Below are positions 1-45,991 of a DNA stretch of 45,991 bases, in pieces. The stretch lies in the IMG/VR virus record IMGVR_UViG_3300044834_000016, positions 1-45,991 of that record; one strand, written 5' to 3'. The notes beneath the pieces were generated by a model, which had not been told where the DNA came from, searched no databases, and saw nothing but the letters and a program-made list of their open reading frames with translations. Both the position numbers and the translations under genes were made by a program. Positions within the stretch are counted from its first letter, which is position 1, and every line of letters begins with the position of its first letter. Origin of the DNA: a virus.

Positions 1-30
1 TGCCAGTTCGCCGTCTTGAGCTTGCGCACG
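1..30. repeat. Terminal direct repeat, left copy (circular overlap)
   Basis: These 30 bases are identical to 45962-45991. The methyltransferase reading frame continues through the join without a break, so the repeat is best read as the overlap of a circular assembly, or a circularised or circularly permuted molecule, and not as a biological terminal repeat. Confidence 0.9.
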
Positions 31-497
31 GCGTACCAGCACGCCTCGTGCCGCCAGTGATAGTGCCCGCGCGAGATGATCAGCCGGCCCTTGTCCCAGA
101 TGATCTGCGACCGGACCCGGAAATCTGCCGCGGCCAGGCTCTGCTCGACGGCGCCGGCGTGAAGACCGGCATGCCAGCAATAAACGACGTCGCCGGGAAA
201 CAGCGCCCAGGCCGCGCGCCAGTCGCTCCGGTTGTCGTTGAGGACCTTGCCGGTAGCGCGGACGATGCTCGGAACGTCTTTAAGCTTGCGCCGCCATTCC
301 GGCTCGTAGCCGACACCGTATGGAGGATCGGTGGTCATCAGCCGTGGCCGGGCATGGCCGAGTAGCTGATGCACAATGGCGGGATCGGTGGCGTCGCCGC
401 AGGCCAGACGATGTTTTCCCAATCGCCATAAGTCGCCGTTAACGACGGATGCAAACTTTGCCGGCCGAACGAAGGCCGGAGACTCGGGTGCAGGCAT
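1..497 (-). CDS. Beta-class DNA methyltransferase, N-terminal part (continues at 45961)
   Basis: This is the first 165 codons of a 262-residue gene that continues at 45961-45670 across the circular join. The start is the ATG at 497-495. The catalytic motif DPPY lies at residues 57-60, followed by GVGYEP. The S-adenosylmethionine motif FVGSGT comes later, at about residues 213-218. DPPY before FxGxGT is the motif order of beta-class N6-adenine or N4-cytosine methyltransferases. It probably methylates phage (and perhaps host) DNA; the target site cannot be read from the sequence. It is shorter than CcrM-type enzymes, and no partner nuclease is seen nearby, so it looks like an orphan methylase. 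Confidence 0.9.
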   Translation of the reverse strand, partial: MPAPESPAFVRPAKFASVVNGDLWRLGKHRLACGDATDPAIVHQLLGHARPRLMTTDPPYGVGYEPEWRRKLKDVPSIVRATGKVLNDNRSDWRAAWALFPGDVVYCWHAGLHAGAVEQSLAAADFRVRSQIIWDKGRLIISRGHYHWRHEACWYAVRKLKTANW

Positions 498-514
498 GAT
501 CTGAGACACAAGTG

Positions 515-541
515 ATCCCGCCGCGTGCGCGGTGGCGGGAT
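515..541. other. Hairpin upstream of the methyltransferase
   Basis: An 8-bp perfect inverted repeat (ATCCCGCC / GGCGGGAT, 515-522 and 534-541) lies in the 121-bp gap between the methyltransferase start and the upstream 75-residue gene. No T-run follows on either strand, so it is not a clear intrinsic terminator. It may be a leader structure. Confidence 0.3.
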
Positions 542-618
542 GGCCGGATAGCGGCCGGGTCAGGTCATGCGAGTGATGAGCTCGCGGCTTGGGCGTTGAC
601 GCGCCCTGGCCCCCGTCT

Positions 619-846
619 CTAGTCGGGGATATTTCGCTCGCGCCGGGGCGGATTGCCGGTGATCGGCCTCACGCCGAGCTTCCGCTGGTACGCCCGGATG
701 ATGGGCGCGCTGATGCCGAGATCCTGCGCCAGGATCGATGGATCAATGGCCGCGGTCTCGCGCAGGTAGGCGTCGAGCTCGGGCGTCTGGTAGGCCGGCC
801 GAAACATGTGGACCGGCGCCTTCGTGCTCATCCAGTAGTCGCTCAC
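619..846 (-). CDS. Small HTH-like protein (75 aa)
   Basis: Residues about 34-60 (IDPSILAQDLGISAP and following) read as a helix-turn-helix of the kind that checks small phage DNA-binding proteins against a target. The C-terminus is basic. The start is a GTG seven bases after the stop of the upstream gene; an ATG five codons inside is an alternative. It lies in the leftward series between the NusG-like gene and the methyltransferase. Its function is unknown; a DNA-binding role is inferred from the HTH pattern only. Confidence 0.65.
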   Translation of the reverse strand: MSDYWMSTKAPVHMFRPAYQTPELDAYLRETAAIDPSILAQDLGISAPIIRAYQRKLGVRPITGNPPRRERNIPD

Positions 847-853
847 GACACTT

Positions 854-1117
854 TTAGTCGAGGAAGCCCCAAAGCGGCTTGATGTTGACCGTCAGATGAT
901 TGGCCGCGGCTCCCGTCGAGTCTGTCGACTGGCTGCCACTGGCAGAAACTTCGACCGGAAAATTGACAGGGAATGCCGACAAGGCCTTTTCAACAATGTC
1001 CGCCACGGCGCTCTTGATCGTCTCCTCCGGCTCAACGCATTTGTTGCGAGCCAGATCTGCTTTCATTTTGGCAGCGACCGCCAACGGCTTGCCAACCGCA
1101 TTGAATGACCAGGACAT
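854..1117 (-). CDS. Hypothetical phage protein (87 aa)
   Basis: Starts at an ATG preceded by a G-rich Shine-Dalgarno-like stretch. It begins MSWSFNAVGKP, has a helical N-terminal half (about residues 5-45) and a Ser/Thr/Gly-rich C-terminal half ending in a short hydrophobic motif, NIKPLWGFLD. I do not recognise a function. It is followed after 7 bp by the HTH-like gene and probably shares its transcript. Confidence 0.6.
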   Translation of the reverse strand: MSWSFNAVGKPLAVAAKMKADLARNKCVEPEETIKSAVADIVEKALSAFPVNFPVEVSASGSQSTDSTGAAANHLTVNIKPLWGFLD

Positions 1118-1313
1118 GCGACCCCCAAAGCTGCGCTGTAGCTAACCTCTCGCGAGGCCGCTGACTGTGACGACGCAAAAGCGTCGCGCCGGCGCACGTC
1201 CCTTGTGATCGGTCGATGCTCCGGCCCGCGTGCCGCTGAGACGGCCGCGTTCACGTGTACGCCGACGATGATCGCTCAACGCCAGGCCAGGGTGATTCAC
1301 ATTCGCAAAAAAA
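1118..1313. other. Gap with small hairpin; no gene seen
   Basis: This 196-bp gap separates the NusG-like gene from the 87-residue gene. It holds a perfect 6-bp stem with an AAAA loop (CGACGC 1171-1176, GCGTCG 1181-1186) and the self-complementary CTCTCGCGAG just before it. On the minus strand a run of seven T follows the NusG-like stop codon, but without a hairpin in front. No convincing promoter was found. Confidence 0.35.
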
Positions 1314-1907
1314 TTATTCCTCGTCGGGCTGGATGTGGGTCAGCTCGACCGCAACGACGTCGCGCCCAAACAGGCGCACCCCGCCGGCCAGTTTCACCCC
1401 GACACGGCCGCGGGCATCGATGGTGTGAACGTTGCCCGAGAGGCGGGTAAAGCCGATCGATATCCTGACGGCCTCGCCGATGACGTATTGGCTGTTGCCA
1501 CATCCACTGAGGCGCTGTTGCCGCAACAGTTCGATCTGGCGCTCGCGGGCGCGAACCTTCTCGACTTCGGCGTTGCGGACGATCGCGGGGTAGCCATCGA
1601 CGATCAGATAATCGAGCACGCCGCGGGTGCAGCGAACGGCATTGAACTGCTGGTCGGTCAGCGTTGCCGGCACGAAGAAATACGGCCGATACATCGGCTC
1701 GACGACATCGCGCAGCCTGTTGCGGCCGGCGCGGCGCTGCTTGCAGACGGTCGGAAGATACGGATCGATCCCGAGCCGCAGATCTTCGATGCGGCTGACG
1801 GCGTGAAACTCGCGGAGCGATTCGGCAATGACGATCAGCCAATATTCGGGCCGGACGGGCTGCAGGGTGGCGGCGACGTCGAGCAGTCCTTCAGCTTTTG
1901 ACAGCAC
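1314..1907 (-). CDS. NusG-like transcription antitermination factor
   Basis: The 197-residue protein has the NusG plan. Residues about 22-112 match an NGN domain: the early WLIVIAES strand, then PYLPTVCKQRR and VVEPMYRPYFFVP, which correspond to the NusG pattern of a basic stretch before a YxFV strand. A linker rich in Arg and Gln follows. Residues about 143-192 (GEAVRIS to VELTHI) match a KOW domain. NusG and RfaH bind the RNA polymerase clamp and suppress pausing or termination. The start is a GTG that overlaps the upstream ribbon-helix-helix gene by 17 bp. Lying upstream of the long leftward late block, it may act as a processive antiterminator; that role is inference. Confidence 0.8.
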   Translation of the reverse strand: MLSKAEGLLDVAATLQPVRPEYWLIVIAESLREFHAVSRIEDLRLGIDPYLPTVCKQRRAGRNRLRDVVEPMYRPYFFVPATLTDQQFNAVRCTRGVLDYLIVDGYPAIVRNAEVEKVRARERQIELLRQQRLSGCGNSQYVIGEAVRISIGFTRLSGNVHTIDARGRVGVKLAGGVRLFGRDVVAVELTHIQPDEE

Positions 1908-2109
1908 GGCGCCCGCTTTCCTGTTTTTCGGATTCGAGGCCGAGCTCGACCAGCTGACGCACGCGCTCGGCGAATGTCAGCCCGTTGGCGCTCGCATTGA
2001 TCTGGTCGAAGGTGTCGCCGTCGAAGCCGACGGCGATCCGCTTCATGGCGTCGCCGCCGGCGGAGAAGCCGCGCGCCCGGATTCGGGAATGCTCGCGGCC
2101 GCCAACCAT
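1891..2109 (-). CDS. Ribbon-helix-helix protein
   Basis: The start ATG is two bases after the stop of the upstream gene (TGA-CG-ATG), giving 72 residues; an internal ATG at residue 22 is an alternative. The core, MKRIAVGFDGDTFDQINASA followed by GLTFAERVRQLVELGLE, has the basic beta strand and two helices of the Arc/MetJ/CopG fold. Such proteins are usually small dimeric repressors. It overlaps and precedes the NusG-like gene, so it may autoregulate that pair. Confidence 0.65.
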   Translation of the reverse strand: MVGGREHSRIRARGFSAGGDAMKRIAVGFDGDTFDQINASANGLTFAERVRQLVELGLESEKQESGRRAVKS

Positions 2110-2111
2110 CG

Positions 2112-2489
2112 TCACGCCACCGGCCGCATGTTGACGATGCGGCTGACGTTCGGCGGCCCGGGCAGCCAGGGATCCAGGGCCGTCGGCGAGAACGCCACCT
2201 CGGCGCCGACGATGATCGACCACCGGTCGAAGCCGGACGGCCTGGACGGCGAATGCAGGATGGCGCTGATGGCCAGCGGGCGGCCCTGGCCGCCGTGGGC
2301 GATTTTCAGGAGCCGCGTGGCATGCTCGAACACCGCCTCGCGGGAGCCGCCCCGGACCCGCACCAGCGGCCCGTCGATCTCCAGGGTGCAGCCGTCGTCC
2401 GACGGCGCGGGCGTGCCCTCGATGGCGGCCAGGCCCCGCGGCAGCAAAAAGGATAAATCAAATGAGCCGGGGGACGAACGCACAACCAC
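2112..2489 (-). CDS. Hypothetical protein (125 aa)
   Basis: The start is a GTG at 2489 behind an AAGGGG sequence; a second GTG two codons inside would fit the spacing as well. It looks like a mixed alpha/beta globular protein: a strand (CTLEIDGPLVRVRGG), a helix (EAVFEHATRLLKIA) and further strands. I do not recognise a family. Stop and start of the next gene are two bases apart, so it is likely co-translated with the ribbon-helix-helix gene. Confidence 0.65.
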   Translation of the reverse strand: MVVRSSPGSFDLSFLLPRGLAAIEGTPAPSDDGCTLEIDGPLVRVRGGSREAVFEHATRLLKIAHGGQGRPLAISAILHSPSRPSGFDRWSIIVGAEVAFSPTALDPWLPGPPNVSRIVNMRPVA

Positions 2490-2534
2490 AACCCCTTGGA
2501 CCCGCAGGGTTACGGGGAACGTGTTGGAAAGCCG

Positions 2535-2744
2535 TTAACGCTCGATGTGGCGGGGATTCGCCCGGCGCGGTGGCCGCAGCTCGCCGATGTCCTCCAATCG
2601 GGCACACTCGCGCGATGGAAACCAGTGCGTGATCGCGATGCGGTATCCATCGTCGACGACGGCCTGCAAGGCGTCCGACCCCACCTCAAGCGCGGTCGCC
2701 CGGATGTAGATGGTGTCGCCGGCCACGATCTTCCGAGATGGCAT
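2535..2744 (-). CDS. Hypothetical protein (69 aa)
   Basis: The ATG is preceded by AGAGGG at good spacing. It encodes MPSRKIVAGDTIYIRATALE and a basic, proline- and arginine-rich tail; the first half could form a small beta barrel. Its function is not recognised. It is the first gene of a leftward group that runs to the NusG-like gene, and it is divergent from the rightward gene at 2920. Confidence 0.55.
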   Translation of the reverse strand: MPSRKIVAGDTIYIRATALEVGSDALQAVVDDGYRIAITHWFPSRECARLEDIGELRPPRRANPRHIER

Positions 2745-2919
2745 GTCGCCCTCTGCCCAAGGCGATCATAGAGGACGGCAGAAAACTTGCAATTGCAGAA
2801 GGTTAGCGGAACCGCCTGAGGTAAAGCTCTAATTTTCCGGGCCGGGTGAGCAGTATTGAACAGCGGCGCGCCGCCCGAACCGCCATAACGGCCGAATCGC
2901 CCGTTCTGTGGAGGCCACC

Positions 2920-3159
2920 ATGCCGTCTGCCAGACGCCAGGAAGACCTCGAACCGCGCTACAGCATGCGCCAGCTTGTCGAGATCCGGCGGACCATGCTG
3001 CGCTATGCCCGCTCGTTCCCGCCGGGAGCGGAGCGCAACCAGCGCCGCCAGATCGCCCGCTCGCTGCGCCGGCTGTTTTGCGACCGCGCCTGGCTCGACC
3101 GCAACACCGTGGAGGGCGCGCCCCGCCCGCCGCGGGGCCTGCGCAGCGTCGTCATTTAA
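2920..3159 (+). CDS. Arg-rich helical hypothetical protein (79 aa)
   Basis: The ATG at 2920 sits five bases after GGAGG, which favours it over the GTG at 2908. The protein is basic (many Arg) and predicted helical across MRQLVEIRRTMLRYARS and RNQRRQIARSLRRLF. It has no known motif; binding to nucleic acid or another acidic partner is possible but unproven. With the next gene it forms a short rightward island inside leftward genes, so it probably has its own promoter in 2745-2919. Confidence 0.65.
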   Translation: MPSARRQEDLEPRYSMRQLVEIRRTMLRYARSFPPGAERNQRRQIARSLRRLFCDRAWLDRNTVEGAPRPPRGLRSVVI

Positions 3160-3262
3160 ATAGGTATCAGCCGCGGAAGGCCCTGGGCCTAACAAAATTA
3201 TTCGGGGATACCAAGCCCCCGGTGTTCAACCTGACGTCGAGAATGGCTAGGCTGGCCGGAGC

Positions 3263-3601
3263 ATGAACCTGTCGCGTCAGATTGGCCTGTTCACAGGCGT
3301 ATTTTTGGCTGGATTTGCTGCGGTCTATTTTGGGTCGCCGGCGTTTTTTCTGCTCGGCGATGCGAGGGAATCGGTGTTGTCACATCTGAAGGACCCGGAT
3401 TCGGCCCAGTTCGACAACCTTCGCGTTGTAAGCCGGGGCGACAGCAAGTTCGTCTGCGGATTTGTCAATGCCAAAAACAGCCTTGGCGGCTATGTCGGGC
3501 GCCGACAGTTCATCTATAGCGCTCAGGCCAAAACCTCCACACTCGACGACGGCGCTTTGCTTTCGAAGGTCGGTGACGAGGTGGAGCGCTCGTGCCGCTA
3601 G
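3263..3601 (+). CDS. Membrane-anchored or exported hypothetical protein (112 aa)
   Basis: An N-terminal hydrophobic segment (about residues 7-32, ending FFLLG) is followed by a small globular domain with the pattern LKDPDSAQFDN, then VCGFVNAKNSLGGYVGRR. The same arrangement is common in small uncharacterised exported proteins of proteobacteria and phages, whose function is not known. It may be anchored in the inner membrane with its C-terminal domain in the periplasm. The gene ends 16 bp before the convergent gene at 3618. It could be a lysogenic conversion gene because it stands outside the leftward operon. Confidence 0.7.
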   Translation: MNLSRQIGLFTGVFLAGFAAVYFGSPAFFLLGDARESVLSHLKDPDSAQFDNLRVVSRGDSKFVCGFVNAKNSLGGYVGRRQFIYSAQAKTSTLDDGALLSKVGDEVERSCR

Positions 3602-3617
3602 CAAAAAGCGGAGTGCG

Positions 3618-3926
3618 TCAAAAAAGCCCCGCGAGATCCTCGGCGCTTTTTTCCAGATCTTCGGTGACCTGGTCGCCGGCGTCGGCCAGCTTGCGCATCG
3701 CATCGAAGAACACCGTCGTCTTGCTCGAGGTTAGCGGCGCTGCATTGTCAGCGACCACATTACCTCGCCCAGCGATCGAGCCGCGTATTTGCTGCAGCCT
3801 GTCGCGGACCTTGCCGAGCCGCAGCAGCGTCGCGTGCATCCGCTCGAGCAGCTGCTGCGCTTCGGATTTTGCCGGCGCCGCCTCGTCTCCCTTTGGAGAG
3901 GAAGTGTCAAAGGTGATGTCTCTCAT
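3618..3926 (-). CDS. Coiled-coil protein downstream of the initiator (102 aa)
   Basis: The start is the ATG that overlaps the initiator stop codon by four bases (ATGA). The sequence is mostly heptad-like helix: SEAQQLLERMHATLLRLGKV, then DAMRKLADAGDQVTEDLEKS. Tight coupling to the replication initiator suggests a helper in replication, such as a loader or regulator, but no family is recognised. Confidence 0.7.
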   Translation of the reverse strand: MRDITFDTSSPKGDEAAPAKSEAQQLLERMHATLLRLGKVRDRLQQIRGSIAGRGNVVADNAAPLTSSKTTVFFDAMRKLADAGDQVTEDLEKSAEDLAGLF

Positions 3927-5005
3927 GACGCGCTCCTTCTCAACGCCACCGGTGTCAGCGGCAGCGTCGTCTGATCGGCGAACAGCAGCGCCTTGGTGCG
4001 CTGCTTCACCACGTTGGAAAAATTGTCCCCGATCAGCTGCTGCTCGACCGCGTCGGAAATAATTTTGCGCAAGCCCGCGGCGTCGTTGCCGCAGCGCTTC
4101 AGCCAGTCGACCACGGTCTTGTCGGCAACCTGGCGCGTGACGCGCAGCTGCTCGGCGACGAGGCCGATGCCGGCCTCGACCAGCCACCGCGCGTCGGCGG
4201 AAACCTCATTGCGCCGCGCGCCGATCGACGCCACCGCCGACTGCGGAGGTTCGGCCAGCCCCTTCGCCACGATCACCTCGAGCCGCAAGATCTCGGGGCG
4301 CCGGGTCTGCCAGCATTCCAGGATCGATCCGCCGAAAAAATTGCGGATGTGATCGGCCGCGAACTGCGTCGGCGCTGCCAGCGTCAGCGTGTCGCCCTCC
4401 GCCGAGATCAACGCTGCCTTGCCGAGCCAGCTTTTGAAGTGGGCGGGCCCGATCTTGGCCTCGAGCACGCTTGCAAAGCCGCCGAGGCGGTCGGGATGGC
4501 CGGAAGCGCCGGCGCCGTCAGGCACGCCGGCGCGCGCGGCCGGCGCGGGAGCGGGTAGTCCTAAAGTTATCTCTAAAGAGGTAGGGGGTCCTTTTTGTCC
4601 CCTATTCGCGGTCGTTTTTGTCCCCTGTTCGGGACGTTTTTGTCCCCCTTTCGCGTCGGATGGGGGACAGTCTGTCCCCTGTTGCCCGTCCGATAGGGGA
4701 CAATTTGTCCCCTGTTGCACGGGCTCGAACACCGGCCGGTAGCGGTTGCTGCGGCCGCGCTTGTCGACCGCGATGTAGCCGGCCGCCTTCAGCGCCGCGG
4801 TGGCGCGCTTGATGGTCCGGTCGGCCAGGCAGAGCCGCTCGGCGAGGTACATGACCGACGGCCAGGCGTCGCCGGTGCGGAATTCCACCAGCGAGAAGAT
4901 CTCGGCCCCGATCATCCGCGTCGACGACGACAGCCGGCCGTCGCGCCGGATGCGGTCGATGGTGGCCAGCTTTTTCCGGTTGAAATCGAGCAGCGCCTCG
5001 CTCAT
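3923..5005 (-). CDS. rep: Replication initiator with wHTH and DnaA-N-like domain
   Basis: Residues about 25-92 form a winged helix-turn-helix (AWPSVMYLAERLCLADRTIK is the helical core) as in phage replication proteins. Residues 97-140 are a low-complexity Gly/Gln/Pro linker whose codons are the iterons at 4592-4713. Residues about 176-232 (FASVLEAKIGPAHFKSWLGK and following) resemble DnaA domain I, the part of DnaA that contacts DnaB helicase. The C-terminal 110 residues are helical and unassigned. The most likely role is to bind the iterons and bring in the host helicase. It overlaps both neighbours by ATGA junctions. The layout, with the origin inside the initiator gene, is like lambda O. 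Confidence 0.8.
   Translation of the reverse strand: MSEALLDFNRKKLATIDRIRRDGRLSSSTRMIGAEIFSLVEFRTGDAWPSVMYLAERLCLADRTIKRATAALKAAGYIAVDKRGRSNRYRPVFEPVQQGTNCPLSDGQQGTDCPPSDAKGGQKRPEQGTKTTANRGQKGPPTSLEITLGLPAPAPAARAGVPDGAGASGHPDRLGGFASVLEAKIGPAHFKSWLGKAALISAEGDTLTLAAPTQFAADHIRNFFGGSILECWQTRRPEILRLEVIVAKGLAEPPQSAVASIGARRNEVSADARWLVEAGIGLVAEQLRVTRQVADKTVVDWLKRCGNDAAGLRKIISDAVEQQLIGDNFSNVVKQRTKALLFADQTTLPLTPVALRRSAS
4592..4713. repeat. Iteron cluster, candidate replication origin
   Basis: Five TGTCCCC boxes lie on the plus strand with their G at 4597, 4620, 4642, 4674 and 4707, spaced 23, 22, 32 and 33 bp, close to whole helical turns. The first three read TTTTTGTCCCC. The last two sit in odd-length perfect palindromes: GGGGACAG-T-CTGTCCCC (4663-4679) and AGGGGACAA-T-TTGTCCCCT (4695-4713). 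The cluster lies within the initiator's own linker codons, and an A+T-richer stretch (4561-4580) adjoins it. Confidence 0.75.
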
Positions 5006-5244
5006 GCGCAGGCCCGCCGCTCGACGGTGCCACCGAAATCCCGGCCCATCGCCGCGAACGCAGCGGCGAAAACCTGTTCCGGCTTGTCTAGCGGCAGGTA
5101 GGTGCGATCGCTGGGCATCCAGCGCTCCGCCATCGCCTCGCGCTCGCGCAGGATCCGCGCGCGGTTTTCCGCATGAAGCTGCGCGCTGCGCTTTTGCTGG
5201 TGCGTCTCCCAGCGCCGGGCGCGCTTCTTGGCCTGGGTGATCAT
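5002..5244 (-). CDS. Basic helical hypothetical protein (80 aa)
   Basis: Start ATG overlaps the preceding gene's stop (ATGA), and its own stop overlaps the initiator start in the same way. The N-terminal 45 residues are a strongly basic helix (KKRARRWETHQQKRSAQLHA). Its function is not recognised. Its position directly before the initiator suggests a role in early phage functions. Confidence 0.65.
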   Translation of the reverse strand: MITQAKKRARRWETHQQKRSAQLHAENRARILREREAMAERWMPSDRTYLPLDKPEQVFAAAFAAMGRDFGGTVERRACA

Positions 5245-5408
5245 GCCGGCACCGGCAGCAGCAGCTGCGCGGCGATCGCCGCGTAGCTCGCGACGAAGGC
5301 GGTGAGCAGCGCCAGCACGATCAGCGCGGTGGCGCGGTCGATCGGCTCGAGTTCGGCGAGATACTGATGCGCTCGCCCACGCCGCCACCATTCGCGCGCG
5401 CGTTCCAT
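5241..5408 (-). CDS. Small single-span membrane protein (55 aa)
   Basis: The ATG at 5408 shares one base with the stop of the upstream gene (TGATG), and the stop overlaps the next start (ATGA). A basic N-terminus (MERAREWWRRGR) is followed by one long hydrophobic helix (about residues 28-50). It is short, but the perfect coupling on both sides supports it. Its function is unknown. Confidence 0.6.
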   Translation of the reverse strand: MERAREWWRRGRAHQYLAELEPIDRATALIVLALLTAFVASYAAIAAQLLLPVPA

Positions 5409-5608
5409 CAGATAGGCTCCGCCGGCACGTAATGGATCGGGGCCTGCAGCGGGCGCTGATCCCAGCCGCAGAGATTGCGGACGATGACGATGTCGCTGAC
5501 GGTGAGGATCGCCAGCAGGGTGGCGGCCATCACCGCGAGCGCGAAGGCGTCGGGCCGCGACCGCAAGCGTAAAGGTTCGTCGATGGACGGATTGCGCACG
5601 GGTTTCAT
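5408..5608 (-). CDS. Small membrane protein (66 aa)
   Basis: The ATG at 5608 follows GAGGA at good spacing. It has a basic N-terminus (MKPVRNPSIDEPLRLRSRPD), one transmembrane helix (about residues 23-43, FALAVMAATLLAILTV) and a short hydrophilic tail. It is the first gene after the Cro-like gene in the leftward operon and is followed by a second tiny membrane protein. Confidence 0.6.
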   Translation of the reverse strand: MKPVRNPSIDEPLRLRSRPDAFALAVMAATLLAILTVSDIVIVRNLCGWDQRPLQAPIHYVPAEPI

Positions 5609-5830
5609 TGCGTCCTCAGGGACTTGGTGGGATAGCGACGCGGACGCAACGAAACGCTCGAAAACGCAAAACCGGTTATCCACAGGGGCCGAACAGGCAC
5701 CGGCGCACATCACACTGCGATGCGACTTTTCCACAGCCGCCAAAAAGGCACTCGACGGCGATTCGACTCTGTGGCAGCCGCCCGCCAGCTTGGCGCGCAA
5801 GTTCCCTGGCGTTCGAGTAGCCCGCCCGCA
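5609..5830. promoter_or_regulatory. Gap after cro-like gene with DnaA boxes
   Basis: This 222-bp gap holds a perfect consensus DnaA box, TTATCCACA (5676-5684), and a one-mismatch box, TTTTCCACA (5727-5735), 51 bp apart and in the same orientation. An A-rich stretch with repeated AAACGC/AAAACGC precedes them. It has no credible gene. It may be a second part of the origin or a DnaA-responsive control region for the replication genes. Confidence 0.5.
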
Positions 5831-6082
5831 TCATGCCGCCGCCTTTTCCATTTCCGCTGTCGTCACCTGGCCCCACAGCGAAGGCGGCGCGGTCAGCCGC
5901 TTTTTTTTCAGCGCCCAGGTCATCACCACAAAGTAGCGCGACGGAAAAGTCTTGCCGTCGCCCCACGGCCAGACGGTCTTGTAGCGAGCGCCGGTCAGCG
6001 CCGAGACCTTGGCCGGACCGCCAAGCGCCTTCATCACCTCGTCTGTGGTTTCGAGCTTTCGCGACTCGCAGCGCTTCGCCAT
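5831..6082 (-). CDS. Cro-like DNA-binding protein
   Basis: The 83-residue protein contains TTDEVMKALGGPAKVSALTG followed by a recognition-helix-like ARYKTVWPWGDG. This is the pattern of small Cro/YdaS-type phage regulators. It is divergent from the CI-like gene with 45 bp between the start codons. The 15-bp palindrome overlaps its start codon, and no Shine-Dalgarno is visible, so its mRNA may be very short-leadered. Expected role: early regulator that favours lytic growth by occupying the shared operator. Confidence 0.7.
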   Translation of the reverse strand: MAKRCESRKLETTDEVMKALGGPAKVSALTGARYKTVWPWGDGKTFPSRYFVVMTWALKKKRLTAPPSLWGQVTTAEMEKAAA

Positions 6083-6095
6083 ACCGAATCGGTAT
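6081..6095. promoter_or_regulatory. Operator palindrome of the cro/cI-like switch
   Basis: ATACCGA-A-TCGGTAT is a perfect 15-bp odd palindrome in the 45-bp divergent gap. It overlaps the start codon of the leftward Cro-like gene (6080-6082). A further half-site in the form GTATTCG adjoins it. Its position fits an operator bound by one or both regulators. Confidence 0.6.
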
Positions 6096-6127
6096 TCGAT
6101 TTTTTCAGGAAATACAACGAAGCGGAA

Positions 6128-6493
6128 ATGTTAAATAGCAGCGAATCCATTGCCGATGCACCTTCCGCCGTCATGGCAAAGAAGGGGCGACCGGCAACAA
6201 AGCCGGAACGAAAGGAAGAGCTGCCGGGCCAGAGTGACCGGCTCAAGCGGTTGCGCGTCGCCTATGGTTATGCAACCACGACCGCGTTCGCACTCTTCCT
6301 CGAAATCGAACTCACCACGCTGAGTTCTTTCGAAAACGGCGCCCCACTCAGCCGGCGCGCGGCCTTTAGGATCGTCCAGAAGATCCCCGGCATCACGCTT
6401 GACTGGCTCTATTTTGGAAAGCCGGATGGCCTGCCGCTGGAAGTATTGCGGCGCCTCGGGCTTTTGGACACCCCAGGGAAACGCAGCAGCTGA
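6128..6493 (+). CDS. CI-like helix-turn-helix repressor
   Basis: It encodes 121 residues from the ATG at 6128 (an ATG at 6173 is an alternative). The core is an XRE-type HTH: RLKRLRVAYGYATTTAFALF then LEIELTTLSSFENGAPLSRR, followed by KIPGITLDWLYFG, a signature of phage XRE repressors. There is no peptidase (S24) domain, so induction would not use LexA-like self-cleavage. It is divergent from the Cro-like gene and is the probable lysogeny repressor. Confidence 0.75.
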   Translation: MLNSSESIADAPSAVMAKKGRPATKPERKEELPGQSDRLKRLRVAYGYATTTAFALFLEIELTTLSSFENGAPLSRRAAFRIVQKIPGITLDWLYFGKPDGLPLEVLRRLGLLDTPGKRSS

Positions 6494-6654
6494 CTTGGGC
6501 CGCCGCCGTCAGGGTTCGGCGGTGATGGTGTCGTCAGCAACAGAAGCTCTTCAATACACTTCATGACGATCCGCGCGTCTTCTCCCTCTTCGGGAAGTTG
6601 AGCGGCGATCTGCAACGCCTGGCGCCAATGCCAAGCGGATATCCCGGCGGCCAT
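6409..6654 (-). CDS. Possible small protein antisense to the cI-like 3' end
   Basis: From an ATG at 6654 the frame encodes MAAGISAWHWRQALQIAAQL and a helical continuation (ARIVMKCIEELL), which looks like real protein. The last third runs antisense over the CI-like gene and is low-complexity and basic. The gap 6494-6909 has no other good candidate. It could be a true short gene convergent with cI, or chance. Confidence 0.35.
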   Translation of the reverse strand: MAAGISAWHWRQALQIAAQLPEEGEDARIVMKCIEELLLLTTPSPPNPDGGGPSQLLRFPGVSKSPRRRNTSSGRPSGFPK

Positions 6655-6746
6655 TCCGAACTCCACACAAACTTGACTGCAGCCCCGGGTAGAGCTCCCG
6701 CCATTATCTGAAGTTGCGCGTTGAATCCGTACACCTTCTCTTGATC

Positions 6747-6789
6747 TCCATTTTTTATCGAACTCGCGGCTTGAATATCCATTTTTTAT
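6747..6789. repeat. Direct repeat pair in the gap before the rightward gene run
   Basis: TCCATTTTTTAT occurs at 6747-6758 and 6778-6789, 31 bp apart (three helical turns), each preceded by CTTGA. The second copy ends in a dyad, CCAT-TTTTT-ATGG. The pair lies in the 6494-6909 gap upstream of the run starting at 6910 and could be an operator or promoter element. Confidence 0.4.
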
Positions 6790-6909
6790 GGAATAGCGTC
6801 TGAGTCGCACGGCGCGAGTCGTGCGGCCGGCGGCGGGTCAGCAGCCACAACCTCGGACGCGATCGGAAGACGCGTCGCCGGCACTTCTCCAGGCAGCATG
6901 AGGGAAACC

Positions 6910-7212
6910 ATGCGCGCATTCTGTTTTGCTTCAGGACTGATCGAGTTCGGCCGCAGCGTGCCATCCGGCGCGATCGTCATCGCGCGCGGGCCGGCGAAGG
7001 AGCTGCGCGATTTCATCGAGGTCAACGCACGCCACGGCTATCGCACCCGTTTGATCGGCGGACGGCGCACCAAGGTGCCGGGCACTGACACGTTGTTGGT
7101 GCCCGGCATACCCGAGGCGCCGAACCAGCGCGTCGCCGGCGATGCGCTGGCGCAATGGTCCAAGTGGATCGCGACCAAGGCGCCCAAGGGCGTGCGGGTG
7201 TTGTCGCGATGA
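6910..7212 (+). CDS. Hypothetical protein, first of the coupled run (100 aa)
   Basis: The ATG at 6910 follows GAGGG; the ATG at 6898 has a poorer leader. It encodes an alpha/beta protein with IEFGRSVPSGAIVIARGPAK and a basic middle (RTRLIGGRRTK). Its function is not recognised. Its stop overlaps the next start (ATGA), beginning a run of twelve closely packed genes that ends in the integrase. Confidence 0.65.
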   Translation: MRAFCFASGLIEFGRSVPSGAIVIARGPAKELRDFIEVNARHGYRTRLIGGRRTKVPGTDTLLVPGIPEAPNQRVAGDALAQWSKWIATKAPKGVRVLSR

Positions 7213-7670
7213 GCGAACGTTTCGAGCATAGACCGCAGGTGTTTGTCGGCGTTGTCGGCCCGCATGTGATCTACGTCGGGATCGCCGATCGCGCTCAATT
7301 CGACAAGATTGCCGCTCCTTGCTCGGACCATGGCGAAAACGACGATGGCCATGTTCTGGTCAAGAGCGTCCAAGGCTACGGCGTCATGGTCGTGTTTCAG
7401 TATTGGCTGAAATCCAAGACGAACGAAGCCTTCATTGCCGACCACCGCAAACGGCGCCTCGAGCGCGAGCGCAACGAACTTATCAACAGCTTCGGCGCTG
7501 GCCCGTTCGCCGACGGCAACATCCGCGATCGCATCGCGGAGATCGATGCCGAGCTTCAAGAACTTGCGGGGAGTAGCTCAAGCGCGAGAGCGCCGGGAAG
7601 TTTCCCTCCTGGAGATGCGGTATCGAATCCGTCCCCCGCTCCACCCAAGCCAGCGGAGACGCGGCGATGA
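7209..7670 (+). CDS. Hypothetical protein with coiled coil (153 aa)
   Basis: The start ATG overlaps the previous stop by four bases. The N-terminal half is probably beta-rich (FVGVVGPHVIYVGIADRAQF); residues about 78-120 form a charged coiled coil (KRRLERERNELINSFG) with a second helix, RDRIAEIDAELQEL. The tail is rich in Ser and Pro. Its function is unknown. Confidence 0.65.
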   Translation: MSERFEHRPQVFVGVVGPHVIYVGIADRAQFDKIAAPCSDHGENDDGHVLVKSVQGYGVMVVFQYWLKSKTNEAFIADHRKRRLERERNELINSFGAGPFADGNIRDRIAEIDAELQELAGSSSSARAPGSFPPGDAVSNPSPAPPKPAETRR

Positions 7671-7951
7671 CCCTGCCTCCGATGCCCGCCGATCGGCGCC
7701 GCCGCTCCTCGCTGCCATCCGAGCGGCTGTTCGCCGCGCGGCTTGAGCACACCCGCGGGATCAGGCGCGCCATGGCCGCAGGCTTCGAGCTCGATCCGGC
7801 CGCGAGACAGGCGGGTTATGTCGACGCCCTGAGCGGCGAATTCAGGCTCAGCGTCGACGACATCCTCCACGAGGAGCACATCGACGCGCTGGCCTACCTG
7901 CAGGGCTGGCTCGCCGGAAAACGTTTCCGCAAGAACCCGATCGGAGGCTGA
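7667..7951 (+). CDS. Hypothetical protein (94 aa)
   Basis: ATGA-coupled to the preceding gene. It has an Arg-rich N-terminus and a helical core (RLEHTRGIRRAMAAGFEL; HIDALAYLQGWLAGKRF). No family was recognised. Confidence 0.6.
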   Translation: MTLPPMPADRRRRSSLPSERLFAARLEHTRGIRRAMAAGFELDPAARQAGYVDALSGEFRLSVDDILHEEHIDALAYLQGWLAGKRFRKNPIGG

Positions 7952-7952
7952 C

Positions 7953-8207
7953 ATGCGTTGCATCGCTTGCGGCTGTACCGACGATCGGGCCTGTCCCGGC
8001 GGCTGTTCGTGGATCTCGCACAACCCGCCAAAATGCTCGGCGTGCTTCGACCAGGATGGCGATCCGCTCGAGGTAGCCGGCGAGGACAACGTCTTCTACG
8101 GCGCCGAGCGCTGCCCGGCTTCGCCAACCGGCGCGCCGCACACGCCGATCTGGATCACCGAGGTCACCGGCTATTGCGCGCGCTGCCGGTGCGGATTTCA
8201 GACATGA
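7953..8207 (+). CDS. Small cysteine-rich zinc-binding-like protein
   Basis: Starts one base after the previous stop. It begins MRCIACGCTDDRACPGGCSW and continues with PPKCSAC and, near the end, YCARCRCGF. The Cys pairs fit one or two zinc sites; the CxxCGCTDDRACPGGCSW opening is frequent in small phage proteins of unknown role. A structural zinc-finger protein is the best description. Confidence 0.7.
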   Translation: MRCIACGCTDDRACPGGCSWISHNPPKCSACFDQDGDPLEVAGEDNVFYGAERCPASPTGAPHTPIWITEVTGYCARCRCGFQT

Positions 8208-8425
8208 TCGACGAACGGCACGAGCTCGCCGACGCGCTGAAGGCGGTGACCGATCGCACGCCGCTGATCACGCGCGGCGTCGTCAACGCCTCAAAAATCT
8301 CCCATCCGATTGCGTGGCGCAAGCACGAGCTCGACATTTCCATCAGCCAGGCCCGCGCGCTGCTCGATCATCTGATGCTGCAGCGGACAAAACTCGGCTG
8401 GGGCAAGCGAGGAGACGCCGCATGA
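8204..8425 (+). CDS. Hypothetical helical protein (73 aa)
   Basis: ATGA-coupled on both sides. It is predicted all-helical (MIDERHELADALKAVTDR; ISISQARALLDHLMLQRTKL). Its function is not recognised. Confidence 0.6.
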   Translation: MIDERHELADALKAVTDRTPLITRGVVNASKISHPIAWRKHELDISISQARALLDHLMLQRTKLGWGKRGDAA

Positions 8426-8811
8426 CGAAGCTGCCCAATCCCTGGAACGATCTCGGCGCGCCGGCAAAACCCGAAGCGCCGATCCCCGCGCCGTCCGTCG
8501 CCGAGTCCTTTTCCGAGCACGTCGCGCGCCGCAGCCTCCCGATCGTGTCGCCGCCTTTACCCCCTCGTCCGCCGCGCAAGGTCCTGGTGAACATCGACGC
8601 GCTGGAGAAGCTGGCGTTTGCGCCGAGGCCGCCGCGTGCCCTGCCCGCCTGCGTCATTTCAATCGTCGACGTTCAGCCGGGCGAGGAGACCGAGCCGCCG
8701 CCGCTGTTTCTCAGCGACAGGCCGCGGCCCGAATTCATCGACGCCGTCACGCAGGCGCCCCGCGAGTTGTGGATCCGCGCGCTGCTTACTTTGGGAGGAG
8801 AAGCCTCATGA
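8422..8811 (+). CDS. Proline-rich hypothetical protein (129 aa)
   Basis: ATGA-coupled. The first 60 residues are rich in Pro and Ala (including PPLPPRPPRK), so largely disordered; the end (PEFIDAVTQAPRELWIRALL) may fold. No family was recognised. Confidence 0.55.
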   Translation: MTKLPNPWNDLGAPAKPEAPIPAPSVAESFSEHVARRSLPIVSPPLPPRPPRKVLVNIDALEKLAFAPRPPRALPACVISIVDVQPGEETEPPPLFLSDRPRPEFIDAVTQAPRELWIRALLTLGGEAS

Positions 8812-8927
8812 CCCAGATCATCATCGGCCTCGCCGTCGTCGCGTGCGTGTGGTGGGTGAAAGTGCTGTTCGACCGTGTTCGCACCGAGCTGATCATTCGC
8901 CGGCGGCTGCTCGCAACGCACCGATGA
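8808..8927 (+). CDS. Tiny membrane protein (39 aa)
   Basis: It begins at an ATG overlapping the previous stop and ends in an ATGA overlap with the next gene. MTQIIIGLAVVACVWWVKVL is a single transmembrane helix, followed by a basic tail (RTELIIRRRLL). It is short, but coupling on both sides and the membrane-protein composition support it. Confidence 0.55.
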   Translation: MTQIIIGLAVVACVWWVKVLFDRVRTELIIRRRLLATHR

Positions 8928-9157
8928 TCACGCCCGACTACAAAAAAGAGCCGTGGAAGCATCCGGCGTGCTGGAAAGCCCACGTCGTCCACATGACGCG
9001 CGAGTATCTGTGCGACGTCGCGACGAACGTGGCAAAGTGCGAATGCGGCTGGGCCGCCTGCGCCACGCTCGCCCGCTACAAGGCGCTGGATAAAGCGGTC
9101 AACGATCACTGGCAGAGCGTCATCGCCGAGGCCGAAGCCGAGAGCGTGCCGGCATGA
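8924..9157 (+). CDS. Hypothetical protein with cysteine motif (77 aa)
   Basis: ATGA-coupled on both sides. It contains CDVATNVAKCECGWAACATL, a clustered set of Cys that could bind zinc, and His residues near the start (HPACWKAHVVHM). Its function is unknown. Confidence 0.6.
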   Translation: MITPDYKKEPWKHPACWKAHVVHMTREYLCDVATNVAKCECGWAACATLARYKALDKAVNDHWQSVIAEAEAESVPA

Positions 9158-9483
9158 ACGTGGCAAAACCATCGAAGCTGGGAAAACCGCTGTCGGCGAC
9201 CATGGCGATCGCGCTGGCCGAGTCGATCGAGCACGGCGGCGCGCTGGTCCGGCACGCCGGCGGCTACTGGAGTTTTCCGGGCTGCCCGCGCGGTCCAAAC
9301 AACGGCGTGCCGGAGTGGAACGTCGGCACGTCGACGGTGGAGGCGCTGGTCGCCCGCGGCCAGCTGTACTACTCGCAATGGCGGCGCGGCCGCGCCGGCC
9401 GCCGTTTTCCGATCGCGGCGGCCGTGACGCCGAGAGCCATGGGTGAACAACCCTCTCCCACCGAGGGAGACATCGCCGCATGA
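9154..9483 (+). CDS. Hypothetical protein (109 aa)
   Basis: ATGA-coupled. Central region ALVRHAGGYWSFPGCPRGPN and WNVGTSTVEALVARGQLYYS resembles a small winged-helix-like unit often seen in uncharacterised phage proteins. No role can be assigned. Confidence 0.6.
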   Translation: MNVAKPSKLGKPLSATMAIALAESIEHGGALVRHAGGYWSFPGCPRGPNNGVPEWNVGTSTVEALVARGQLYYSQWRRGRAGRRFPIAAAVTPRAMGEQPSPTEGDIAA

Positions 9484-9749
9484 CGAGACGGAAGTACAGC
9501 CGCACGCCCGGACTTTTCTATCTACGGCGGTGGACAGAAAATATCGCGATGAAGGCGACCAAGGCCCGCCTTGACAAGGTCGACGGGTTGCTCATCGAGA
9601 TTGCCGCTTTGTGGGGTGAAGAGGACCAATACATCTGTCAGCAGATGGACGAACTGCGCGAGCATGTTGCCGACGCAAAAAAGCTCATCGTCGAAGGCCA
9701 TGCCGAATTGGTTGAACAGCGGCGTCTCGATCGAGAGGCGGCCCAATGA
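9480..9749 (+). CDS. Coiled-coil hypothetical protein (89 aa)
   Basis: ATGA-coupled. After a basic N-terminus the protein is an extended acidic helix (KARLDKVDGLLIEIAALWGE; ELREHVADAKKLIVEGH). An internal ATG is possible as the start of the helical part. Its function is unknown. Confidence 0.6.
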   Translation: MTRRKYSRTPGLFYLRRWTENIAMKATKARLDKVDGLLIEIAALWGEEDQYICQQMDELREHVADAKKLIVEGHAELVEQRRLDREAAQ

Positions 9750-10033
9750 GCATGCGCTTCAAGCTCCCGCCTGGTGGCGACTGCCCGCCGATCGCGGCGG
9801 CGCGGCGGATCTGGCTGACGCCCGAGGAATTCAAGGCGCAGCTGCCGGAGCTCGAGCAGCGCGGCTTTCCGCACGCCGACCCCACCACCGGCAATTACGA
9901 TCTCGACGCGATCGACGCCTGGCGCCGCGCGCGTTATCCACACCTGTTCGCCGATCGCTTGACCCTCGCCCCCACCGCGCGCAACGCTAAAGACGTTGTG
10001 TCCGAACGGGTGGCGAGGATTCGGAGTGGGTAA
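9746..10033 (+). CDS. xis: Excisionase-like DNA-binding protein
   Basis: The 95-residue protein contains RIWLTPEEFKAQLPELEQRG followed by FPHADPTTGNYDLDAIDAWR. This is the winged-helix pattern of excisionase/AlpA-like proteins: a short helix, a wing, then a helix that reads DNA. It lies immediately before the integrase, the usual place for a recombination directionality factor. Expected role: bend DNA at attP/attL/attR and drive excision. Confidence 0.65.
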   Translation: MSMRFKLPPGGDCPPIAAARRIWLTPEEFKAQLPELEQRGFPHADPTTGNYDLDAIDAWRRARYPHLFADRLTLAPTARNAKDVVSERVARIRSG

Positions 10034-10034
10034 A

Positions 10035-11297
10035 GTGGAGATCCGCTATTACGTCACCCGCGGCGGCGACAAGCCCGGCTCGCGCAAGCTCGGCTACTGG
10101 GCGCCGTGTCTGGCGCGGCGATCGAAGATCTCCGGCAAGATCGAACCGACGCTGATGGCCACGCTCGGCTTCAAGCTGGTCGATTGCGGCGAGGATGGGC
10201 CGCACGCCTGGTCGATCGCCAAACAGTGGAACGATCGCTGGGATCTCGCGCTCAAGCAACATCGCAACGGCGAGCAGGTCGGCAACCCCGCAAAGATCGC
10301 GCGCGTCTATCCGCCCGGCAGTCTCGGCGAGGCCTTCACCAAATTCCGCGGCACCAACACCTGGGGCAAGAAGGCGCCGCGCACGCGCGAGGGCTGGGAG
10401 CGCGGCTGGAAGTACATCGACCCGATCTTCGGCGACGTCGATCCGCTGACGGTCTCGCTCGAGGATCTCGACGGCTGGTACGCGGCGCTGCTCGCCAGCA
10501 CCACCGTCGGCGAGGCCTACCTCGCCATGAAGATCTGGCGCGCGCTGTGGAAGGTCGCCGGCTCGCTCAAGAAGGCCAGCGGCGAACGCTACTGCGACAG
10601 CAAGAACGATCCCTCGCTCGGCATCCGCCGCGAGACCCCGAAGAAGCGCAGCGCGATCTGGATCCACGACGAGGCGCGGCGGCTGGTGAAGCGTTCCTGG
10701 CGGATGGGGTTCAAGGGCCTCGCCGCGGCGCTGGCGGTGTCCTGGGACACGCAATTCTCGCCGGCCGACGTCCGCAGCGTCACCAAGGCAAAACTCTCTC
10801 CGGAGGCCCAGGGCGCGATCTTCTCGCTATCGCGGGCCAAGACCGGGCGGGCGGCGATCGGCACGCTGAGCTACAAGACCGAGCGGGTGCTGCTGGCCTA
10901 CATGGCGAGCCTGCCGTTCGAGCTGCATCCGGACATGCCGATCTTCCACACGCGCGGCGCCGGACCAGGTCCGAAGGGCGGCCGGCCGCGCGCCCCGGCG
11001 CCCTACAGCAAGGACACGCTGTCGAAGGATTTCCGCAAAGTGCGCAAGATCGAGTTTCCGGGCGACAAGCGCACCATCATGGACTTCCGCCGCTCAGGCG
11101 CGGTCGAGGCCACCGCGGGCCAGGTCGATCCGGCGGCGCTCGCCGGCAAGATGGCCAACTCGATCGACACCAACCGCGAGCTGCAGGCGACCTACAAGCC
11201 GAACCACACCGCGGTGGTGCGGCTCGCCGACGAAGCCCGCGCGCGGGGCCGCACGTTGATGCGCGGCTCAGTGAACGCAACGGGACCGAAAAAGTGA
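10035..11297 (+). CDS. int: Phage integrase (tyrosine recombinase)
   Basis: The GTG at 10035 is preceded by GGAG eight bases upstream, giving 420 residues; GTG 10026 is an alternative. The C-terminal half holds the catalytic pattern: an Arg box (QFSPADVRSVT), a Lys/beta-hairpin region (SRAKTGRAAIGTLSYKTE), a DFRRSGAVEA box where HxxR normally stands (His replaced by Asp), and the nucleophile Tyr in LQATYKPNH (codon 11193-11195). It integrates the phage at a tRNA gene: a tRNA-Asp 3' fragment and repeated arm sites start directly after its stop codon. Confidence 0.9.
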   Translation: MEIRYYVTRGGDKPGSRKLGYWAPCLARRSKISGKIEPTLMATLGFKLVDCGEDGPHAWSIAKQWNDRWDLALKQHRNGEQVGNPAKIARVYPPGSLGEAFTKFRGTNTWGKKAPRTREGWERGWKYIDPIFGDVDPLTVSLEDLDGWYAALLASTTVGEAYLAMKIWRALWKVAGSLKKASGERYCDSKNDPSLGIRRETPKKRSAIWIHDEARRLVKRSWRMGFKGLAAALAVSWDTQFSPADVRSVTKAKLSPEAQGAIFSLSRAKTGRAAIGTLSYKTERVLLAYMASLPFELHPDMPIFHTRGAGPGPKGGRPRAPAPYSKDTLSKDFRKVRKIEFPGDKRTIMDFRRSGAVEATAGQVDPAALAGKMANSIDTNRELQATYKPNHTAVVRLADEARARGRTLMRGSVNATGPKK

Positions 11298-11514
11298 CCG
11301 GAGTCGAATTTTTCGAATGGCCGGAGTCGAATCTGGCGCGATGGAGGTGCTTAAGTGTTTGAAATGATGGCGCGAGAGACGGGACTCGAACCCGCGGCCT
11401 CCGCCGTGACAGGGCGGCGTTCATCAAGCCTTTTCATCGTCCGATTCGACTCCGGCCGGGGAAAAACCGGCTGCAAACCCCCGGGGATTCGACTCTGAGG
11501 GGACCGGAGTCGAA
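11298..11514. repeat. Five arm-type repeats flanking attP
   Basis: CCGGAGTCGAAT is found at 11298-11309 and 11321-11332 (plus), its perfect inverse at 11444-11455, a diverged inverse (ATTCGACTC conserved) at 11487-11498, and CCGGAGTCGAA at 11504-11514 (plus). Two lie on one side of the tRNA fragment and three on the other. The first follows the integrase stop directly. This is the arrangement of integrase arm-binding sites around an attP core. Confidence 0.75.
11368..11421 (-). other. attP: attP core: 3' part of a tRNA-Asp gene
   Basis: On the minus strand this reads as the 3' portion of a tRNA: anticodon stem CCGCC/GGCGG, loop CTGTCAC with anticodon GTC (11410-11408), variable region, T arm GCGGG-TTCGAGT-CCCGT, acceptor strand CTCTCGC, G and CCA (11370-11368). 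The D arm and 5' acceptor strand are missing, so it is not a complete tRNA gene. Such a fragment is what a phage carries to restore the host tRNA after integration. The exact crossover limits cannot be set without the host attB. Confidence 0.85.
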
Positions 11515-11585
11515 CGGCTTTAGCCGTGCCTGCGTAAGCGTCGGTAGCGTCGAGTTCCACCTCAAAATCGTCAGGAAAAGGTCGC

Positions 11586-12224
11586 ATGAGCGTCACCGCC
11601 TATCCCCTCCAATGGCCGGAGGGCTGGCCGCGGTCGCGGGGCCGCAAGTCCGGCCAGTTCGGCAAGCAGGAGACGGTGAGCACCAACACCGGATCGTGGC
11701 GGTCGAAAACCGACCTGACCATGGCCGACGCCATGAAGCGGGTGAAATACGAGCTCGAGCGCCTCGGCATCAATGTCGCCGACGATTCGATCGTCTCGAC
11801 CAACCTCAAGCTCAACCTGTCCGGCCTACCCCGCGGCGACCAGGGCGAGCCATCGGATCCCGGGGTCGCGGTCTATTTCCAGAAAAAAGGCGGCCCGATG
11901 CGCGTCATCGCGATCGACGCCTATTACCGGGTCCGCGACAACGTGGCCGCGATCGCCGCCACCCTGGAGGCCATGCGGGCGATCGAGCGCCACGGCGGCG
12001 CGCAGATCCTCGAGCGCGCCTTCACGGGCTTCGCAGCCCTGCCCTCGCCCGGCAAGAACTGGTGGGACGTCCTGCAGGTCAGGTCCGACGCTAGCCGCGA
12101 CGTCATCGAGACCAACTTCCGGCGCCTGGCGCACGATCGGCATCCCGATCGCCAAGGCGGCAGTGATGACGCCATGGCCGAGCTCAACGAGGCGCGCGCG
12201 GCCGCGCTGAGGGCGCGTGCATGA
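11586..12224 (+). CDS. J-domain (DnaJ-like) protein
   Basis: A C-terminal J domain starts near residue 159 (WWDVLQVRSDASRDVIETNF) and carries the HPD tripeptide at residues 186-188, the motif that stimulates DnaK ATPase. The N-terminal 150 residues are a separate unknown domain with YRVRDNVAAIAATLEAMRAI and a strand, GPMRVIAIDAYY. It probably recruits host DnaK to a phage process. It is the first gene after attP in a second rightward coupled group. Confidence 0.8.
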   Translation: MSVTAYPLQWPEGWPRSRGRKSGQFGKQETVSTNTGSWRSKTDLTMADAMKRVKYELERLGINVADDSIVSTNLKLNLSGLPRGDQGEPSDPGVAVYFQKKGGPMRVIAIDAYYRVRDNVAAIAATLEAMRAIERHGGAQILERAFTGFAALPSPGKNWWDVLQVRSDASRDVIETNFRRLAHDRHPDRQGGSDDAMAELNEARAAALRARA

Positions 12225-12424
12225 TGATCCCCCTGGCCGAGCAGATCGACGAGATCGACCACGAGCTGATGCAGCGCAAGCTGGTCTATCCGCGCCTGGT
12301 CAATCGCGGCGCCATGCGGCAATCGATCGCCACGTTCCAGGTGGCGCGGCTCGAGGCTGCGCGCGACACGCTGATCTGGCTGCAGGCCAACGAGCGCACC
12401 ATCAGGCAAAGGCTGGCGCAATGA
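12221..12424 (+). CDS. Helical hypothetical protein (67 aa)
   Basis: ATGA-coupled to the J-domain gene. It is predicted all-helical (LAEQIDEIDHELMQRKLVYP; VARLEAARDTLIWLQANERT). The function is not recognised. Confidence 0.6.
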   Translation: MMIPLAEQIDEIDHELMQRKLVYPRLVNRGAMRQSIATFQVARLEAARDTLIWLQANERTIRQRLAQ

Positions 12425-12636
12425 CGGCTCGAGGCCAGCAGCTCACGCTCAACGTCCGGTACTACCTGGTGCGGGCCGACGGCTTTTGCGAAATGCGGGT
12501 GCAGGCGGCGAACGCAGCTGCCGCGAAGTATGAGGTCTTCAAGCTGGCGCGCGAAGCCGGGTATTTTTCGGATGCGAGGTCGGCGTTCCGAGACTTCCTC
12601 GAGCGCGGGTGGATCGCGCGAGAAATGCGCCGATGA
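12421..12636 (+). CDS. Hypothetical protein (71 aa)
   Basis: ATGA-coupled on both sides. It has a beta-alpha layout: LNVRYYLVRADGFCEMRVQA then helices AAAAKYEVFKLAREAGYF and SAFRDFLERGW. It is a small globular protein of unknown role. Confidence 0.6.
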   Translation: MTARGQQLTLNVRYYLVRADGFCEMRVQAANAAAAKYEVFKLAREAGYFSDARSAFRDFLERGWIAREMRR

Positions 12637-12863
12637 AGCCGGCCGGCACTCTCAGCGTCACCGATCGCTACCGGCTCAAGGAGCTCGAGCTGCAGATGAC
12701 CGGCACGGTGCCGCCAGGACGCGTGATGTGGTGCCGCGGCCGCCAGGTGCTCGGCTACAACGACGTCTCCCAGCTCGGCAACGTCTTCGCGATTCCGAAG
12801 GGCGCGGACACGCTCTGCGTTTCGGGGGCCGACTTCGACGACGTGAAGGCGTGGCTCGGCTGA
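12633..12863 (+). CDS. Hypothetical protein (76 aa)
   Basis: ATGA-coupled at the start and shares one base with the next gene (TGATG). It begins MKPAGTLSVTDRYRLKELEL and ends with GADTLCVSGADFDDVKAWLG. No known motif was recognised. Confidence 0.6.
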   Translation: MKPAGTLSVTDRYRLKELELQMTGTVPPGRVMWCRGRQVLGYNDVSQLGNVFAIPKGADTLCVSGADFDDVKAWLG

Positions 12864-13300
12864 TGCACTGGCTCCCCGACCTTTCCGGCACGCCCTGGCG
12901 CGCGATTCCGCTGTCCTATCGCCAGGAGGTGTGGTGCCTGGTCGACGCCGCCGATTACGGCTGGCTGGTCGACAATGCCTGGAACGTGTGGTGGAGCGGC
13001 CGCGCGCGCTGGCAGCTCTACGCCAAGCGCAACACCGGCACCGCCCGCGACACGGTGCGGATGCATCGCGAGATCCTGATCCGCGCCGACCCGCGCCCGG
13101 CCGGCGAGCTCGTCGTCCTGCAGGGCGACCATCGCAACGGCCAGACGCTCGACAACCGCCGCGCCAACCTGCGCTGGCTGCTACCTGCGGAGAACCGCGC
13201 CAACCTGCACCCGCGCGAGCAGATCCCGTCGCTTGAACTGATCGTGATGCGGCTGTTGAATACGCCGGCGGCGCGCCAGCTCGAGGCCATGCCGTTCTGA
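12863..13300 (+). CDS. HNH-family endonuclease-like protein
   Basis: The 145-residue protein has the core MHREIL, then LQGDHRNGQTLDNRRANLRW, then ENRANL. This fits the HNH_3-type pattern (H-[30 aa]-DHxNGxxLDNRxxNLR) of free-standing or homing endonucleases. The N-terminal part (WCLVDAADYGWLVDNAW) matches the NUMOD-like strand seen in the same family. It may cut host or rival phage DNA, or be a selfish insert. Confidence 0.75.
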   Translation: MHWLPDLSGTPWRAIPLSYRQEVWCLVDAADYGWLVDNAWNVWWSGRARWQLYAKRNTGTARDTVRMHREILIRADPRPAGELVVLQGDHRNGQTLDNRRANLRWLLPAENRANLHPREQIPSLELIVMRLLNTPAARQLEAMPF

Positions 13301-13323
13301 AGGACGGAACAGGGAAATTGAAG

Positions 13324-13503
13324 ATGACGCGCTACGGGCTGCTCTGCATGTTTACCGGATACGCCGGATTATGTTTCGGCTTCGCCACTCACGCGACGCT
13401 CGGCACCGGCTGGGCTTTGCTGATCGGAGGCTCGGGGTTCGCGCTGGTGTTCCTGCTGTCAACTATCGGAGTTGAGGTCGCGGGCGACCACGACAGGCCC
13501 TGA
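13324..13503 (+). CDS. Two-span small membrane protein (59 aa)
   Basis: The ATG at 13324 is behind AGGGA; a TTG at 13318 is an alternative. Two hydrophobic segments (YGLLCMFTGYAGLCFGF and WALLIGGSGFALVFLLSTIG) are joined by a short loop. The function is unknown. It shares one base with the following gene. Confidence 0.6.
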   Translation: MTRYGLLCMFTGYAGLCFGFATHATLGTGWALLIGGSGFALVFLLSTIGVEVAGDHDRP

Positions 13504-13757
13504 TGACAAAGACCATCAGCCAGCTCGAGGTCGAGGGCTACACGGCGATCCTGTGCGAGTGCCGGGATCCCAAATGCCGCAACCGGGTCGCCTATCCGTT
13601 CAAGCTGATCCGCAACGAACGGCCGAAGCTGATGTTGAGCGCGATGACGATCGACGAGCTCGGCGCGAAGATGCCCTGCGGGAAATGCGGTAGCCGCGAC
13701 GTCGCCTACCGGCCGCACCGGCAATCGGACGCGCCCGGCTTCGCCAGGCGTTACTGA
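13503..13757 (+). CDS. Zinc-ribbon hypothetical protein (84 aa)
   Basis: It has two Cys pairs: CECRDPKC in the N-terminal half and CGKCG near residue 60. These are spaced as in a small zinc ribbon. Start overlaps the previous stop by one base. It may bind nucleic acid; no closer match is recognised. Confidence 0.65.
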   Translation: MTKTISQLEVEGYTAILCECRDPKCRNRVAYPFKLIRNERPKLMLSAMTIDELGAKMPCGKCGSRDVAYRPHRQSDAPGFARRY

Positions 13758-13797
13758 CCGATTCGCAATTTCGCGCCCCTCGCCTATCTAAACCGGC

Positions 13798-14403
13798 ATG
13801 CGTAATGTTGCGTTCGAACCGTGTCTCCCGACGCCTGGAAAGCAGGTTCCGGCCGGGCCTGACTGGATCCACGAAATCAAGCATGACGGCTACCGCCTGA
13901 TCGTCCAGCGCGAGGGCAAGCGCGTGCGGCTGTTCACCCGCAACGGCCACGACTGGACCCATCGCTACCCGCTGATCGTGGACGCCGCGCTGCGGAACCG
14001 GCAGACCTCCTTCGTCATCGATGGCGAGGCGGTGCTGCTCGGCGTCGACGGCATTTCCGATTTCAACGCCCTGCACTCGCGCCAGCATGACGACGAGGTG
14101 CAGCTCTACGCCTTCGACATTCTCGCCCTCGATGGCGAGGACCTGCGCCCGCTGCCGCTGCACCTGCGCAAGACCAACCTGGCGCGGCTCTTGGCCCGGC
14201 GGCCGGAGGGCATTTTTGTCAGCGAGTTTGAGCGCGGCGAGATCGGGCCGGACCTGTTCCGCGCGGCCTGCAGCTTCGGCCTCGAGGGCATGGTGTCCAA
14301 GCGCCGTGACCGGCCCTACCGCGCCGGCAAATCGCCCGACTGGGTCAAGGTCAAGAACCGGAAGCATCCGGCGCTGCTGCGGGTCAAGGAGGCATTCTCG
14401 TGA
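13798..14403 (+). CDS. Minimal ATP-dependent DNA ligase (adenylation domain)
   Basis: All nucleotidyltransferase motifs are visible: motif I EIKHDGYR with the nucleophile Lys-28, motif Ia TRNG (47-50), motif III region DGEAV (75-79), YAFDIL (104-109), motif IV EGMVSK (163-168) and motif V WVKVKN (182-187). The protein is 201 residues and stops right after motif V, so it lacks the OB-fold domain that normally follows. It resembles the ligase domain of LigD. It could seal nicks in a complex, transfer AMP to another substrate, or be a relic. Confidence 0.85.
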   Translation: MRNVAFEPCLPTPGKQVPAGPDWIHEIKHDGYRLIVQREGKRVRLFTRNGHDWTHRYPLIVDAALRNRQTSFVIDGEAVLLGVDGISDFNALHSRQHDDEVQLYAFDILALDGEDLRPLPLHLRKTNLARLLARRPEGIFVSEFERGEIGPDLFRAACSFGLEGMVSKRRDRPYRAGKSPDWVKVKNRKHPALLRVKEAFS

Positions 14404-14415
14404 CCCAAGTCGGCC

Positions 14416-14430
14416 GGGCAACAATTGCCC
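14416..14430. other. Hairpin in the gap after the ligase gene
   Basis: GGGCAA-CAA-TTGCCC is a perfect 6-bp stem, flanked by further GCCGG-type complementarity. It starts 13 bp after the ligase stop codon. No T-run follows on either strand, so a terminator role is uncertain. The gap 14404-14531 has no gene. Confidence 0.35.
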
Positions 14431-14531
14431 AGCCGGCTCAAGGCCCTGAAACCCCCCGTTAAGGTGATTATGGAACATTTTGCCCCGCGCGCGGTCTCAG
14501 GTATCGCGTAACCGCGCCGCCAGGACCTCCG

Positions 14532-14891
14532 ATGCCCGCTTTCGCCGCAAAGCCAAAAGCTCCCACCCGGGCCGAGCTGTGCCGCGAGCTGCTCGAGCTG
14601 CGCAGCGACCATGCAGTGGTGCTGGACCGCATGGAAGCGATCAAGACCGAGCTCAAGGCCATCGCTGGTACCGAGGGCAAGTTCCGCGAGACGTTTGTGG
14701 ATCTCGGCTACGTCTCGGTCTCGCCGGAGGCACCGCCGAAGTTCAAGGGCGATTTCCCGGTGCTGATCGTCGATGCCTGGAAGGCGCTGAAGAGGGCCAA
14801 GCAAGAGAAGCTGCTCGCGGACGGCCTGGTCACGATCGAGGCGACCTATTCTGGCCAGTATTACGGCCAGGTCACCGTCAAGCTCCACTGA
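14532..14891 (+). CDS. Hypothetical protein with helical N-terminus (119 aa)
   Basis: A basic, Ala/Pro-rich start is followed by a long helix (RAELCRELLELRSDHAVVLD; RMEAIKTELKAIAG) and a mixed alpha/beta half (VSPEAPPKFKGDFPVLIVDA; EATYSGQYYGQVTVKL). No family was recognised. It lies between the ligase and the KOW-like gene. Confidence 0.65.
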   Translation: MPAFAAKPKAPTRAELCRELLELRSDHAVVLDRMEAIKTELKAIAGTEGKFRETFVDLGYVSVSPEAPPKFKGDFPVLIVDAWKALKRAKQEKLLADGLVTIEATYSGQYYGQVTVKLH

Positions 14892-14905
14892 AAACCGCCG
14901 TCACC

Positions 14906-15112
14906 GTGCTGCGCGGTCCGTTGCGCGGCCGCCGCGGCTGGATAGCTGGCTGTCTGGAAGACCGCGCGCGCCGCGGAATCACCAAGGCGATCGTGCACTC
15001 AGGCGCCGACGTCGAGCTGCTCGAGATCAAAAATCTCAGCCCCGATCGGCAGCTCGAGCTCGAGCTCGCCGACGCAAACAAAAACGCCGCCGGCAATGCC
15101 GACGGCGTCTGA
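14906..15112 (+). CDS. Small KOW-like protein (about 68 aa)
   Basis: The opening VLRGPLRGRRGWIAGCLEDR resembles a KOW strand-loop as found in NusG and ribosomal proteins, followed by KAIVHSGADVELLEIKNL. The start is uncertain: GTG at 14906, or a rare CTG at 14888 that would overlap the previous stop. The 3' end contains the leftward late terminator. It is the last rightward gene before the convergent lysis genes. Confidence 0.5.
   Translation: MLRGPLRGRRGWIAGCLEDRARRGITKAIVHSGADVELLEIKNLSPDRQLELELADANKNAAGNADGV
15078..15108 (-). terminator. Rho-independent terminator of the leftward late operon
   Basis: On the minus strand an 11-bp stem with one mismatch (ACGCCGTCGGC / GCCGGCGGCGT, loop ATT) is followed by TTTTTGTTT. 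It lies 40 bp after the stop of the last leftward gene (15149) and inside the 3' coding end of the convergent rightward gene. Confidence 0.75.
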
Positions 15113-15148
15113 TGCAAGATATACCAAATTTGATATGTGATGATGCGG

Positions 15149-15391
15149 CTAGTGGCCGGTGAAGAACCTCCAGCCGCCGTAGATGGCGCCGCAGGCGATC
15201 GCGATCTGGCCGGAGTATTTGAAGAAGCCGTCCATCACCCACTTGAAGCCGCGGGCCTTGACCAGGATGCCGTGGATCTCGCCGACCATGGTTTCGATTT
15301 TGTCCAGCCGCTCGCCGTCGGCCTTGCGGGCTTCCTCGAGCGCGTAGATCCGCTCGGTCTGCGTGGTCGGCCGCGACGCCGCGAGTTTCAT
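15149..15391 (-). CDS. XhlA-like small membrane protein (lysis accessory)
   Basis: The 80-residue protein has an N-terminal amphipathic/coiled-coil stretch (RIYALEEARKADGERLDKIE; TMVGEIHGILVKARGF) and one C-terminal transmembrane helix (YSGQIAIACGAIYGGWRFF). This layout is typical of XhlA/hemolysin-type phage proteins that work with holins. It is the last gene of the late operon. Confidence 0.55.
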   Translation of the reverse strand: MKLAASRPTTQTERIYALEEARKADGERLDKIETMVGEIHGILVKARGFKWVMDGFFKYSGQIAIACGAIYGGWRFFTGH

Positions 15392-15406
15392 GACAATTGC
15401 CTTCCT

Positions 15407-15634
15407 CTAGGCGCCGGCGGCGCGCGGGCTGATGAAGTCCTTCACCAGCGCCGAGATCGATCCGAACAGGAAGCCGAAGCAGAGCGTCGCCCACTTCTCC
15501 AGCGCCGGATCGATCGAGCGGTGAACGGCGAGGCTATAGACGGCTGCGCCGATCACGGTCAGGCACGCCAGCAAGGTCAGCGACCAGCCGGACAGCACCA
15601 CCACCTTGGCGATGTCGAAGCGCTCGTTTTCCAT
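15407..15634 (-). CDS. Two-span membrane protein, possible second holin
   Basis: It has 75 residues with two hydrophobic segments (VVVLSGWSLTLLACLTVIGA and WATLCFGFLFGSISALVKDF). It lies next to Rz1, between the spanins and the XhlA-like gene. A holin, antiholin or pinholin-type role is possible. Confidence 0.55.
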   Translation of the reverse strand: MENERFDIAKVVVLSGWSLTLLACLTVIGAAVYSLAVHRSIDPALEKWATLCFGFLFGSISALVKDFISPRAAGA

Positions 15635-15636
15635 GA

Positions 15637-15966
15637 TTAGTTCCCGCCGCCATAGCTTTCCCGCACGCCCTCGTACCAGGGCGCGAACGCCCCGATCTGT
15701 TCACGATCCCGCTCCATCCCGCTGACCGTCAGCCGCAGCATGGCGCGAACGTCCTTGCCCTTGCAGCCGGGGATGCGGCGCCACGGGAAATAACACTGGC
15801 TATCGAGATGCGGGACTTCTGCAACCGTCGTCAGCTTATCTGGCGCCGGCGGCAGGTCGCGCGCGACGGGCCCGGGATGTGTTGTCTGGCACGCCGTCAT
15901 CGCCAACATCATCGTCGTCAAACAGACAAGCCTTGCGGCCTTTAAGGTGCGCGATGAAATCTGCAT
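15637..15966 (-). CDS. Rz1-like outer-membrane spanin lipoprotein
   Basis: The ATG at 15966 opens a lipoprotein signal (LVCLTTMMLAMTAC|Q, Cys near residue 24), followed by a proline-containing stretch (HPGPVARDLPPAPDKL). The first 131 bp are embedded in the Rz-like gene in another frame, which is the classical Rz/Rz1 nesting. It is longer (109 residues) than most Rz1 proteins because it continues beyond the Rz stop codon. Expected role: outer-membrane partner of the spanin that fuses inner and outer membranes at lysis. Confidence 0.7.
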   Translation of the reverse strand: MQISSRTLKAARLVCLTTMMLAMTACQTTHPGPVARDLPPAPDKLTTVAEVPHLDSQCYFPWRRIPGCKGKDVRAMLRLTVSGMERDREQIGAFAPWYEGVRESYGGGN

Positions 15967-16312
15967 CGTCTTTTTCCCTCGTCCTGGCCCTGGCGGCGAT
16001 CGCGTTGGCCCGTTGCGTTTCGTCCGATCGCGCCTTGCTCGCCGCCTCGAGATCGGCTTCGCGGTTTGCCAGCTCTGCCGCCATTTCGGCCTCACGACAT
16101 TCAGCCGTCGCCGCGTGGTGGCCGTACCACCAGCCGCCGAGCGCGGCGGCGCCGATCGCCAGCGCGACCAGGCACGGCTTGCAGCGGAGCAGAAAATCAG
16201 TCGCCTTGGTCAGGAGCGGAATGGCGATCGCCGGCGCCGCGATGCAGGCGGCGATGGCGCCGCCGACCCCCAGCACGCCGACGATGCCGAGGATCCATGA
16301 CAGCACCATCAT
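15836..16312 (-). CDS. Rz-like inner-membrane spanin
   Basis: The ATG at 16312 overlaps the endolysin stop (ATGA); an ATG at 16324 is the longer alternative. Hydrophobic segments cover roughly residues 3-30 and 45-64, followed by a charged coiled coil (ECREAEMAAELANREADLEA, then KARSDETQRANAIAARA). This is the plan of an i-spanin, with an extra N-terminal membrane segment. It overlaps the Rz1-like gene in another frame. Confidence 0.65.
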   Translation of the reverse strand: MMVLSWILGIVGVLGVGGAIAACIAAPAIAIPLLTKATDFLLRCKPCLVALAIGAAALGGWWYGHHAATAECREAEMAAELANREADLEAASKARSDETQRANAIAARARTREKDDADFIAHLKGRKACLFDDDDVGDDGVPDNTSRARRARPAAGAR

Positions 16313-16848
16313 CTCTGCCACCATGATTTCTTCGGCGCGACAGCCGCCGTGGCGATCGGCGGTTTGGCGGCGTCAAGCCCGGCCAGGCAGAGCGCTCGCT
16401 CCTTGGCGCGCCGGTTGACCAGTCCCTTGACGACGCGTCCCTGCGCGCGCGTCCATTGCATCAGCGCTTCGCACCCGCCGGCGAAATCGCCGTCATTCAT
16501 CTTTCGGATGACAGTCGAGCGGCAGGCGCCTGCCGAACCGACGTTGTAGGCAAACGACACCATTGCAGCGCGGGTCAGGTCGGGCAGATCGACGTGAATG
16601 CAGCGGCCGATTTCGGCGTCGTATCGCTTGAGTTTTACGCCCAGCAGATCGGCGCATTCTTTCTCGGTGAAGCGCTGTCCCAGTGTGACGTTCTCGGTCT
16701 CGCCGTAGCAAGCCGTGACCGGCCGTCCGGTGCCGATCGTGTCCACCTTCGCCACCAGCCAAAGACCTTCATAGGCCTTCACCGCCGGCACGGCGGCGGC
16801 AATCGCCGTCGCGCTGGCGAGCGTGATCGCAGTCCGGCGCGCGGTCAT
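16309..16848 (-). CDS. GH24 lysozyme-type endolysin (SAR-like)
   Basis: The 179-residue protein has the muramidase catalytic pattern with Glu-27 (AYEGLW), Asp-36 (KVDTIG) and Thr-45 (PVTACYGE). Compared with P22-like lysozymes, three residues are inserted between Asp and Thr. Residues 6-24 are weakly hydrophobic and rich in Ala, Ser and Thr, as in signal-arrest-release endolysins, so export through Sec without cleavage is likely. It cuts peptidoglycan at lysis. It is ATGA-coupled to the holin upstream and to Rz downstream. Confidence 0.85.
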   Translation of the reverse strand: MTARRTAITLASATAIAAAVPAVKAYEGLWLVAKVDTIGTGRPVTACYGETENVTLGQRFTEKECADLLGVKLKRYDAEIGRCIHVDLPDLTRAAMVSFAYNVGSAGACRSTVIRKMNDGDFAGGCEALMQWTRAQGRVVKGLVNRRAKERALCLAGLDAAKPPIATAAVAPKKSWWQR

Positions 16849-17078
16849 ACTTCAGCCTCCAGGCGCACCGGGTCCGGCTCCTTCTGTTTCATCAATCGGG
16901 CAAGCGGGATCAGCGCGACGTTGACCACGACGCTGATCCCCATGAACAGGTACGGATTGAAAACATCGACGAAGGCCGACAGCCCGAGCGCCACGCCGGT
17001 CAGCACGCCGAAAAACAAGGAAATGCGGATCGACCAGAGGCGGTGCAATTCGCGCCAGGCGTTCTCGATCAGTCTCAT
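16845..17078 (-). CDS. Holin-like protein
   Basis: It has 77 residues with a basic N-terminus (ENAWRELHRLWSIR), two transmembrane helices (about 18-37 and 43-63, including YLFMGISVVVNVALIPLARL) and a charged tail. It is directly ATGA-coupled to the endolysin, the usual holin position. Confidence 0.7.
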   Translation of the reverse strand: MRLIENAWRELHRLWSIRISLFFGVLTGVALGLSAFVDVFNPYLFMGISVVVNVALIPLARLMKQKEPDPVRLEAEV

Positions 17079-17116
17079 GTCAGATTTCCTCGAGGGGATT
17101 GAAAAGCCTGGGCGCG

Positions 17117-17911
17117 CTAGGCGCCGGGCCAGAGCGTGAAGTCGTCGACCAGGGCGTCCTTGACCGGATCGCTCGGAACGACGTTGGCGGTGAACATCTC
17201 AAAGAACTTGCCGTCGGTGCGCACGGAGGCCACCGAGGCGCGCATCAATTGCAGCGTGCTGGTCACCGTCGAATTGCCCGATGCCGCCGACTGCTTGGTA
17301 CCCTTGTTGATCCGGCTCCAGACCGTGCCGCTTTCATGCCACCACTCGCACACCACGAGCGAGCCGAGCGGGAATGACGCATGCGTGGTGACGTCGCGGT
17401 TGCCATCCCAATTATAGCCGTGGCCGGTATAGGTGGCGCCGCCGCCGTTCTTGAAATGGAATCCAAAGTTGCCGCCGTTGTCGGAAAACAGGCAGTCGTT
17501 ACTTTCGATGTTGGCGGCGTTGGTGGTGATGGCGTCGATGATCGCGGTCGCCAGGATATAGCCGGTCGTGTTGGAAATGAAATTCGACAGCGCGACGGTG
17601 TCGACCTGCAGGACGTCGTTGACGCCGTCGAAGTCGGCGCAGGCGCGGCCGTTGGTTCCTGCGGTCGACAGCGCCGGTAATGTCAGCGCCGCGCTGTCGG
17701 AGAAATCGCGCGAGTTGCCGGTCTGGTCGAGGATGGTTGCGATATCGCCGCCGGACAGGGTGTAAAGGCTGCCGCCCCAGGCACTGAGCAGCTTGCGCGA
17801 AGGAGACCAGGCCGCGGTGACACCCGACAGCCCGTTGAGCGGATAGCTCGACGCCGTACCGATCGACGAGCCGCCGGCGCCGAAACCGATCAGATGATTG
17901 GCTCGCAGCAT
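17117..17911 (-). CDS. Lectin-like fold tail/fibre protein
   Basis: The 264-residue protein reads as a jelly-roll: a Gly/Ser-rich lead, DQTGNSRDFSDSAALTLPAL, CADFDGVNDVLQ, then strands containing FHFKNGGGATYTGHGYNWDG and VVCEWWHESGTVWSRINKG. This is the pattern of concanavalin-A/LamG-like domains in phage receptor-binding proteins. It shares its first base with the stop of the fibre gene, so it is probably a partner of that fibre. Host receptor binding is inferred. Confidence 0.6.
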   Translation of the reverse strand: MLRANHLIGFGAGGSSIGTASSYPLNGLSGVTAAWSPSRKLLSAWGGSLYTLSGGDIATILDQTGNSRDFSDSAALTLPALSTAGTNGRACADFDGVNDVLQVDTVALSNFISNTTGYILATAIIDAITTNAANIESNDCLFSDNGGNFGFHFKNGGGATYTGHGYNWDGNRDVTTHASFPLGSLVVCEWWHESGTVWSRINKGTKQSAASGNSTVTSTLQLMRASVASVRTDGKFFEMFTANVVPSDPVKDALVDDFTLWPGA

Positions 17912-19038
17912 CAGGCGTCCGTCGCGGCGCTGGTGGTAAAGAACAGTTTTATGCCGTGCAGCCGCGCATCGACCGCCATGGTGTCGGAACCGTTGGCGGG
18001 ATCGCGATGAACGCGAAACTGCACCAGGTCGCCGGTCGCCGGCGTGCCGGCAATGGTGATGGCGCTGGATTCCGGGCCGGCATAGAGATCGTCGGTGGTG
18101 CCGCCGGTATCGGTCGAGGTCTGCGCGGTGCCGAAGGCGACATCGAAGGTGTCATCATCGGACACCGCGACCGCGTCGAGGCCAAACACCACGCCGAAGT
18201 TGGTCGTCGTCGCGGCATGCGACCAGAACGGCTGGAACGTCACGGTGCCGTTGTTCCAGGACTTCGGCATCGCCACGTCGAACTGCGCGAACTCCTGCGT
18301 GGTCGCATCGAAGTCGAGCGTCTTGATCATGTTCTTGTTGGTGGTGGCCTCGACGGTGCCGGCGGCGGCGCCGTTGGTGGTGCGCGGCGTCATCGCGGCG
18401 GCCGGAATCCAGATGGTCTGCTTGCCAACCACGTTGGACAGCGCGAGTTTTGTTCCGAGCGCGGTCTCGATTTCCGACAGCGTGTCGAACGCCGACGACA
18501 CGCCGCCGAGCACAACATCGATCGCGGCCTTGACGAATGCCGTGGTCGCGATCGACGTGTCGTTGTCGCCAGGCGACGGCGTCGGCGCGGCCGGATTGCC
18601 GGTGAACGTCGGCGACGCCAGCGGCGCATAGCCGAGCCCGCTGATGTCATTGGAGATGATCAGCTCGAGCCCGTTGGCGGTGCCGTCGGTCTCGTAAAAG
18701 CCCTTTTTGCCCATCGGCAGCGACAGCGTGGTCGAGCCGAGCTTGATGTCGATCGCCTGGGTGTTGGCGGCGTCGGAATTATCGATCAGCACCTGGCGCT
18801 TGATCGCCTGCAGCGTGACCGAGCGGCTGGCGACCGTGTTGCCGGTGATCCGATATTTGCGATAGCGCCGGTAGTTCGCGGCCGTGACCGTGGCGTTTCC
18901 GGCCGTGACCGAAACCGTCAGGCTTTCGGTCAAAAACGAGTCGAGCTCGCCGCCCTTGTCGTTGGCGGTCGTCTCCGGGCTCGCCTGCCCGGTGACAAGC
19001 GGGACCAGGTCGAGGTTGTTCGACGTGATGAACGGCAT
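17911..19038 (-). CDS. Tail fibre protein
   Basis: The 375-residue protein contains the tail-fibre repeat LASPTFTGNPAAPTPSPGDN followed by DTSIATTAFVKAAID, a well-known phage fibre motif near residue 140. The C-terminal third is beta-rich (TNFGVVFGLDAVAVSDDDTF). It lies directly after the large tail-tip protein. Confidence 0.75.
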   Translation of the reverse strand: MPFITSNNLDLVPLVTGQASPETTANDKGGELDSFLTESLTVSVTAGNATVTAANYRRYRKYRITGNTVASRSVTLQAIKRQVLIDNSDAANTQAIDIKLGSTTLSLPMGKKGFYETDGTANGLELIISNDISGLGYAPLASPTFTGNPAAPTPSPGDNDTSIATTAFVKAAIDVVLGGVSSAFDTLSEIETALGTKLALSNVVGKQTIWIPAAAMTPRTTNGAAAGTVEATTNKNMIKTLDFDATTQEFAQFDVAMPKSWNNGTVTFQPFWSHAATTTNFGVVFGLDAVAVSDDDTFDVAFGTAQTSTDTGGTTDDLYAGPESSAITIAGTPATGDLVQFRVHRDPANGSDTMAVDARLHGIKLFFTTSAATDA

Positions 19039-19056
19039 TTTATTTTTCCGGTTATC

Positions 19057-22000
19057 TTACGAAAGCGCGACCGTCGCCTCGGCGCGGAAACCGCGGCCGA
19101 CCGACAGCGCGTGATCATGGCCGACGCGATAGGCACGAAAGGTCAGGGACGCCGGGATCGACCCGAAATCGGTGGTGATGTCGGCGGCCAGGTAGGTCTT
19201 GCCCGGTGTGGTCGAGGACAGCGTCCGCACCACGTCGGCGCCGTCCATGATGTCGAACGACCACTCGTCGGCGGTCTCGCTCTCGATCACGTTCCAGTCC
19301 GACAGATGCTGGGCATAGCGCGAGCGCCGCACGCAAGAGAGATTGATGTCGGATCCCGAAACCACGGCGTCGAGATGCGCCGGCGCCGGCGGCCGCTCGG
19401 CATTACCGGAAACGGTGGCCGAATTCGGCAGCGCCGACAGGATCGACTGCCCGATGCCGACGCCGCGGTAATACAGGGCATCGTCGAGCGTCGAGGTCGC
19501 GAACACGCCTTTTCGGATGTCCTGACCGGTGATCGGCACGAACAGGTCGCCGGACAGATGCTCGCCGGCAAACACCTCGGTGCCGTAGAGCCCGCGCAAC
19601 AGCCCTGAGAAGGTGTAGGTGCCGTCGGCATTCGCCGTGACATCCTGCCAGCCGATCACCTCCCAGCGGCCGGGCTTGCCGATATAGGCGAGCGTGGCGC
19701 CGGACATCATCTGGTTGTAGGTGACATCAGCAAAGTCGTCGAAATCGCCCGACGTCGGCACCACGGTAAAGCTGTTGGTCCAGTCGGTCAGATAAGGCAT
19801 CGGATTATCCGGCAACGCCGCGAGCACGGTGCCGACATGCACGGTCTGCGCGGTCACCGCGGTGCCGCTCGCCGCTGCGAAATTGACGTTGTCGAACGAA
19901 TAGAAGAACTGCGCGCCGCGCCAGCCCTCCTGGCCCCGCGAGGTCGCGACCCAGCTGAACGCAAGCCCGAGGCCGGCGAGATCGTCGCGGTAGCCGAGCA
20001 GCGGGCCGTCGAGCAGGATGGCGTTCGAGGCCGGATCCGGCGCGGTCACCGTGAACGGTCCGACCGTGCCGGCGCTGCCGACCCTGGAGAAGCCCGACTC
20101 GGTCAGGATCTCTTGCGCGACGATCTGGTTCTGCAGCGAACCGGCCAGCCGCGCCTGCCGGATTTTTGCGGTGTAGGAATTGGTGCCGGATTGAATAAGC
20201 GCAATATCGCCGGGCGATGTCGCCGCCAACACCGGCTGGCCGACCAGACTCAACTTGGTGGCGCCGGCCGCGCGTCGGTAAATCACGGGAGTGCCCAGCG
20301 TCACCGCCTGGTCCGCCGACATGATCAGCGGCGTCTCGATGACATCCTTGCGGTTCGATGCCGTGGTCGGCACCGGACTGAGCGGGCGCTGCACGGTTTG
20401 CGAGGTCGGCGTATAGTCGACCACGGGATCGCGATACTTGATTTCCAGGATCGAAGCGAACGAGGTCTCCTGCTCGTCGCGCACCGTGATCGGGCCGCCG
20501 CTTCCGGTGTCGACGCACATCTCCGGCGTAATGGTGACATCGACGGTCGGATTGTCCGGGATCCGGAACACCCGGATAGTCTCGGCCTCGACCACCTCGT
20601 AATTTACGAGCTCGGCGTGGCCGCGTAGAAAATCCAGATACGGCGTGTCGGAGTCGATGATGACGCCCTCGAATTCATCGTCGACGCCGTCGATCGTCAC
20701 CTGGCCGTCGGCATAGCCGGCCGCCTCGGCCAGGCCCAAGGCCAGCTCGGAGAACAGGTAGGACGCGCTGCCGCTGCCGCCGATGTTGTAGACCGCCGGG
20801 TCGCCGGCGTTATCGGACAGGATGAACGTCCGGGTTTCGCTGTCGAACGTCAGCTGCGCCGTCGAGCCCAAGGTGTGCGCAACAAAGTCGGCGGTGCCGT
20901 CGGACAGATCCAGCAGCCAGAAGCCGGACGACGCGCCGAACTTGACAAACCCGAAAAACGGCCGCGAGCGCCGCCAGCCCTCGGTCGAGACGATCGAGGC
21001 GCTGACCAGCGCGTTCGGCACGGTAAAGCCCGGCGTGGTGTCCCAGAACACCGCAGCGTCGGAACATCGAAGCTTGACCGCGAGGCCCGAGCTCTCGAAC
21101 ACCACGATGGCGTCCTCCTGCGGCAGGTAATGCAACAGGTTGATCGGCGACGCCGGCACAAACAGCGAGGTGAAGGTGAACGGCGTGGTCAGATTGTCGA
21201 TGTCGACCACTACCTTGTGCAGGTTGGCCGAGCTCGAGATGTAGAAAACGCAGCGGCCGCTCTCCGAAGCGCCGCGCACGATCGAGGTGACCGTGAAGGT
21301 TGATGCGACGGCACGGGCGCCGAGATAGCTGCCGGTCTGCCCCACCTCGATGATGGTGTTGAGCGAGGTGTCGTAGCGGAACACCTGCAGCTTGCCCTGC
21401 GAGGCCGTCATCACCGCGAACAAATAGACCGGCACGGCGCCCGAGGTGTCGACCGACCATGTGAAGGGACCGAGCACGGAATCGCCGCCGGCGATGATGG
21501 TGATCGCGCTGGCCGCTTCGCAGACGATGCGGCCGGTCTCGGGGTGCACCAGCACGAAAGTCGGATCGACGCCGGCGCCGTCGGCGACCGCGAGCAACAG
21601 CTGCAGCCCGTCGACGAACATCATCTGCTCGTTGAGAAACTCGAACACGGTCGTCAGATAGACGACCGGGACGTCAAACCGCTCGTCGTGGTTATTCCAG
21701 AGATCGGAGGCGATGATGCGGTAAGAGGTCTCGCGCCCGCTCCAATAGACAACCGAGCTGGTCCAGTCGATCACCGCCTGCGTGCGCACCGACGACCCTG
21801 TGGTGATGGCAAAACTCTCGGTGACGACGGTGTCGAAACTGGCGTCGGCGATCAGCGCGGCGAACAGCGGCGCGACCGGGGTGCCGTTCTCGACGAACAG
21901 GTCGATCGGGAAATTCCGGAACACCGCATACATCTGGCCGCGGTAGGCTTGCGTCAGTCCGGCGCCCTTGATGGCCTCGACCGTCGGATCCGGCAGCTGG

Positions 22001-22587
22001 GTTTCGCTGCCGGGATAGAAAACGAAATCCAGGCCGAGCGCGTTGACCGGCGGCGACGACGTCATGTCGTAGATGACGGTCGAGGCGGTGCCGACGCCGG
22101 CCTTGATCTTCAGGATGCTGCGCTTGCCGGCAGCGCGCAGCGGCGCGCCGAACGACACCCAGATGTCCATCACGGTCGCGGTCGAGCCCGCCGCCGTGCC
22201 GGTCGAGATCAGCTGGCCGGAATTGACCGAGCCGTCGGTGGCGCTGACCAGGCTCGGCACCGTGATGGTGCGCGGCGCCGACCACCCGAGCGCGCGGCCG
22301 CGCACCAGCCGCTTGCCGCCCGATATCGGAATGACATTGCCATAGAGCACGTCCGCCGTTGACAGCGTCGACTGCCGCGGCTGCGGCGCCGGCGTGCGGT
22401 TGGCGTTGAGAACGGTGGCAGGCGCGGCAGGGGCATATACACGGTAATCATTAGGAGCATGAGCATTGGCCTCAAGCCATTGCGGCGTGACAACGCCCCC
22501 TCCGTCCATAATGTAGCCCGCAGCGATCCGCGGATCATTTTGGAAGGCGACCCCGTCCTGCCCTTCTAGAAAGCCCTGCCAACTCAT
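19057..22587 (-). CDS. Tail-tip host-specificity protein, GTA-like
   Basis: At 1176 residues this is the second largest product of the phage. It begins MSWQGFLEGQDGV. A middle stretch with ERDLATSPG-like hub features includes GAGLTQAYRGQMYAVFRNFP; later parts (YSFDNVNFAAASGT; YTFSGLLRGLYGTEVFAGEH) match the tail-tip protein that follows DUF2163 in gene transfer agents and siphophages. The last part contains fibronectin-like strands. It forms the distal baseplate and contacts the host surface. An NlpC/P60 peptidase gene, usual just before it, is absent. Confidence 0.75.
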   Translation of the reverse strand: MSWQGFLEGQDGVAFQNDPRIAAGYIMDGGGVVTPQWLEANAHAPNDYRVYAPAAPATVLNANRTPAPQPRQSTLSTADVLYGNVIPISGGKRLVRGRALGWSAPRTITVPSLVSATDGSVNSGQLISTGTAAGSTATVMDIWVSFGAPLRAAGKRSILKIKAGVGTASTVIYDMTSSPPVNALGLDFVFYPGSETQLPDPTVEAIKGAGLTQAYRGQMYAVFRNFPIDLFVENGTPVAPLFAALIADASFDTVVTESFAITTGSSVRTQAVIDWTSSVVYWSGRETSYRIIASDLWNNHDERFDVPVVYLTTVFEFLNEQMMFVDGLQLLLAVADGAGVDPTFVLVHPETGRIVCEAASAITIIAGGDSVLGPFTWSVDTSGAVPVYLFAVMTASQGKLQVFRYDTSLNTIIEVGQTGSYLGARAVASTFTVTSIVRGASESGRCVFYISSSANLHKVVVDIDNLTTPFTFTSLFVPASPINLLHYLPQEDAIVVFESSGLAVKLRCSDAAVFWDTTPGFTVPNALVSASIVSTEGWRRSRPFFGFVKFGASSGFWLLDLSDGTADFVAHTLGSTAQLTFDSETRTFILSDNAGDPAVYNIGGSGSASYLFSELALGLAEAAGYADGQVTIDGVDDEFEGVIIDSDTPYLDFLRGHAELVNYEVVEAETIRVFRIPDNPTVDVTITPEMCVDTGSGGPITVRDEQETSFASILEIKYRDPVVDYTPTSQTVQRPLSPVPTTASNRKDVIETPLIMSADQAVTLGTPVIYRRAAGATKLSLVGQPVLAATSPGDIALIQSGTNSYTAKIRQARLAGSLQNQIVAQEILTESGFSRVGSAGTVGPFTVTAPDPASNAILLDGPLLGYRDDLAGLGLAFSWVATSRGQEGWRGAQFFYSFDNVNFAAASGTAVTAQTVHVGTVLAALPDNPMPYLTDWTNSFTVVPTSGDFDDFADVTYNQMMSGATLAYIGKPGRWEVIGWQDVTANADGTYTFSGLLRGLYGTEVFAGEHLSGDLFVPITGQDIRKGVFATSTLDDALYYRGVGIGQSILSALPNSATVSGNAERPPAPAHLDAVVSGSDINLSCVRRSRYAQHLSDWNVIESETADEWSFDIMDGADVVRTLSSTTPGKTYLAADITTDFGSIPASLTFRAYRVGHDHALSVGRGFRAEATVALS

Positions 22588-22589
22588 CG

Positions 22590-23645
22590 TCAGTCCTCAC
22601 TGCGATTGTTGACGACGTTGTCAAACACGCCGGCACAGGTCGCGACGCGGCGACGATCGCAGCCGGGCGCGATATCGATGATGTCGCCGACCTGCAGCAG
22701 CTCGTCGATCTGCGGCCAGGTCTTCACGGTTCGCGTCGCGGCGGTGTAGGCCCGCACGTCGTAGCCGATCCGGTAAAGGCCGTTGATCGCGATCCAGCCG
22801 AGCGCGAAATAGCCATCGACCGCGCGCGCATCAGCCGGATCGGAAATGGTGAAGGTGTACGGCCCAGGGATCGAGGCGACCGTCACCGTTCGCAGCCAGG
22901 CTTCCTCGGCGATGAATTCCGCTGCGCCGTCTATGGTCGAATTCCCGACCACCGTGCCCGACGTCGCATAGTCCGGCTGCACCGCATCGGTTTCGCCGGC
23001 GACGGTGCAGCGATAGCGGCGGTTGGCATAGTCCAGCGGGTTTCCGGCGACGCCGCTGCGGACCCGGACATAATCGCCGACCGCATAGATGTGGCTTCGG
23101 ATGATGTCGTCGGGCTTCACCGGCAGCTTGCAGCGGCCGGGATTGCTCGGGTTGACATAGTCGCCGTGCTTGGCCCGGCACAGCGCGCCGAAGGTTTCGA
23201 CCAGCAGGGTTTTTGCGAGCGCGAGATCGGACCTGATCTCGAACTTGATGGTTTGACCATCCTCCGACAGGGTCTGGTCGGCGATGATGCCGCCGAACAC
23301 CCAGCCCGAGGCCGAGACGTCGGAGAGGTCGCACAGTCGCACGCCGACCACGGCCGAGCGGAATTTCTTTCGCACCACCACATCGGTCGGATCGAACAGG
23401 CCGCCCGCGACCAGCGGCGGCGATACCTCGGCGAGGTTCGATCGCGCATCGTCGGAGAAATTCAACTCGCTGAAGCTGACGCCATCCAGGTGGACATACG
23501 TGACAGGCGTGCCCGACGGATCGATCACGACGTCATGATCGGCGTCGGTAAGACGCGTGGTGGTGCCGTCGCGGCACTGGAATTGATACAGCCGCGCCGG
23601 CTGCAGGTCGGTCCGGCCGGGATCGAAGGTTAGGGTTTTCGGCAT
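22590..23645 (-). CDS. DUF2163/BR0599-type baseplate hub protein
   Basis: The 351-residue protein has the DUF2163-like N-terminal part (SFSELNFSDDARSNLAEVS to ADQTLSEDG) and a C-terminal Cys pattern: LCRAKHGDYVNPSNPGRCKL and APGCDRRRVATCAGVFDN. In the Rhodobacter gene transfer agent the equivalent hub protein carries an iron-sulfur cluster held by such Cys. The same can be inferred here. It starts one base inside the stop of the DUF2460 gene. Confidence 0.8.
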   Translation of the reverse strand: MPKTLTFDPGRTDLQPARLYQFQCRDGTTTRLTDADHDVVIDPSGTPVTYVHLDGVSFSELNFSDDARSNLAEVSPPLVAGGLFDPTDVVVRKKFRSAVVGVRLCDLSDVSASGWVFGGIIADQTLSEDGQTIKFEIRSDLALAKTLLVETFGALCRAKHGDYVNPSNPGRCKLPVKPDDIIRSHIYAVGDYVRVRSGVAGNPLDYANRRYRCTVAGETDAVQPDYATSGTVVGNSTIDGAAEFIAEEAWLRTVTVASIPGPYTFTISDPADARAVDGYFALGWIAINGLYRIGYDVRAYTAATRTVKTWPQIDELLQVGDIIDIAPGCDRRRVATCAGVFDNVVNNRSED

Positions 23646-24253
23646 CAGACCTCGAACAATTCCTCGAGCATCGCGGTCGGCACGCTGACCTTCATCAGCG
23701 TGTCGTAGCGAAACGCGAGCTTGCCGGCGTAGTGAACGGCCAGCAGATAGTTCGCTGATATCAACACGGCGCCAGCCGGCGCGTGGCCGACGTCGAACAG
23801 GATCTCGCCGAGCGGCCCCAGCGTGAAGAACGCCGTCGGCGAGCCGCCGACCGTGACCGAGACGGTAGCGGCAACCAGGCGCGTGATGCGGCGCGTATAA
23901 GTGCGCGCGGCGTCGTTGGTGTAGGTCTTCTGCGCGAAAAAACTGCGGTTGGTGCCGTTGACCGTTCCGACCGGCGTCTGGTTGACCAGGGTATAGTCGG
24001 CCGGATCGCGGAACAGGAAACCGACCAGCTGCCCGTTGGTCATGTAGAGATCGTAGATCTTCTGCCGATCGGCCCTGTCGCGGATCCCGTAGCCGATCTG
24101 GAAGGTGCGCGGCCGCCTGGTGTTCTTGCGGACGCGCTGATCGATCCCCGACCAGCCAGGCGACGGCGCCAGCGGATCGTCGAGGATGGTCTGGGCGCCG
24201 CGCTGCACGGCCTCCGGCAGGATGGCGGCGTCGACAACAACGGTGATGGTCAT
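23645..24253 (-). CDS. DUF2460 distal tail protein
   Basis: The 202-residue protein follows the DUF2460 pattern: PGWSGIDQRVRKNTRRPRTF, then QKIYDLYMTNGQLVGFLFRD and a beta-rich half ending KLAFRYDTLMKVSVP. It is the gene-transfer-agent gp12 equivalent that caps the tail tube. ATGA-coupled to the tape measure gene. Confidence 0.8.
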   Translation of the reverse strand: MTITVVVDAAILPEAVQRGAQTILDDPLAPSPGWSGIDQRVRKNTRRPRTFQIGYGIRDRADRQKIYDLYMTNGQLVGFLFRDPADYTLVNQTPVGTVNGTNRSFFAQKTYTNDAARTYTRRITRLVAATVSVTVGGSPTAFFTLGPLGEILFDVGHAPAGAVLISANYLLAVHYAGKLAFRYDTLMKVSVPTAMLEELFEV

Positions 24254-27200
24254 CGCCGGGCCATCCCGTCGATCGCGCCCATCAAGTCGGCCGCCAGCTG
24301 ACCCGCGGCGCCGGGCAGGCTTTCGCCGCCGCCCTGATTGATGATGCCGACCATAGGTCCCTGCACATTGAATTGAATGGTCCTGGCGCCGCCATTGCCG
24401 GAATTGTCGCTGACGACCTTGACCGTGATCGGGATGCTGCCCCCGAACTGCACCGGCACCGCGCCGTTCTTCAGCGGGATGATAGCCTCCGGCTTGTAAT
24501 TCTCGCCGGCCATGAACACCTGCGGCGACTTGACGACGCCGCCGGTGTCGTAGTGCCGCAGCGCCCCCGGCCCGAACGGCGTCATGATGCCGCCGTCGGC
24601 AAACCCGAATCCCTTGACCTGGCCGCTCTTGTAGAGCGACGACAGCACGTCCGGCAGCGTGGTGATGGCTTCCGCGGAGTCAACGGTCGCGCTGGTCAGC
24701 GCCTTGATCGACGCCTCAAGCTCGAGCGTGGCCTTTAGGGTTTCGAGGTTCTGCGGCTGCGTGCGCAGCCAATCCAGCTCCTGTTGCAGGTTCGATGCCT
24801 GCACGCTCTTGTCGTCGGTCTGCGCGTTCTTTAGCTCGTAGAGTTGCCTCACCTGATTCAATATTTCGGATTGCGAGATCGCCGGGGTAGGCGCTGCGGA
24901 TACGATATCGGGCAGTCCATACGAGGAATAAGGACGACCGAACGTTGCGTCGAGAACCCTTCCAGGCTGTGCGGCTTGTGGTCCTGTCGCTTGCAGGGTT
25001 TTGATTGCAGCGTCGAGGCCCTGACCTTGCAAAAGCGCGTCGGCGCGTTGCGATAGACTTAGCGGCGGGGCTACATAGGTATTTTTCGCCCAATTCCAGG
25101 AGGCGGCGATCGCCGCACCAGCATCCGACGTTGACGTATAGCCCGCCGCGCTCGTTCCAGGCGAGGTGCTGCCGACCGGGCCGCTGGTGCCAAACGGGTT
25201 ATTGCCGGGCGAGCCTTGGCTGCCAAATGCAGCCTGGGTCTGGCCGCCGAGCGCAGCGGTCCTGGCATTCTCCGTTTCTTGCCATGCGTTGGCGGAGGCC
25301 TGCGCGGCCCTCTGCAATGAAACCGCCTCGCGCTCGGCGGCATCGGCCGCGGAGCGATAGGCCGCGGCGCGCTTGCGCGCGTTCTGCTCGGCCTCGGTGT
25401 TGTAGCGGTTGGTGACCGCCATCGCGGCAGCCTCGGCCGCCGCGGCGCTGCCGGTCTCCCGCAGCGTGTTGTTGTAGGCCTGGCGCGCGGCAACCAGCTT
25501 CTCTTCCTCTTTGGTCCGCGTCTTGGCGAGCTCGTTCTGGTCGTTGAGCGCCCTGGTTGATTCCTGCGAGGTGGCGAGCGCTGCCGCCTGCGACAGCTGG
25601 TATTGTCCGGTGGCGAGCTTGATCGCCTCCTGCAGGTTGCCGGATTTCTCATACTCGGTGTTGACCGCGGCCTGGTATTGCGCGAGCCGCTTGGCCTCGC
25701 CGCCAACCGCCTGCGCAACCGGCAGCTGGTTCTCCATGCTGTGCAGCGCCAGCGCCGCCCTGGTGCTGACGTCGCCATAGGCAATGCCGATCGCGCTGAC
25801 GTGCTTGGCGTACTGATCGGCCTCCGCTGACGCGCCGACCAGCGCCGCGCTCTGCACCTGGATGGCGCGGGCCGCGCGATCGCTCTCCGGATCGGACGCC
25901 CCGCGCTCCTTCGCTTCCGCCAGCTTGCTGTAGGCTGCCTCCAGCGCCTCAAGCTGGCCGATCGCGGGCTGCGCCGCGCGGGTGATGGCGTCGACCTGCA
26001 GGCCGAGCTTGTCGAGTTGCGCCGAGGCCGTGGCGGCGGCGGCCTTCTTGATGTTGGCCTCGAGCTCGGCAATCTTTTGGTTGACCGCGTCGAGGGCGGC
26101 CGGATCGGGCAGATCGATGGTGCCGCGCGCGCCCGCGGCCGGCGTGCCGCGGCTTTCCAGATCCTGCCTTTGCGATTTCAGATTGGCGAGCTGCTCCTGA
26201 TCGCTGCCGCCGCCCGCCAGCCCGCTGCCAAGCATACTGGTGATGTTCGATCCGGTGTTCCACAACGCGCGCCAGGACGTCGTCAGGAAGCCGGTCTTTT
26301 CGTTGAGCTTGTCGAGCGTCGGCTCGAACGCCCGGATCAGCGTCAGCTGGGCGTTTTGCGCGTCGCCGAGCTGCACATAGGTCCGGATCTGCGCCAGCGT
26401 CGAGGCGGTGAGAAATCCGTATTCCTTGTTGAGCGTCTCGGCGCCCTTGACCGGATCCGCAAAGGCATCTCCGAGCTTCTTGGCCGCCTCGACGGTCGTG
26501 GTGCCGGTGGCAAGCGCGAACTTGTCGGTGATAAGGTTGAGTTCGCCAAAAGTCTCCTTGTAGACGGCGCCGGTTTTCAAGAGCTGGGCGGCGCCGGCCT
26601 GGGCGTCCGCAAACGAGGTGCTGGTCGCCTGCGCTGCCTGCGCCGATACCCGGTTGACGTCCTCGGCCGTCACGCCCGAGGTGCGGCCGATGCCGATCAG
26701 GGCCTTGTCGATCTCGCGGCGCGCCTCGCCCCAGCTGTAGCCGGCATAGGCCGCTTCCAGGCCGATCGCGGCGATGCCACCCGCAACCAGGCGGGTAGGC
26801 GTGATAATTTTCGAGGCGCCCTCGAGCACCTGGTTGAAGAAGCCCTTGACCGTGCCGCCGCTCGAGGCGAACACATCGCCGATCTGGGTGCCCTGCTGCA
26901 GCAGCACGGTGCCGAAGGATTGTCCGGATCCGAGACTGACCGCGACGTCCTGCGCCTGGCGCGACAGGTTGATCAGCTCGTGCCGGGCCAGGCCCGCGGT
27001 CTGGGTGAAGCCGGCGGTCGCCTTGGAGACGTTGCCGGCGGCGCTGACGGTCTCGTTGTAGCGGCGCGCGATCAGGCCCTGCAGCTCGGCATAGCGGGCG
27101 TCGGTGACGAGGCCCTGGCCCTTGGCGTCATCGAGCGTCTTCAGTGATGTTTTTTGCTGCTCGATCGCGCGATGGGTGACGTCGACCCGCTTCTGCAGCG

Positions 27201-27366
27201 ATTCGAACGACCGCTCGACGCTGAGCGTCGACCGTGACGTCTTGTCCGACTGGACGGAAACGCCCTCGATCGCGTCGCCGAGCTTCCTCGTCGACGCGGC
27301 GGCCTCGTCGACACCCGAGGTCTTGCCCTTGATGTCGATAATGCTCTGGACGGTCTCGTCAGTCAT
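24250..27366 (-). CDS. Tail tape measure protein
   Basis: The 1038-residue protein has coiled-coil segments at both ends, the TMP_2-type signature INLSRQAQDVAVSLGSGQSF, then FGTVLLQQGTQIGDVF (about residues 130-165), a hydrophobic segment (LVAGGIAAIGLEAAYAGY) and a Gly-rich C-terminal motif (FADGGIMTPFGPGALRHYDT). It sets tail length and may help DNA pass into the cell. The start overlaps the stop of the chaperone extension by 8 bp. Confidence 0.85.
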   Translation of the reverse strand: MTDETVQSIIDIKGKTSGVDEAAASTRKLGDAIEGVSVQSDKTSRSTLSVERSFESLQKRVDVTHRAIEQQKTSLKTLDDAKGQGLVTDARYAELQGLIARRYNETVSAAGNVSKATAGFTQTAGLARHELINLSRQAQDVAVSLGSGQSFGTVLLQQGTQIGDVFASSGGTVKGFFNQVLEGASKIITPTRLVAGGIAAIGLEAAYAGYSWGEARREIDKALIGIGRTSGVTAEDVNRVSAQAAQATSTSFADAQAGAAQLLKTGAVYKETFGELNLITDKFALATGTTTVEAAKKLGDAFADPVKGAETLNKEYGFLTASTLAQIRTYVQLGDAQNAQLTLIRAFEPTLDKLNEKTGFLTTSWRALWNTGSNITSMLGSGLAGGGSDQEQLANLKSQRQDLESRGTPAAGARGTIDLPDPAALDAVNQKIAELEANIKKAAAATASAQLDKLGLQVDAITRAAQPAIGQLEALEAAYSKLAEAKERGASDPESDRAARAIQVQSAALVGASAEADQYAKHVSAIGIAYGDVSTRAALALHSMENQLPVAQAVGGEAKRLAQYQAAVNTEYEKSGNLQEAIKLATGQYQLSQAAALATSQESTRALNDQNELAKTRTKEEEKLVAARQAYNNTLRETGSAAAAEAAAMAVTNRYNTEAEQNARKRAAAYRSAADAAEREAVSLQRAAQASANAWQETENARTAALGGQTQAAFGSQGSPGNNPFGTSGPVGSTSPGTSAAGYTSTSDAGAAIAASWNWAKNTYVAPPLSLSQRADALLQGQGLDAAIKTLQATGPQAAQPGRVLDATFGRPYSSYGLPDIVSAAPTPAISQSEILNQVRQLYELKNAQTDDKSVQASNLQQELDWLRTQPQNLETLKATLELEASIKALTSATVDSAEAITTLPDVLSSLYKSGQVKGFGFADGGIMTPFGPGALRHYDTGGVVKSPQVFMAGENYKPEAIIPLKNGAVPVQFGGSIPITVKVVSDNSGNGGARTIQFNVQGPMVGIINQGGGESLPGAAGQLAADLMGAIDGMARR

Positions 27367-27790
27367 TTTCTTCTTCGTTGCCTCCGGACCCGCCTGCCCG
27401 CCGCTCGGCGAGGATGGTCAGATACTCGTCGTCGAGCGCACGCACGAACCGCAGGAACAGTTGGAAATCATCGGCCGACAGCCGCTGGTCGCGGGCGTAG
27501 GCCCGCAGAAGGCGCCAGGGCAGCGCCAGAGGCCGGTTGGTGATCACCATCATCGGCGGCGCGCCCGGCACCGAGGGCAGCAGCTGGGTCTCGCTGACGT
27601 AAGCGCGGTCGAGCGTCAGCTCGCCGAACGCGCGCCAGTAGAACGAACACCAGGCCGGGATCTCGCCATTGCCCTCGGCCGGCTCGCGGCCCTCGAGGAG
27701 GACCGCGGCGTCCGGCTCTTCGGCGGCGAGCTCCTCCAGCCACTCGTCGACGCCCTGCCGCGTCAGCTGGTAACGGAGGGCGTTTCTAAG
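27359..27790 (-). CDS. Tail assembly chaperone, -1 frame extension
   Basis: This reading frame has no good start of its own near its 5' end. It is open from the slippery site at 27790-27796 to its stop at 27359, giving 143 residues (KLRNALRYQLTRQGV onwards, ending EEEND). Read after a -1 shift it makes a fusion of about 280 residues with the gene at 27763-28200. This is the lambda G-GT arrangement, in which the T part binds tail tube protein during assembly. Confidence 0.8.
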   Translation of the reverse strand, partial: LRNALRYQLTRQGVDEWLEELAAEEPDAAVLLEGREPAEGNGEIPAWCSFYWRAFGELTLDRAYVSETQLLPSVPGAPPMMVITNRPLALPWRLLRAYARDQRLSADDFQLFLRFVRALDDEYLTILAERRAGGSGGNEEEND

Positions 27791-28200
27791 TTTTTTTCCG
27801 TGTCCGCGACAAACTCGACGGTGACGCTGTCACGCTTGCGCGCGCACCACACCACGGCCTCGTTGAGGGCCTCGTAATCGCGGTCGGTGAGCAGCTTCAG
27901 GGCCAGTTCCGGCGAATAGGCTTCGTCCAGGCCGTCCCATTCATGCAGGATATGCTCGGCGAACAGTTCGCCGTTCTTCACATGCATGATCTCTTCCGGA
28001 ATCGGGTCGCCCTTGTATTTGAGCGCCAGCTCCTTGGCGAGATCCTCGGCGGCGCGCTTGTAGGCCTGCGATGATAGGCCAGAGACGTTAAAGCGGATGG
28101 GTTTTTTGCCGTCGGGCGTCTGCCAGAACGGATAGGTTTCGAAGTCGCCCGCCTCGATGCGCTTGCGCTCGTTTTTCAGCGAACTCAGTTTGAGCTTCAT
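27763..28200 (-). CDS. Tail assembly chaperone (gpG-like)
   Basis: The 145-residue protein starts MKLKLSSLKNERKRIEAGDF, then ETYPFWQTPDGKKPIRFNVS. It lies between the tail tube and tape measure genes, the fixed place of tail chaperones. The last codons contain the slippery heptamer; most ribosomes end after ETPSVTS, and a fraction make the longer fusion. It is thought to hold the tape measure protein during tail assembly. Confidence 0.85.
   Translation of the reverse strand: MKLKLSSLKNERKRIEAGDFETYPFWQTPDGKKPIRFNVSGLSSQAYKRAAEDLAKELALKYKGDPIPEEIMHVKNGELFAEHILHEWDGLDEAYSPELALKLLTDRDYEALNEAVVWCARKRDSVTVEFVADTEKNLETPSVTS
27790..27796 (-). promoter_or_regulatory. Programmed -1 ribosomal frameshift site
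   Basis: The minus strand has A-AAA-AAC in the zero frame of the chaperone (codons GAA AAA AAC, a run of seven A then C). This is a canonical X-XXY-YYZ slippery heptamer. A -1 slip takes ribosomes out of the short frame (stop 27 nt further on) into the 143-residue extension. Confidence 0.85.
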
Positions 28201-28274
28201 TGGAGAAATCCTTTGTCGGAAGAGGATGACGGGCAGCGTGTCCGACCACGCCGCCCGCCGATTGCGCGCACAAT

Positions 28275-28318
28275 CTCGCCTTGCGGCGAGCGTCTTCCCG
28301 CGCGTCGGAGCGCGGGAA
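28275..28318. other. Two hairpins between tail tube and chaperone genes
   Basis: CTCGCC-TTGC-GGCGAG (28275-28290; on the minus strand the loop is GCAA, a GNRA tetraloop) and a 9-bp stem, TTCCCGCGC / GCGCGGGAA (28295-28303, 28310-28318). On the minus strand neither is followed by a T-run. They may be a partial terminator, RNA processing site or 3' stability element for the abundant tail tube message. Confidence 0.45.
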
Positions 28319-28324
28319 AAGGTT

Positions 28325-29788
28325 TTAGATTTCCAGGTATTCGAGGCGGTCGATGATGACGTGGGCGTTGGTCAGTGTGTCGAACGAGGCCTCGCCCTCG
28401 AGCGGCAACATGACCTGGGTATTTTTCCCCGAGGCCACCGGGTTGCCGCTGATGTAGGTGATGCGCGGGAAGAACCGCGTGATCGCCTGGTTGTTCTTGT
28501 ACAGCGCGGTATGGATCGCGGTCGGCGTGCCGTTCTTGAACTTGGTGTAATAGCTGCCGTCGCCGTAATAGGTCTCGTACTTCACCGTGACATCGCAGGA
28601 GCCGTCATCGTTGCCGGCCGGGCTGTCGATCGTGATATCCTCGATGGCCTGGAAGTTGTTGTTGACCGTCCATTCCAGCGATTTGCAGAAATTCGGGCTG
28701 GCGATCGGCGAGCCGCCTTCCGATATCCGGCCGACGTTGATGTTGGAGGCAAACACCTGTGCCGTGGTGGCCGCGTCCGGGGAATCATCGAGCGAGGTCG
28801 TCGAGTGCGAGCCCCCCATGCCCATGATGTTGTAGACGGCCTTGACATCGGATTTTGAAGCCAGCGTCTCGGTGCGGGTGTTGATCGTCACACCGGTACC
28901 GACATGGTAATTCGGCACGGCCTGACCCATGAAGCCCTTCTCGAGGGTGATCGCGGCCTGCACCGTGCCGTTCTTCATGGTGTCGCCGAACCAGACCTTG
29001 ATGGTCTTGCCGGTACCGGCGTCGGTCGTCCACCCGGTCGGCAGGTTGGCCAGCGTCAGCGCGTTGGCGGCGATCGCCGAAACCGTGACGTATTTGTTGA
29101 GCGCTGCGGTAGCGAACCTGTCGCCGGCCGCCGAGCCGCCGATCTTCAGCGTCTGTCCGACCACGAGGCCCAGCGTGGTAAAATCGAGCAAGGTCGAGCC
29201 GAGCCCGCTCGCCGTGGCCGTGATGTCAGCCGCGGCGCCCTGGAAGCCGACGACCTTGACGCGCGCGGCCGCCGGCGGCACCGCTTCGTCGGTGAGGCCG
29301 GCGCCAATAAAGCGCGGCACGGTTGCCGAACCCAAGGTGCACTTGAACACGCCGTTGTTGAGGACTACGCCGAAGCCGGAGAATTTCGCGAGATGTCCCG
29401 CGACGAACGCGGCACCCGTGGTGCAGGTCAGCACCTCGTTGGTGGTCGCGACCGCGGTGATCACGGAATCGGCGGTGCCGTCATTGTCGCGGCTCGGCGT
29501 GTTGGTCCAGGAATTCAGCAGCAGCGACTGCAGCATCTCCGATTCCGGCGTCAGATCGACCGGATAGGAGACGTCGATGTTGATCGAGCCGTTGACGTCG
29601 TGGAAGATCTGGGTCGGATCGCTGTTCATGCGATCGTCGCGGATTTCGTCGCTCTTGATGAAGGTCGGCGTGAACAGCGCGAGGCCTTCGCCGGTCCAGC
29701 GCAGCCTGCGCATGCGCGGCGTGGTCGGCGTGGTGCCGGGGGTGACTTCGCGGACCGCGGTGATCCTCACCCGATTGGCTTTGGTCAT
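28325..29788 (-). CDS. Major tail (tube) protein
   Basis: The 487-residue protein begins MTKANRVRITAVREVTPGTT with the start pattern (TPGTTPTTPRMRRLRWTGEG) of siphophage tail tube proteins, and is beta-rich throughout. A central Ig-like insert (about residues 100-270) makes it longer than many tube proteins. It lies just before the chaperones and polymerises into the tube around the tape measure. Confidence 0.8.
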   Translation of the reverse strand: MTKANRVRITAVREVTPGTTPTTPRMRRLRWTGEGLALFTPTFIKSDEIRDDRMNSDPTQIFHDVNGSINIDVSYPVDLTPESEMLQSLLLNSWTNTPSRDNDGTADSVITAVATTNEVLTCTTGAAFVAGHLAKFSGFGVVLNNGVFKCTLGSATVPRFIGAGLTDEAVPPAAARVKVVGFQGAAADITATASGLGSTLLDFTTLGLVVGQTLKIGGSAAGDRFATAALNKYVTVSAIAANALTLANLPTGWTTDAGTGKTIKVWFGDTMKNGTVQAAITLEKGFMGQAVPNYHVGTGVTINTRTETLASKSDVKAVYNIMGMGGSHSTTSLDDSPDAATTAQVFASNINVGRISEGGSPIASPNFCKSLEWTVNNNFQAIEDITIDSPAGNDDGSCDVTVKYETYYGDGSYYTKFKNGTPTAIHTALYKNNQAITRFFPRITYISGNPVASGKNTQVMLPLEGEASFDTLTNAHVIIDRLEYLEI

Positions 29789-29844
29789 TTCATTTCTCCA
29801 TGGTGAACGGGATTAGGAAAATCGAGGTCCGATCGCGCGGGCGA

Positions 29845-30048
29845 TCAGCCGGCGACGATGAAGCCGCGCTTCTTGAGGTGATCGAAATCGAGCGCGGAGC
29901 CGGTGAGATCGCCTGATGTCACGGGATCGTCGGGCTTGAAGCGGCGGTTGTGGGTGTTGAACGGCTTGCCGACCTTGAAGGTCTTTGGCGCCGGCGCGGC
30001 CGCGATCGCAGGCTTTTCGGCAGGCGCAGTGATTTCGGAAGTGCTCAT
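29845..30048 (-). CDS. Small virion-region protein (67 aa)
   Basis: The ATG at 30048 starts an Ala/Pro-rich lead (SEITAPAEKPAIAAAPAPK), followed by a compact segment, FKVGKPFNTHNRRFKPDDPV then LDFDHLKKRGFIV. The second part resembles small phage proteins that end with a short head-tail or tail-associated domain. Exact role unknown. Confidence 0.65.
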   Translation of the reverse strand: MSTSEITAPAEKPAIAAAPAPKTFKVGKPFNTHNRRFKPDDPVTSGDLTGSALDFDHLKKRGFIVAG

Positions 30049-30086
30049 GTGACGTCTCCGGGGTTTGAGAGAGAGAAAGTCCGGCC

Positions 30087-30542
30087 CTATTCGAGCCCGT
30101 CGATCGGCGCATCGACCAGGGTCCAGCGGACCCAGGCCGGGATCCGCCACCAGGCGCCGTGGATCGGCGACGGGTGGCCCTCGCCGATCCCGCCATCGCC
30201 GAACTCAAGGGTATCGGACAGGAGTAGCTGGCCGCGGAACAGGTCGAGCAGTTGCTTGGCGAGCGTGCGGCCCTCGAGGGCGCCCTCGCCCTTTGGCACC
30301 TCAACACTCAAAAACAGGATGCCCTCTTCGTCCCAGCGGTTTTCCTCGACCGGATCGGCGCCGATCGACTGCATGGCGTAGGCCGTTCCCGTCATGTCGA
30401 CGCGGATGTAGATCTTGGGCGGATTGGGCGGCAGCGCGTTGCCGGACGCGTCCTCGTCCTCGTTTTCGTAGGCGATCGGCGGCGTCAATCCCGCATCGTC
30501 GAGATGATCGCGGATCGCCTGGTAAACTTGTCCCGAGGCCAT
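30087..30542 (-). CDS. Tail terminator protein
   Basis: 151 residues beginning MASGQVYQAIRDHLDDAG; PKIYIRVDMTGTAYAMQSIG, EGILFLSVEVPKGEGA and AKQLLDLFRGQLL match the alpha/beta plan of tail terminators (gpU/DUF4128-like). Its position right before the tube protein fits. It would cap the tail tube and join it to the head. Confidence 0.65.
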   Translation of the reverse strand: MASGQVYQAIRDHLDDAGLTPPIAYENEDEDASGNALPPNPPKIYIRVDMTGTAYAMQSIGADPVEENRWDEEGILFLSVEVPKGEGALEGRTLAKQLLDLFRGQLLLSDTLEFGDGGIGEGHPSPIHGAWWRIPAWVRWTLVDAPIDGLE

Positions 30543-31189
30543 TAGCGAAAACTCACGACGATGCAGGGATTGCGGGTCTGCGAGGCGTTGCCGGCGCTGC
30601 CACCCAGGATCGAGCCGCCGATCGCGGTCCGATAGGAAAAGCGGATGCGCGCGACGTTGTGGTAGCGGCCGTCCATTTCGGCGGCGACCACGTTGTAGAC
30701 GCCGGATGGAGCCTGGCTGGACTGCGGCGGGCGCTTGCCGCCGGAATGCTCGGTGCCCTCGATCTTGCGGCTATAGGCGGTCATGTTCATGAACACGTAT
30801 TCCCTGGCCGGCGGCGGATTGTTCGGATTGGCGACCTGGACGCCGTCGGCGAACAGCTCGTGGGACTTGGCGTAAAGGCCGTGGCGGACCGGCGAATATT
30901 TCTGCAGCAGCAGCAGGATCTGCGGCAGCACATCGGATTGCAGCTCGAAGACGTAGACGATGCGGCCGTTATCCGGCTTCACCCGCTGTTCGGTCGCGCC
31001 TTCGACGCCGTCGACGAAGGTCTTGTAGGGCGGCACGCGTTTGAGCACGCGCTCGTTGATCGCCTTGCCTTCCGCGAGCCTCGCCCGCGCGAACTTTGCG
31101 AACGCCTCGCTCCGCGCCCGCGGCGACAGCCTGCGATCGATCAGGATCTCGAGGTCGCGCCGGATCGGCTTGACGCTGACGCTGAACAC
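30542..31189 (-). CDS. Neck/tail completion protein candidate
   Basis: 215 residues. The first half is helical and basic (RARSEAFAKFARARLAEGKA); the second contains strands and YSPVRHGLYAKSHELFADGV, then GRYHNVARIRFSYRTAI. The place between head-closure and tail-terminator genes is that of HK97 gp10-like proteins. The family is inferred from position. Confidence 0.6.
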   Translation of the reverse strand: MFSVSVKPIRRDLEILIDRRLSPRARSEAFAKFARARLAEGKAINERVLKRVPPYKTFVDGVEGATEQRVKPDNGRIVYVFELQSDVLPQILLLLQKYSPVRHGLYAKSHELFADGVQVANPNNPPPAREYVFMNMTAYSRKIEGTEHSGGKRPPQSSQAPSGVYNVVAAEMDGRYHNVARIRFSYRTAIGGSILGGSAGNASQTRNPCIVVSFR

Positions 31190-31190
31190 G

Positions 31191-31541
31191 TCAGCCCTCG
31201 CATTCCATCTCGAGCGCGATCAGCACCCCGGCCAGGCGCCGCTTGCGGTCGCCGGGATCCTTGATATCGAGCACCGTGCCGTCGTCGAGGACGACGCGAT
31301 CGGCGGTCGTCACCGGCAGGATCGCCGACAGCGTGTCGACCAGGGCGATGATCTTGTAGCGATACTGGGTGACCGTGCCCTCGCTCGAGGCCGGGCCCAG
31401 ATTGATGACACGGGCGGTGGTCGGCGTGTCCGCTTTGGTGCGGGTCGAGCCGCTGCCGCCAGTGAAGCGGCGGATGTTGATGGTCTCGCCGATCTCGCCG
31501 ATGAAGGCGCGGTGCTGCTCGAGGGCCTCGGCCGGCGTCAT
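31191..31541 (-). CDS. Head-tail joining / head closure protein
   Basis: 116 residues: MTPAEALEQHRAFIGEIGET followed by INIRRFTGG and a beta-rich core ending ADRVVLDDGTVLDIKDPGDR. Head-closure (stopper) proteins have this layout. It is ATGA-coupled to the connector gene upstream. Confidence 0.65.
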   Translation of the reverse strand: MTPAEALEQHRAFIGEIGETINIRRFTGGSGSTRTKADTPTTARVINLGPASSEGTVTQYRYKIIALVDTLSAILPVTTADRVVLDDGTVLDIKDPGDRKRRLAGVLIALEMECEG

Positions 31542-32227
31542 CCGTAGACCCGGTAGATCGAGAGCAGGTTTTCCATCGCGGTCTTGACCAGCTCGTTGGC
31601 AGCGGTCGAGACGATGTAGCGTTTCTCGCCCATTCCCTCGACCTTGTCCTGCGTGAGGTAGAGGTTGGCGCCGCCGTTCGACATCAGCATGCGCGTGCCG
31701 AGCGCGATCGCTTGCGTGATGGAAGACGGTATGTCGTCCGCGTAACCCGATTGAAATCTGATCCGCACCGATTCGGCATCGCAGCGCGCGGTCGGCCAGC
31801 AGCCATTGTAGAGCGGCGCGATCGCCTGCTTGCCGAGCGTGCCGGCCCCGAGGATCCGAAAATCGGTGTTGAGCGCCAGCGTCCGCTCGACGCCGGCGAC
31901 GTCGTCATATTTGACGCTGGTGATCGAGATCAGCGGCGGAAACGGCAGCGCGATCGCCAAGTGAGGGTAGCGATGATGCCGGCAATCGTGCTCCCAAAAA
32001 CTCGGAAGCCGTAGCTCCCAGGTCTGCGGCCGAAGCGCGCGGCCGAGCCAGCCTCCGGAGGCCGGATCGAGCTGGCCGATGACGGCCGCGAGCGCCGCGG
32101 TGAGCATCGCATCGCTGGCGGTACCGGAGATCCCGAGCGCGGCCTTGCAGTCGGCCAGGGTCATCTCTTCGGCCGCCGGCGCCGTGATCAGGGCGCGGGT
32201 GCCGTGCGTGGGATGGGTGCTGTGCAT
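31538..32227 (-). CDS. Head-tail adaptor (gp6-like connector)
   Basis: The ATG at 32227 shares one base with the stop of the preceding gene, giving 229 residues. LITAPAAEEMTLADCKAALG, then DAMLTAALAAVIGQLDPASG, and the ending SITQAIALGTRMLMSNGG match the phage gp6-type adaptor fold (helices with a beta insert: WELRLPSFWE, LALNTDFRILGAG). It joins the portal to the head-closure ring. Confidence 0.75.
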   Translation of the reverse strand: MHSTHPTHGTRALITAPAAEEMTLADCKAALGISGTASDAMLTAALAAVIGQLDPASGGWLGRALRPQTWELRLPSFWEHDCRHHRYPHLAIALPFPPLISITSVKYDDVAGVERTLALNTDFRILGAGTLGKQAIAPLYNGCWPTARCDAESVRIRFQSGYADDIPSSITQAIALGTRMLMSNGGANLYLTQDKVEGMGEKRYIVSTAANELVKTAMENLLSIYRVYG

Positions 32228-32538
32228 CAGTCCACCCTCGTCTCGGGCTTGAACTTGAATTGCCAATGCCCGATGCGATCGGTGCCGGCGTTCACCTCGA
32301 TAAACGCGGTGTGATCCCGGCCCGCCTGCAGCTCGAGCGTATCCTTCATGATGGCGCGGTAATTGCCATCGGAAGCGGCCACGTAAGCCATGGTCGTCGG
32401 CCAGGTCTGCCCAGTTACGGCGACACCGGCCTTCTTGACCGTCACTGACACGGTGGCGTCATTGACGAAGGTGCCCGCGATTGCGTTCTTCAAGCCCAGC
32501 AGCTCTAGGACGTTGGTGTTGGCGACAAAGACCGTCAT
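32227..32538 (-). CDS. Small beta-rich structural protein (103 aa)
   Basis: The ATG at 32538 overlaps the previous gene's stop (ATGA). MTVFVANTNVLELLGLKNAI and DATVSVTVKKAGVAVTGQTW suggest an Ig-like beta sandwich ending FKFKPETRVD. It may be a decoration or fibre-base protein, partner of the large repetitive protein encoded upstream. Confidence 0.55.
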   Translation of the reverse strand: MTVFVANTNVLELLGLKNAIAGTFVNDATVSVTVKKAGVAVTGQTWPTTMAYVAASDGNYRAIMKDTLELQAGRDHTAFIEVNAGTDRIGHWQFKFKPETRVD

Positions 32539-32741
32539 TCTATCCACCTGTCGGCGATCGGCGTTCCGGTGACAGCGGTCCTGGCGGCGATTGCGCCGTT
32601 CAAGGCAGCGTGGGCGTCGACGCTGCCATCGATGGCGGCGTAGGCCCTGATATCGGTCAGCACGAGCGACGGGACGAGGCCGGAGCCGGCTTCCCATGTC
32701 TCGGCCCAGCTGTCGCCCCAGGACGACCCCCAGGCACTCAC
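32535..32741 (-). CDS. Small virion-region protein (68 aa)
   Basis: Coupled at both ends by ATGA overlaps. Trp-rich start (MSAWGSSWGDSWAETWEAGS), then ALA-rich helix (VDAHAALNGAIAARTAVTG). It is frequent for phages to have a small W-rich protein next to fibre-like proteins; no function is known. Confidence 0.55.
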   Translation of the reverse strand: MSAWGSSWGDSWAETWEAGSGLVPSLVLTDIRAYAAIDGSVDAHAALNGAIAARTAVTGTPIADRWIE

Positions 32742-34741
32742 GCGGGCCTCCAGCGGCTCGCTTCAGACCCGTCCCCGATGATCTGGGTGTCGTTCACCTG
32801 CTTGACATTCGCGAACAGGGTGCGGGTTGCGACTTCGTCGGCGACGGCATCGGCGCTGGGTATCGAGAGCGCGGCGATCGCGGCCAGCGTGGGGTCGTCG
32901 GCGCCGGCGAGCGCCGTGGCGAGCTCGGCATTGGTTGGCAGGTCATCGACACTGGCCTGAGTTGCGAGCAATCCGATCTGAGTGTCGAGATTGGCGGAGG
33001 CCATGCCGACCGCGGCCCGGACGCCGGCCTGCGACAGGTTGTTGAGCGACGCGATCGCGCTGCCGACCACCGAAAATGCGCCTGATATGTCGGACGCGTC
33101 GGCCGGATCGGAAGGAAGGTTGACCGTCTTGGCCTGCACCGCGGCGATATCCGCCGATATGCTGGCCCCGACCGGCGCGCCGATGCGCGAATAGATCGCG
33201 CCGACTTCGGTATCGATATAACCCGCGATTGCCAAAAGTTGCGTGTCGAGGTTGGCGCTGGCGAGGCCGACCGCGCTCCGCGTTCCGGCGGCATCGAGCG
33301 GCGCCGTATAGCCCGCCGTCGCCAGCCGCGTTGAGGTCGCGACATCGATCCGGCCGGTGATGGTTGACGTCAATCCGACGTCGGACAGCGCGGTATCCGC
33401 CTCGGCGTTGACCTGGGCGGCGCTCAGATCGTTGAAGCCCGTGATTCCCGTGCCCTTGGCGAGCACGATGTTCGTGCCGGCAGTCAGCTCGCGTGTTGCC
33501 GCTGCCCATACCGCCGCGGAGATTTCCGCTACCGCGTCGGTTGCGAGCTCGGACGCTCCGATAGCGTCGGCGGCGATTGCCCCGGCGTTGATCGCGCCAG
33601 CAGCGAAGCTGGCAGCCGCAATGCCGCCCGTTGCAATCGATCCGACTGCACCGGCGACGCTGCCCACCGCGCCCGTCACGCTGGCAATCGTCACGTCGCT
33701 TGCGACCTTTGCATCCGTGATCGCGTCGGCGGCGATAGCGGCCGCATTGATCGCGCCGGCGGCGAATGTCGCCGCGTCAATCGTTCCGTCCGCGACCTTC
33801 GCCGCGGTGATGGCGTCAGCATTGATCGCCGTGGCCGTCAGCACGTTCGCCGCCATGGCGCCGACACTGGCATCGATCCGGCCGGAGACCAGCGCAGCGG
33901 GCAACACCGCCTTGATCGCTGCGACGTCGGCCGATACGGAAGCACCCGCCGGCGCGCCGAGCCGTGCGTAGGCATCGCCGGTCATTGCCGGCGCCGTCGC
34001 GCTCTTCCAATCCAGCACGTTGACATCGAGCTGGTTGGCGACAGTGAATACCATCTTGTCCGTCTGGACCTTGACCGCGGCAGAATCGGTCTTGACCGCG
34101 GCGACGTCGGCCGAGACGGACGCGCCTGCCGGAGCGCCTAACCGTGCGAAGTTATCTCCGGTCTGCGACACCGCGTTGACGCCGTTGACGCTGAAGGCGC
34201 CGGTCGACGTCAGCGTGGCGTAGGTTGTCGCGGCATTCGAGCCGCAGATTTGCAGCCCGTTGGCAGCGCCTGGCGCTGCGGTCGGAAGCGGCTGCGGATC
34301 CCACGCCTCGAACACAAACCCGCCCCAGGCGTTGGCGCCGCCGTTGGTATTGGGGCCGCCGTATTTGATGTTGGTCGCAGCCACCACCACCTGCACCGCA
34401 TAGGCCGCGTCGACGTTCATTGCGCCAGGCGTTAGCCCCGTGGCGATGAACTCGGCCTCCGCATAGGTGTTCTGGGTCGCGGCGTTCTGGGTGCCGGTGA
34501 AGATCTGCGGGGTGAGCCGCCCGAGCACGGTCGCGCCGTTCATCGCCCCGAGCAGGATGGTCGGTAGCGTGGTGGCGCCGGTCAGCGCGCATTTAAGACG
34601 AAACAGCACCTTGCCATGGGCCGGCACGGTGATCGCCAGCCGCAAATTGGTGGTGTCGACCGCCGTCATCGCCAATAGCGACGAGGTCGCCTTCGACACC
34701 GCCGAGGCGGGATCGTAATTGGCCGAACCGAGCAGGTTCAT
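32738..34741 (-). CDS. Large repetitive head-fibre-like protein (667 aa)
   Basis: The N-terminal 180 residues form a beta-rich domain (LAITVPAHGKVLFRLKCALT; FVFEAWDPQPLP). The rest is repeats: RLGAPAGASVSADVAAVK occurs twice and a variant (RIGAPVGASISADIAAVQ) once more, and a central tract alternates INADAITAAKVADGTIDAAT, AINAAAIAADAITDAKVAS and related units. VGLASANLDTQ and VGMASANLDTQ form another pair. This looks like an elongated fibrous trimer. Located among head genes before the connectors, it may be a head fibre or neck whisker. Confidence 0.65.
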   Translation of the reverse strand: MNLLGSANYDPASAVSKATSSLLAMTAVDTTNLRLAITVPAHGKVLFRLKCALTGATTLPTILLGAMNGATVLGRLTPQIFTGTQNAATQNTYAEAEFIATGLTPGAMNVDAAYAVQVVVAATNIKYGGPNTNGGANAWGGFVFEAWDPQPLPTAAPGAANGLQICGSNAATTYATLTSTGAFSVNGVNAVSQTGDNFARLGAPAGASVSADVAAVKTDSAAVKVQTDKMVFTVANQLDVNVLDWKSATAPAMTGDAYARLGAPAGASVSADVAAIKAVLPAALVSGRIDASVGAMAANVLTATAINADAITAAKVADGTIDAATFAAGAINAAAIAADAITDAKVASDVTIASVTGAVGSVAGAVGSIATGGIAAASFAAGAINAGAIAADAIGASELATDAVAEISAAVWAAATRELTAGTNIVLAKGTGITGFNDLSAAQVNAEADTALSDVGLTSTITGRIDVATSTRLATAGYTAPLDAAGTRSAVGLASANLDTQLLAIAGYIDTEVGAIYSRIGAPVGASISADIAAVQAKTVNLPSDPADASDISGAFSVVGSAIASLNNLSQAGVRAAVGMASANLDTQIGLLATQASVDDLPTNAELATALAGADDPTLAAIAALSIPSADAVADEVATRTLFANVKQVNDTQIIGDGSEASRWRPA

Positions 34742-34746
34742 CCGCG

Positions 34747-35445
34747 CTATTCTTTCGTGTCGATCGTGATTTTTGGCGGGTCAACATAGCCGTAAAGACG
34801 GCGCTTAACGTCCGACGTGTCCAGCAGCGTCGAATCTTCCGCGATCACGATCTTGATGCCGTGACCCATCGCGATAGCGATCAGGAATTCGCAGCAGGCC
34901 CGGCCAGATTCCGCAATGTGCCGATCGGGATAAGTGAAGTCGCAGCCATAAAACTGGAGTTCTTTGACCCCGATATGGATGGCGTAGCCGATCGCATAAG
35001 CAACGCTCGTCGAGAAGTAGGGCATCCCGACCGTTTCGACCACGTCCTCAAGCGGAAACTCAACGGATCCCGGATATTCCGGGTAAGCCTTCGACGTATA
35101 GATCGGGCCAGGGTGATCCTTGAGCCAGCCCCACATCCCGGCCATGCACTTGTCAGTCGGAACGGTTGGCCCGAGAATGTTCGGGATATCGTCCATCAGG
35201 AACAGGCGATCGTGCTGGATAACGCCGGCCATCGCGACAATGGCCCAGGTCTCATCCGCCAACAGGCGCCGGTCGCCCTTGCGCGCGGCGTTAAACACAT
35301 ACGCAGAGAACGACTTGCCCATCGCAACGATCGCGACGCTGTGCGGCACGGGTCCGGTGTGACGGGGCATCGGAGACCATGCCGCAGCAGCGGTAACTTC
35401 CCCCCTGCCCTTGGCGGGCAGAGGAGATTTTTTTGACCGAGACAT
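34747..35445 (-). CDS. MptE/DUF115-like protein in the virion block
   Basis: 232 residues. HSVAIVAMGKSFSAYVFNAA resembles a Rossmann-like first strand and loop; a central SVAYAIGYAIHIGVKELQFY then GCDFTYPDRHIAES resembles the G-x-D-x-x-Y part of DUF115/MptE-like (6-hydroxymethylpterin diphosphokinase-like) proteins, which also occur near glycosylation genes. Its place between capsid decoration and head fibre genes suggests it modifies, or supplies a compound for, a virion part. The assignment is by pattern only. Confidence 0.5.
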   Translation of the reverse strand: MSRSKKSPLPAKGRGEVTAAAAWSPMPRHTGPVPHSVAIVAMGKSFSAYVFNAARKGDRRLLADETWAIVAMAGVIQHDRLFLMDDIPNILGPTVPTDKCMAGMWGWLKDHPGPIYTSKAYPEYPGSVEFPLEDVVETVGMPYFSTSVAYAIGYAIHIGVKELQFYGCDFTYPDRHIAESGRACCEFLIAIAMGHGIKIVIAEDSTLLDTSDVKRRLYGYVDPPKITIDTKE

Positions 35446-35447
35446 CG

Positions 35448-35630
35448 TCAGCCCCGGTCGAGTTGGCGAACAATCAGTTCGTTCAACGCGACCTTTTCCG
35501 CTGCCTCGCCATCGGCAAGCTTTCGTTTCATGACGGTTCCGCCTGCGGTCAGGGTGATTTCATTGCCGACAACTGAGTAGAACCCCTCGATCTCGCGATC
35601 AGACGAAATCGAAAAGGCTACGCGCAACAT
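35448..35630 (-). CDS. Small hypothetical protein (60 aa)
   Basis: It starts MLRVAFSISSDREIEGFYSV and continues with VGNEITLTAGGTVMKRKLAD, a small beta barrel-like protein ending in a helix. The start shares a base with the stop of the gene before it. Function unknown. Confidence 0.6.
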   Translation of the reverse strand: MLRVAFSISSDREIEGFYSVVGNEITLTAGGTVMKRKLADGEAAEKVALNELIVRQLDRG

Positions 35631-36046
35631 CAGATCGATTCGACGCTGTGCGGTTTAGCAAGCACGGCCACGGCGCCGACGATGCCGGTTGCGGTGGCAG
35701 ATGCGGTCCGGACGGCCTTGACGTATCGCTTGATGCCGACATAGCCGATCTTGCGAACGGCGTTGGCGATCGAGGTCGCGCCAGCGGTGAAGCTGAACTC
35801 GGCGTTCGTCCCGACCAGGTCGACGGCCGCTGCATCCGTAAAGTCGGATGCGGTTGACGTGTCGCTTTCCTGCACACGCATCGCAATGGATGCCGTGGTG
35901 GTGGTGATTGCGCCGGTCTGCGCAATCAGTTCGACAGAGTCGAAGCCGCGCCGATCAACGGCAGCTCCAGCCGTGTCGGTCGTGGCCGTGGTGAGTGCAG
36001 AGTTGAGCGCCTGCACAACGCTGACGTTATTATGAAGATCACGCAT
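35630..36046 (-). CDS. Capsid decoration/head-stabilising-like protein
   Basis: 138 residues: MRDLHNNVSVVQALNSALTT, then AAVDRRGFDSVELIAQTGAI and beta strands. The VDRRGFDS signature is seen in small phage proteins that follow the capsid gene. It is likely to bind the capsid surface or interior. Confidence 0.65.
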   Translation of the reverse strand: MRDLHNNVSVVQALNSALTTATTDTAGAAVDRRGFDSVELIAQTGAITTTTASIAMRVQESDTSTASDFTDAAAVDLVGTNAEFSFTAGATSIANAVRKIGYVGIKRYVKAVRTASATATGIVGAVAVLAKPHSVESI

Positions 36047-36112
36047 CGATGCGGTCCTTTTGATGAACGGGAATGGAGGAGGACCGGCGGGGTTAGCCGC
36101 CGGTCAAGGGGA

Positions 36113-37597
36113 TCAGGAGGTGCCGAACTTCATCAGCTTGATGGCTTCGGAGTTCACGACGCCGCCGCCCGTGCGCCAGGTGGTGTAGAACTTGACGTAA
36201 GGCTTGGCGGTGTAGGGATCGCGAAGCACGCGGATGCCCTGACGATCAACGATCGTGTAGGCTTCCTTGAGGTTGGCGAAGGCAAGCGAGAAGCTGTCAG
36301 CCGCCATCGTCGGCATGTCTTCCATGCGCGCGACCGGGTAGCCCATGATGGTTTCGGGCTGTCCCGCAATGAACGAGGGCTGCCAGAGATAGTTGTTCTG
36401 GCCGTCCTTGAATTTGCGGATGGCAGTGATCGTCAGGCGCTTGGCAAACCACGCGGCGCCGGGCAGATAGTCGTTCTTGAGCATTCCCATCAGGTCATAG
36501 AGCTTGTCACCCTTGGCGGACGCGGCGAAGTCAGCCGATACGCCAGTTGCAACATAGCCGATCGAGCCCCAGGCGACGCCGGCACCGGAGTCGGTGAGCG
36601 GGGGGTATCCCAGAACGAAGCCGCGGATTTTGGCCGCTGCGCCGGTGACGAACTCGTTGTTCTCAAAACGAGCACGCTTGTTCGCAACCTTGCCGCCCAG
36701 CCAAGCCTCGACATCGACCGCAGCGTCATCGAGCAGGTTCTGAGTGGCCTTGGGCTCGGTGTCCATATTGAACACCGGAATGCGCCACTTCCCGATCTGC
36801 GGAGTGGTGGAGTCGGAGCCCTGCGCCTGCTCGCCGGCATAGCCGGCACCAGCCTCGCCGAGGTCCTCGACGCCCTCAAGAGCATCCGTCGAGATTGTGA
36901 CCACGTTCGCATACTGGCGAACGGGGCTGGTCTCGTAGACCTTCTTGACGATCTGGCCCGTGGTGTCCGGCGTAACGAGGTAGCCGCCATCCGGATCGGA
37001 GCCGACCGAGAGCGTCTTGGCCTCTTCCGGAGTGAGCAGCTTGTCGTTCTTGCGGAGCATGCTGTTGAACGCCGCCTTGTAGGCGTCGTAACCGGCCTGA
37101 TCCAAGGGGCTGAACGCGCGCTTTTTCTCGGCGGCGTCGCCCTGCAACATGGTGTTGAAGGTCTTCAGCTCGAGCTGGTTCCTGCCTTCCTCGTTGTTGC
37201 TGAGGCCGAGCTTGTTGAGCTTGCGCTCGATCTCGTCGACGTGCTTTTTCTCGGCCGCGACCGCGGCATCGAGCGCCGCCTTGGCCTCGACGCCCTTGTC
37301 GAGGGCCTCCTGGACCTTGGCGAGCTTGTCGGCGGTGACGACGTCGGCGAAGCCCTTCTTGATGCCCTTCAGCTCTTCGTCATGGGTATCCTTGAAGGTC
37401 TTGAACGCTTCACCGATGCGGTCGAAGACGGCCTTGAGCTCTTTCGGCGCGTCGGCGCCGAGCAACGCGCCAAACTCGGCGGTGTGGATCAGATGGTTCG
37501 AGTGAGCGAGATGGCTGACGTCGAAACCGAGCACGGCGACGGCCGCGATCGCAGTGATCGCCAGCAAGCCGACGGCGAAATAACCGTAGCGCTTCAT
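36113..37597 (-). CDS. HK97-type major capsid protein with N-terminal hydrophobic helix
   Basis: The protein has 494 residues. Residues about 50-135 form the coiled-coil delta (scaffold) domain (LAKVQEALDKGVEAKAALDA). From residue 196 the capsid fold begins with SVGSDPDGGYLVTP, and later IPVFNMDTEPKATQNLLDDA and a C-terminal RILRDPYTAKPYVKF-like strand complete the HK97 core. Unusually, residues 5-25 (GYFAVGLLAITAIAAVAVLG) are a hydrophobic helix ahead of the delta domain. An AGGAAAG about nine bases before the ATG supports this start. The delta domain and the helix would be removed by the protease after assembly. Confidence 0.9.
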   Translation of the reverse strand: MKRYGYFAVGLLAITAIAAVAVLGFDVSHLAHSNHLIHTAEFGALLGADAPKELKAVFDRIGEAFKTFKDTHDEELKGIKKGFADVVTADKLAKVQEALDKGVEAKAALDAAVAAEKKHVDEIERKLNKLGLSNNEEGRNQLELKTFNTMLQGDAAEKKRAFSPLDQAGYDAYKAAFNSMLRKNDKLLTPEEAKTLSVGSDPDGGYLVTPDTTGQIVKKVYETSPVRQYANVVTISTDALEGVEDLGEAGAGYAGEQAQGSDSTTPQIGKWRIPVFNMDTEPKATQNLLDDAAVDVEAWLGGKVANKRARFENNEFVTGAAAKIRGFVLGYPPLTDSGAGVAWGSIGYVATGVSADFAASAKGDKLYDLMGMLKNDYLPGAAWFAKRLTITAIRKFKDGQNNYLWQPSFIAGQPETIMGYPVARMEDMPTMAADSFSLAFANLKEAYTIVDRQGIRVLRDPYTAKPYVKFYTTWRTGGGVVNSEAIKLMKFGTS

Positions 37598-37603
37598 GAT
37601 GTT

Positions 37604-38320
37604 TTACTTTCCTGTGAGGGTGCCAAGGAGGCGCTCGATCGAGCCCTCCAGATCCTGCCCATCGCCAGCGTCCCGCGTGGCCTCGATAGACTTAAAACCA
37701 GACGAAGCGATCAGCTTCGCCTGGACCGCCGAGTAACCGCCTACATCCCGCAGGAAGTCCTCGAATTCGCGAATGGTCGCGATCGACCCGGCGCCCTTGA
37801 CGCCTGTGATCGCGGCCAGCTTGTTCATTGGAAATGTGACCGGCGAAACTTCGAAGAGCTTCACCGCGCTGAGTGTTCGCTTCGGCTCGCCGGCGCGCGT
37901 CCCGCGCACGAACTTGACCGCCTTGTATCCCATGGAAAGACTGTCGAGCTCGCCTTCCTTCATCGCGCCATAGATGCGCTTGCCTGATTCGGTGTCGAGA
38001 TTGATCAGGCGGCCTTTAGATTCGAGGCCGCGGGTATCTTCCGCCATCGCCGACCATTTGCCGATCGGCAGCAGGTCGTCCGGCGCGGGGCCAGTGAGCC
38101 GCATCAGGCCGCCGTGATTGAGCAGCATTTTGGGCATGCGATTGGTGGCCTTGGCTTGCGCCAATGTATCCACAAAAGCACCCGGCAAAATTCGGTCGCC
38201 ACCGTCATCGATGTTGTTGAACGCTGCGGCATAACCCTCGAACGATCCCGCCGGCTGACCATTGGTGTCGGTGAACTTGAACTCGAACGGCGCAACGGCG
38301 TTTTCGAACTGGTGGCTCAT
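37604..38320 (-). CDS. HK97-family prohead protease
   Basis: 238 residues from the ATG that shares a base with the portal stop (TGATG). FEGYAAAFNNIDDGGDRILP, then MLLNHGG (His in the catalytic region) and ESKGRLI, LDSLSMGYKA (catalytic Ser region) and LFEVSPVTFPMNKLA are the U35 protease pattern. It removes the delta domain of the capsid protein during maturation. Confidence 0.9.
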   Translation of the reverse strand: MSHQFENAVAPFEFKFTDTNGQPAGSFEGYAAAFNNIDDGGDRILPGAFVDTLAQAKATNRMPKMLLNHGGLMRLTGPAPDDLLPIGKWSAMAEDTRGLESKGRLINLDTESGKRIYGAMKEGELDSLSMGYKAVKFVRGTRAGEPKRTLSAVKLFEVSPVTFPMNKLAAITGVKGAGSIATIREFEDFLRDVGGYSAVQAKLIASSGFKSIEATRDAGDGQDLEGSIERLLGTLTGK

Positions 38321-39564
38321 CAAACCGGTTCCTTTTTAGTGGCAACTGGTGGCGCTGCAGGCGTCATCGCCGATACCGGCTTGCCGTTGCCCCAATCGAC
38401 AGGGTTCATGTCGGCGAGCTCGCGGACTTCGTTGACCTCGGCCCAGGGCGTTGTTCCGCCGGCGCCGAGCATCGCGGAGAACCCATCCATGCGTTCCTTG
38501 AAGGATCCGCGGACCAGGGCATCAAGATTGAACTTGGCCTTGACGCCGGCGAGGACCTGCTCCTTGCCGATCAGGTTCTTGTTGATCGAGGTTTCGATGC
38601 GACGGCACACAGGCAGCAACGAGTAAACGCGGTGGGCGATCAGAAACTGCTCGGCGGAAGCAAAGGTCGGCGACTGATTACCGGCATGACCGATCATGAT
38701 CGGCATCACGCGCACCAGGCGGCAGATTTCCTCGATCTGAACCTTGCGCTGCTCGAGCGTCTGGGCGTCGACGCCCTTCATCGTCTCGCTGATGTATTTG
38801 GCGGCGCGATCGAGGATCAGCGGGCCGCCGGCTTCTTCCGCCTGGTAATCCTTGATGTATTTCCGCAGGTCGGCGTAACCGTCAGGTGTCAGTGCGCCCT
38901 CGACCGAATAGGTGCCGGAAGTGCGCATGCCGTTCCTGTAGAGGTGCGCCTGGTCGGCCTCGATCGCCATCGTCAGGCCGAGCGCCTCGCGCGCGATCTT
39001 CAGGAAATCCATGCCAGCCCAGGAATTCCAGGAAGGGCCACGGATGTGCCAGATCAGCTCCTGTGGATAGTCCTTGCTCTGGCCGTCGGTGCCGCGCACG
39101 GCATAGGTGACGGTCAGATCCGAGTTCTGCCGCGGCGTGACACGATGCGGCTCGATCTGGATCAATTCGTCCAGCTTGCCGCGCACCGTGCTTTTGAACG
39201 CGTAGAAATTGAAGCATACCGAGAGATGGAAGATCATCGTCTCGAAGAATTCGAAGGTGGTTTGCAGTTCATTCGGCTGCACCGTCAAAAGCGGATACAG
39301 CTCGTGGTCTTTCGCGATGTCCTTGCCCTTGCCGTCCTCACGATCGCGGAACAGATCGCAAGGTGAGCCGGCGATGTCCTCGGCCTTGACGCGTACGCAG
39401 GCAAAAAAGGTGGCGACCTGCAGCGCGGTGTCGACCGACACCGGTGGCCCGGCCTTTGAGGATCTGCCGCCGTAGATCTCGCGGAACAGCGCCAGCGTCC
39501 CGTCTAGACTGGTAGAGCTCTTGAGCTCGCGCCATGCTGCGCCGATGCGCGACCAGAAGCTCAT
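38320..39564 (-). CDS. HK97-type portal protein
   Basis: 414 residues with the portal signature ALQVATFFACVRVKAEDIAG, HELYPLLTVQPNE and a later WNSWAGMDFLKIAREALGLT. The C-terminal helices (VNEVRELADMNPVDWGNGKP) are typical. It forms the dodecameric DNA entry ring; terminase binds it during packaging. Confidence 0.9.
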   Translation of the reverse strand: MSFWSRIGAAWRELKSSTSLDGTLALFREIYGGRSSKAGPPVSVDTALQVATFFACVRVKAEDIAGSPCDLFRDREDGKGKDIAKDHELYPLLTVQPNELQTTFEFFETMIFHLSVCFNFYAFKSTVRGKLDELIQIEPHRVTPRQNSDLTVTYAVRGTDGQSKDYPQELIWHIRGPSWNSWAGMDFLKIAREALGLTMAIEADQAHLYRNGMRTSGTYSVEGALTPDGYADLRKYIKDYQAEEAGGPLILDRAAKYISETMKGVDAQTLEQRKVQIEEICRLVRVMPIMIGHAGNQSPTFASAEQFLIAHRVYSLLPVCRRIETSINKNLIGKEQVLAGVKAKFNLDALVRGSFKERMDGFSAMLGAGGTTPWAEVNEVRELADMNPVDWGNGKPVSAMTPAAPPVATKKEPV

Positions 39565-39579
39565 GCTGCGATCATCCCA

Positions 39580-41451
39580 TCAGCGCTGCCAGAAAGACTT
39601 CGCAGGCTTCTTCATGTTGAAGGTCGCGGCGCCGACGCTCATCGCGATCGTCACCAGGCCGTCGATCGGGCCGCGCGATCGCTTCTTGTCGAAGCAGCGG
39701 TTGTTCTGTCCGTCGGCGAGCACGAAAACGTTGCCGGCGCAGAAGTACGTCACCGGCGAGTCCTCGATCGTGATGCCGGCGTTGAGGATGCGGTCCTCTA
39801 GCCGCTCGATCGAGCGCGGCATGCAGAGCCGCTCGATCGGCTTTTTGTCCGCATCCAGCTCCTTGTAGAACAGGACCCGGTTGCCCTGGCCGTGCGAGGC
39901 CATCATCAGGCCGGCGCCGGCGGGCGTGTCGGGGCCTTCCCAGAGCCAGGTCGCGAAACCGATCGCGTCGCAGGCCGCCATGAAGTCGCCGATCTTGGCG
40001 GGGTCGAAGGCGAGGAATTGAACGTCGTATTGCTCGACCAGGTCCTTCACGCGGGCGGCGACGTAGGTGTAATCGATCACCGGGCCGTCGACAGCGGTGA
40101 GGATCTCGTCGCTAACCCATTTTTCGTAGGGCGCGTTGGCGGCCTTGGCGCGATCGGCAAGCCCGTCTTTCGCGGTCCAGTACCAGGTCTTGGCCCAAAG
40201 GTGGCCATCGGCGTCGATCCAGATGGCGGTCAGCGCCGTCAGATCGTTCTTTTTCGACAGATCCAGCGACAACCAGCATTTGCACGCCTTCAGCGCCGGC
40301 AGATCGAGCGGACCCTGGGCGGCCGCCCAGGCTTCTTCCGCGATCCAGAAACCCACCGAGCCGAGCGGGATCCCGAAATACAGCCGCTTGACTGACATCG
40401 CCGTCGACGTCAGCGATCGCGCGGTCTTGACCTCGCCGCGGATGTTCTCGATCGGGAACGTGATGCCGAGCGCCGGCAGCGCCTTGATCCAGCAAGCCTC
40501 GTTCTCGAAAACGGTCTCGCGGTCCTTTTTGTCGACGCGCGCGATGAAGGCGAAGGCCTCATCGTCCTGGATCTCGCCCCTGACGACGCGCTGGTAGAAT
40601 TCGGAATACTCGGTGCCGACGATCTGCGTCGTCGCCGGCGTGTTGGTGCCGAGAAGCATCAGCGCATCGCCCGGCATCTTGGCGATCGCGCGCTTCCAGG
40701 TCTCGATCGAGTGCCCGCTCTTGAACTCGTGGATCTCGTCGGCGAGCACGGCGATCGGCCGCGGGCCCGAGATCACGTCGGTGTTGGCGAGCGCCTGGAA
40801 TTTCGATCCGGTCGACGGGTGTTCGATCTTCCAGGCGTTGTCGAGCTCGCCGCGGATGATGATCTCGCCCCGCGATTCCAGCGTGTCGGTTTCATCCTCG
40901 GGCGTGCCCGGGATATTGGCCCGGCACATCGAGGAGGCATCCTTGAACAGGACGTTGGCGGTCGCCTTGTCCTGGCCGATCGAGTAGACCTCGGCGCGCG
41001 GCACGTCGTACCAGCCCATCAGATAAAGGCCGATGCCGCCCATCAGCGGCGATTTTGCCTGGCCTTTGCCGGTCTCGAGCCAGCCGGACCTAAACCTTAA
41101 GCGCCCGCTCGCATTGAGCCATCCGAACAGCGCCCCGACACAAAACATGTGCCAGAGCAGGAGATCGAACGGCAGGCCTGCCTTGGTACCGGCGGTAACC
41201 GAAAGCACCGCGGGAAAGAATTCCAGCGCCCGGCTCGCCTTGACCTTCGGCCGCCAGAAGATGCCGCGCTTCTCGCCGTCGACGATATCGCGCAGATGGC
41301 GCTCGCCGGCGTGGCGCGCGAGCTCGCCGGCGACGATCCGTCCGTCGACCATGTCGCGCGCGTAAGCGGTGACCGGGTCGTCAGGATACTGCCTTGAGGA
41401 AACGATCAGCGGGGCGTGCTTTCCTTTCGGTGCGCTGGACTTTGCCGGCAT
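39580..41451 (-). CDS. terL: Terminase large subunit
   Basis: 623 residues. The ATPase region has a deviant Walker A (ETGKGQAKS, residues 126-134) and Walker B (VLADE, 235-239), followed by TNTP as motif III. The nuclease region begins CWLSLDLSKKNDLTALTAIW with the first acidic residue of the RuvC-like fold and ends near DGLVTIAMSVG. It is of the HK97/Terminase_1 type. It pumps DNA into the prohead and cuts it. It overlaps the small subunit gene by 71 bp. Confidence 0.92.
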   Translation of the reverse strand: MPAKSSAPKGKHAPLIVSSRQYPDDPVTAYARDMVDGRIVAGELARHAGERHLRDIVDGEKRGIFWRPKVKASRALEFFPAVLSVTAGTKAGLPFDLLLWHMFCVGALFGWLNASGRLRFRSGWLETGKGQAKSPLMGGIGLYLMGWYDVPRAEVYSIGQDKATANVLFKDASSMCRANIPGTPEDETDTLESRGEIIIRGELDNAWKIEHPSTGSKFQALANTDVISGPRPIAVLADEIHEFKSGHSIETWKRAIAKMPGDALMLLGTNTPATTQIVGTEYSEFYQRVVRGEIQDDEAFAFIARVDKKDRETVFENEACWIKALPALGITFPIENIRGEVKTARSLTSTAMSVKRLYFGIPLGSVGFWIAEEAWAAAQGPLDLPALKACKCWLSLDLSKKNDLTALTAIWIDADGHLWAKTWYWTAKDGLADRAKAANAPYEKWVSDEILTAVDGPVIDYTYVAARVKDLVEQYDVQFLAFDPAKIGDFMAACDAIGFATWLWEGPDTPAGAGLMMASHGQGNRVLFYKELDADKKPIERLCMPRSIERLEDRILNAGITIEDSPVTYFCAGNVFVLADGQNNRCFDKKRSRGPIDGLVTIAMSVGAATFNMKKPAKSFWQR

Positions 41452-41818
41452 TGTTGCGCCGCCTCGGTGAGATGCCGAGCTCCTCTTCCACTCCGGCCGC
41501 GGCCGCGGCCGCCTGTTTCATCACGCCCCAGGCGGGATGCACCTGCGGCACCTTGGTCTTCACCGCTTTGCGGATCACGCCGCTTTTCGCGACGTCGCGC
41601 GAGGCGCGCTCGAACTCGACGTAGAACATCACGAGGCGCATGACGGCGTGACCGTTGACGAGCGACAGCGTCTGCGCGGTCTTCATCTCGTTGATGACGC
41701 GGCGCCAGTTGTCGCTGGCGATCGCGCGATCGATCTTCAGCCGGAAAAGTTTGTGCCAGGCCGGTTCGATCGGCTCGTTGTCGTCGACAACAACCTGTGC
41801 GGGAGCATTGTCTCGCAT
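41381..41818 (-). CDS. terS: Terminase small subunit (P27-like)
   Basis: 145 residues; helical, with VHPAWGVMKQAAAAAAGVEE followed by ELGISPRRRNN, the C-terminal signature of P27-type small subunits. It recognises the packaging site and regulates the large subunit. The Ala run in the middle lies on GCC-rich codons. Confidence 0.8.
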   Translation of the reverse strand: MRDNAPAQVVVDDNEPIEPAWHKLFRLKIDRAIASDNWRRVINEMKTAQTLSLVNGHAVMRLVMFYVEFERASRDVAKSGVIRKAVKTKVPQVHPAWGVMKQAAAAAAGVEEELGISPRRRNNAGKVQRTERKARPADRFLKAVS

Positions 41819-41993
41819 AAGGGCCGAAACCCCCCTTCAGATTTCAGCTCTCGGTGCGGACGGAGCCTGCAAGCCGGTCGCCAAGCCCCCACCGCCGAAG
41901 ATTTGACCCCCCGTGGGGGTGCATCGCGTTGAATCGGTTGGGCTTTTCGCTTTGTGGAATGTCATGCTGCTGCCACCTGTGTTGAGCAGTCGA
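41819..41993. other. Gap between HNH and terS with G/C hairpin
   Basis: The 175-bp gap contains ACCCCC-CGT-GGGGGT (41906-41920), a perfect 6-bp G/C stem. A weak 42-codon minus-strand frame starts near 41965 but has no support. As packaging sites often lie between HNH and terS in HK97-like phages, the region is a candidate cos area; no further evidence is visible. Confidence 0.35.
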
Positions 41994-42377
41994 TTATTCT
42001 CGGCCTTTGGCCCTGTTCCATGGATGGTCGGTCGCGATCGGCCGGCCCTGGTCATCGCAGCCCACCGCATAGCCTCGGGCCTCTTCGGCCTGGATGACGA
42101 TGTCGTGGCAGTCCTTGCACGCCGACTCGTGATTGCCGGGATCGCAGAACAGAGCCCAGTCACCCTTGTGCGCAATGCGATGGTTGACCGTATCAGCTGC
42201 CACCACCTGGCCCTTGGCCAGGTGACGTTCGCACAGTGGCTGACGTCGCAGCTGCTGTGCCCTCAGTCCATCGGGCCCACGCCATATCGCCAGGTCGTAG
42301 AACTTGCGGCCCGGCTTCTCATTGCGCCGGCGCGCATCGTACGCTCGGTTGCTGAGGCGTCGATCGTGGGTCTTCAC
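41994..42377 (-). CDS. HNH endonuclease next to terminase
   Basis: 127 residues with PLCERHLAKGQVVAADTVNH, RIAHKGDWALF and a final CKDCHD: the Cys/His zinc and NH-H residues of HNH nucleases, with the first zinc pair in the form CxxH. HNH proteins beside terminase genes of HK97-type phages help terminase cut DNA. ATGA-coupled to the upstream gene. Confidence 0.85.
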   Translation of the reverse strand: MKTHDRRLSNRAYDARRRNEKPGRKFYDLAIWRGPDGLRAQQLRRQPLCERHLAKGQVVAADTVNHRIAHKGDWALFCDPGNHESACKDCHDIVIQAEEARGYAVGCDDQGRPIATDHPWNRAKGRE

Positions 42378-42574
42378 CGATCGAGCAGCTCGTCGACCAG
42401 GCCGCCGAGGATGACGGCCTCGAGGATCTTTGCGGTCAACACATCGGGATGCTTGTCGCGACGTGTCGCTTCACTGACGAACTCCGTGAAGACCGGCCCG
42501 GTCAGCCAGGCATGGGTGACATAGGATCGCCGAGGCGATCGCTCCACCACAACGGCTTCAGGGGCAGTGGCCAT
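42374..42574 (-). CDS. Small hypothetical protein (66 aa)
   Basis: The ATG at 42574 gives MATAPEAVVVERSPRRSYVT, then VFTEFVSEATRRDKHPDVLT and a final helix (AKILEAVILGGLVDELLD), which may be ribbon-helix-helix-like. ATGA-coupled to the HNH gene. Confidence 0.6.
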   Translation of the reverse strand: MATAPEAVVVERSPRRSYVTHAWLTGPVFTEFVSEATRRDKHPDVLTAKILEAVILGGLVDELLDR

Positions 42575-42579
42575 GTTGG

Positions 42580-42831
42580 CTACGCAGGCAACGGTCCCAC
42601 CGTCACCATCATGGGCGGTGGCGTGGTGCCGAGGATCCTGACATGCACGCTGGCGCCGCTGTTGAGCAGCACCAGCTCGTCGGGTGTGGGTAGCCAGGCC
42701 GTCAACATGCTGGGCGTTGGGCCATTGACGGTGCAGTTGATGACCTCGTCGCGAACAGGCAGGCCGAAGTAGCCCTGCGACTTGCCGACGACGCGCGTTG
42801 CAGCCTCGATGCGACCGATCACTTGCAGCAC
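42580..42831 (-). CDS. Hypothetical protein (83 aa)
   Basis: It begins MLQVIGRIEAATRVVGKSQG and contains VINCTVNGPTPSMLTAWLPT and VHVRILGTTPPPMMVTVGPL, so beta-rich. No family was recognised; the position in front of the packaging genes suggests a late protein. Confidence 0.6.
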   Translation of the reverse strand: MLQVIGRIEAATRVVGKSQGYFGLPVRDEVINCTVNGPTPSMLTAWLPTPDELVLLNSGASVHVRILGTTPPPMMVTVGPLPA

Positions 42832-42848
42832 CGGTTCTAATTGAGGGG

Positions 42849-43160
42849 TCAGAATTCGAAATCGATGCTGGGTAGACCGACGTGTGAACCATTTGACGTG
42901 ATCATCGGTCGGGCGCTGGCGCGCGTGACAATGTGAGGCCGCCCGTATGCGGTGAGACTGACGGCGGTGACGATGTACAACTGGTCGTGGCCAATTCTGA
43001 GGATGTCCCCGATCTTGAGAGGGACGGGATACGGCATCCGGAGTGAACCGACCGGTGGAGCGAACGATCTCACCGGCATGATGTTCGCGGCGCGGACGAT
43101 CGCCGGAGCGGCAACGAGACTGATCAGGCCAGTGATCAGGGATCGGCGGTTGATCGACAT
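42849..43160 (-). CDS. Exported protein with Tat-like signal (103 aa)
   Basis: It starts MSINRRSLITGLISLVAAPA with a twin-arginine-type signal and probable cleavage after VRA. The mature part (about 78 residues) contains YPVPLKIGDILRIGHDQLYI, VTAVSLTAYGRPHIVTR, a small beta barrel. It is an unusual export signal for a phage head-region gene; a periplasmic or cell-surface role is possible. Confidence 0.65.
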   Translation of the reverse strand: MSINRRSLITGLISLVAAPAIVRAANIMPVRSFAPPVGSLRMPYPVPLKIGDILRIGHDQLYIVTAVSLTAYGRPHIVTRASARPMITSNGSHVGLPSIDFEF

Positions 43161-43242
43161 GCGGCTCTCTCTTCGTCGAGGAAGAGGCCGCCGGTCAGGT
43201 TCCAATTGACGGCGGCCTCTATTGAGCGCGGCGCGGAAGATG

Positions 43243-43359
43243 TCAGCGCTTGCGCGTTGCTGGCTTCCTCCGCGTCGCTGTCGCTGTCTTGCGCATCGGC
43301 GTCGCGCGTGCAGCCGATGTGCGCGCCGCCTTGGCGGGTTTCTTTTTCGTCGCGGCCAT
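43243..43359 (-). CDS. Histone H1-like basic peptide (38 aa)
   Basis: The ATG at 43359 is preceded by GAGGAG at good spacing. The product is made nearly only of Lys, Arg, Ala, Pro and Thr: MAATKKKPAKAARTSAARAT then PMRKTATATRRKPATRKR. It has 14 basic and no acidic residues. This resembles the tail of histone H1 and bacterial H1-like (AlgP/Hc1-type) proteins. It would bind DNA; it may help condensation for packaging or act on the host nucleoid. Confidence 0.65.
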   Translation of the reverse strand: MAATKKKPAKAARTSAARATPMRKTATATRRKPATRKR

Positions 43360-43430
43360 GGTTTCTCCTCTGTTAACCGCAGGCAAATCACCTGCAGCAG
43401 GAGAGAACCACGGCGGATTCGGCGGTGCAA

Positions 43431-43470
43431 GTTCTGGTGTCCGTTAAGCAGGGTTATCGGACTCCAGAAC
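43431..43470. promoter_or_regulatory. Inverted repeat in the divergent gap
   Basis: GTTCTGGTGTCCG (43431-43443) and CGGACTCCAGAAC (43458-43470) match in 12 of 13 bases around a 14-bp spacer (TTAAGCAGGGTTAT). It lies 48 bp upstream of the orphan rightward gene and between it and the divergent H1-like gene. An operator or an RNA hairpin is possible. Confidence 0.5.
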
Positions 43471-43517
43471 GCCCCGTGCTAGGATGCCGGCGACGTCCCA
43501 CCTTCGCGAGAGGACAC

Positions 43518-43916
43518 ATGCGCAATCTACTGGAACAGGCCATCGACGTGCTGCAGCGGCGCGGTCACCGGATCGAAAAGGCGGAAACTCTGCCTGCGTG
43601 GCCCTCGCTGTATATCGTAGACGGCGGCCCGGAGCTGACCGAGCAGCAGGTCATCAGCCGGGCCCAGAAGATTTCCGCCGAACTGGTAGGATGGCTGGCG
43701 TCGCCGATCGCAAGCACCAACCGGGACCAGTACGAGGAACAGCTGGCGATCCAGATCTACAAGAAGGAAGCCCACCTCGATCCCGACGACGACAACGACT
43801 TCTCCGCGGCCGATTTTGGCTGGTCCAAGCAGGATGAGCAGACCCAGCAATTTTACCGATCGATCGCGAACTACCTGTTCGGATGGATCGCGGCCAACCC
43901 GCCTCCGCCCGATTGA
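43518..43916 (+). CDS. Orphan rightward gene in the late region (132 aa)
   Basis: The ATG at 43518 follows GAGAGGA. The protein has MRNLLEQAIDVLQRRGHRIE, LYIVDGGPELTEQQVISRAQ and an acidic middle (HLDPDDDNDFSAADFGWSKQ). It is the only rightward gene between 15 and 45.9 kb and has its own 5' inverted repeat, which is the usual picture of a moron expressed from the prophage. Function unknown. Confidence 0.65.
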   Translation: MRNLLEQAIDVLQRRGHRIEKAETLPAWPSLYIVDGGPELTEQQVISRAQKISAELVGWLASPIASTNRDQYEEQLAIQIYKKEAHLDPDDDNDFSAADFGWSKQDEQTQQFYRSIANYLFGWIAANPPPPD

Positions 43917-44150
43917 CCTCAACGCCTGGTGTAGACGAACGAGGCGGCCGGCGCGCGGCGCCGATGACAATCCCTTGCCTCGCCGCGCTGGCGCAGCACC
44001 GCCAGTTTGCAGGTAATGGAAACGGTGCTGCGCGACGGTGCGTACCGCGCTCGAAACTTCGCATTGCGCCGGGCGTCGGTTTGACGTCGCGCAGCGCGGC
44101 AAGCTCGACGTCAGACCATGGTTGGTGGCGCGTTGTGCAGGCCATCAGGC
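43917..44150 (-). pseudogene. Possible broken Myb/GcrA-like gene
   Basis: One minus frame starts at about 44142 with MACTTRHQPWSDVELAALRD then VKPTPGAMRSF. The next frame continues plausibly with VRTVAQHRFHYLQTGGAAPA. Joined by one frame change near 44050-44065 the two look like a small SANT/Myb-like HTH (PW, then a third helix with R-F-H-Y). No intact frame gives both. It may be a decayed gene, a sequencing error, or chance. Confidence 0.3.
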
Positions 44151-44384
44151 TCAGATCGGCCAGCCGATCGGCTCGCATTTGTTCTTGACGCCGGCAACGG
44201 TCGCCCTCGCCTTGGACAGCTTCAGTTCAGCCGCGACCGCTTTTGCCACGCGCTGGCCGTACCACGTGCTTTTCGCTTCGCACTCGGCGCGCGACGCAAA
44301 GGAAATCGTGACCGCGTCGGTATATTGCGGCGGCGTCGATGCGTTCAAAAACACGATCGTCACCACGGTCTTCAAGAGGAACAT
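44151..44384 (-). CDS. Small exported hypothetical protein (77 aa)
   Basis: The ATG at 44384 follows a strong AGGAGGTG. A hydrophobic N-terminus (MFLLKTVVTIVFLNAS) serves as signal or anchor; the rest (AVTISFASRAECEAKSTWYG; GVKNKCEPIGW) has two Cys that could form a disulfide in the periplasm. It is 41 bp downstream of the second recombinase. Confidence 0.65.
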   Translation of the reverse strand: MFLLKTVVTIVFLNASTPPQYTDAVTISFASRAECEAKSTWYGQRVAKAVAAELKLSKARATVAGVKNKCEPIGWPI

Positions 44385-44425
44385 TGGCACCTCCTCTGCA
44401 ACGCCTGCTGTTGCAAGTGCAACAC

Positions 44426-45352
44426 TCACAAAAAGCCGTCGCCGGCGTGATCGTCGAAGCCTGAATCGCGGCGGTCGTATTCCCTGAGCGTGTTGACGTC
44501 GGTGTGGCGCGTGATGCCCATGATCTTGAGCAGGTCGACGCCGTTCTCGAGCGACGTCGTCACGAAGCCCGCGCGCATCGAGTGTCCGGAATAGATCTTC
44601 TCGTCGAGGCCGATCGCCCTGATCGCCCGCTTGACGATCCGCGCCACGGATCGGCCGGTCAGCGCTTTTGCCCCGACGCGGCCGTGTCGATCGACTTCGC
44701 GGAAGATCGGGCCGTCGGTTAGGCTGGAGGCCTCGAGCCAGGCCGAAAGTGCAGCGACAGGCTGCAGCTTGCTGCCGCGCGGGATCGGGATCTCGGCGCC
44801 GCGGCCCTCTTGGTCGGTCTTCGACCGCCGGATCTGCAGCACGATGCCCTTTGGCCGCCACTCGATGTCGTTGACTTTTAAGTCAACAAGCTCGGACCGG
44901 CGCAGCGCCGCGGCAAAACAGACCAGCACGATCGCCTTGTCGCGGTGGCCTGCCAGCGTGTCGGGAAACAGCGCCAGCAGCCTGGTGATCAGCTCCGCCG
45001 TCGCCGGCGCCTTCCTGGTTCGCTTGCGGCCCTTGGTGCGCCGGATCCCGCGCATCACAGCCTTGACGCCCTCGGCGTTGGTCGGCGGCTCGTGGCCGGC
45101 TGACTTGTGGGCGTAGCGGATCGCGGCGACGCGCCGCTCGATCGTGGAAACCTTCTTGCCGCCGTCGGCGAGCTGCGAGAGATATTTTGCGACCCCGATC
45201 GGCGTCGCCGGCAGCGGGATCTCGCTCGTCGCCTCGCACCAGGTGGTGAAGTCAGTCCAATCCGACCCGTAGCCGCGCCTGGTGCTTTCAGACTTCTCGG
45301 CGGCGAGGTAGGCTCGCACCGAAGCCAGGGGATCGACGAGCTCGGTGGACAT
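44426..45352 (-). CDS. Second tyrosine recombinase
   Basis: 308 residues with an N-terminal SAM-like core-binding domain (residues 10-110) and a complete catalytic set: Arg-151 (ALRRSEL), Lys-178 (RRSKTDQ), His-257/Arg-260 (GHSMRAGF), His-283 (GITRHTDV) and Tyr-292 (LREYDRR). It is not beside attP and is transcribed with the methyltransferase group. It may resolve multimers, invert or exchange DNA, or be an integrase of an inserted element. No recombination site was found for it. Confidence 0.9.
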   Translation of the reverse strand: MSTELVDPLASVRAYLAAEKSESTRRGYGSDWTDFTTWCEATSEIPLPATPIGVAKYLSQLADGGKKVSTIERRVAAIRYAHKSAGHEPPTNAEGVKAVMRGIRRTKGRKRTRKAPATAELITRLLALFPDTLAGHRDKAIVLVCFAAALRRSELVDLKVNDIEWRPKGIVLQIRRSKTDQEGRGAEIPIPRGSKLQPVAALSAWLEASSLTDGPIFREVDRHGRVGAKALTGRSVARIVKRAIRAIGLDEKIYSGHSMRAGFVTTSLENGVDLLKIMGITRHTDVNTLREYDRRDSGFDDHAGDGFL

Positions 45353-45376
45353 TGGGGGGTCAGCCCCCGAAATATA

Positions 45377-45592
45377 TTAAAATTGATATGTCTTGGTCGC
45401 CTGCATCAGCGCCAGGCCAAACTCGCGCGCATGCTGCGGATCGAGCGTAATCCGGGCCGTCTGGCCGTTGCCGGTCGGCGGCGCCTGGCTGCGGACGTCG
45501 AGGACGAGCTCGCCGTCGATCTCGTTAAGCGACAGATATTCCGGATAGCTTGGACCCGGCGCCGTATAGGCAAAGAGATTGCGCTGGTTCAT
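45377..45592 (-). CDS. Small hypothetical protein (71 aa)
   Basis: From the ATG at 45592: MNQRNLFAYTAPGPSYPEYL, then SLNEIDGELVLDVRSQA and ITLDPQHAREFGLALMQA. It is a beta-strand/helix protein of a kind frequent in alphaproteobacterial phages and genomes, with no known function. It lies between the methyltransferase and the second recombinase. Confidence 0.65.
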   Translation of the reverse strand: MNQRNLFAYTAPGPSYPEYLSLNEIDGELVLDVRSQAPPTGNGQTARITLDPQHAREFGLALMQATKTYQF

Positions 45593-45669
45593 CCGAGAGA
45601 GCTCCCAACCGTTCCGGTTACATCCACCGGCCGCTACACCCACGCCGCCGGCGTGCCGCCCTGCCCCGC

Positions 45670-45991
45670 TTACGCGGCTCTCGAAACCAATTTAGCCTTG
45701 CGGCCGGTGTGCTGCTCCCACCGCGCGATCGCCAGCCCGCAATATTCCGGACTGAGCTCGATGGCGTAGCAACGGCGGCCGGTCATCTCGGCCGCGATGA
45801 TGGTGGTGCCGCTGCCGACGAACGGGTCATAAACCCCGTCGCCGTGCAGCGTGTGATGGAGGATCGGCCGGCGCATGCACTCGATCGGCTTTTGCGTGCC
45901 GTGTCCGGTCTCCGATCGGCGGTGCGGGATCTGCCAGATCGTGACCTGCTTGCGATCGCCCTGCCAGTTCGCCGTCTTGAGCTTGCGCACG
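45670..45991 (-). CDS. DNA methyltransferase, C-terminal part (continues from position 1)
   Basis: This is the rest of the 262-residue enzyme whose first part is at 497-1; bases 45962-45991 repeat 1-30. Residues 165-262 hold the TQKPIE motif, the cofactor motif DPFVGSGTT (about 211-219) and AIELSPEYCGLAIARW. The stop is TAA at 45672-45670. Confidence 0.9.
   Translation of the reverse strand, partial: VRKLKTANWQGDRKQVTIWQIPHRRSETGHGTQKPIECMRRPILHHTLHGDGVYDPFVGSGTTIIAAEMTGRRCYAIELSPEYCGLAIARWEQHTGRKAKLVSRAA
45962..45991. repeat. Terminal direct repeat, right copy
   Basis: Identical to bases 1-30; see the left copy. Removing one copy gives a circle of 45,961 bp. Confidence 0.9.

Follow-up and report, generated by a model that had tools for sequence, protein, structure and literature searches.

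A probable lambda-type replication origin within the initiator gene of a temperate tailed phage

Introduction

Can the gene for a phage replication initiator also carry, in its own codons, the origin at which that initiator acts? In-gene origins are already known as a kind, from lambda O and SPP1 gene 38, and the question arises anew for IMG/VR virus record IMGVR_UViG_3300044834_000016, the whole of which was analysed (positions 1–45,991, here called the window). A preliminary description of this DNA had pointed to short repeats in the gene of a protein with wHTH and DnaA-N-like domains and suggested an origin inside that gene. Comparison with relatives supports the suggestion, and three features can be added: two codon frames are used to read the boxes, AT-rich DNA adjoins them, and the exact layout is conserved. 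The new elements are this type of initiator, the exact layout of two- and three-turn steps, and evidence for the recurrence of frame-breaking phased arrays in wHTH initiators; no earlier account of in-gene iterons in an initiator of this type was found in the open-access literature, though one may exist.

Genome organization

The window contains terminase, portal, major head protein, tail and integrase genes (integrase at 44426–45352), a gene content that identifies it as a temperate tailed phage; given the integrase, the plasmid-like replication suggested earlier is not upheld for the phage itself. A 30-bp direct repeat occupies its two ends (1–30 and 45962–45991), which suggests that the assembly is complete and either circular or terminally redundant.

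The replication initiator gene (3923–5005, minus strand, 360 aa) is assigned from Pfam and PHROG matches. It is adjoined by a small gene (3618–3926, minus strand) whose product has no convincing family match in Pfam or PHROG; the gene is conserved in the relative L127, where a homologue (41%) also adjoins the initiator. Upstream of the initiator and transcribed in the same direction is a Cro-like transcriptional regulator (5831–6082, minus strand), recognised by PHROG and conserved in L127 and in a second relative, L108 (59–65%). The order repressor-type ORF, Cro-like gene, initiator is common to all three phages. In the window the repressor-type ORF (5720–6493, plus strand) overlaps the Cro-like ORF on the opposite strand, and its PHROG match begins only at about 6215. 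DnaA-box-like TT[AT]TCCACA sites lie in the early operon 100–150 bp downstream of the Cro-like gene in all three phages (window 5676–5684 and 5727–5735; L108 7028; L127 4563), and possibly represent a host DnaA site tied to the origin or its promoter.

The initiator protein

The initiator is laid out as an N-terminal wHTH (residues 24–78), a linker (81–174), a DnaA domain I-like module (179–246) and a C-terminal helical domain (270–342). Both domains named in the preliminary description are recovered above the Pfam cut-off, as HTH_36 at residues 24–78 (E 1e-8) and DnaA_N at residues 179–233 (E 7e-10). The linker, which had been called disordered, is predicted to be so (pLDDT <50) in an AlphaFold model of low overall confidence (pTM 0.28). 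PHROG 'replication initiation O-like' families are matched through the wHTH; the Pfam search that reported HTH_36 and DnaA_N gave no match to Phage_rep_O (PF04492) at E≤1, and of the parts of DnaA it matched DnaA_N only, with no Pfam match to an AAA+ domain or DnaA domain IV. The best Foldseek match is DnaA domain I (4tps), followed by the DnaB loader VcDciA (8a3v, E 9e-3), and phmmer also matches DnaA 4tps; Foldseek is informative only for the DnaA/DciA-like domain, the wHTH matches being generic.

In Escherichia coli, DnaA domain I contacts DnaB through Glu21 and Phe46 (PMC5448010). In our reading of the alignments, two of the three phages retain the Phe position but none retains that of Glu, so direct contact of the DnaA domain I-like module with DnaB is only a possibility, one that the residues do not support in detail. 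No DnaB_C or IstB/DnaC domain is matched anywhere in the record, which fits dependence on the host helicase, and no lambda P-like loader gene was recognised in general Pfam and PHROG searches.

A box array in the linker codons

The repeats are exactly as first described. TGTCCCC occurs on the plus strand at 4596, 4619, 4641, 4673 and 4706 (spacings of 23, 22, 32 and 33 bp), and inverted copies at 4663 and 4696 bring the total to seven boxes in 117 bp (4596–4712). In the orientation of the gene these are GGGGACA at gene offsets 293, 326, 358, 380 and 403 (steps of 33, 32, 22 and 23 bp) and TGTCCCC at offsets 303 and 336. The first box in gene order (4706–4712, minus strand) is half of a 19-bp odd palindrome, AGGGGACAATTTGTCCCCT (4695–4713), with the inverted box at 4696–4702 as its other half; the second (4673–4679, minus strand) forms a 17-bp odd palindrome, GGGGACAGTCTGTCCCC (4663–4679), with the inverted box at 4663–4669. 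The remaining three, all on the minus strand (4641–4647, 4619–4625 and 4596–4602), have one clear arm and only a degenerate second arm, such that perfect palindromes are present at two of the five boxes.

The boxes fall at initiator residues 98–137, C-terminal to HTH_36 and within the predicted disordered linker. In gene order the five direct boxes are read in codon frames 2, 2, 1, 2 and 1, giving QGT in one frame and GGQ or RGQ in the other; the peptide therefore cannot explain the repeats, and what is conserved is the DNA of the box and not the peptide. The steps of 22–23 and 32–33 bp amount to nearly whole numbers of helical turns (two and three), which places the boxes roughly on one face of the DNA. 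Only two other copies of the box exist in the whole 46 kb, at 4024 (same gene) and 43004.

The array is not a product of chance or codon choice. Among 300 simulated 46-kb sequences matched to the dinucleotide content of the window, no 124-bp stretch held more than two boxes, compared with the seven observed. When linker residues 94–150 were recoded synonymously in 100,000 trials that followed the codon usage of the phage, the count never exceeded three boxes; with uniform codons the maximum was five.

Directly 3′ of the array in the direction of the gene is an AT-rich stretch, CTACCTCTTTAGAGATAACTTTAGG (4560–4589), which is proposed as an unwinding element. Its AT content is 0.70 at 4560–4579, compared with 0.33 for the initiator gene, and it is conserved, with 26 of the 32 positions of 4560–4591 invariant among the three phages. 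The change of GC skew expected near 4.6 kb was not found: the cumulative skew of the window has no turn there, and its minimum is at 17.0 kb, where gene direction switches. GC skew carries no signal and was dropped as origin evidence.

Conservation in close relatives

A palindrome scan of viral contigs recovered the relative L108, in which the corresponding gene holds seven boxes, and a profile search recovered L127. Matches to the single palindrome GGGGACANNNTGTCCCC in viral contigs are mostly isolated, and only clusters were used. A protein-only search for close relatives found none in annotated phages and only L108 and L127 in viral contigs; the exact array is carried by only three close relatives, the window included. 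The full profile also matched Hyphomicrobiales genomes, for the most part at chromosomal DnaA by way of domain I, and these matches were set aside; triple GGGGACA was found three times in 397 Hyphomicrobiales genomes, about the same as the built-in reversed control.

The L108 and L127 initiators are 54–56% identical to that of the window, and both genes keep all five direct boxes at identical spacing (33/32/22/23 bp in gene order). Across the three phages 35 of 35 direct-box positions and 13 of 14 inverted-box positions are invariant, compared with 52 of 76 in the spacers and 34 of 59 upstream. The boxes had been expected to be conserved at synonymous positions in relatives, and they are: third-codon positions are invariant at 13 of 13 sites in the direct boxes versus 15 of 25 in the spacers, and identity at 4-fold sites is 0.78–0.95 in the linker versus 0.50–0.72 elsewhere. 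The linker peptide is also conserved (0.68–0.85 identity). As judged from this comparison, the array is under selection at the DNA level.

Related arrays in other phages and plasmids

Triple GGGGACA arrays are present in many ORFs of viral contigs, and the commonest PHROG families among the 68 ORFs that cover them are all replication initiators. The reversed box, ACAGGGG, failed as a negative control, since 30 of the 61 ORFs with triple arrays of it match phrog_270, a stronger initiator signal; judged by the initiator genes in which it lies, it is a second true iteron class (e.g. TGACAGGGGGTGTCA). GGGGACA is therefore no special universal box, and it is only the arrangement that recurs. Members of the TGACAGGGGGTGTCA-like class (ACAGGGG/CCCCTGT) have 22–23 bp steps and alternating frame, and are found in unrelated wHTH phage initiators (L286, L287, L292, L298, L312, L315, L348, L389 and others).

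In wHTH initiator ORFs 58 distinct arrays were compared: their commonest spacings are 22–23 bp, two or three reading frames are used by 46, and AT content peaks (0.62) 20–40 bp 3′ of the arrays, against about 0.41 upstream; the HMM used to call initiators was partly seeded with array-bearing proteins, so these counts are indicative and not independent. In non-initiator ORFs most array spacings are divisible by three, like those of coding repeats. In a codon-permutation test p<0.01 was also reached by 5 of 41 control genes and weak single hits mean little; it is the strong signals, with z of about 5 to 19, that carry the argument.

Several initiators found by protein alone have arrays of their own. 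L432 (G071; 520–1314) contains five copies of CAGACCG at 34/32/22/22 bp followed by an AT-rich CTAACTCTTTAAAGAACTCTC, close to the CTACCTCTTTAGAGATAACTT of the window, and the steps are 33/22/22 bp in L421 and 33/22/24 bp in L430. No array was seen in the protein-found relatives L401, L404, L408, L412, L419 and L422. These sequences suggest, in part, that box letters change among relatives and the layout stays. Gene 21 of Arthrobacter phage Arielagos (Decurrovirus; L398 619–1395) has linker repeats GTACCCCGGGGGGGGTATC and CGACACCCGGTGTT, and is probably another in-gene origin.

Plasmid records of two alphaproteobacteria, Ruegeria conchae and Neotabrizicola shimadae, also encode HTH_36 initiator-like proteins with GGGACA-type arrays in the linker (L403 9280–10047 and L402 801–1577), each with MobC adjoining; in the 16.6-kb Neotabrizicola record the HTH_36 gene is the only plausible initiator among the annotation listed, which is incomplete. 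Because related initiators with like arrays are on these two plasmid records, plasmid-like replication is plausible for the module of initiator and array. Taken across genomes, the sequences are evidence that helically phased, frame-breaking arrays are a recurrent feature of wHTH initiators in many phages and some plasmids.

A candidate in-gene origin

The reading favoured here, with a probability of roughly 0.85, is that this temperate phage replicates from window 4560–4713, an origin embedded in the gene of its own initiator as in lambda. It is well supported by comparison, through the exact conservation of the boxes and their spacing, the invariant third positions, the two frames, the AT-rich stretch and the likeness to lambda architecture. 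The wHTH of the initiator would bind the iterons that are palindromic, probably in the form of dimers on one helix face, and the array would wrap or bend and melt the AT-rich stretch. Host DnaB may then be recruited by the DnaA domain I-like module, the C-terminal helical domain or both, with or without the host's own loader, and early-operon transcription across the array may help opening, as in lambda. With iterons and initiator in one gene, the two move and change together.

The boxes could instead be an operator through which the wHTH protein represses transcription of its own gene, the origin being elsewhere. Such a role is improbable: five helically phased sites with an adjoining AT-rich stretch fit an origin better, the sites are about 300 bp inside the gene and away from any promoter, a search for sigma-70-like promoters near the array having found none. 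The early promoter region does lie upstream of the array, palindromes are common targets of wHTH proteins, and iteron initiators often also autoregulate; however, there is no box at any other promoter, the only distant copy being that at 43004, and the lambda and SPP1 precedents are origins.

There is a slim chance that the array serves a different protein, as a packaging (pac/cos), partition or repressor site, since repeated palindromes are used in such sites too and we infer the initiator to be the binding partner. However, the element shared among the many unrelated phages and plasmids with like arrays is a wHTH initiator gene, with the array inside it, and not a terminase or Par protein, and the terminase genes of the window are 35 kb away. 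Scarcely credible, and largely refuted, is a GT/GQ-rich linker selected as protein and merely resembling DNA boxes, which would accord with an array wholly within coding sequence and a conserved linker peptide, but not with one DNA box giving different peptides in two frames, invariant third positions, or the few boxes recovered on synonymous resampling of the same protein.

A wider proposal, to which we would give even odds, is that lambda O is one case of a very broad class of self-origin genes, comprising phage and plasmid wHTH initiators with the origin in linker codons. Its members would share an architectural rule (two-turn steps of 22–23 bp, often with one or two three-turn steps of 32–34 bp, a break of frame between boxes, and AT-rich codons after them), and box letters and C-terminal helicase-recruiting modules would be swapped freely, the module here being a DnaA domain I-like one that may recruit DnaB without a phage loader. 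If so, the origins of such phages and plasmids could be read from the initiator gene, which would help to place origins in uncultured viruses; a protein linker and a DNA origin would have to evolve on shared bases, in different frames, and a binding domain and its sites would travel together. The DnaA domain I-like module also allows a specific question to be put, that of a phage initiator recruiting DnaB without a phage loader.

Comparison with known systems

Iteron plasmids of the RK2, P1 and F types resemble the locus in having phased direct iterons with an AT-rich region adjoining. Their iterons are normally outside the rep coding sequence and are bound by Rep monomers; here the initiator is HTH_36 and not Rep_3, and the iterons are partly palindromic. 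The resemblance to bacterial DnaA is confined to the middle module, where Pfam, phmmer and Foldseek all point to DnaA domain I; unlike in DnaA, no AAA+ domain or domain IV is matched in Pfam, and DNA binding is expected from the N-terminal wHTH.

In the Bacillus phage SPP1, oriL is within gene 38, and as at the locus described here direct repeats and an AT-rich unwinding element are inside the gene of the origin-binding protein (PMC6316719). SPP1 differs in encoding its own loader, gp39, and helicase, gp40, no counterparts of which were recognised in the window record.

The closest parallel is with lambda, for which an origin within gene O is proven; a dimer of O binds each of the inverted repeats that serve as iterons, and O binding opens a 40-bp AT-rich region (PMC5043065, PMC7466680). 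Lambda O was examined as a positive control: its four annotated iterons, which are palindromic, fall at residues 117–144, in frames 0, 2, 2 and 1 with spacings of 20/24/23 bp, and an AT-rich tract lies 3′ of them. The iteron letters differ (TCCCTCAAAACGAGGGA in the window, GGGGACAnnnTGTCCCC in lambda), as do the five boxes with two three-turn steps found here, the Pfam assignment of the initiator (HTH_36 and DnaA_N in place of Phage_rep_O) and the absence of a recognised lambda P-like gene. The architecture is otherwise that of the lambda, lambdoid and Stx phage origins: the array lies within the initiator gene, in the linker that follows an N-terminal DNA-binding domain; as in lambda, iterons (perfect palindromes at two of the five here) are set about two turns apart in several reading frames, an AT-rich tract follows on the 3′ side with the same polarity, and the initiator follows a Cro-like gene in the early operon.

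Follow-up and report, generated by a model that had tools for sequence, protein, structure and literature searches.

Immediately downstream of an integrase gene in a virus record, a fragment of a tRNA gene lies amid short repeated boxes, an arrangement that raises the question of whether it is the site by which a phage joins its host chromosome, and, if so, at which host gene and by means of which enzyme. The window, meaning the whole stretch of DNA analysed, is a linear virus record of 45,991 bp, and an earlier note made from its letters had read positions 11298-11514 as an attachment site (attP) built on the 3' part of tRNA-Asp with five arm repeats around it. Our analysis supports the view that this segment is a complete phage attP whose layout is of the ordinary, textbook kind. 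What escaped the earlier reader is that the adjoining integrase is without canonical catalytic residues and that the phage has a second recombinase; the attP is ordinary, and the unusual part is the integrase family together with its switching arm boxes. The features concerned are listed here by position in the window, with the places of boxes given as approximate distances in bp from the anticodon loop.

9746-10033, + strand: small conserved gene of 95 aa overlapping the start of the integrase gene (int), candidate recombination directionality factor (RDF/Xis)
10026-11297, + strand: int, 423 aa, a divergent tyrosine recombinase whose N-terminal domain takes the place of the arm-binding domain of lambda Int
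11298-11309, + strand: putative left arm site P1, CCGGAGTCGAAT, at -104, conserved in relatives
11321-11332, + strand: putative left arm site P2, CCGGAGTCGAAT, 23 bp from P1, at -81
11352-11366, - strand: TTTCAAACACTTA element between P2 and core, perhaps IHF-like, with a weak resemblance to the IHF consensus
11368-11419, - strand: attP core, 52 bp of tRNA-Asp(GTC) running from the anticodon stem to the 3' CCA, matched exactly in dozens of genome loci
11406-11412, - strand: anticodon loop CTGTCAC with its CCGCC/GGCGG stem, always within the attL/attR repeat, likely the 7-bp overlap
11444-11455, - strand: putative right arm site P'1, CCGGAGTCGAAT, at +39
11486-11497, - strand: putative right arm site P'2, CAGAGTCGAATC, at +82
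11504-11514, + strand: putative right arm site P'3, CCGGAGTCGAA, at +102
44426-45352, - strand: second tyrosine recombinase, of canonical type and XerD-like, 308 aa, matching PF00589 above the cut-off

The stop codon of int occupies 11295-11297 and the tRNA fragment begins at 11368, 70 bp downstream, in agreement with the spacing given in the earlier note. Read on the minus strand, the fragment comprises the CCA end, the T arm, and the anticodon stem and loop of tRNA-Asp, the anticodon being GTC and the loop falling at + strand positions 11406-11412; ARAGORN reported no complete tRNA anywhere in the window, which is what a fragment should give. A 38-base piece of it has exact copies at 82 genome loci, most of them in Bradyrhizobium and some in Nitrobacter and relatives, and both the naming of the fragment as the 3' part of tRNA-Asp(GTC) and the prediction of that gene as the host attachment gene are borne out by these genome matches. 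Its claimed extent (11368-11421) was right at the start and too long at the end, because the exact match stops at 11419 in most genomes: identity runs from 11367/11368 to 11419 in 66 comparisons with tRNA-Asp sites, almost all of them from Bradyrhizobium or relatives, and from 11359 to 11419 in five. The core is thus identical to a host gene segment of 52-53 bp, which is restored on integration, with integrated relatives at tRNA-Asp retaining the full tRNA on the attL side. Since the matching genes are mostly those of Bradyrhizobium, a Bradyrhizobium-like host is predicted for the window phage.

Relatives caught in the integrated state provide the most direct evidence for the attP reading. An integrase relative is carried by 14 of 266 Bradyrhizobium genomes, and a class-wide search of 385 Alphaproteobacteria, in which few candidates were scored per genome, returned no family member outside the seed genome. 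The tRNA-Asp(GTC) gene adjoins the integrase relative, as the earlier reading would lead one to expect, in seven of the nine smaller extracted Bradyrhizobium loci (L148, L149, L151, L152, L154, L155 and L156), and prophage G046 has its attL/attR at this gene too. Direct attL/attR repeats of 49-67 bp bound an integrated element at tRNA-Asp in eight genomes. In G046 (an 8.09 Mb contig) an element of ~41.9 kb lies between 56-bp repeats, with the full tRNA-Asp on one side and its 3' fragment on the other; the other repeat-bounded elements are either larger (~44.4 kb in G108, 42.2 kb in G001, 56 kb in G172) or smaller (16.9 kb in G195, 16.0 kb in G251, 15.8 kb in G161, 9.9 kb in G072). The anticodon loop is part of every repeat, and a repeat may stop just 2-3 bp past it, in keeping with strand exchange at the loop, the classical place of exchange in tRNA genes (review PMC8371274). 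Besides the window, the attP state is seen in L004, L009, L012 and L028, an attL with whole tRNA in L010, L011, L015, L018, L023 and L024, and an attR-type junction in the virus contig L032. Insertion of relatives elsewhere, which would have spoken against this host gene, was seen only for a very distant phage of Microcystis, yong2, whose layout is the same but whose fragment is that of tRNA-Arg(TCT).

Four Bradyrhizobium elements of ~10-17 kb (L164, L165, L166, L167) have the same att repeats and carry the integrase, and L167 contains a phage capsid gene; they could be satellites or deletion remnants. The small islands were set aside as proof of independent mobility because they are possibly deletion remnants and because that of G251 carries an ORF resembling, by eye, a serine recombinase.

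The boxes around the core are two direct GAGTCGAAT copies on the left and three on the right (orientation < < >). Their shared motif GAGTCGAA occurs seven times in the window against 1.94 expected, a number that no shuffle reached, and five of these copies, at 11301(+), 11324(+), 11445(-), 11488(-) and 11507(+), fall within 217 bp; at the expected rate, the probability of five in one given stretch of that length is ~5e-13. The longer CCGGAGTCGAA is found four times in the window, always at attP, versus 0.07 expected. Computed positions and a count far above chance therefore uphold the two-plus-three arrangement in both orientations described earlier, whereas the single box sequence given for it holds in part: the fourth box (11486-11497) reads CAGAGTCGAATC and the fifth CCGGAGTCGAAC, so that the part common to all five is GAGTCGAA. 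Repeated arm sites thus occur on both sides, with a spacing conserved across relatives; the counterpart of P'1, for example, lies at +39 in L004 and L032 and at +50 in L009 and G046. At the place of the TTTCAAACACTTA element, 19 of the 82 tRNA-Asp loci have a CTAAGnnnTTGAA motif.

The same layout is present in free phages, prophages and islands, and the boxes recur at the same positions in the attP, attL and attR of relatives, which supports their being parts of the att site. Relatives with boxes of the TCGAA type repeat the window layout, some of them (L009-L012, L015, G046) with distances that differ by ~10-11 bp or a multiple of it, which amounts to about whole turns of the helix. Other clades have boxes of different sequence at nearly the same places, AGTCGGAA in G108 and AGTCAGAA in L084; further types are AGTTGGAA (L018, L023, L024, G161, G072, G123), GTGTCACA (L040, G251, G172, L028) and AGTTGAAA (G195). 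The box positions of L020, L065 and L101 were unreadable with the known box types. When five box types were placed on a maximum-likelihood tree of the integrases, from which L084 was left out as it has only a fragment of int, they required four changes, the minimum possible, as against a mean of 11.2 for shuffled types, with 0 of 200 shuffles as low as four. Box sequence thus follows integrase clade while positions stay fixed, as expected of integrase arm sites, and from this joint change of box and enzyme we infer that the integrase binds the boxes.

Two loci depart from the usual arrangement. In Nitrobacter Nb-311A (L083, 2900-3500), boxes of the TCGAA type lie left of the core and those of the TCAGAA type right of it, at the standard distances, as expected for two different elements in tandem in one tRNA gene. 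In L143 and L145/L144 (G046), int is on the three-box side rather than the two-box side, the reverse of the window arrangement.

The int ORF opens with TTG at 9996, and conservation starts at the GTG at 10026. Searches of Pfam, PHROGs, NCBIfam and the PDB by profile or sequence found nothing that matches its product; among 23 aligned relatives, six match Phage_int_M (best E 1.2e-5) and four PF00589 (best E 0.0029), all weakly. The AlphaFold model (pLDDT 86.6) nonetheless has the fold of a core-binding plus catalytic domain: its best PDB match by Foldseek is lambda Int 1z1b (E 7.4e-8, probability 1.00, 392-412 alignment columns, covering almost the entire protein), with probability 1.00 also to Cre, XerA and XerH. 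The nucleophilic Tyr (Y390), the Lys (K272) and Arg II (R355) are invariant in 34 of 34 relatives, as are R270, R349, R356, D248 and D353. The canonical Arg I, traditionally regarded as indispensable in enzymes of this class, is absent from all 34, replaced by Ser (28), Ala (4), Asn (1) or Gln (1), its position and those of the His residues having been paired through low-score, low-identity hhalign alignments to lambda Int and the second recombinase, used for this pairing only, together with motif order. The His II position, paired with lambda H308, is variable and holds His in only four of the 34, there beside a one-residue insertion, while the His/Trp III position, paired by motif rather than by a scored alignment, is Asn in all. 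R270, two residues before the catalytic K272, is our candidate for the part of Arg I, by analogy with the downstream arginine of the CTnDOT integrase; the invariance of R270, K272, R355 and Y390 is as expected if catalysis has been kept. A literature search combining tRNA-Asp, Bradyrhizobium or a non-canonical catalytic arginine yielded no paper.

The absence of canonical Arg I and His from the protein adjoining attP invites a division of labour in which the 10026-11297 protein would bind only the arms and the canonical 44426-45352 recombinase would cut and join. The closest relatives keep the latter, at ~9-10 kb from int in those for which both genes were located, and it occurs in the window, G012, G277, G009, G279, G007 and the prophages G046 and G108. 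Profile searches, however, found neither a PF00589 protein nor a serine recombinase (PF00239) in G278 (62.7 kb), G013 (53.7 kb) or the complete phage yong2, all of which retain the unusual integrase and attP; nor was PF00589 found inside the 10-17 kb elements among the matches listed, and a protein confined to arm binding would sit uneasily with the invariance of K272, R355 and Y390. Such a two-protein system is therefore unlikely. As relatives with the same attP lack it, the canonical recombinase was set aside as the catalyst, and we argue that attP does not need it; the unusual integrase, to judge from these gene contents, is most likely sufficient for integration.

Less likely still, and in our judgement quite improbable, is that the 10026-11297 protein has the recombinase fold but acts as a repressor, with the boxes as its operators, as in the case of MrpR, the SPbeta repressor, which has this fold with Ser, Val and Asn at the lost Arg/His positions and is inactive in recombination (PMC10516654). 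Against this, the boxes lie to either side of the att core and accompany attL and attR at spacings of about whole helical turns, and the key catalytic residues of the integrase are invariant, with int adjoining the tRNA gene or fragment in nearly all elements. A third reading, prompted by the metagenomic origin of the window record, which comes with no host genome of its own, would make the tRNA fragment a relic of decay and the boxes repeats unconnected with it; this is scarcely credible given a layout intact in free and integrated relatives, a box number far above chance, and the attL/attR pairs that contradict it.

We therefore hold it very probable that 11298-11514 is an attP served by the 10026-11297 integrase through five arm sites, with exchange in the tRNA-Asp anticodon loop, arm binding, the exact crossover and the part of catalyst being our interpretation. 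The N-terminal domain of the integrase would bind the five GAGTCGAA arm sites and its catalytic half the tRNA-like core, the DNA would be bent with host help, and strand exchange would take place in the host's tRNA-Asp(GTC) gene, inside the anticodon loop; the tRNA 3' end would then be supplied by the phage core, leaving the gene whole. The catalyst would be the 10026-11297 enzyme, though without Arg I and the last His at canonical positions. Against it in this role stand MrpR, in which loss of the same residues accompanies loss of recombinase activity (PMC10516654), the canonical recombinase that the window phage encodes as well, and the low identity of the alignments from which the Arg I and His positions were read.

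Excision may involve the 95-aa gene, which in family members outside the GTGTCAC clade for which upstream sequence is available lies just upstream of int, overlapping it or within ~75 bp. Its product has no Pfam match, its AlphaFold model (confidence 66.8, middling) has an HTH-like layout, and, among the best-ranked Foldseek matches, the highest probability (0.63) went to the Mesorhizobium excisionase RdfS (8dgl), with a non-significant E of 0.89. Other neighbours include, directly after attP in the window (11586-12224, +), a gene whose product carries a DnaJ domain at its C-terminus (phrog_9210), and a gene resembling it by eye adjoins attR in L032. L004 has, between int and attP (7254-7826, +), a gene with an integrase-like N-terminal start and a MUG113/T5orf172 (GIY-YIG-like) domain, and in L021 and L027 the N-terminal region of the integrase is matched a second time right after int.

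Taken over the family, the sequences make it fairly likely that these are active phage integrases, mostly invisible to standard profiles, able to catalyse recombination although the canonical Arg I is missing and both His positions differ, and that their arm sites have changed sequence four or more times within an unvarying geometry. As the usual profile libraries miss this integrase, its prophages and islands in Bradyrhizobium are easily misannotated. The arm boxes come naturally in six or more sequences, all at fixed positions and each paired with an integrase of its own; such a set is ready material for learning how DNA is recognised by an arm-binding domain, and might provide orthogonal tools for integration into a single tRNA gene of rhizobia.

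In the attP of lambda, two-plus-three arm sites (P1, P2 and P'1-P'3) surround the core. The window site shares this arrangement, and its integrase shares with lambda Int, its best structural match, separate N-terminal and core/catalytic regions, but has no significant sequence match to it, with Ser at the Arg I position and Asn for the last His; moreover, unlike lambda, the target is a tRNA gene and the right arm sites are of mixed orientation. The absence of a canonical Arg I is a feature in common with the CTnDOT integrase (IntDOT), in which another, downstream arginine takes over, and with IntDes, where Arg I has moved and another residue stands for the first His (PMC8138268), but these come from Bacteroides elements and from Desulfovibrio, respectively. 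With R270-x-K272 as candidate, the window enzyme may join IntDOT as a second case of a moved first catalytic arginine. MrpR, a recombinase-inactive repressor that retains three of the seven catalytic residues (PMC10516654), is similar in its recombinase fold and in that Ser and Asn occur where catalytic Arg/His have been replaced, and differs in that the integrase family keeps Arg II, Lys and Tyr invariant and has its gene next to attP. A distant member of the family, 36% identical and with Gln at the Arg I position, is the 'integrase' of Microcystis phage vB_MweS-yong2 (OM681334); after it, too, comes a tRNA fragment, with four boxes spaced alike (read by eye), but the core there is that of tRNA-Arg(TCT) and the boxes read AAGTCGGAT.
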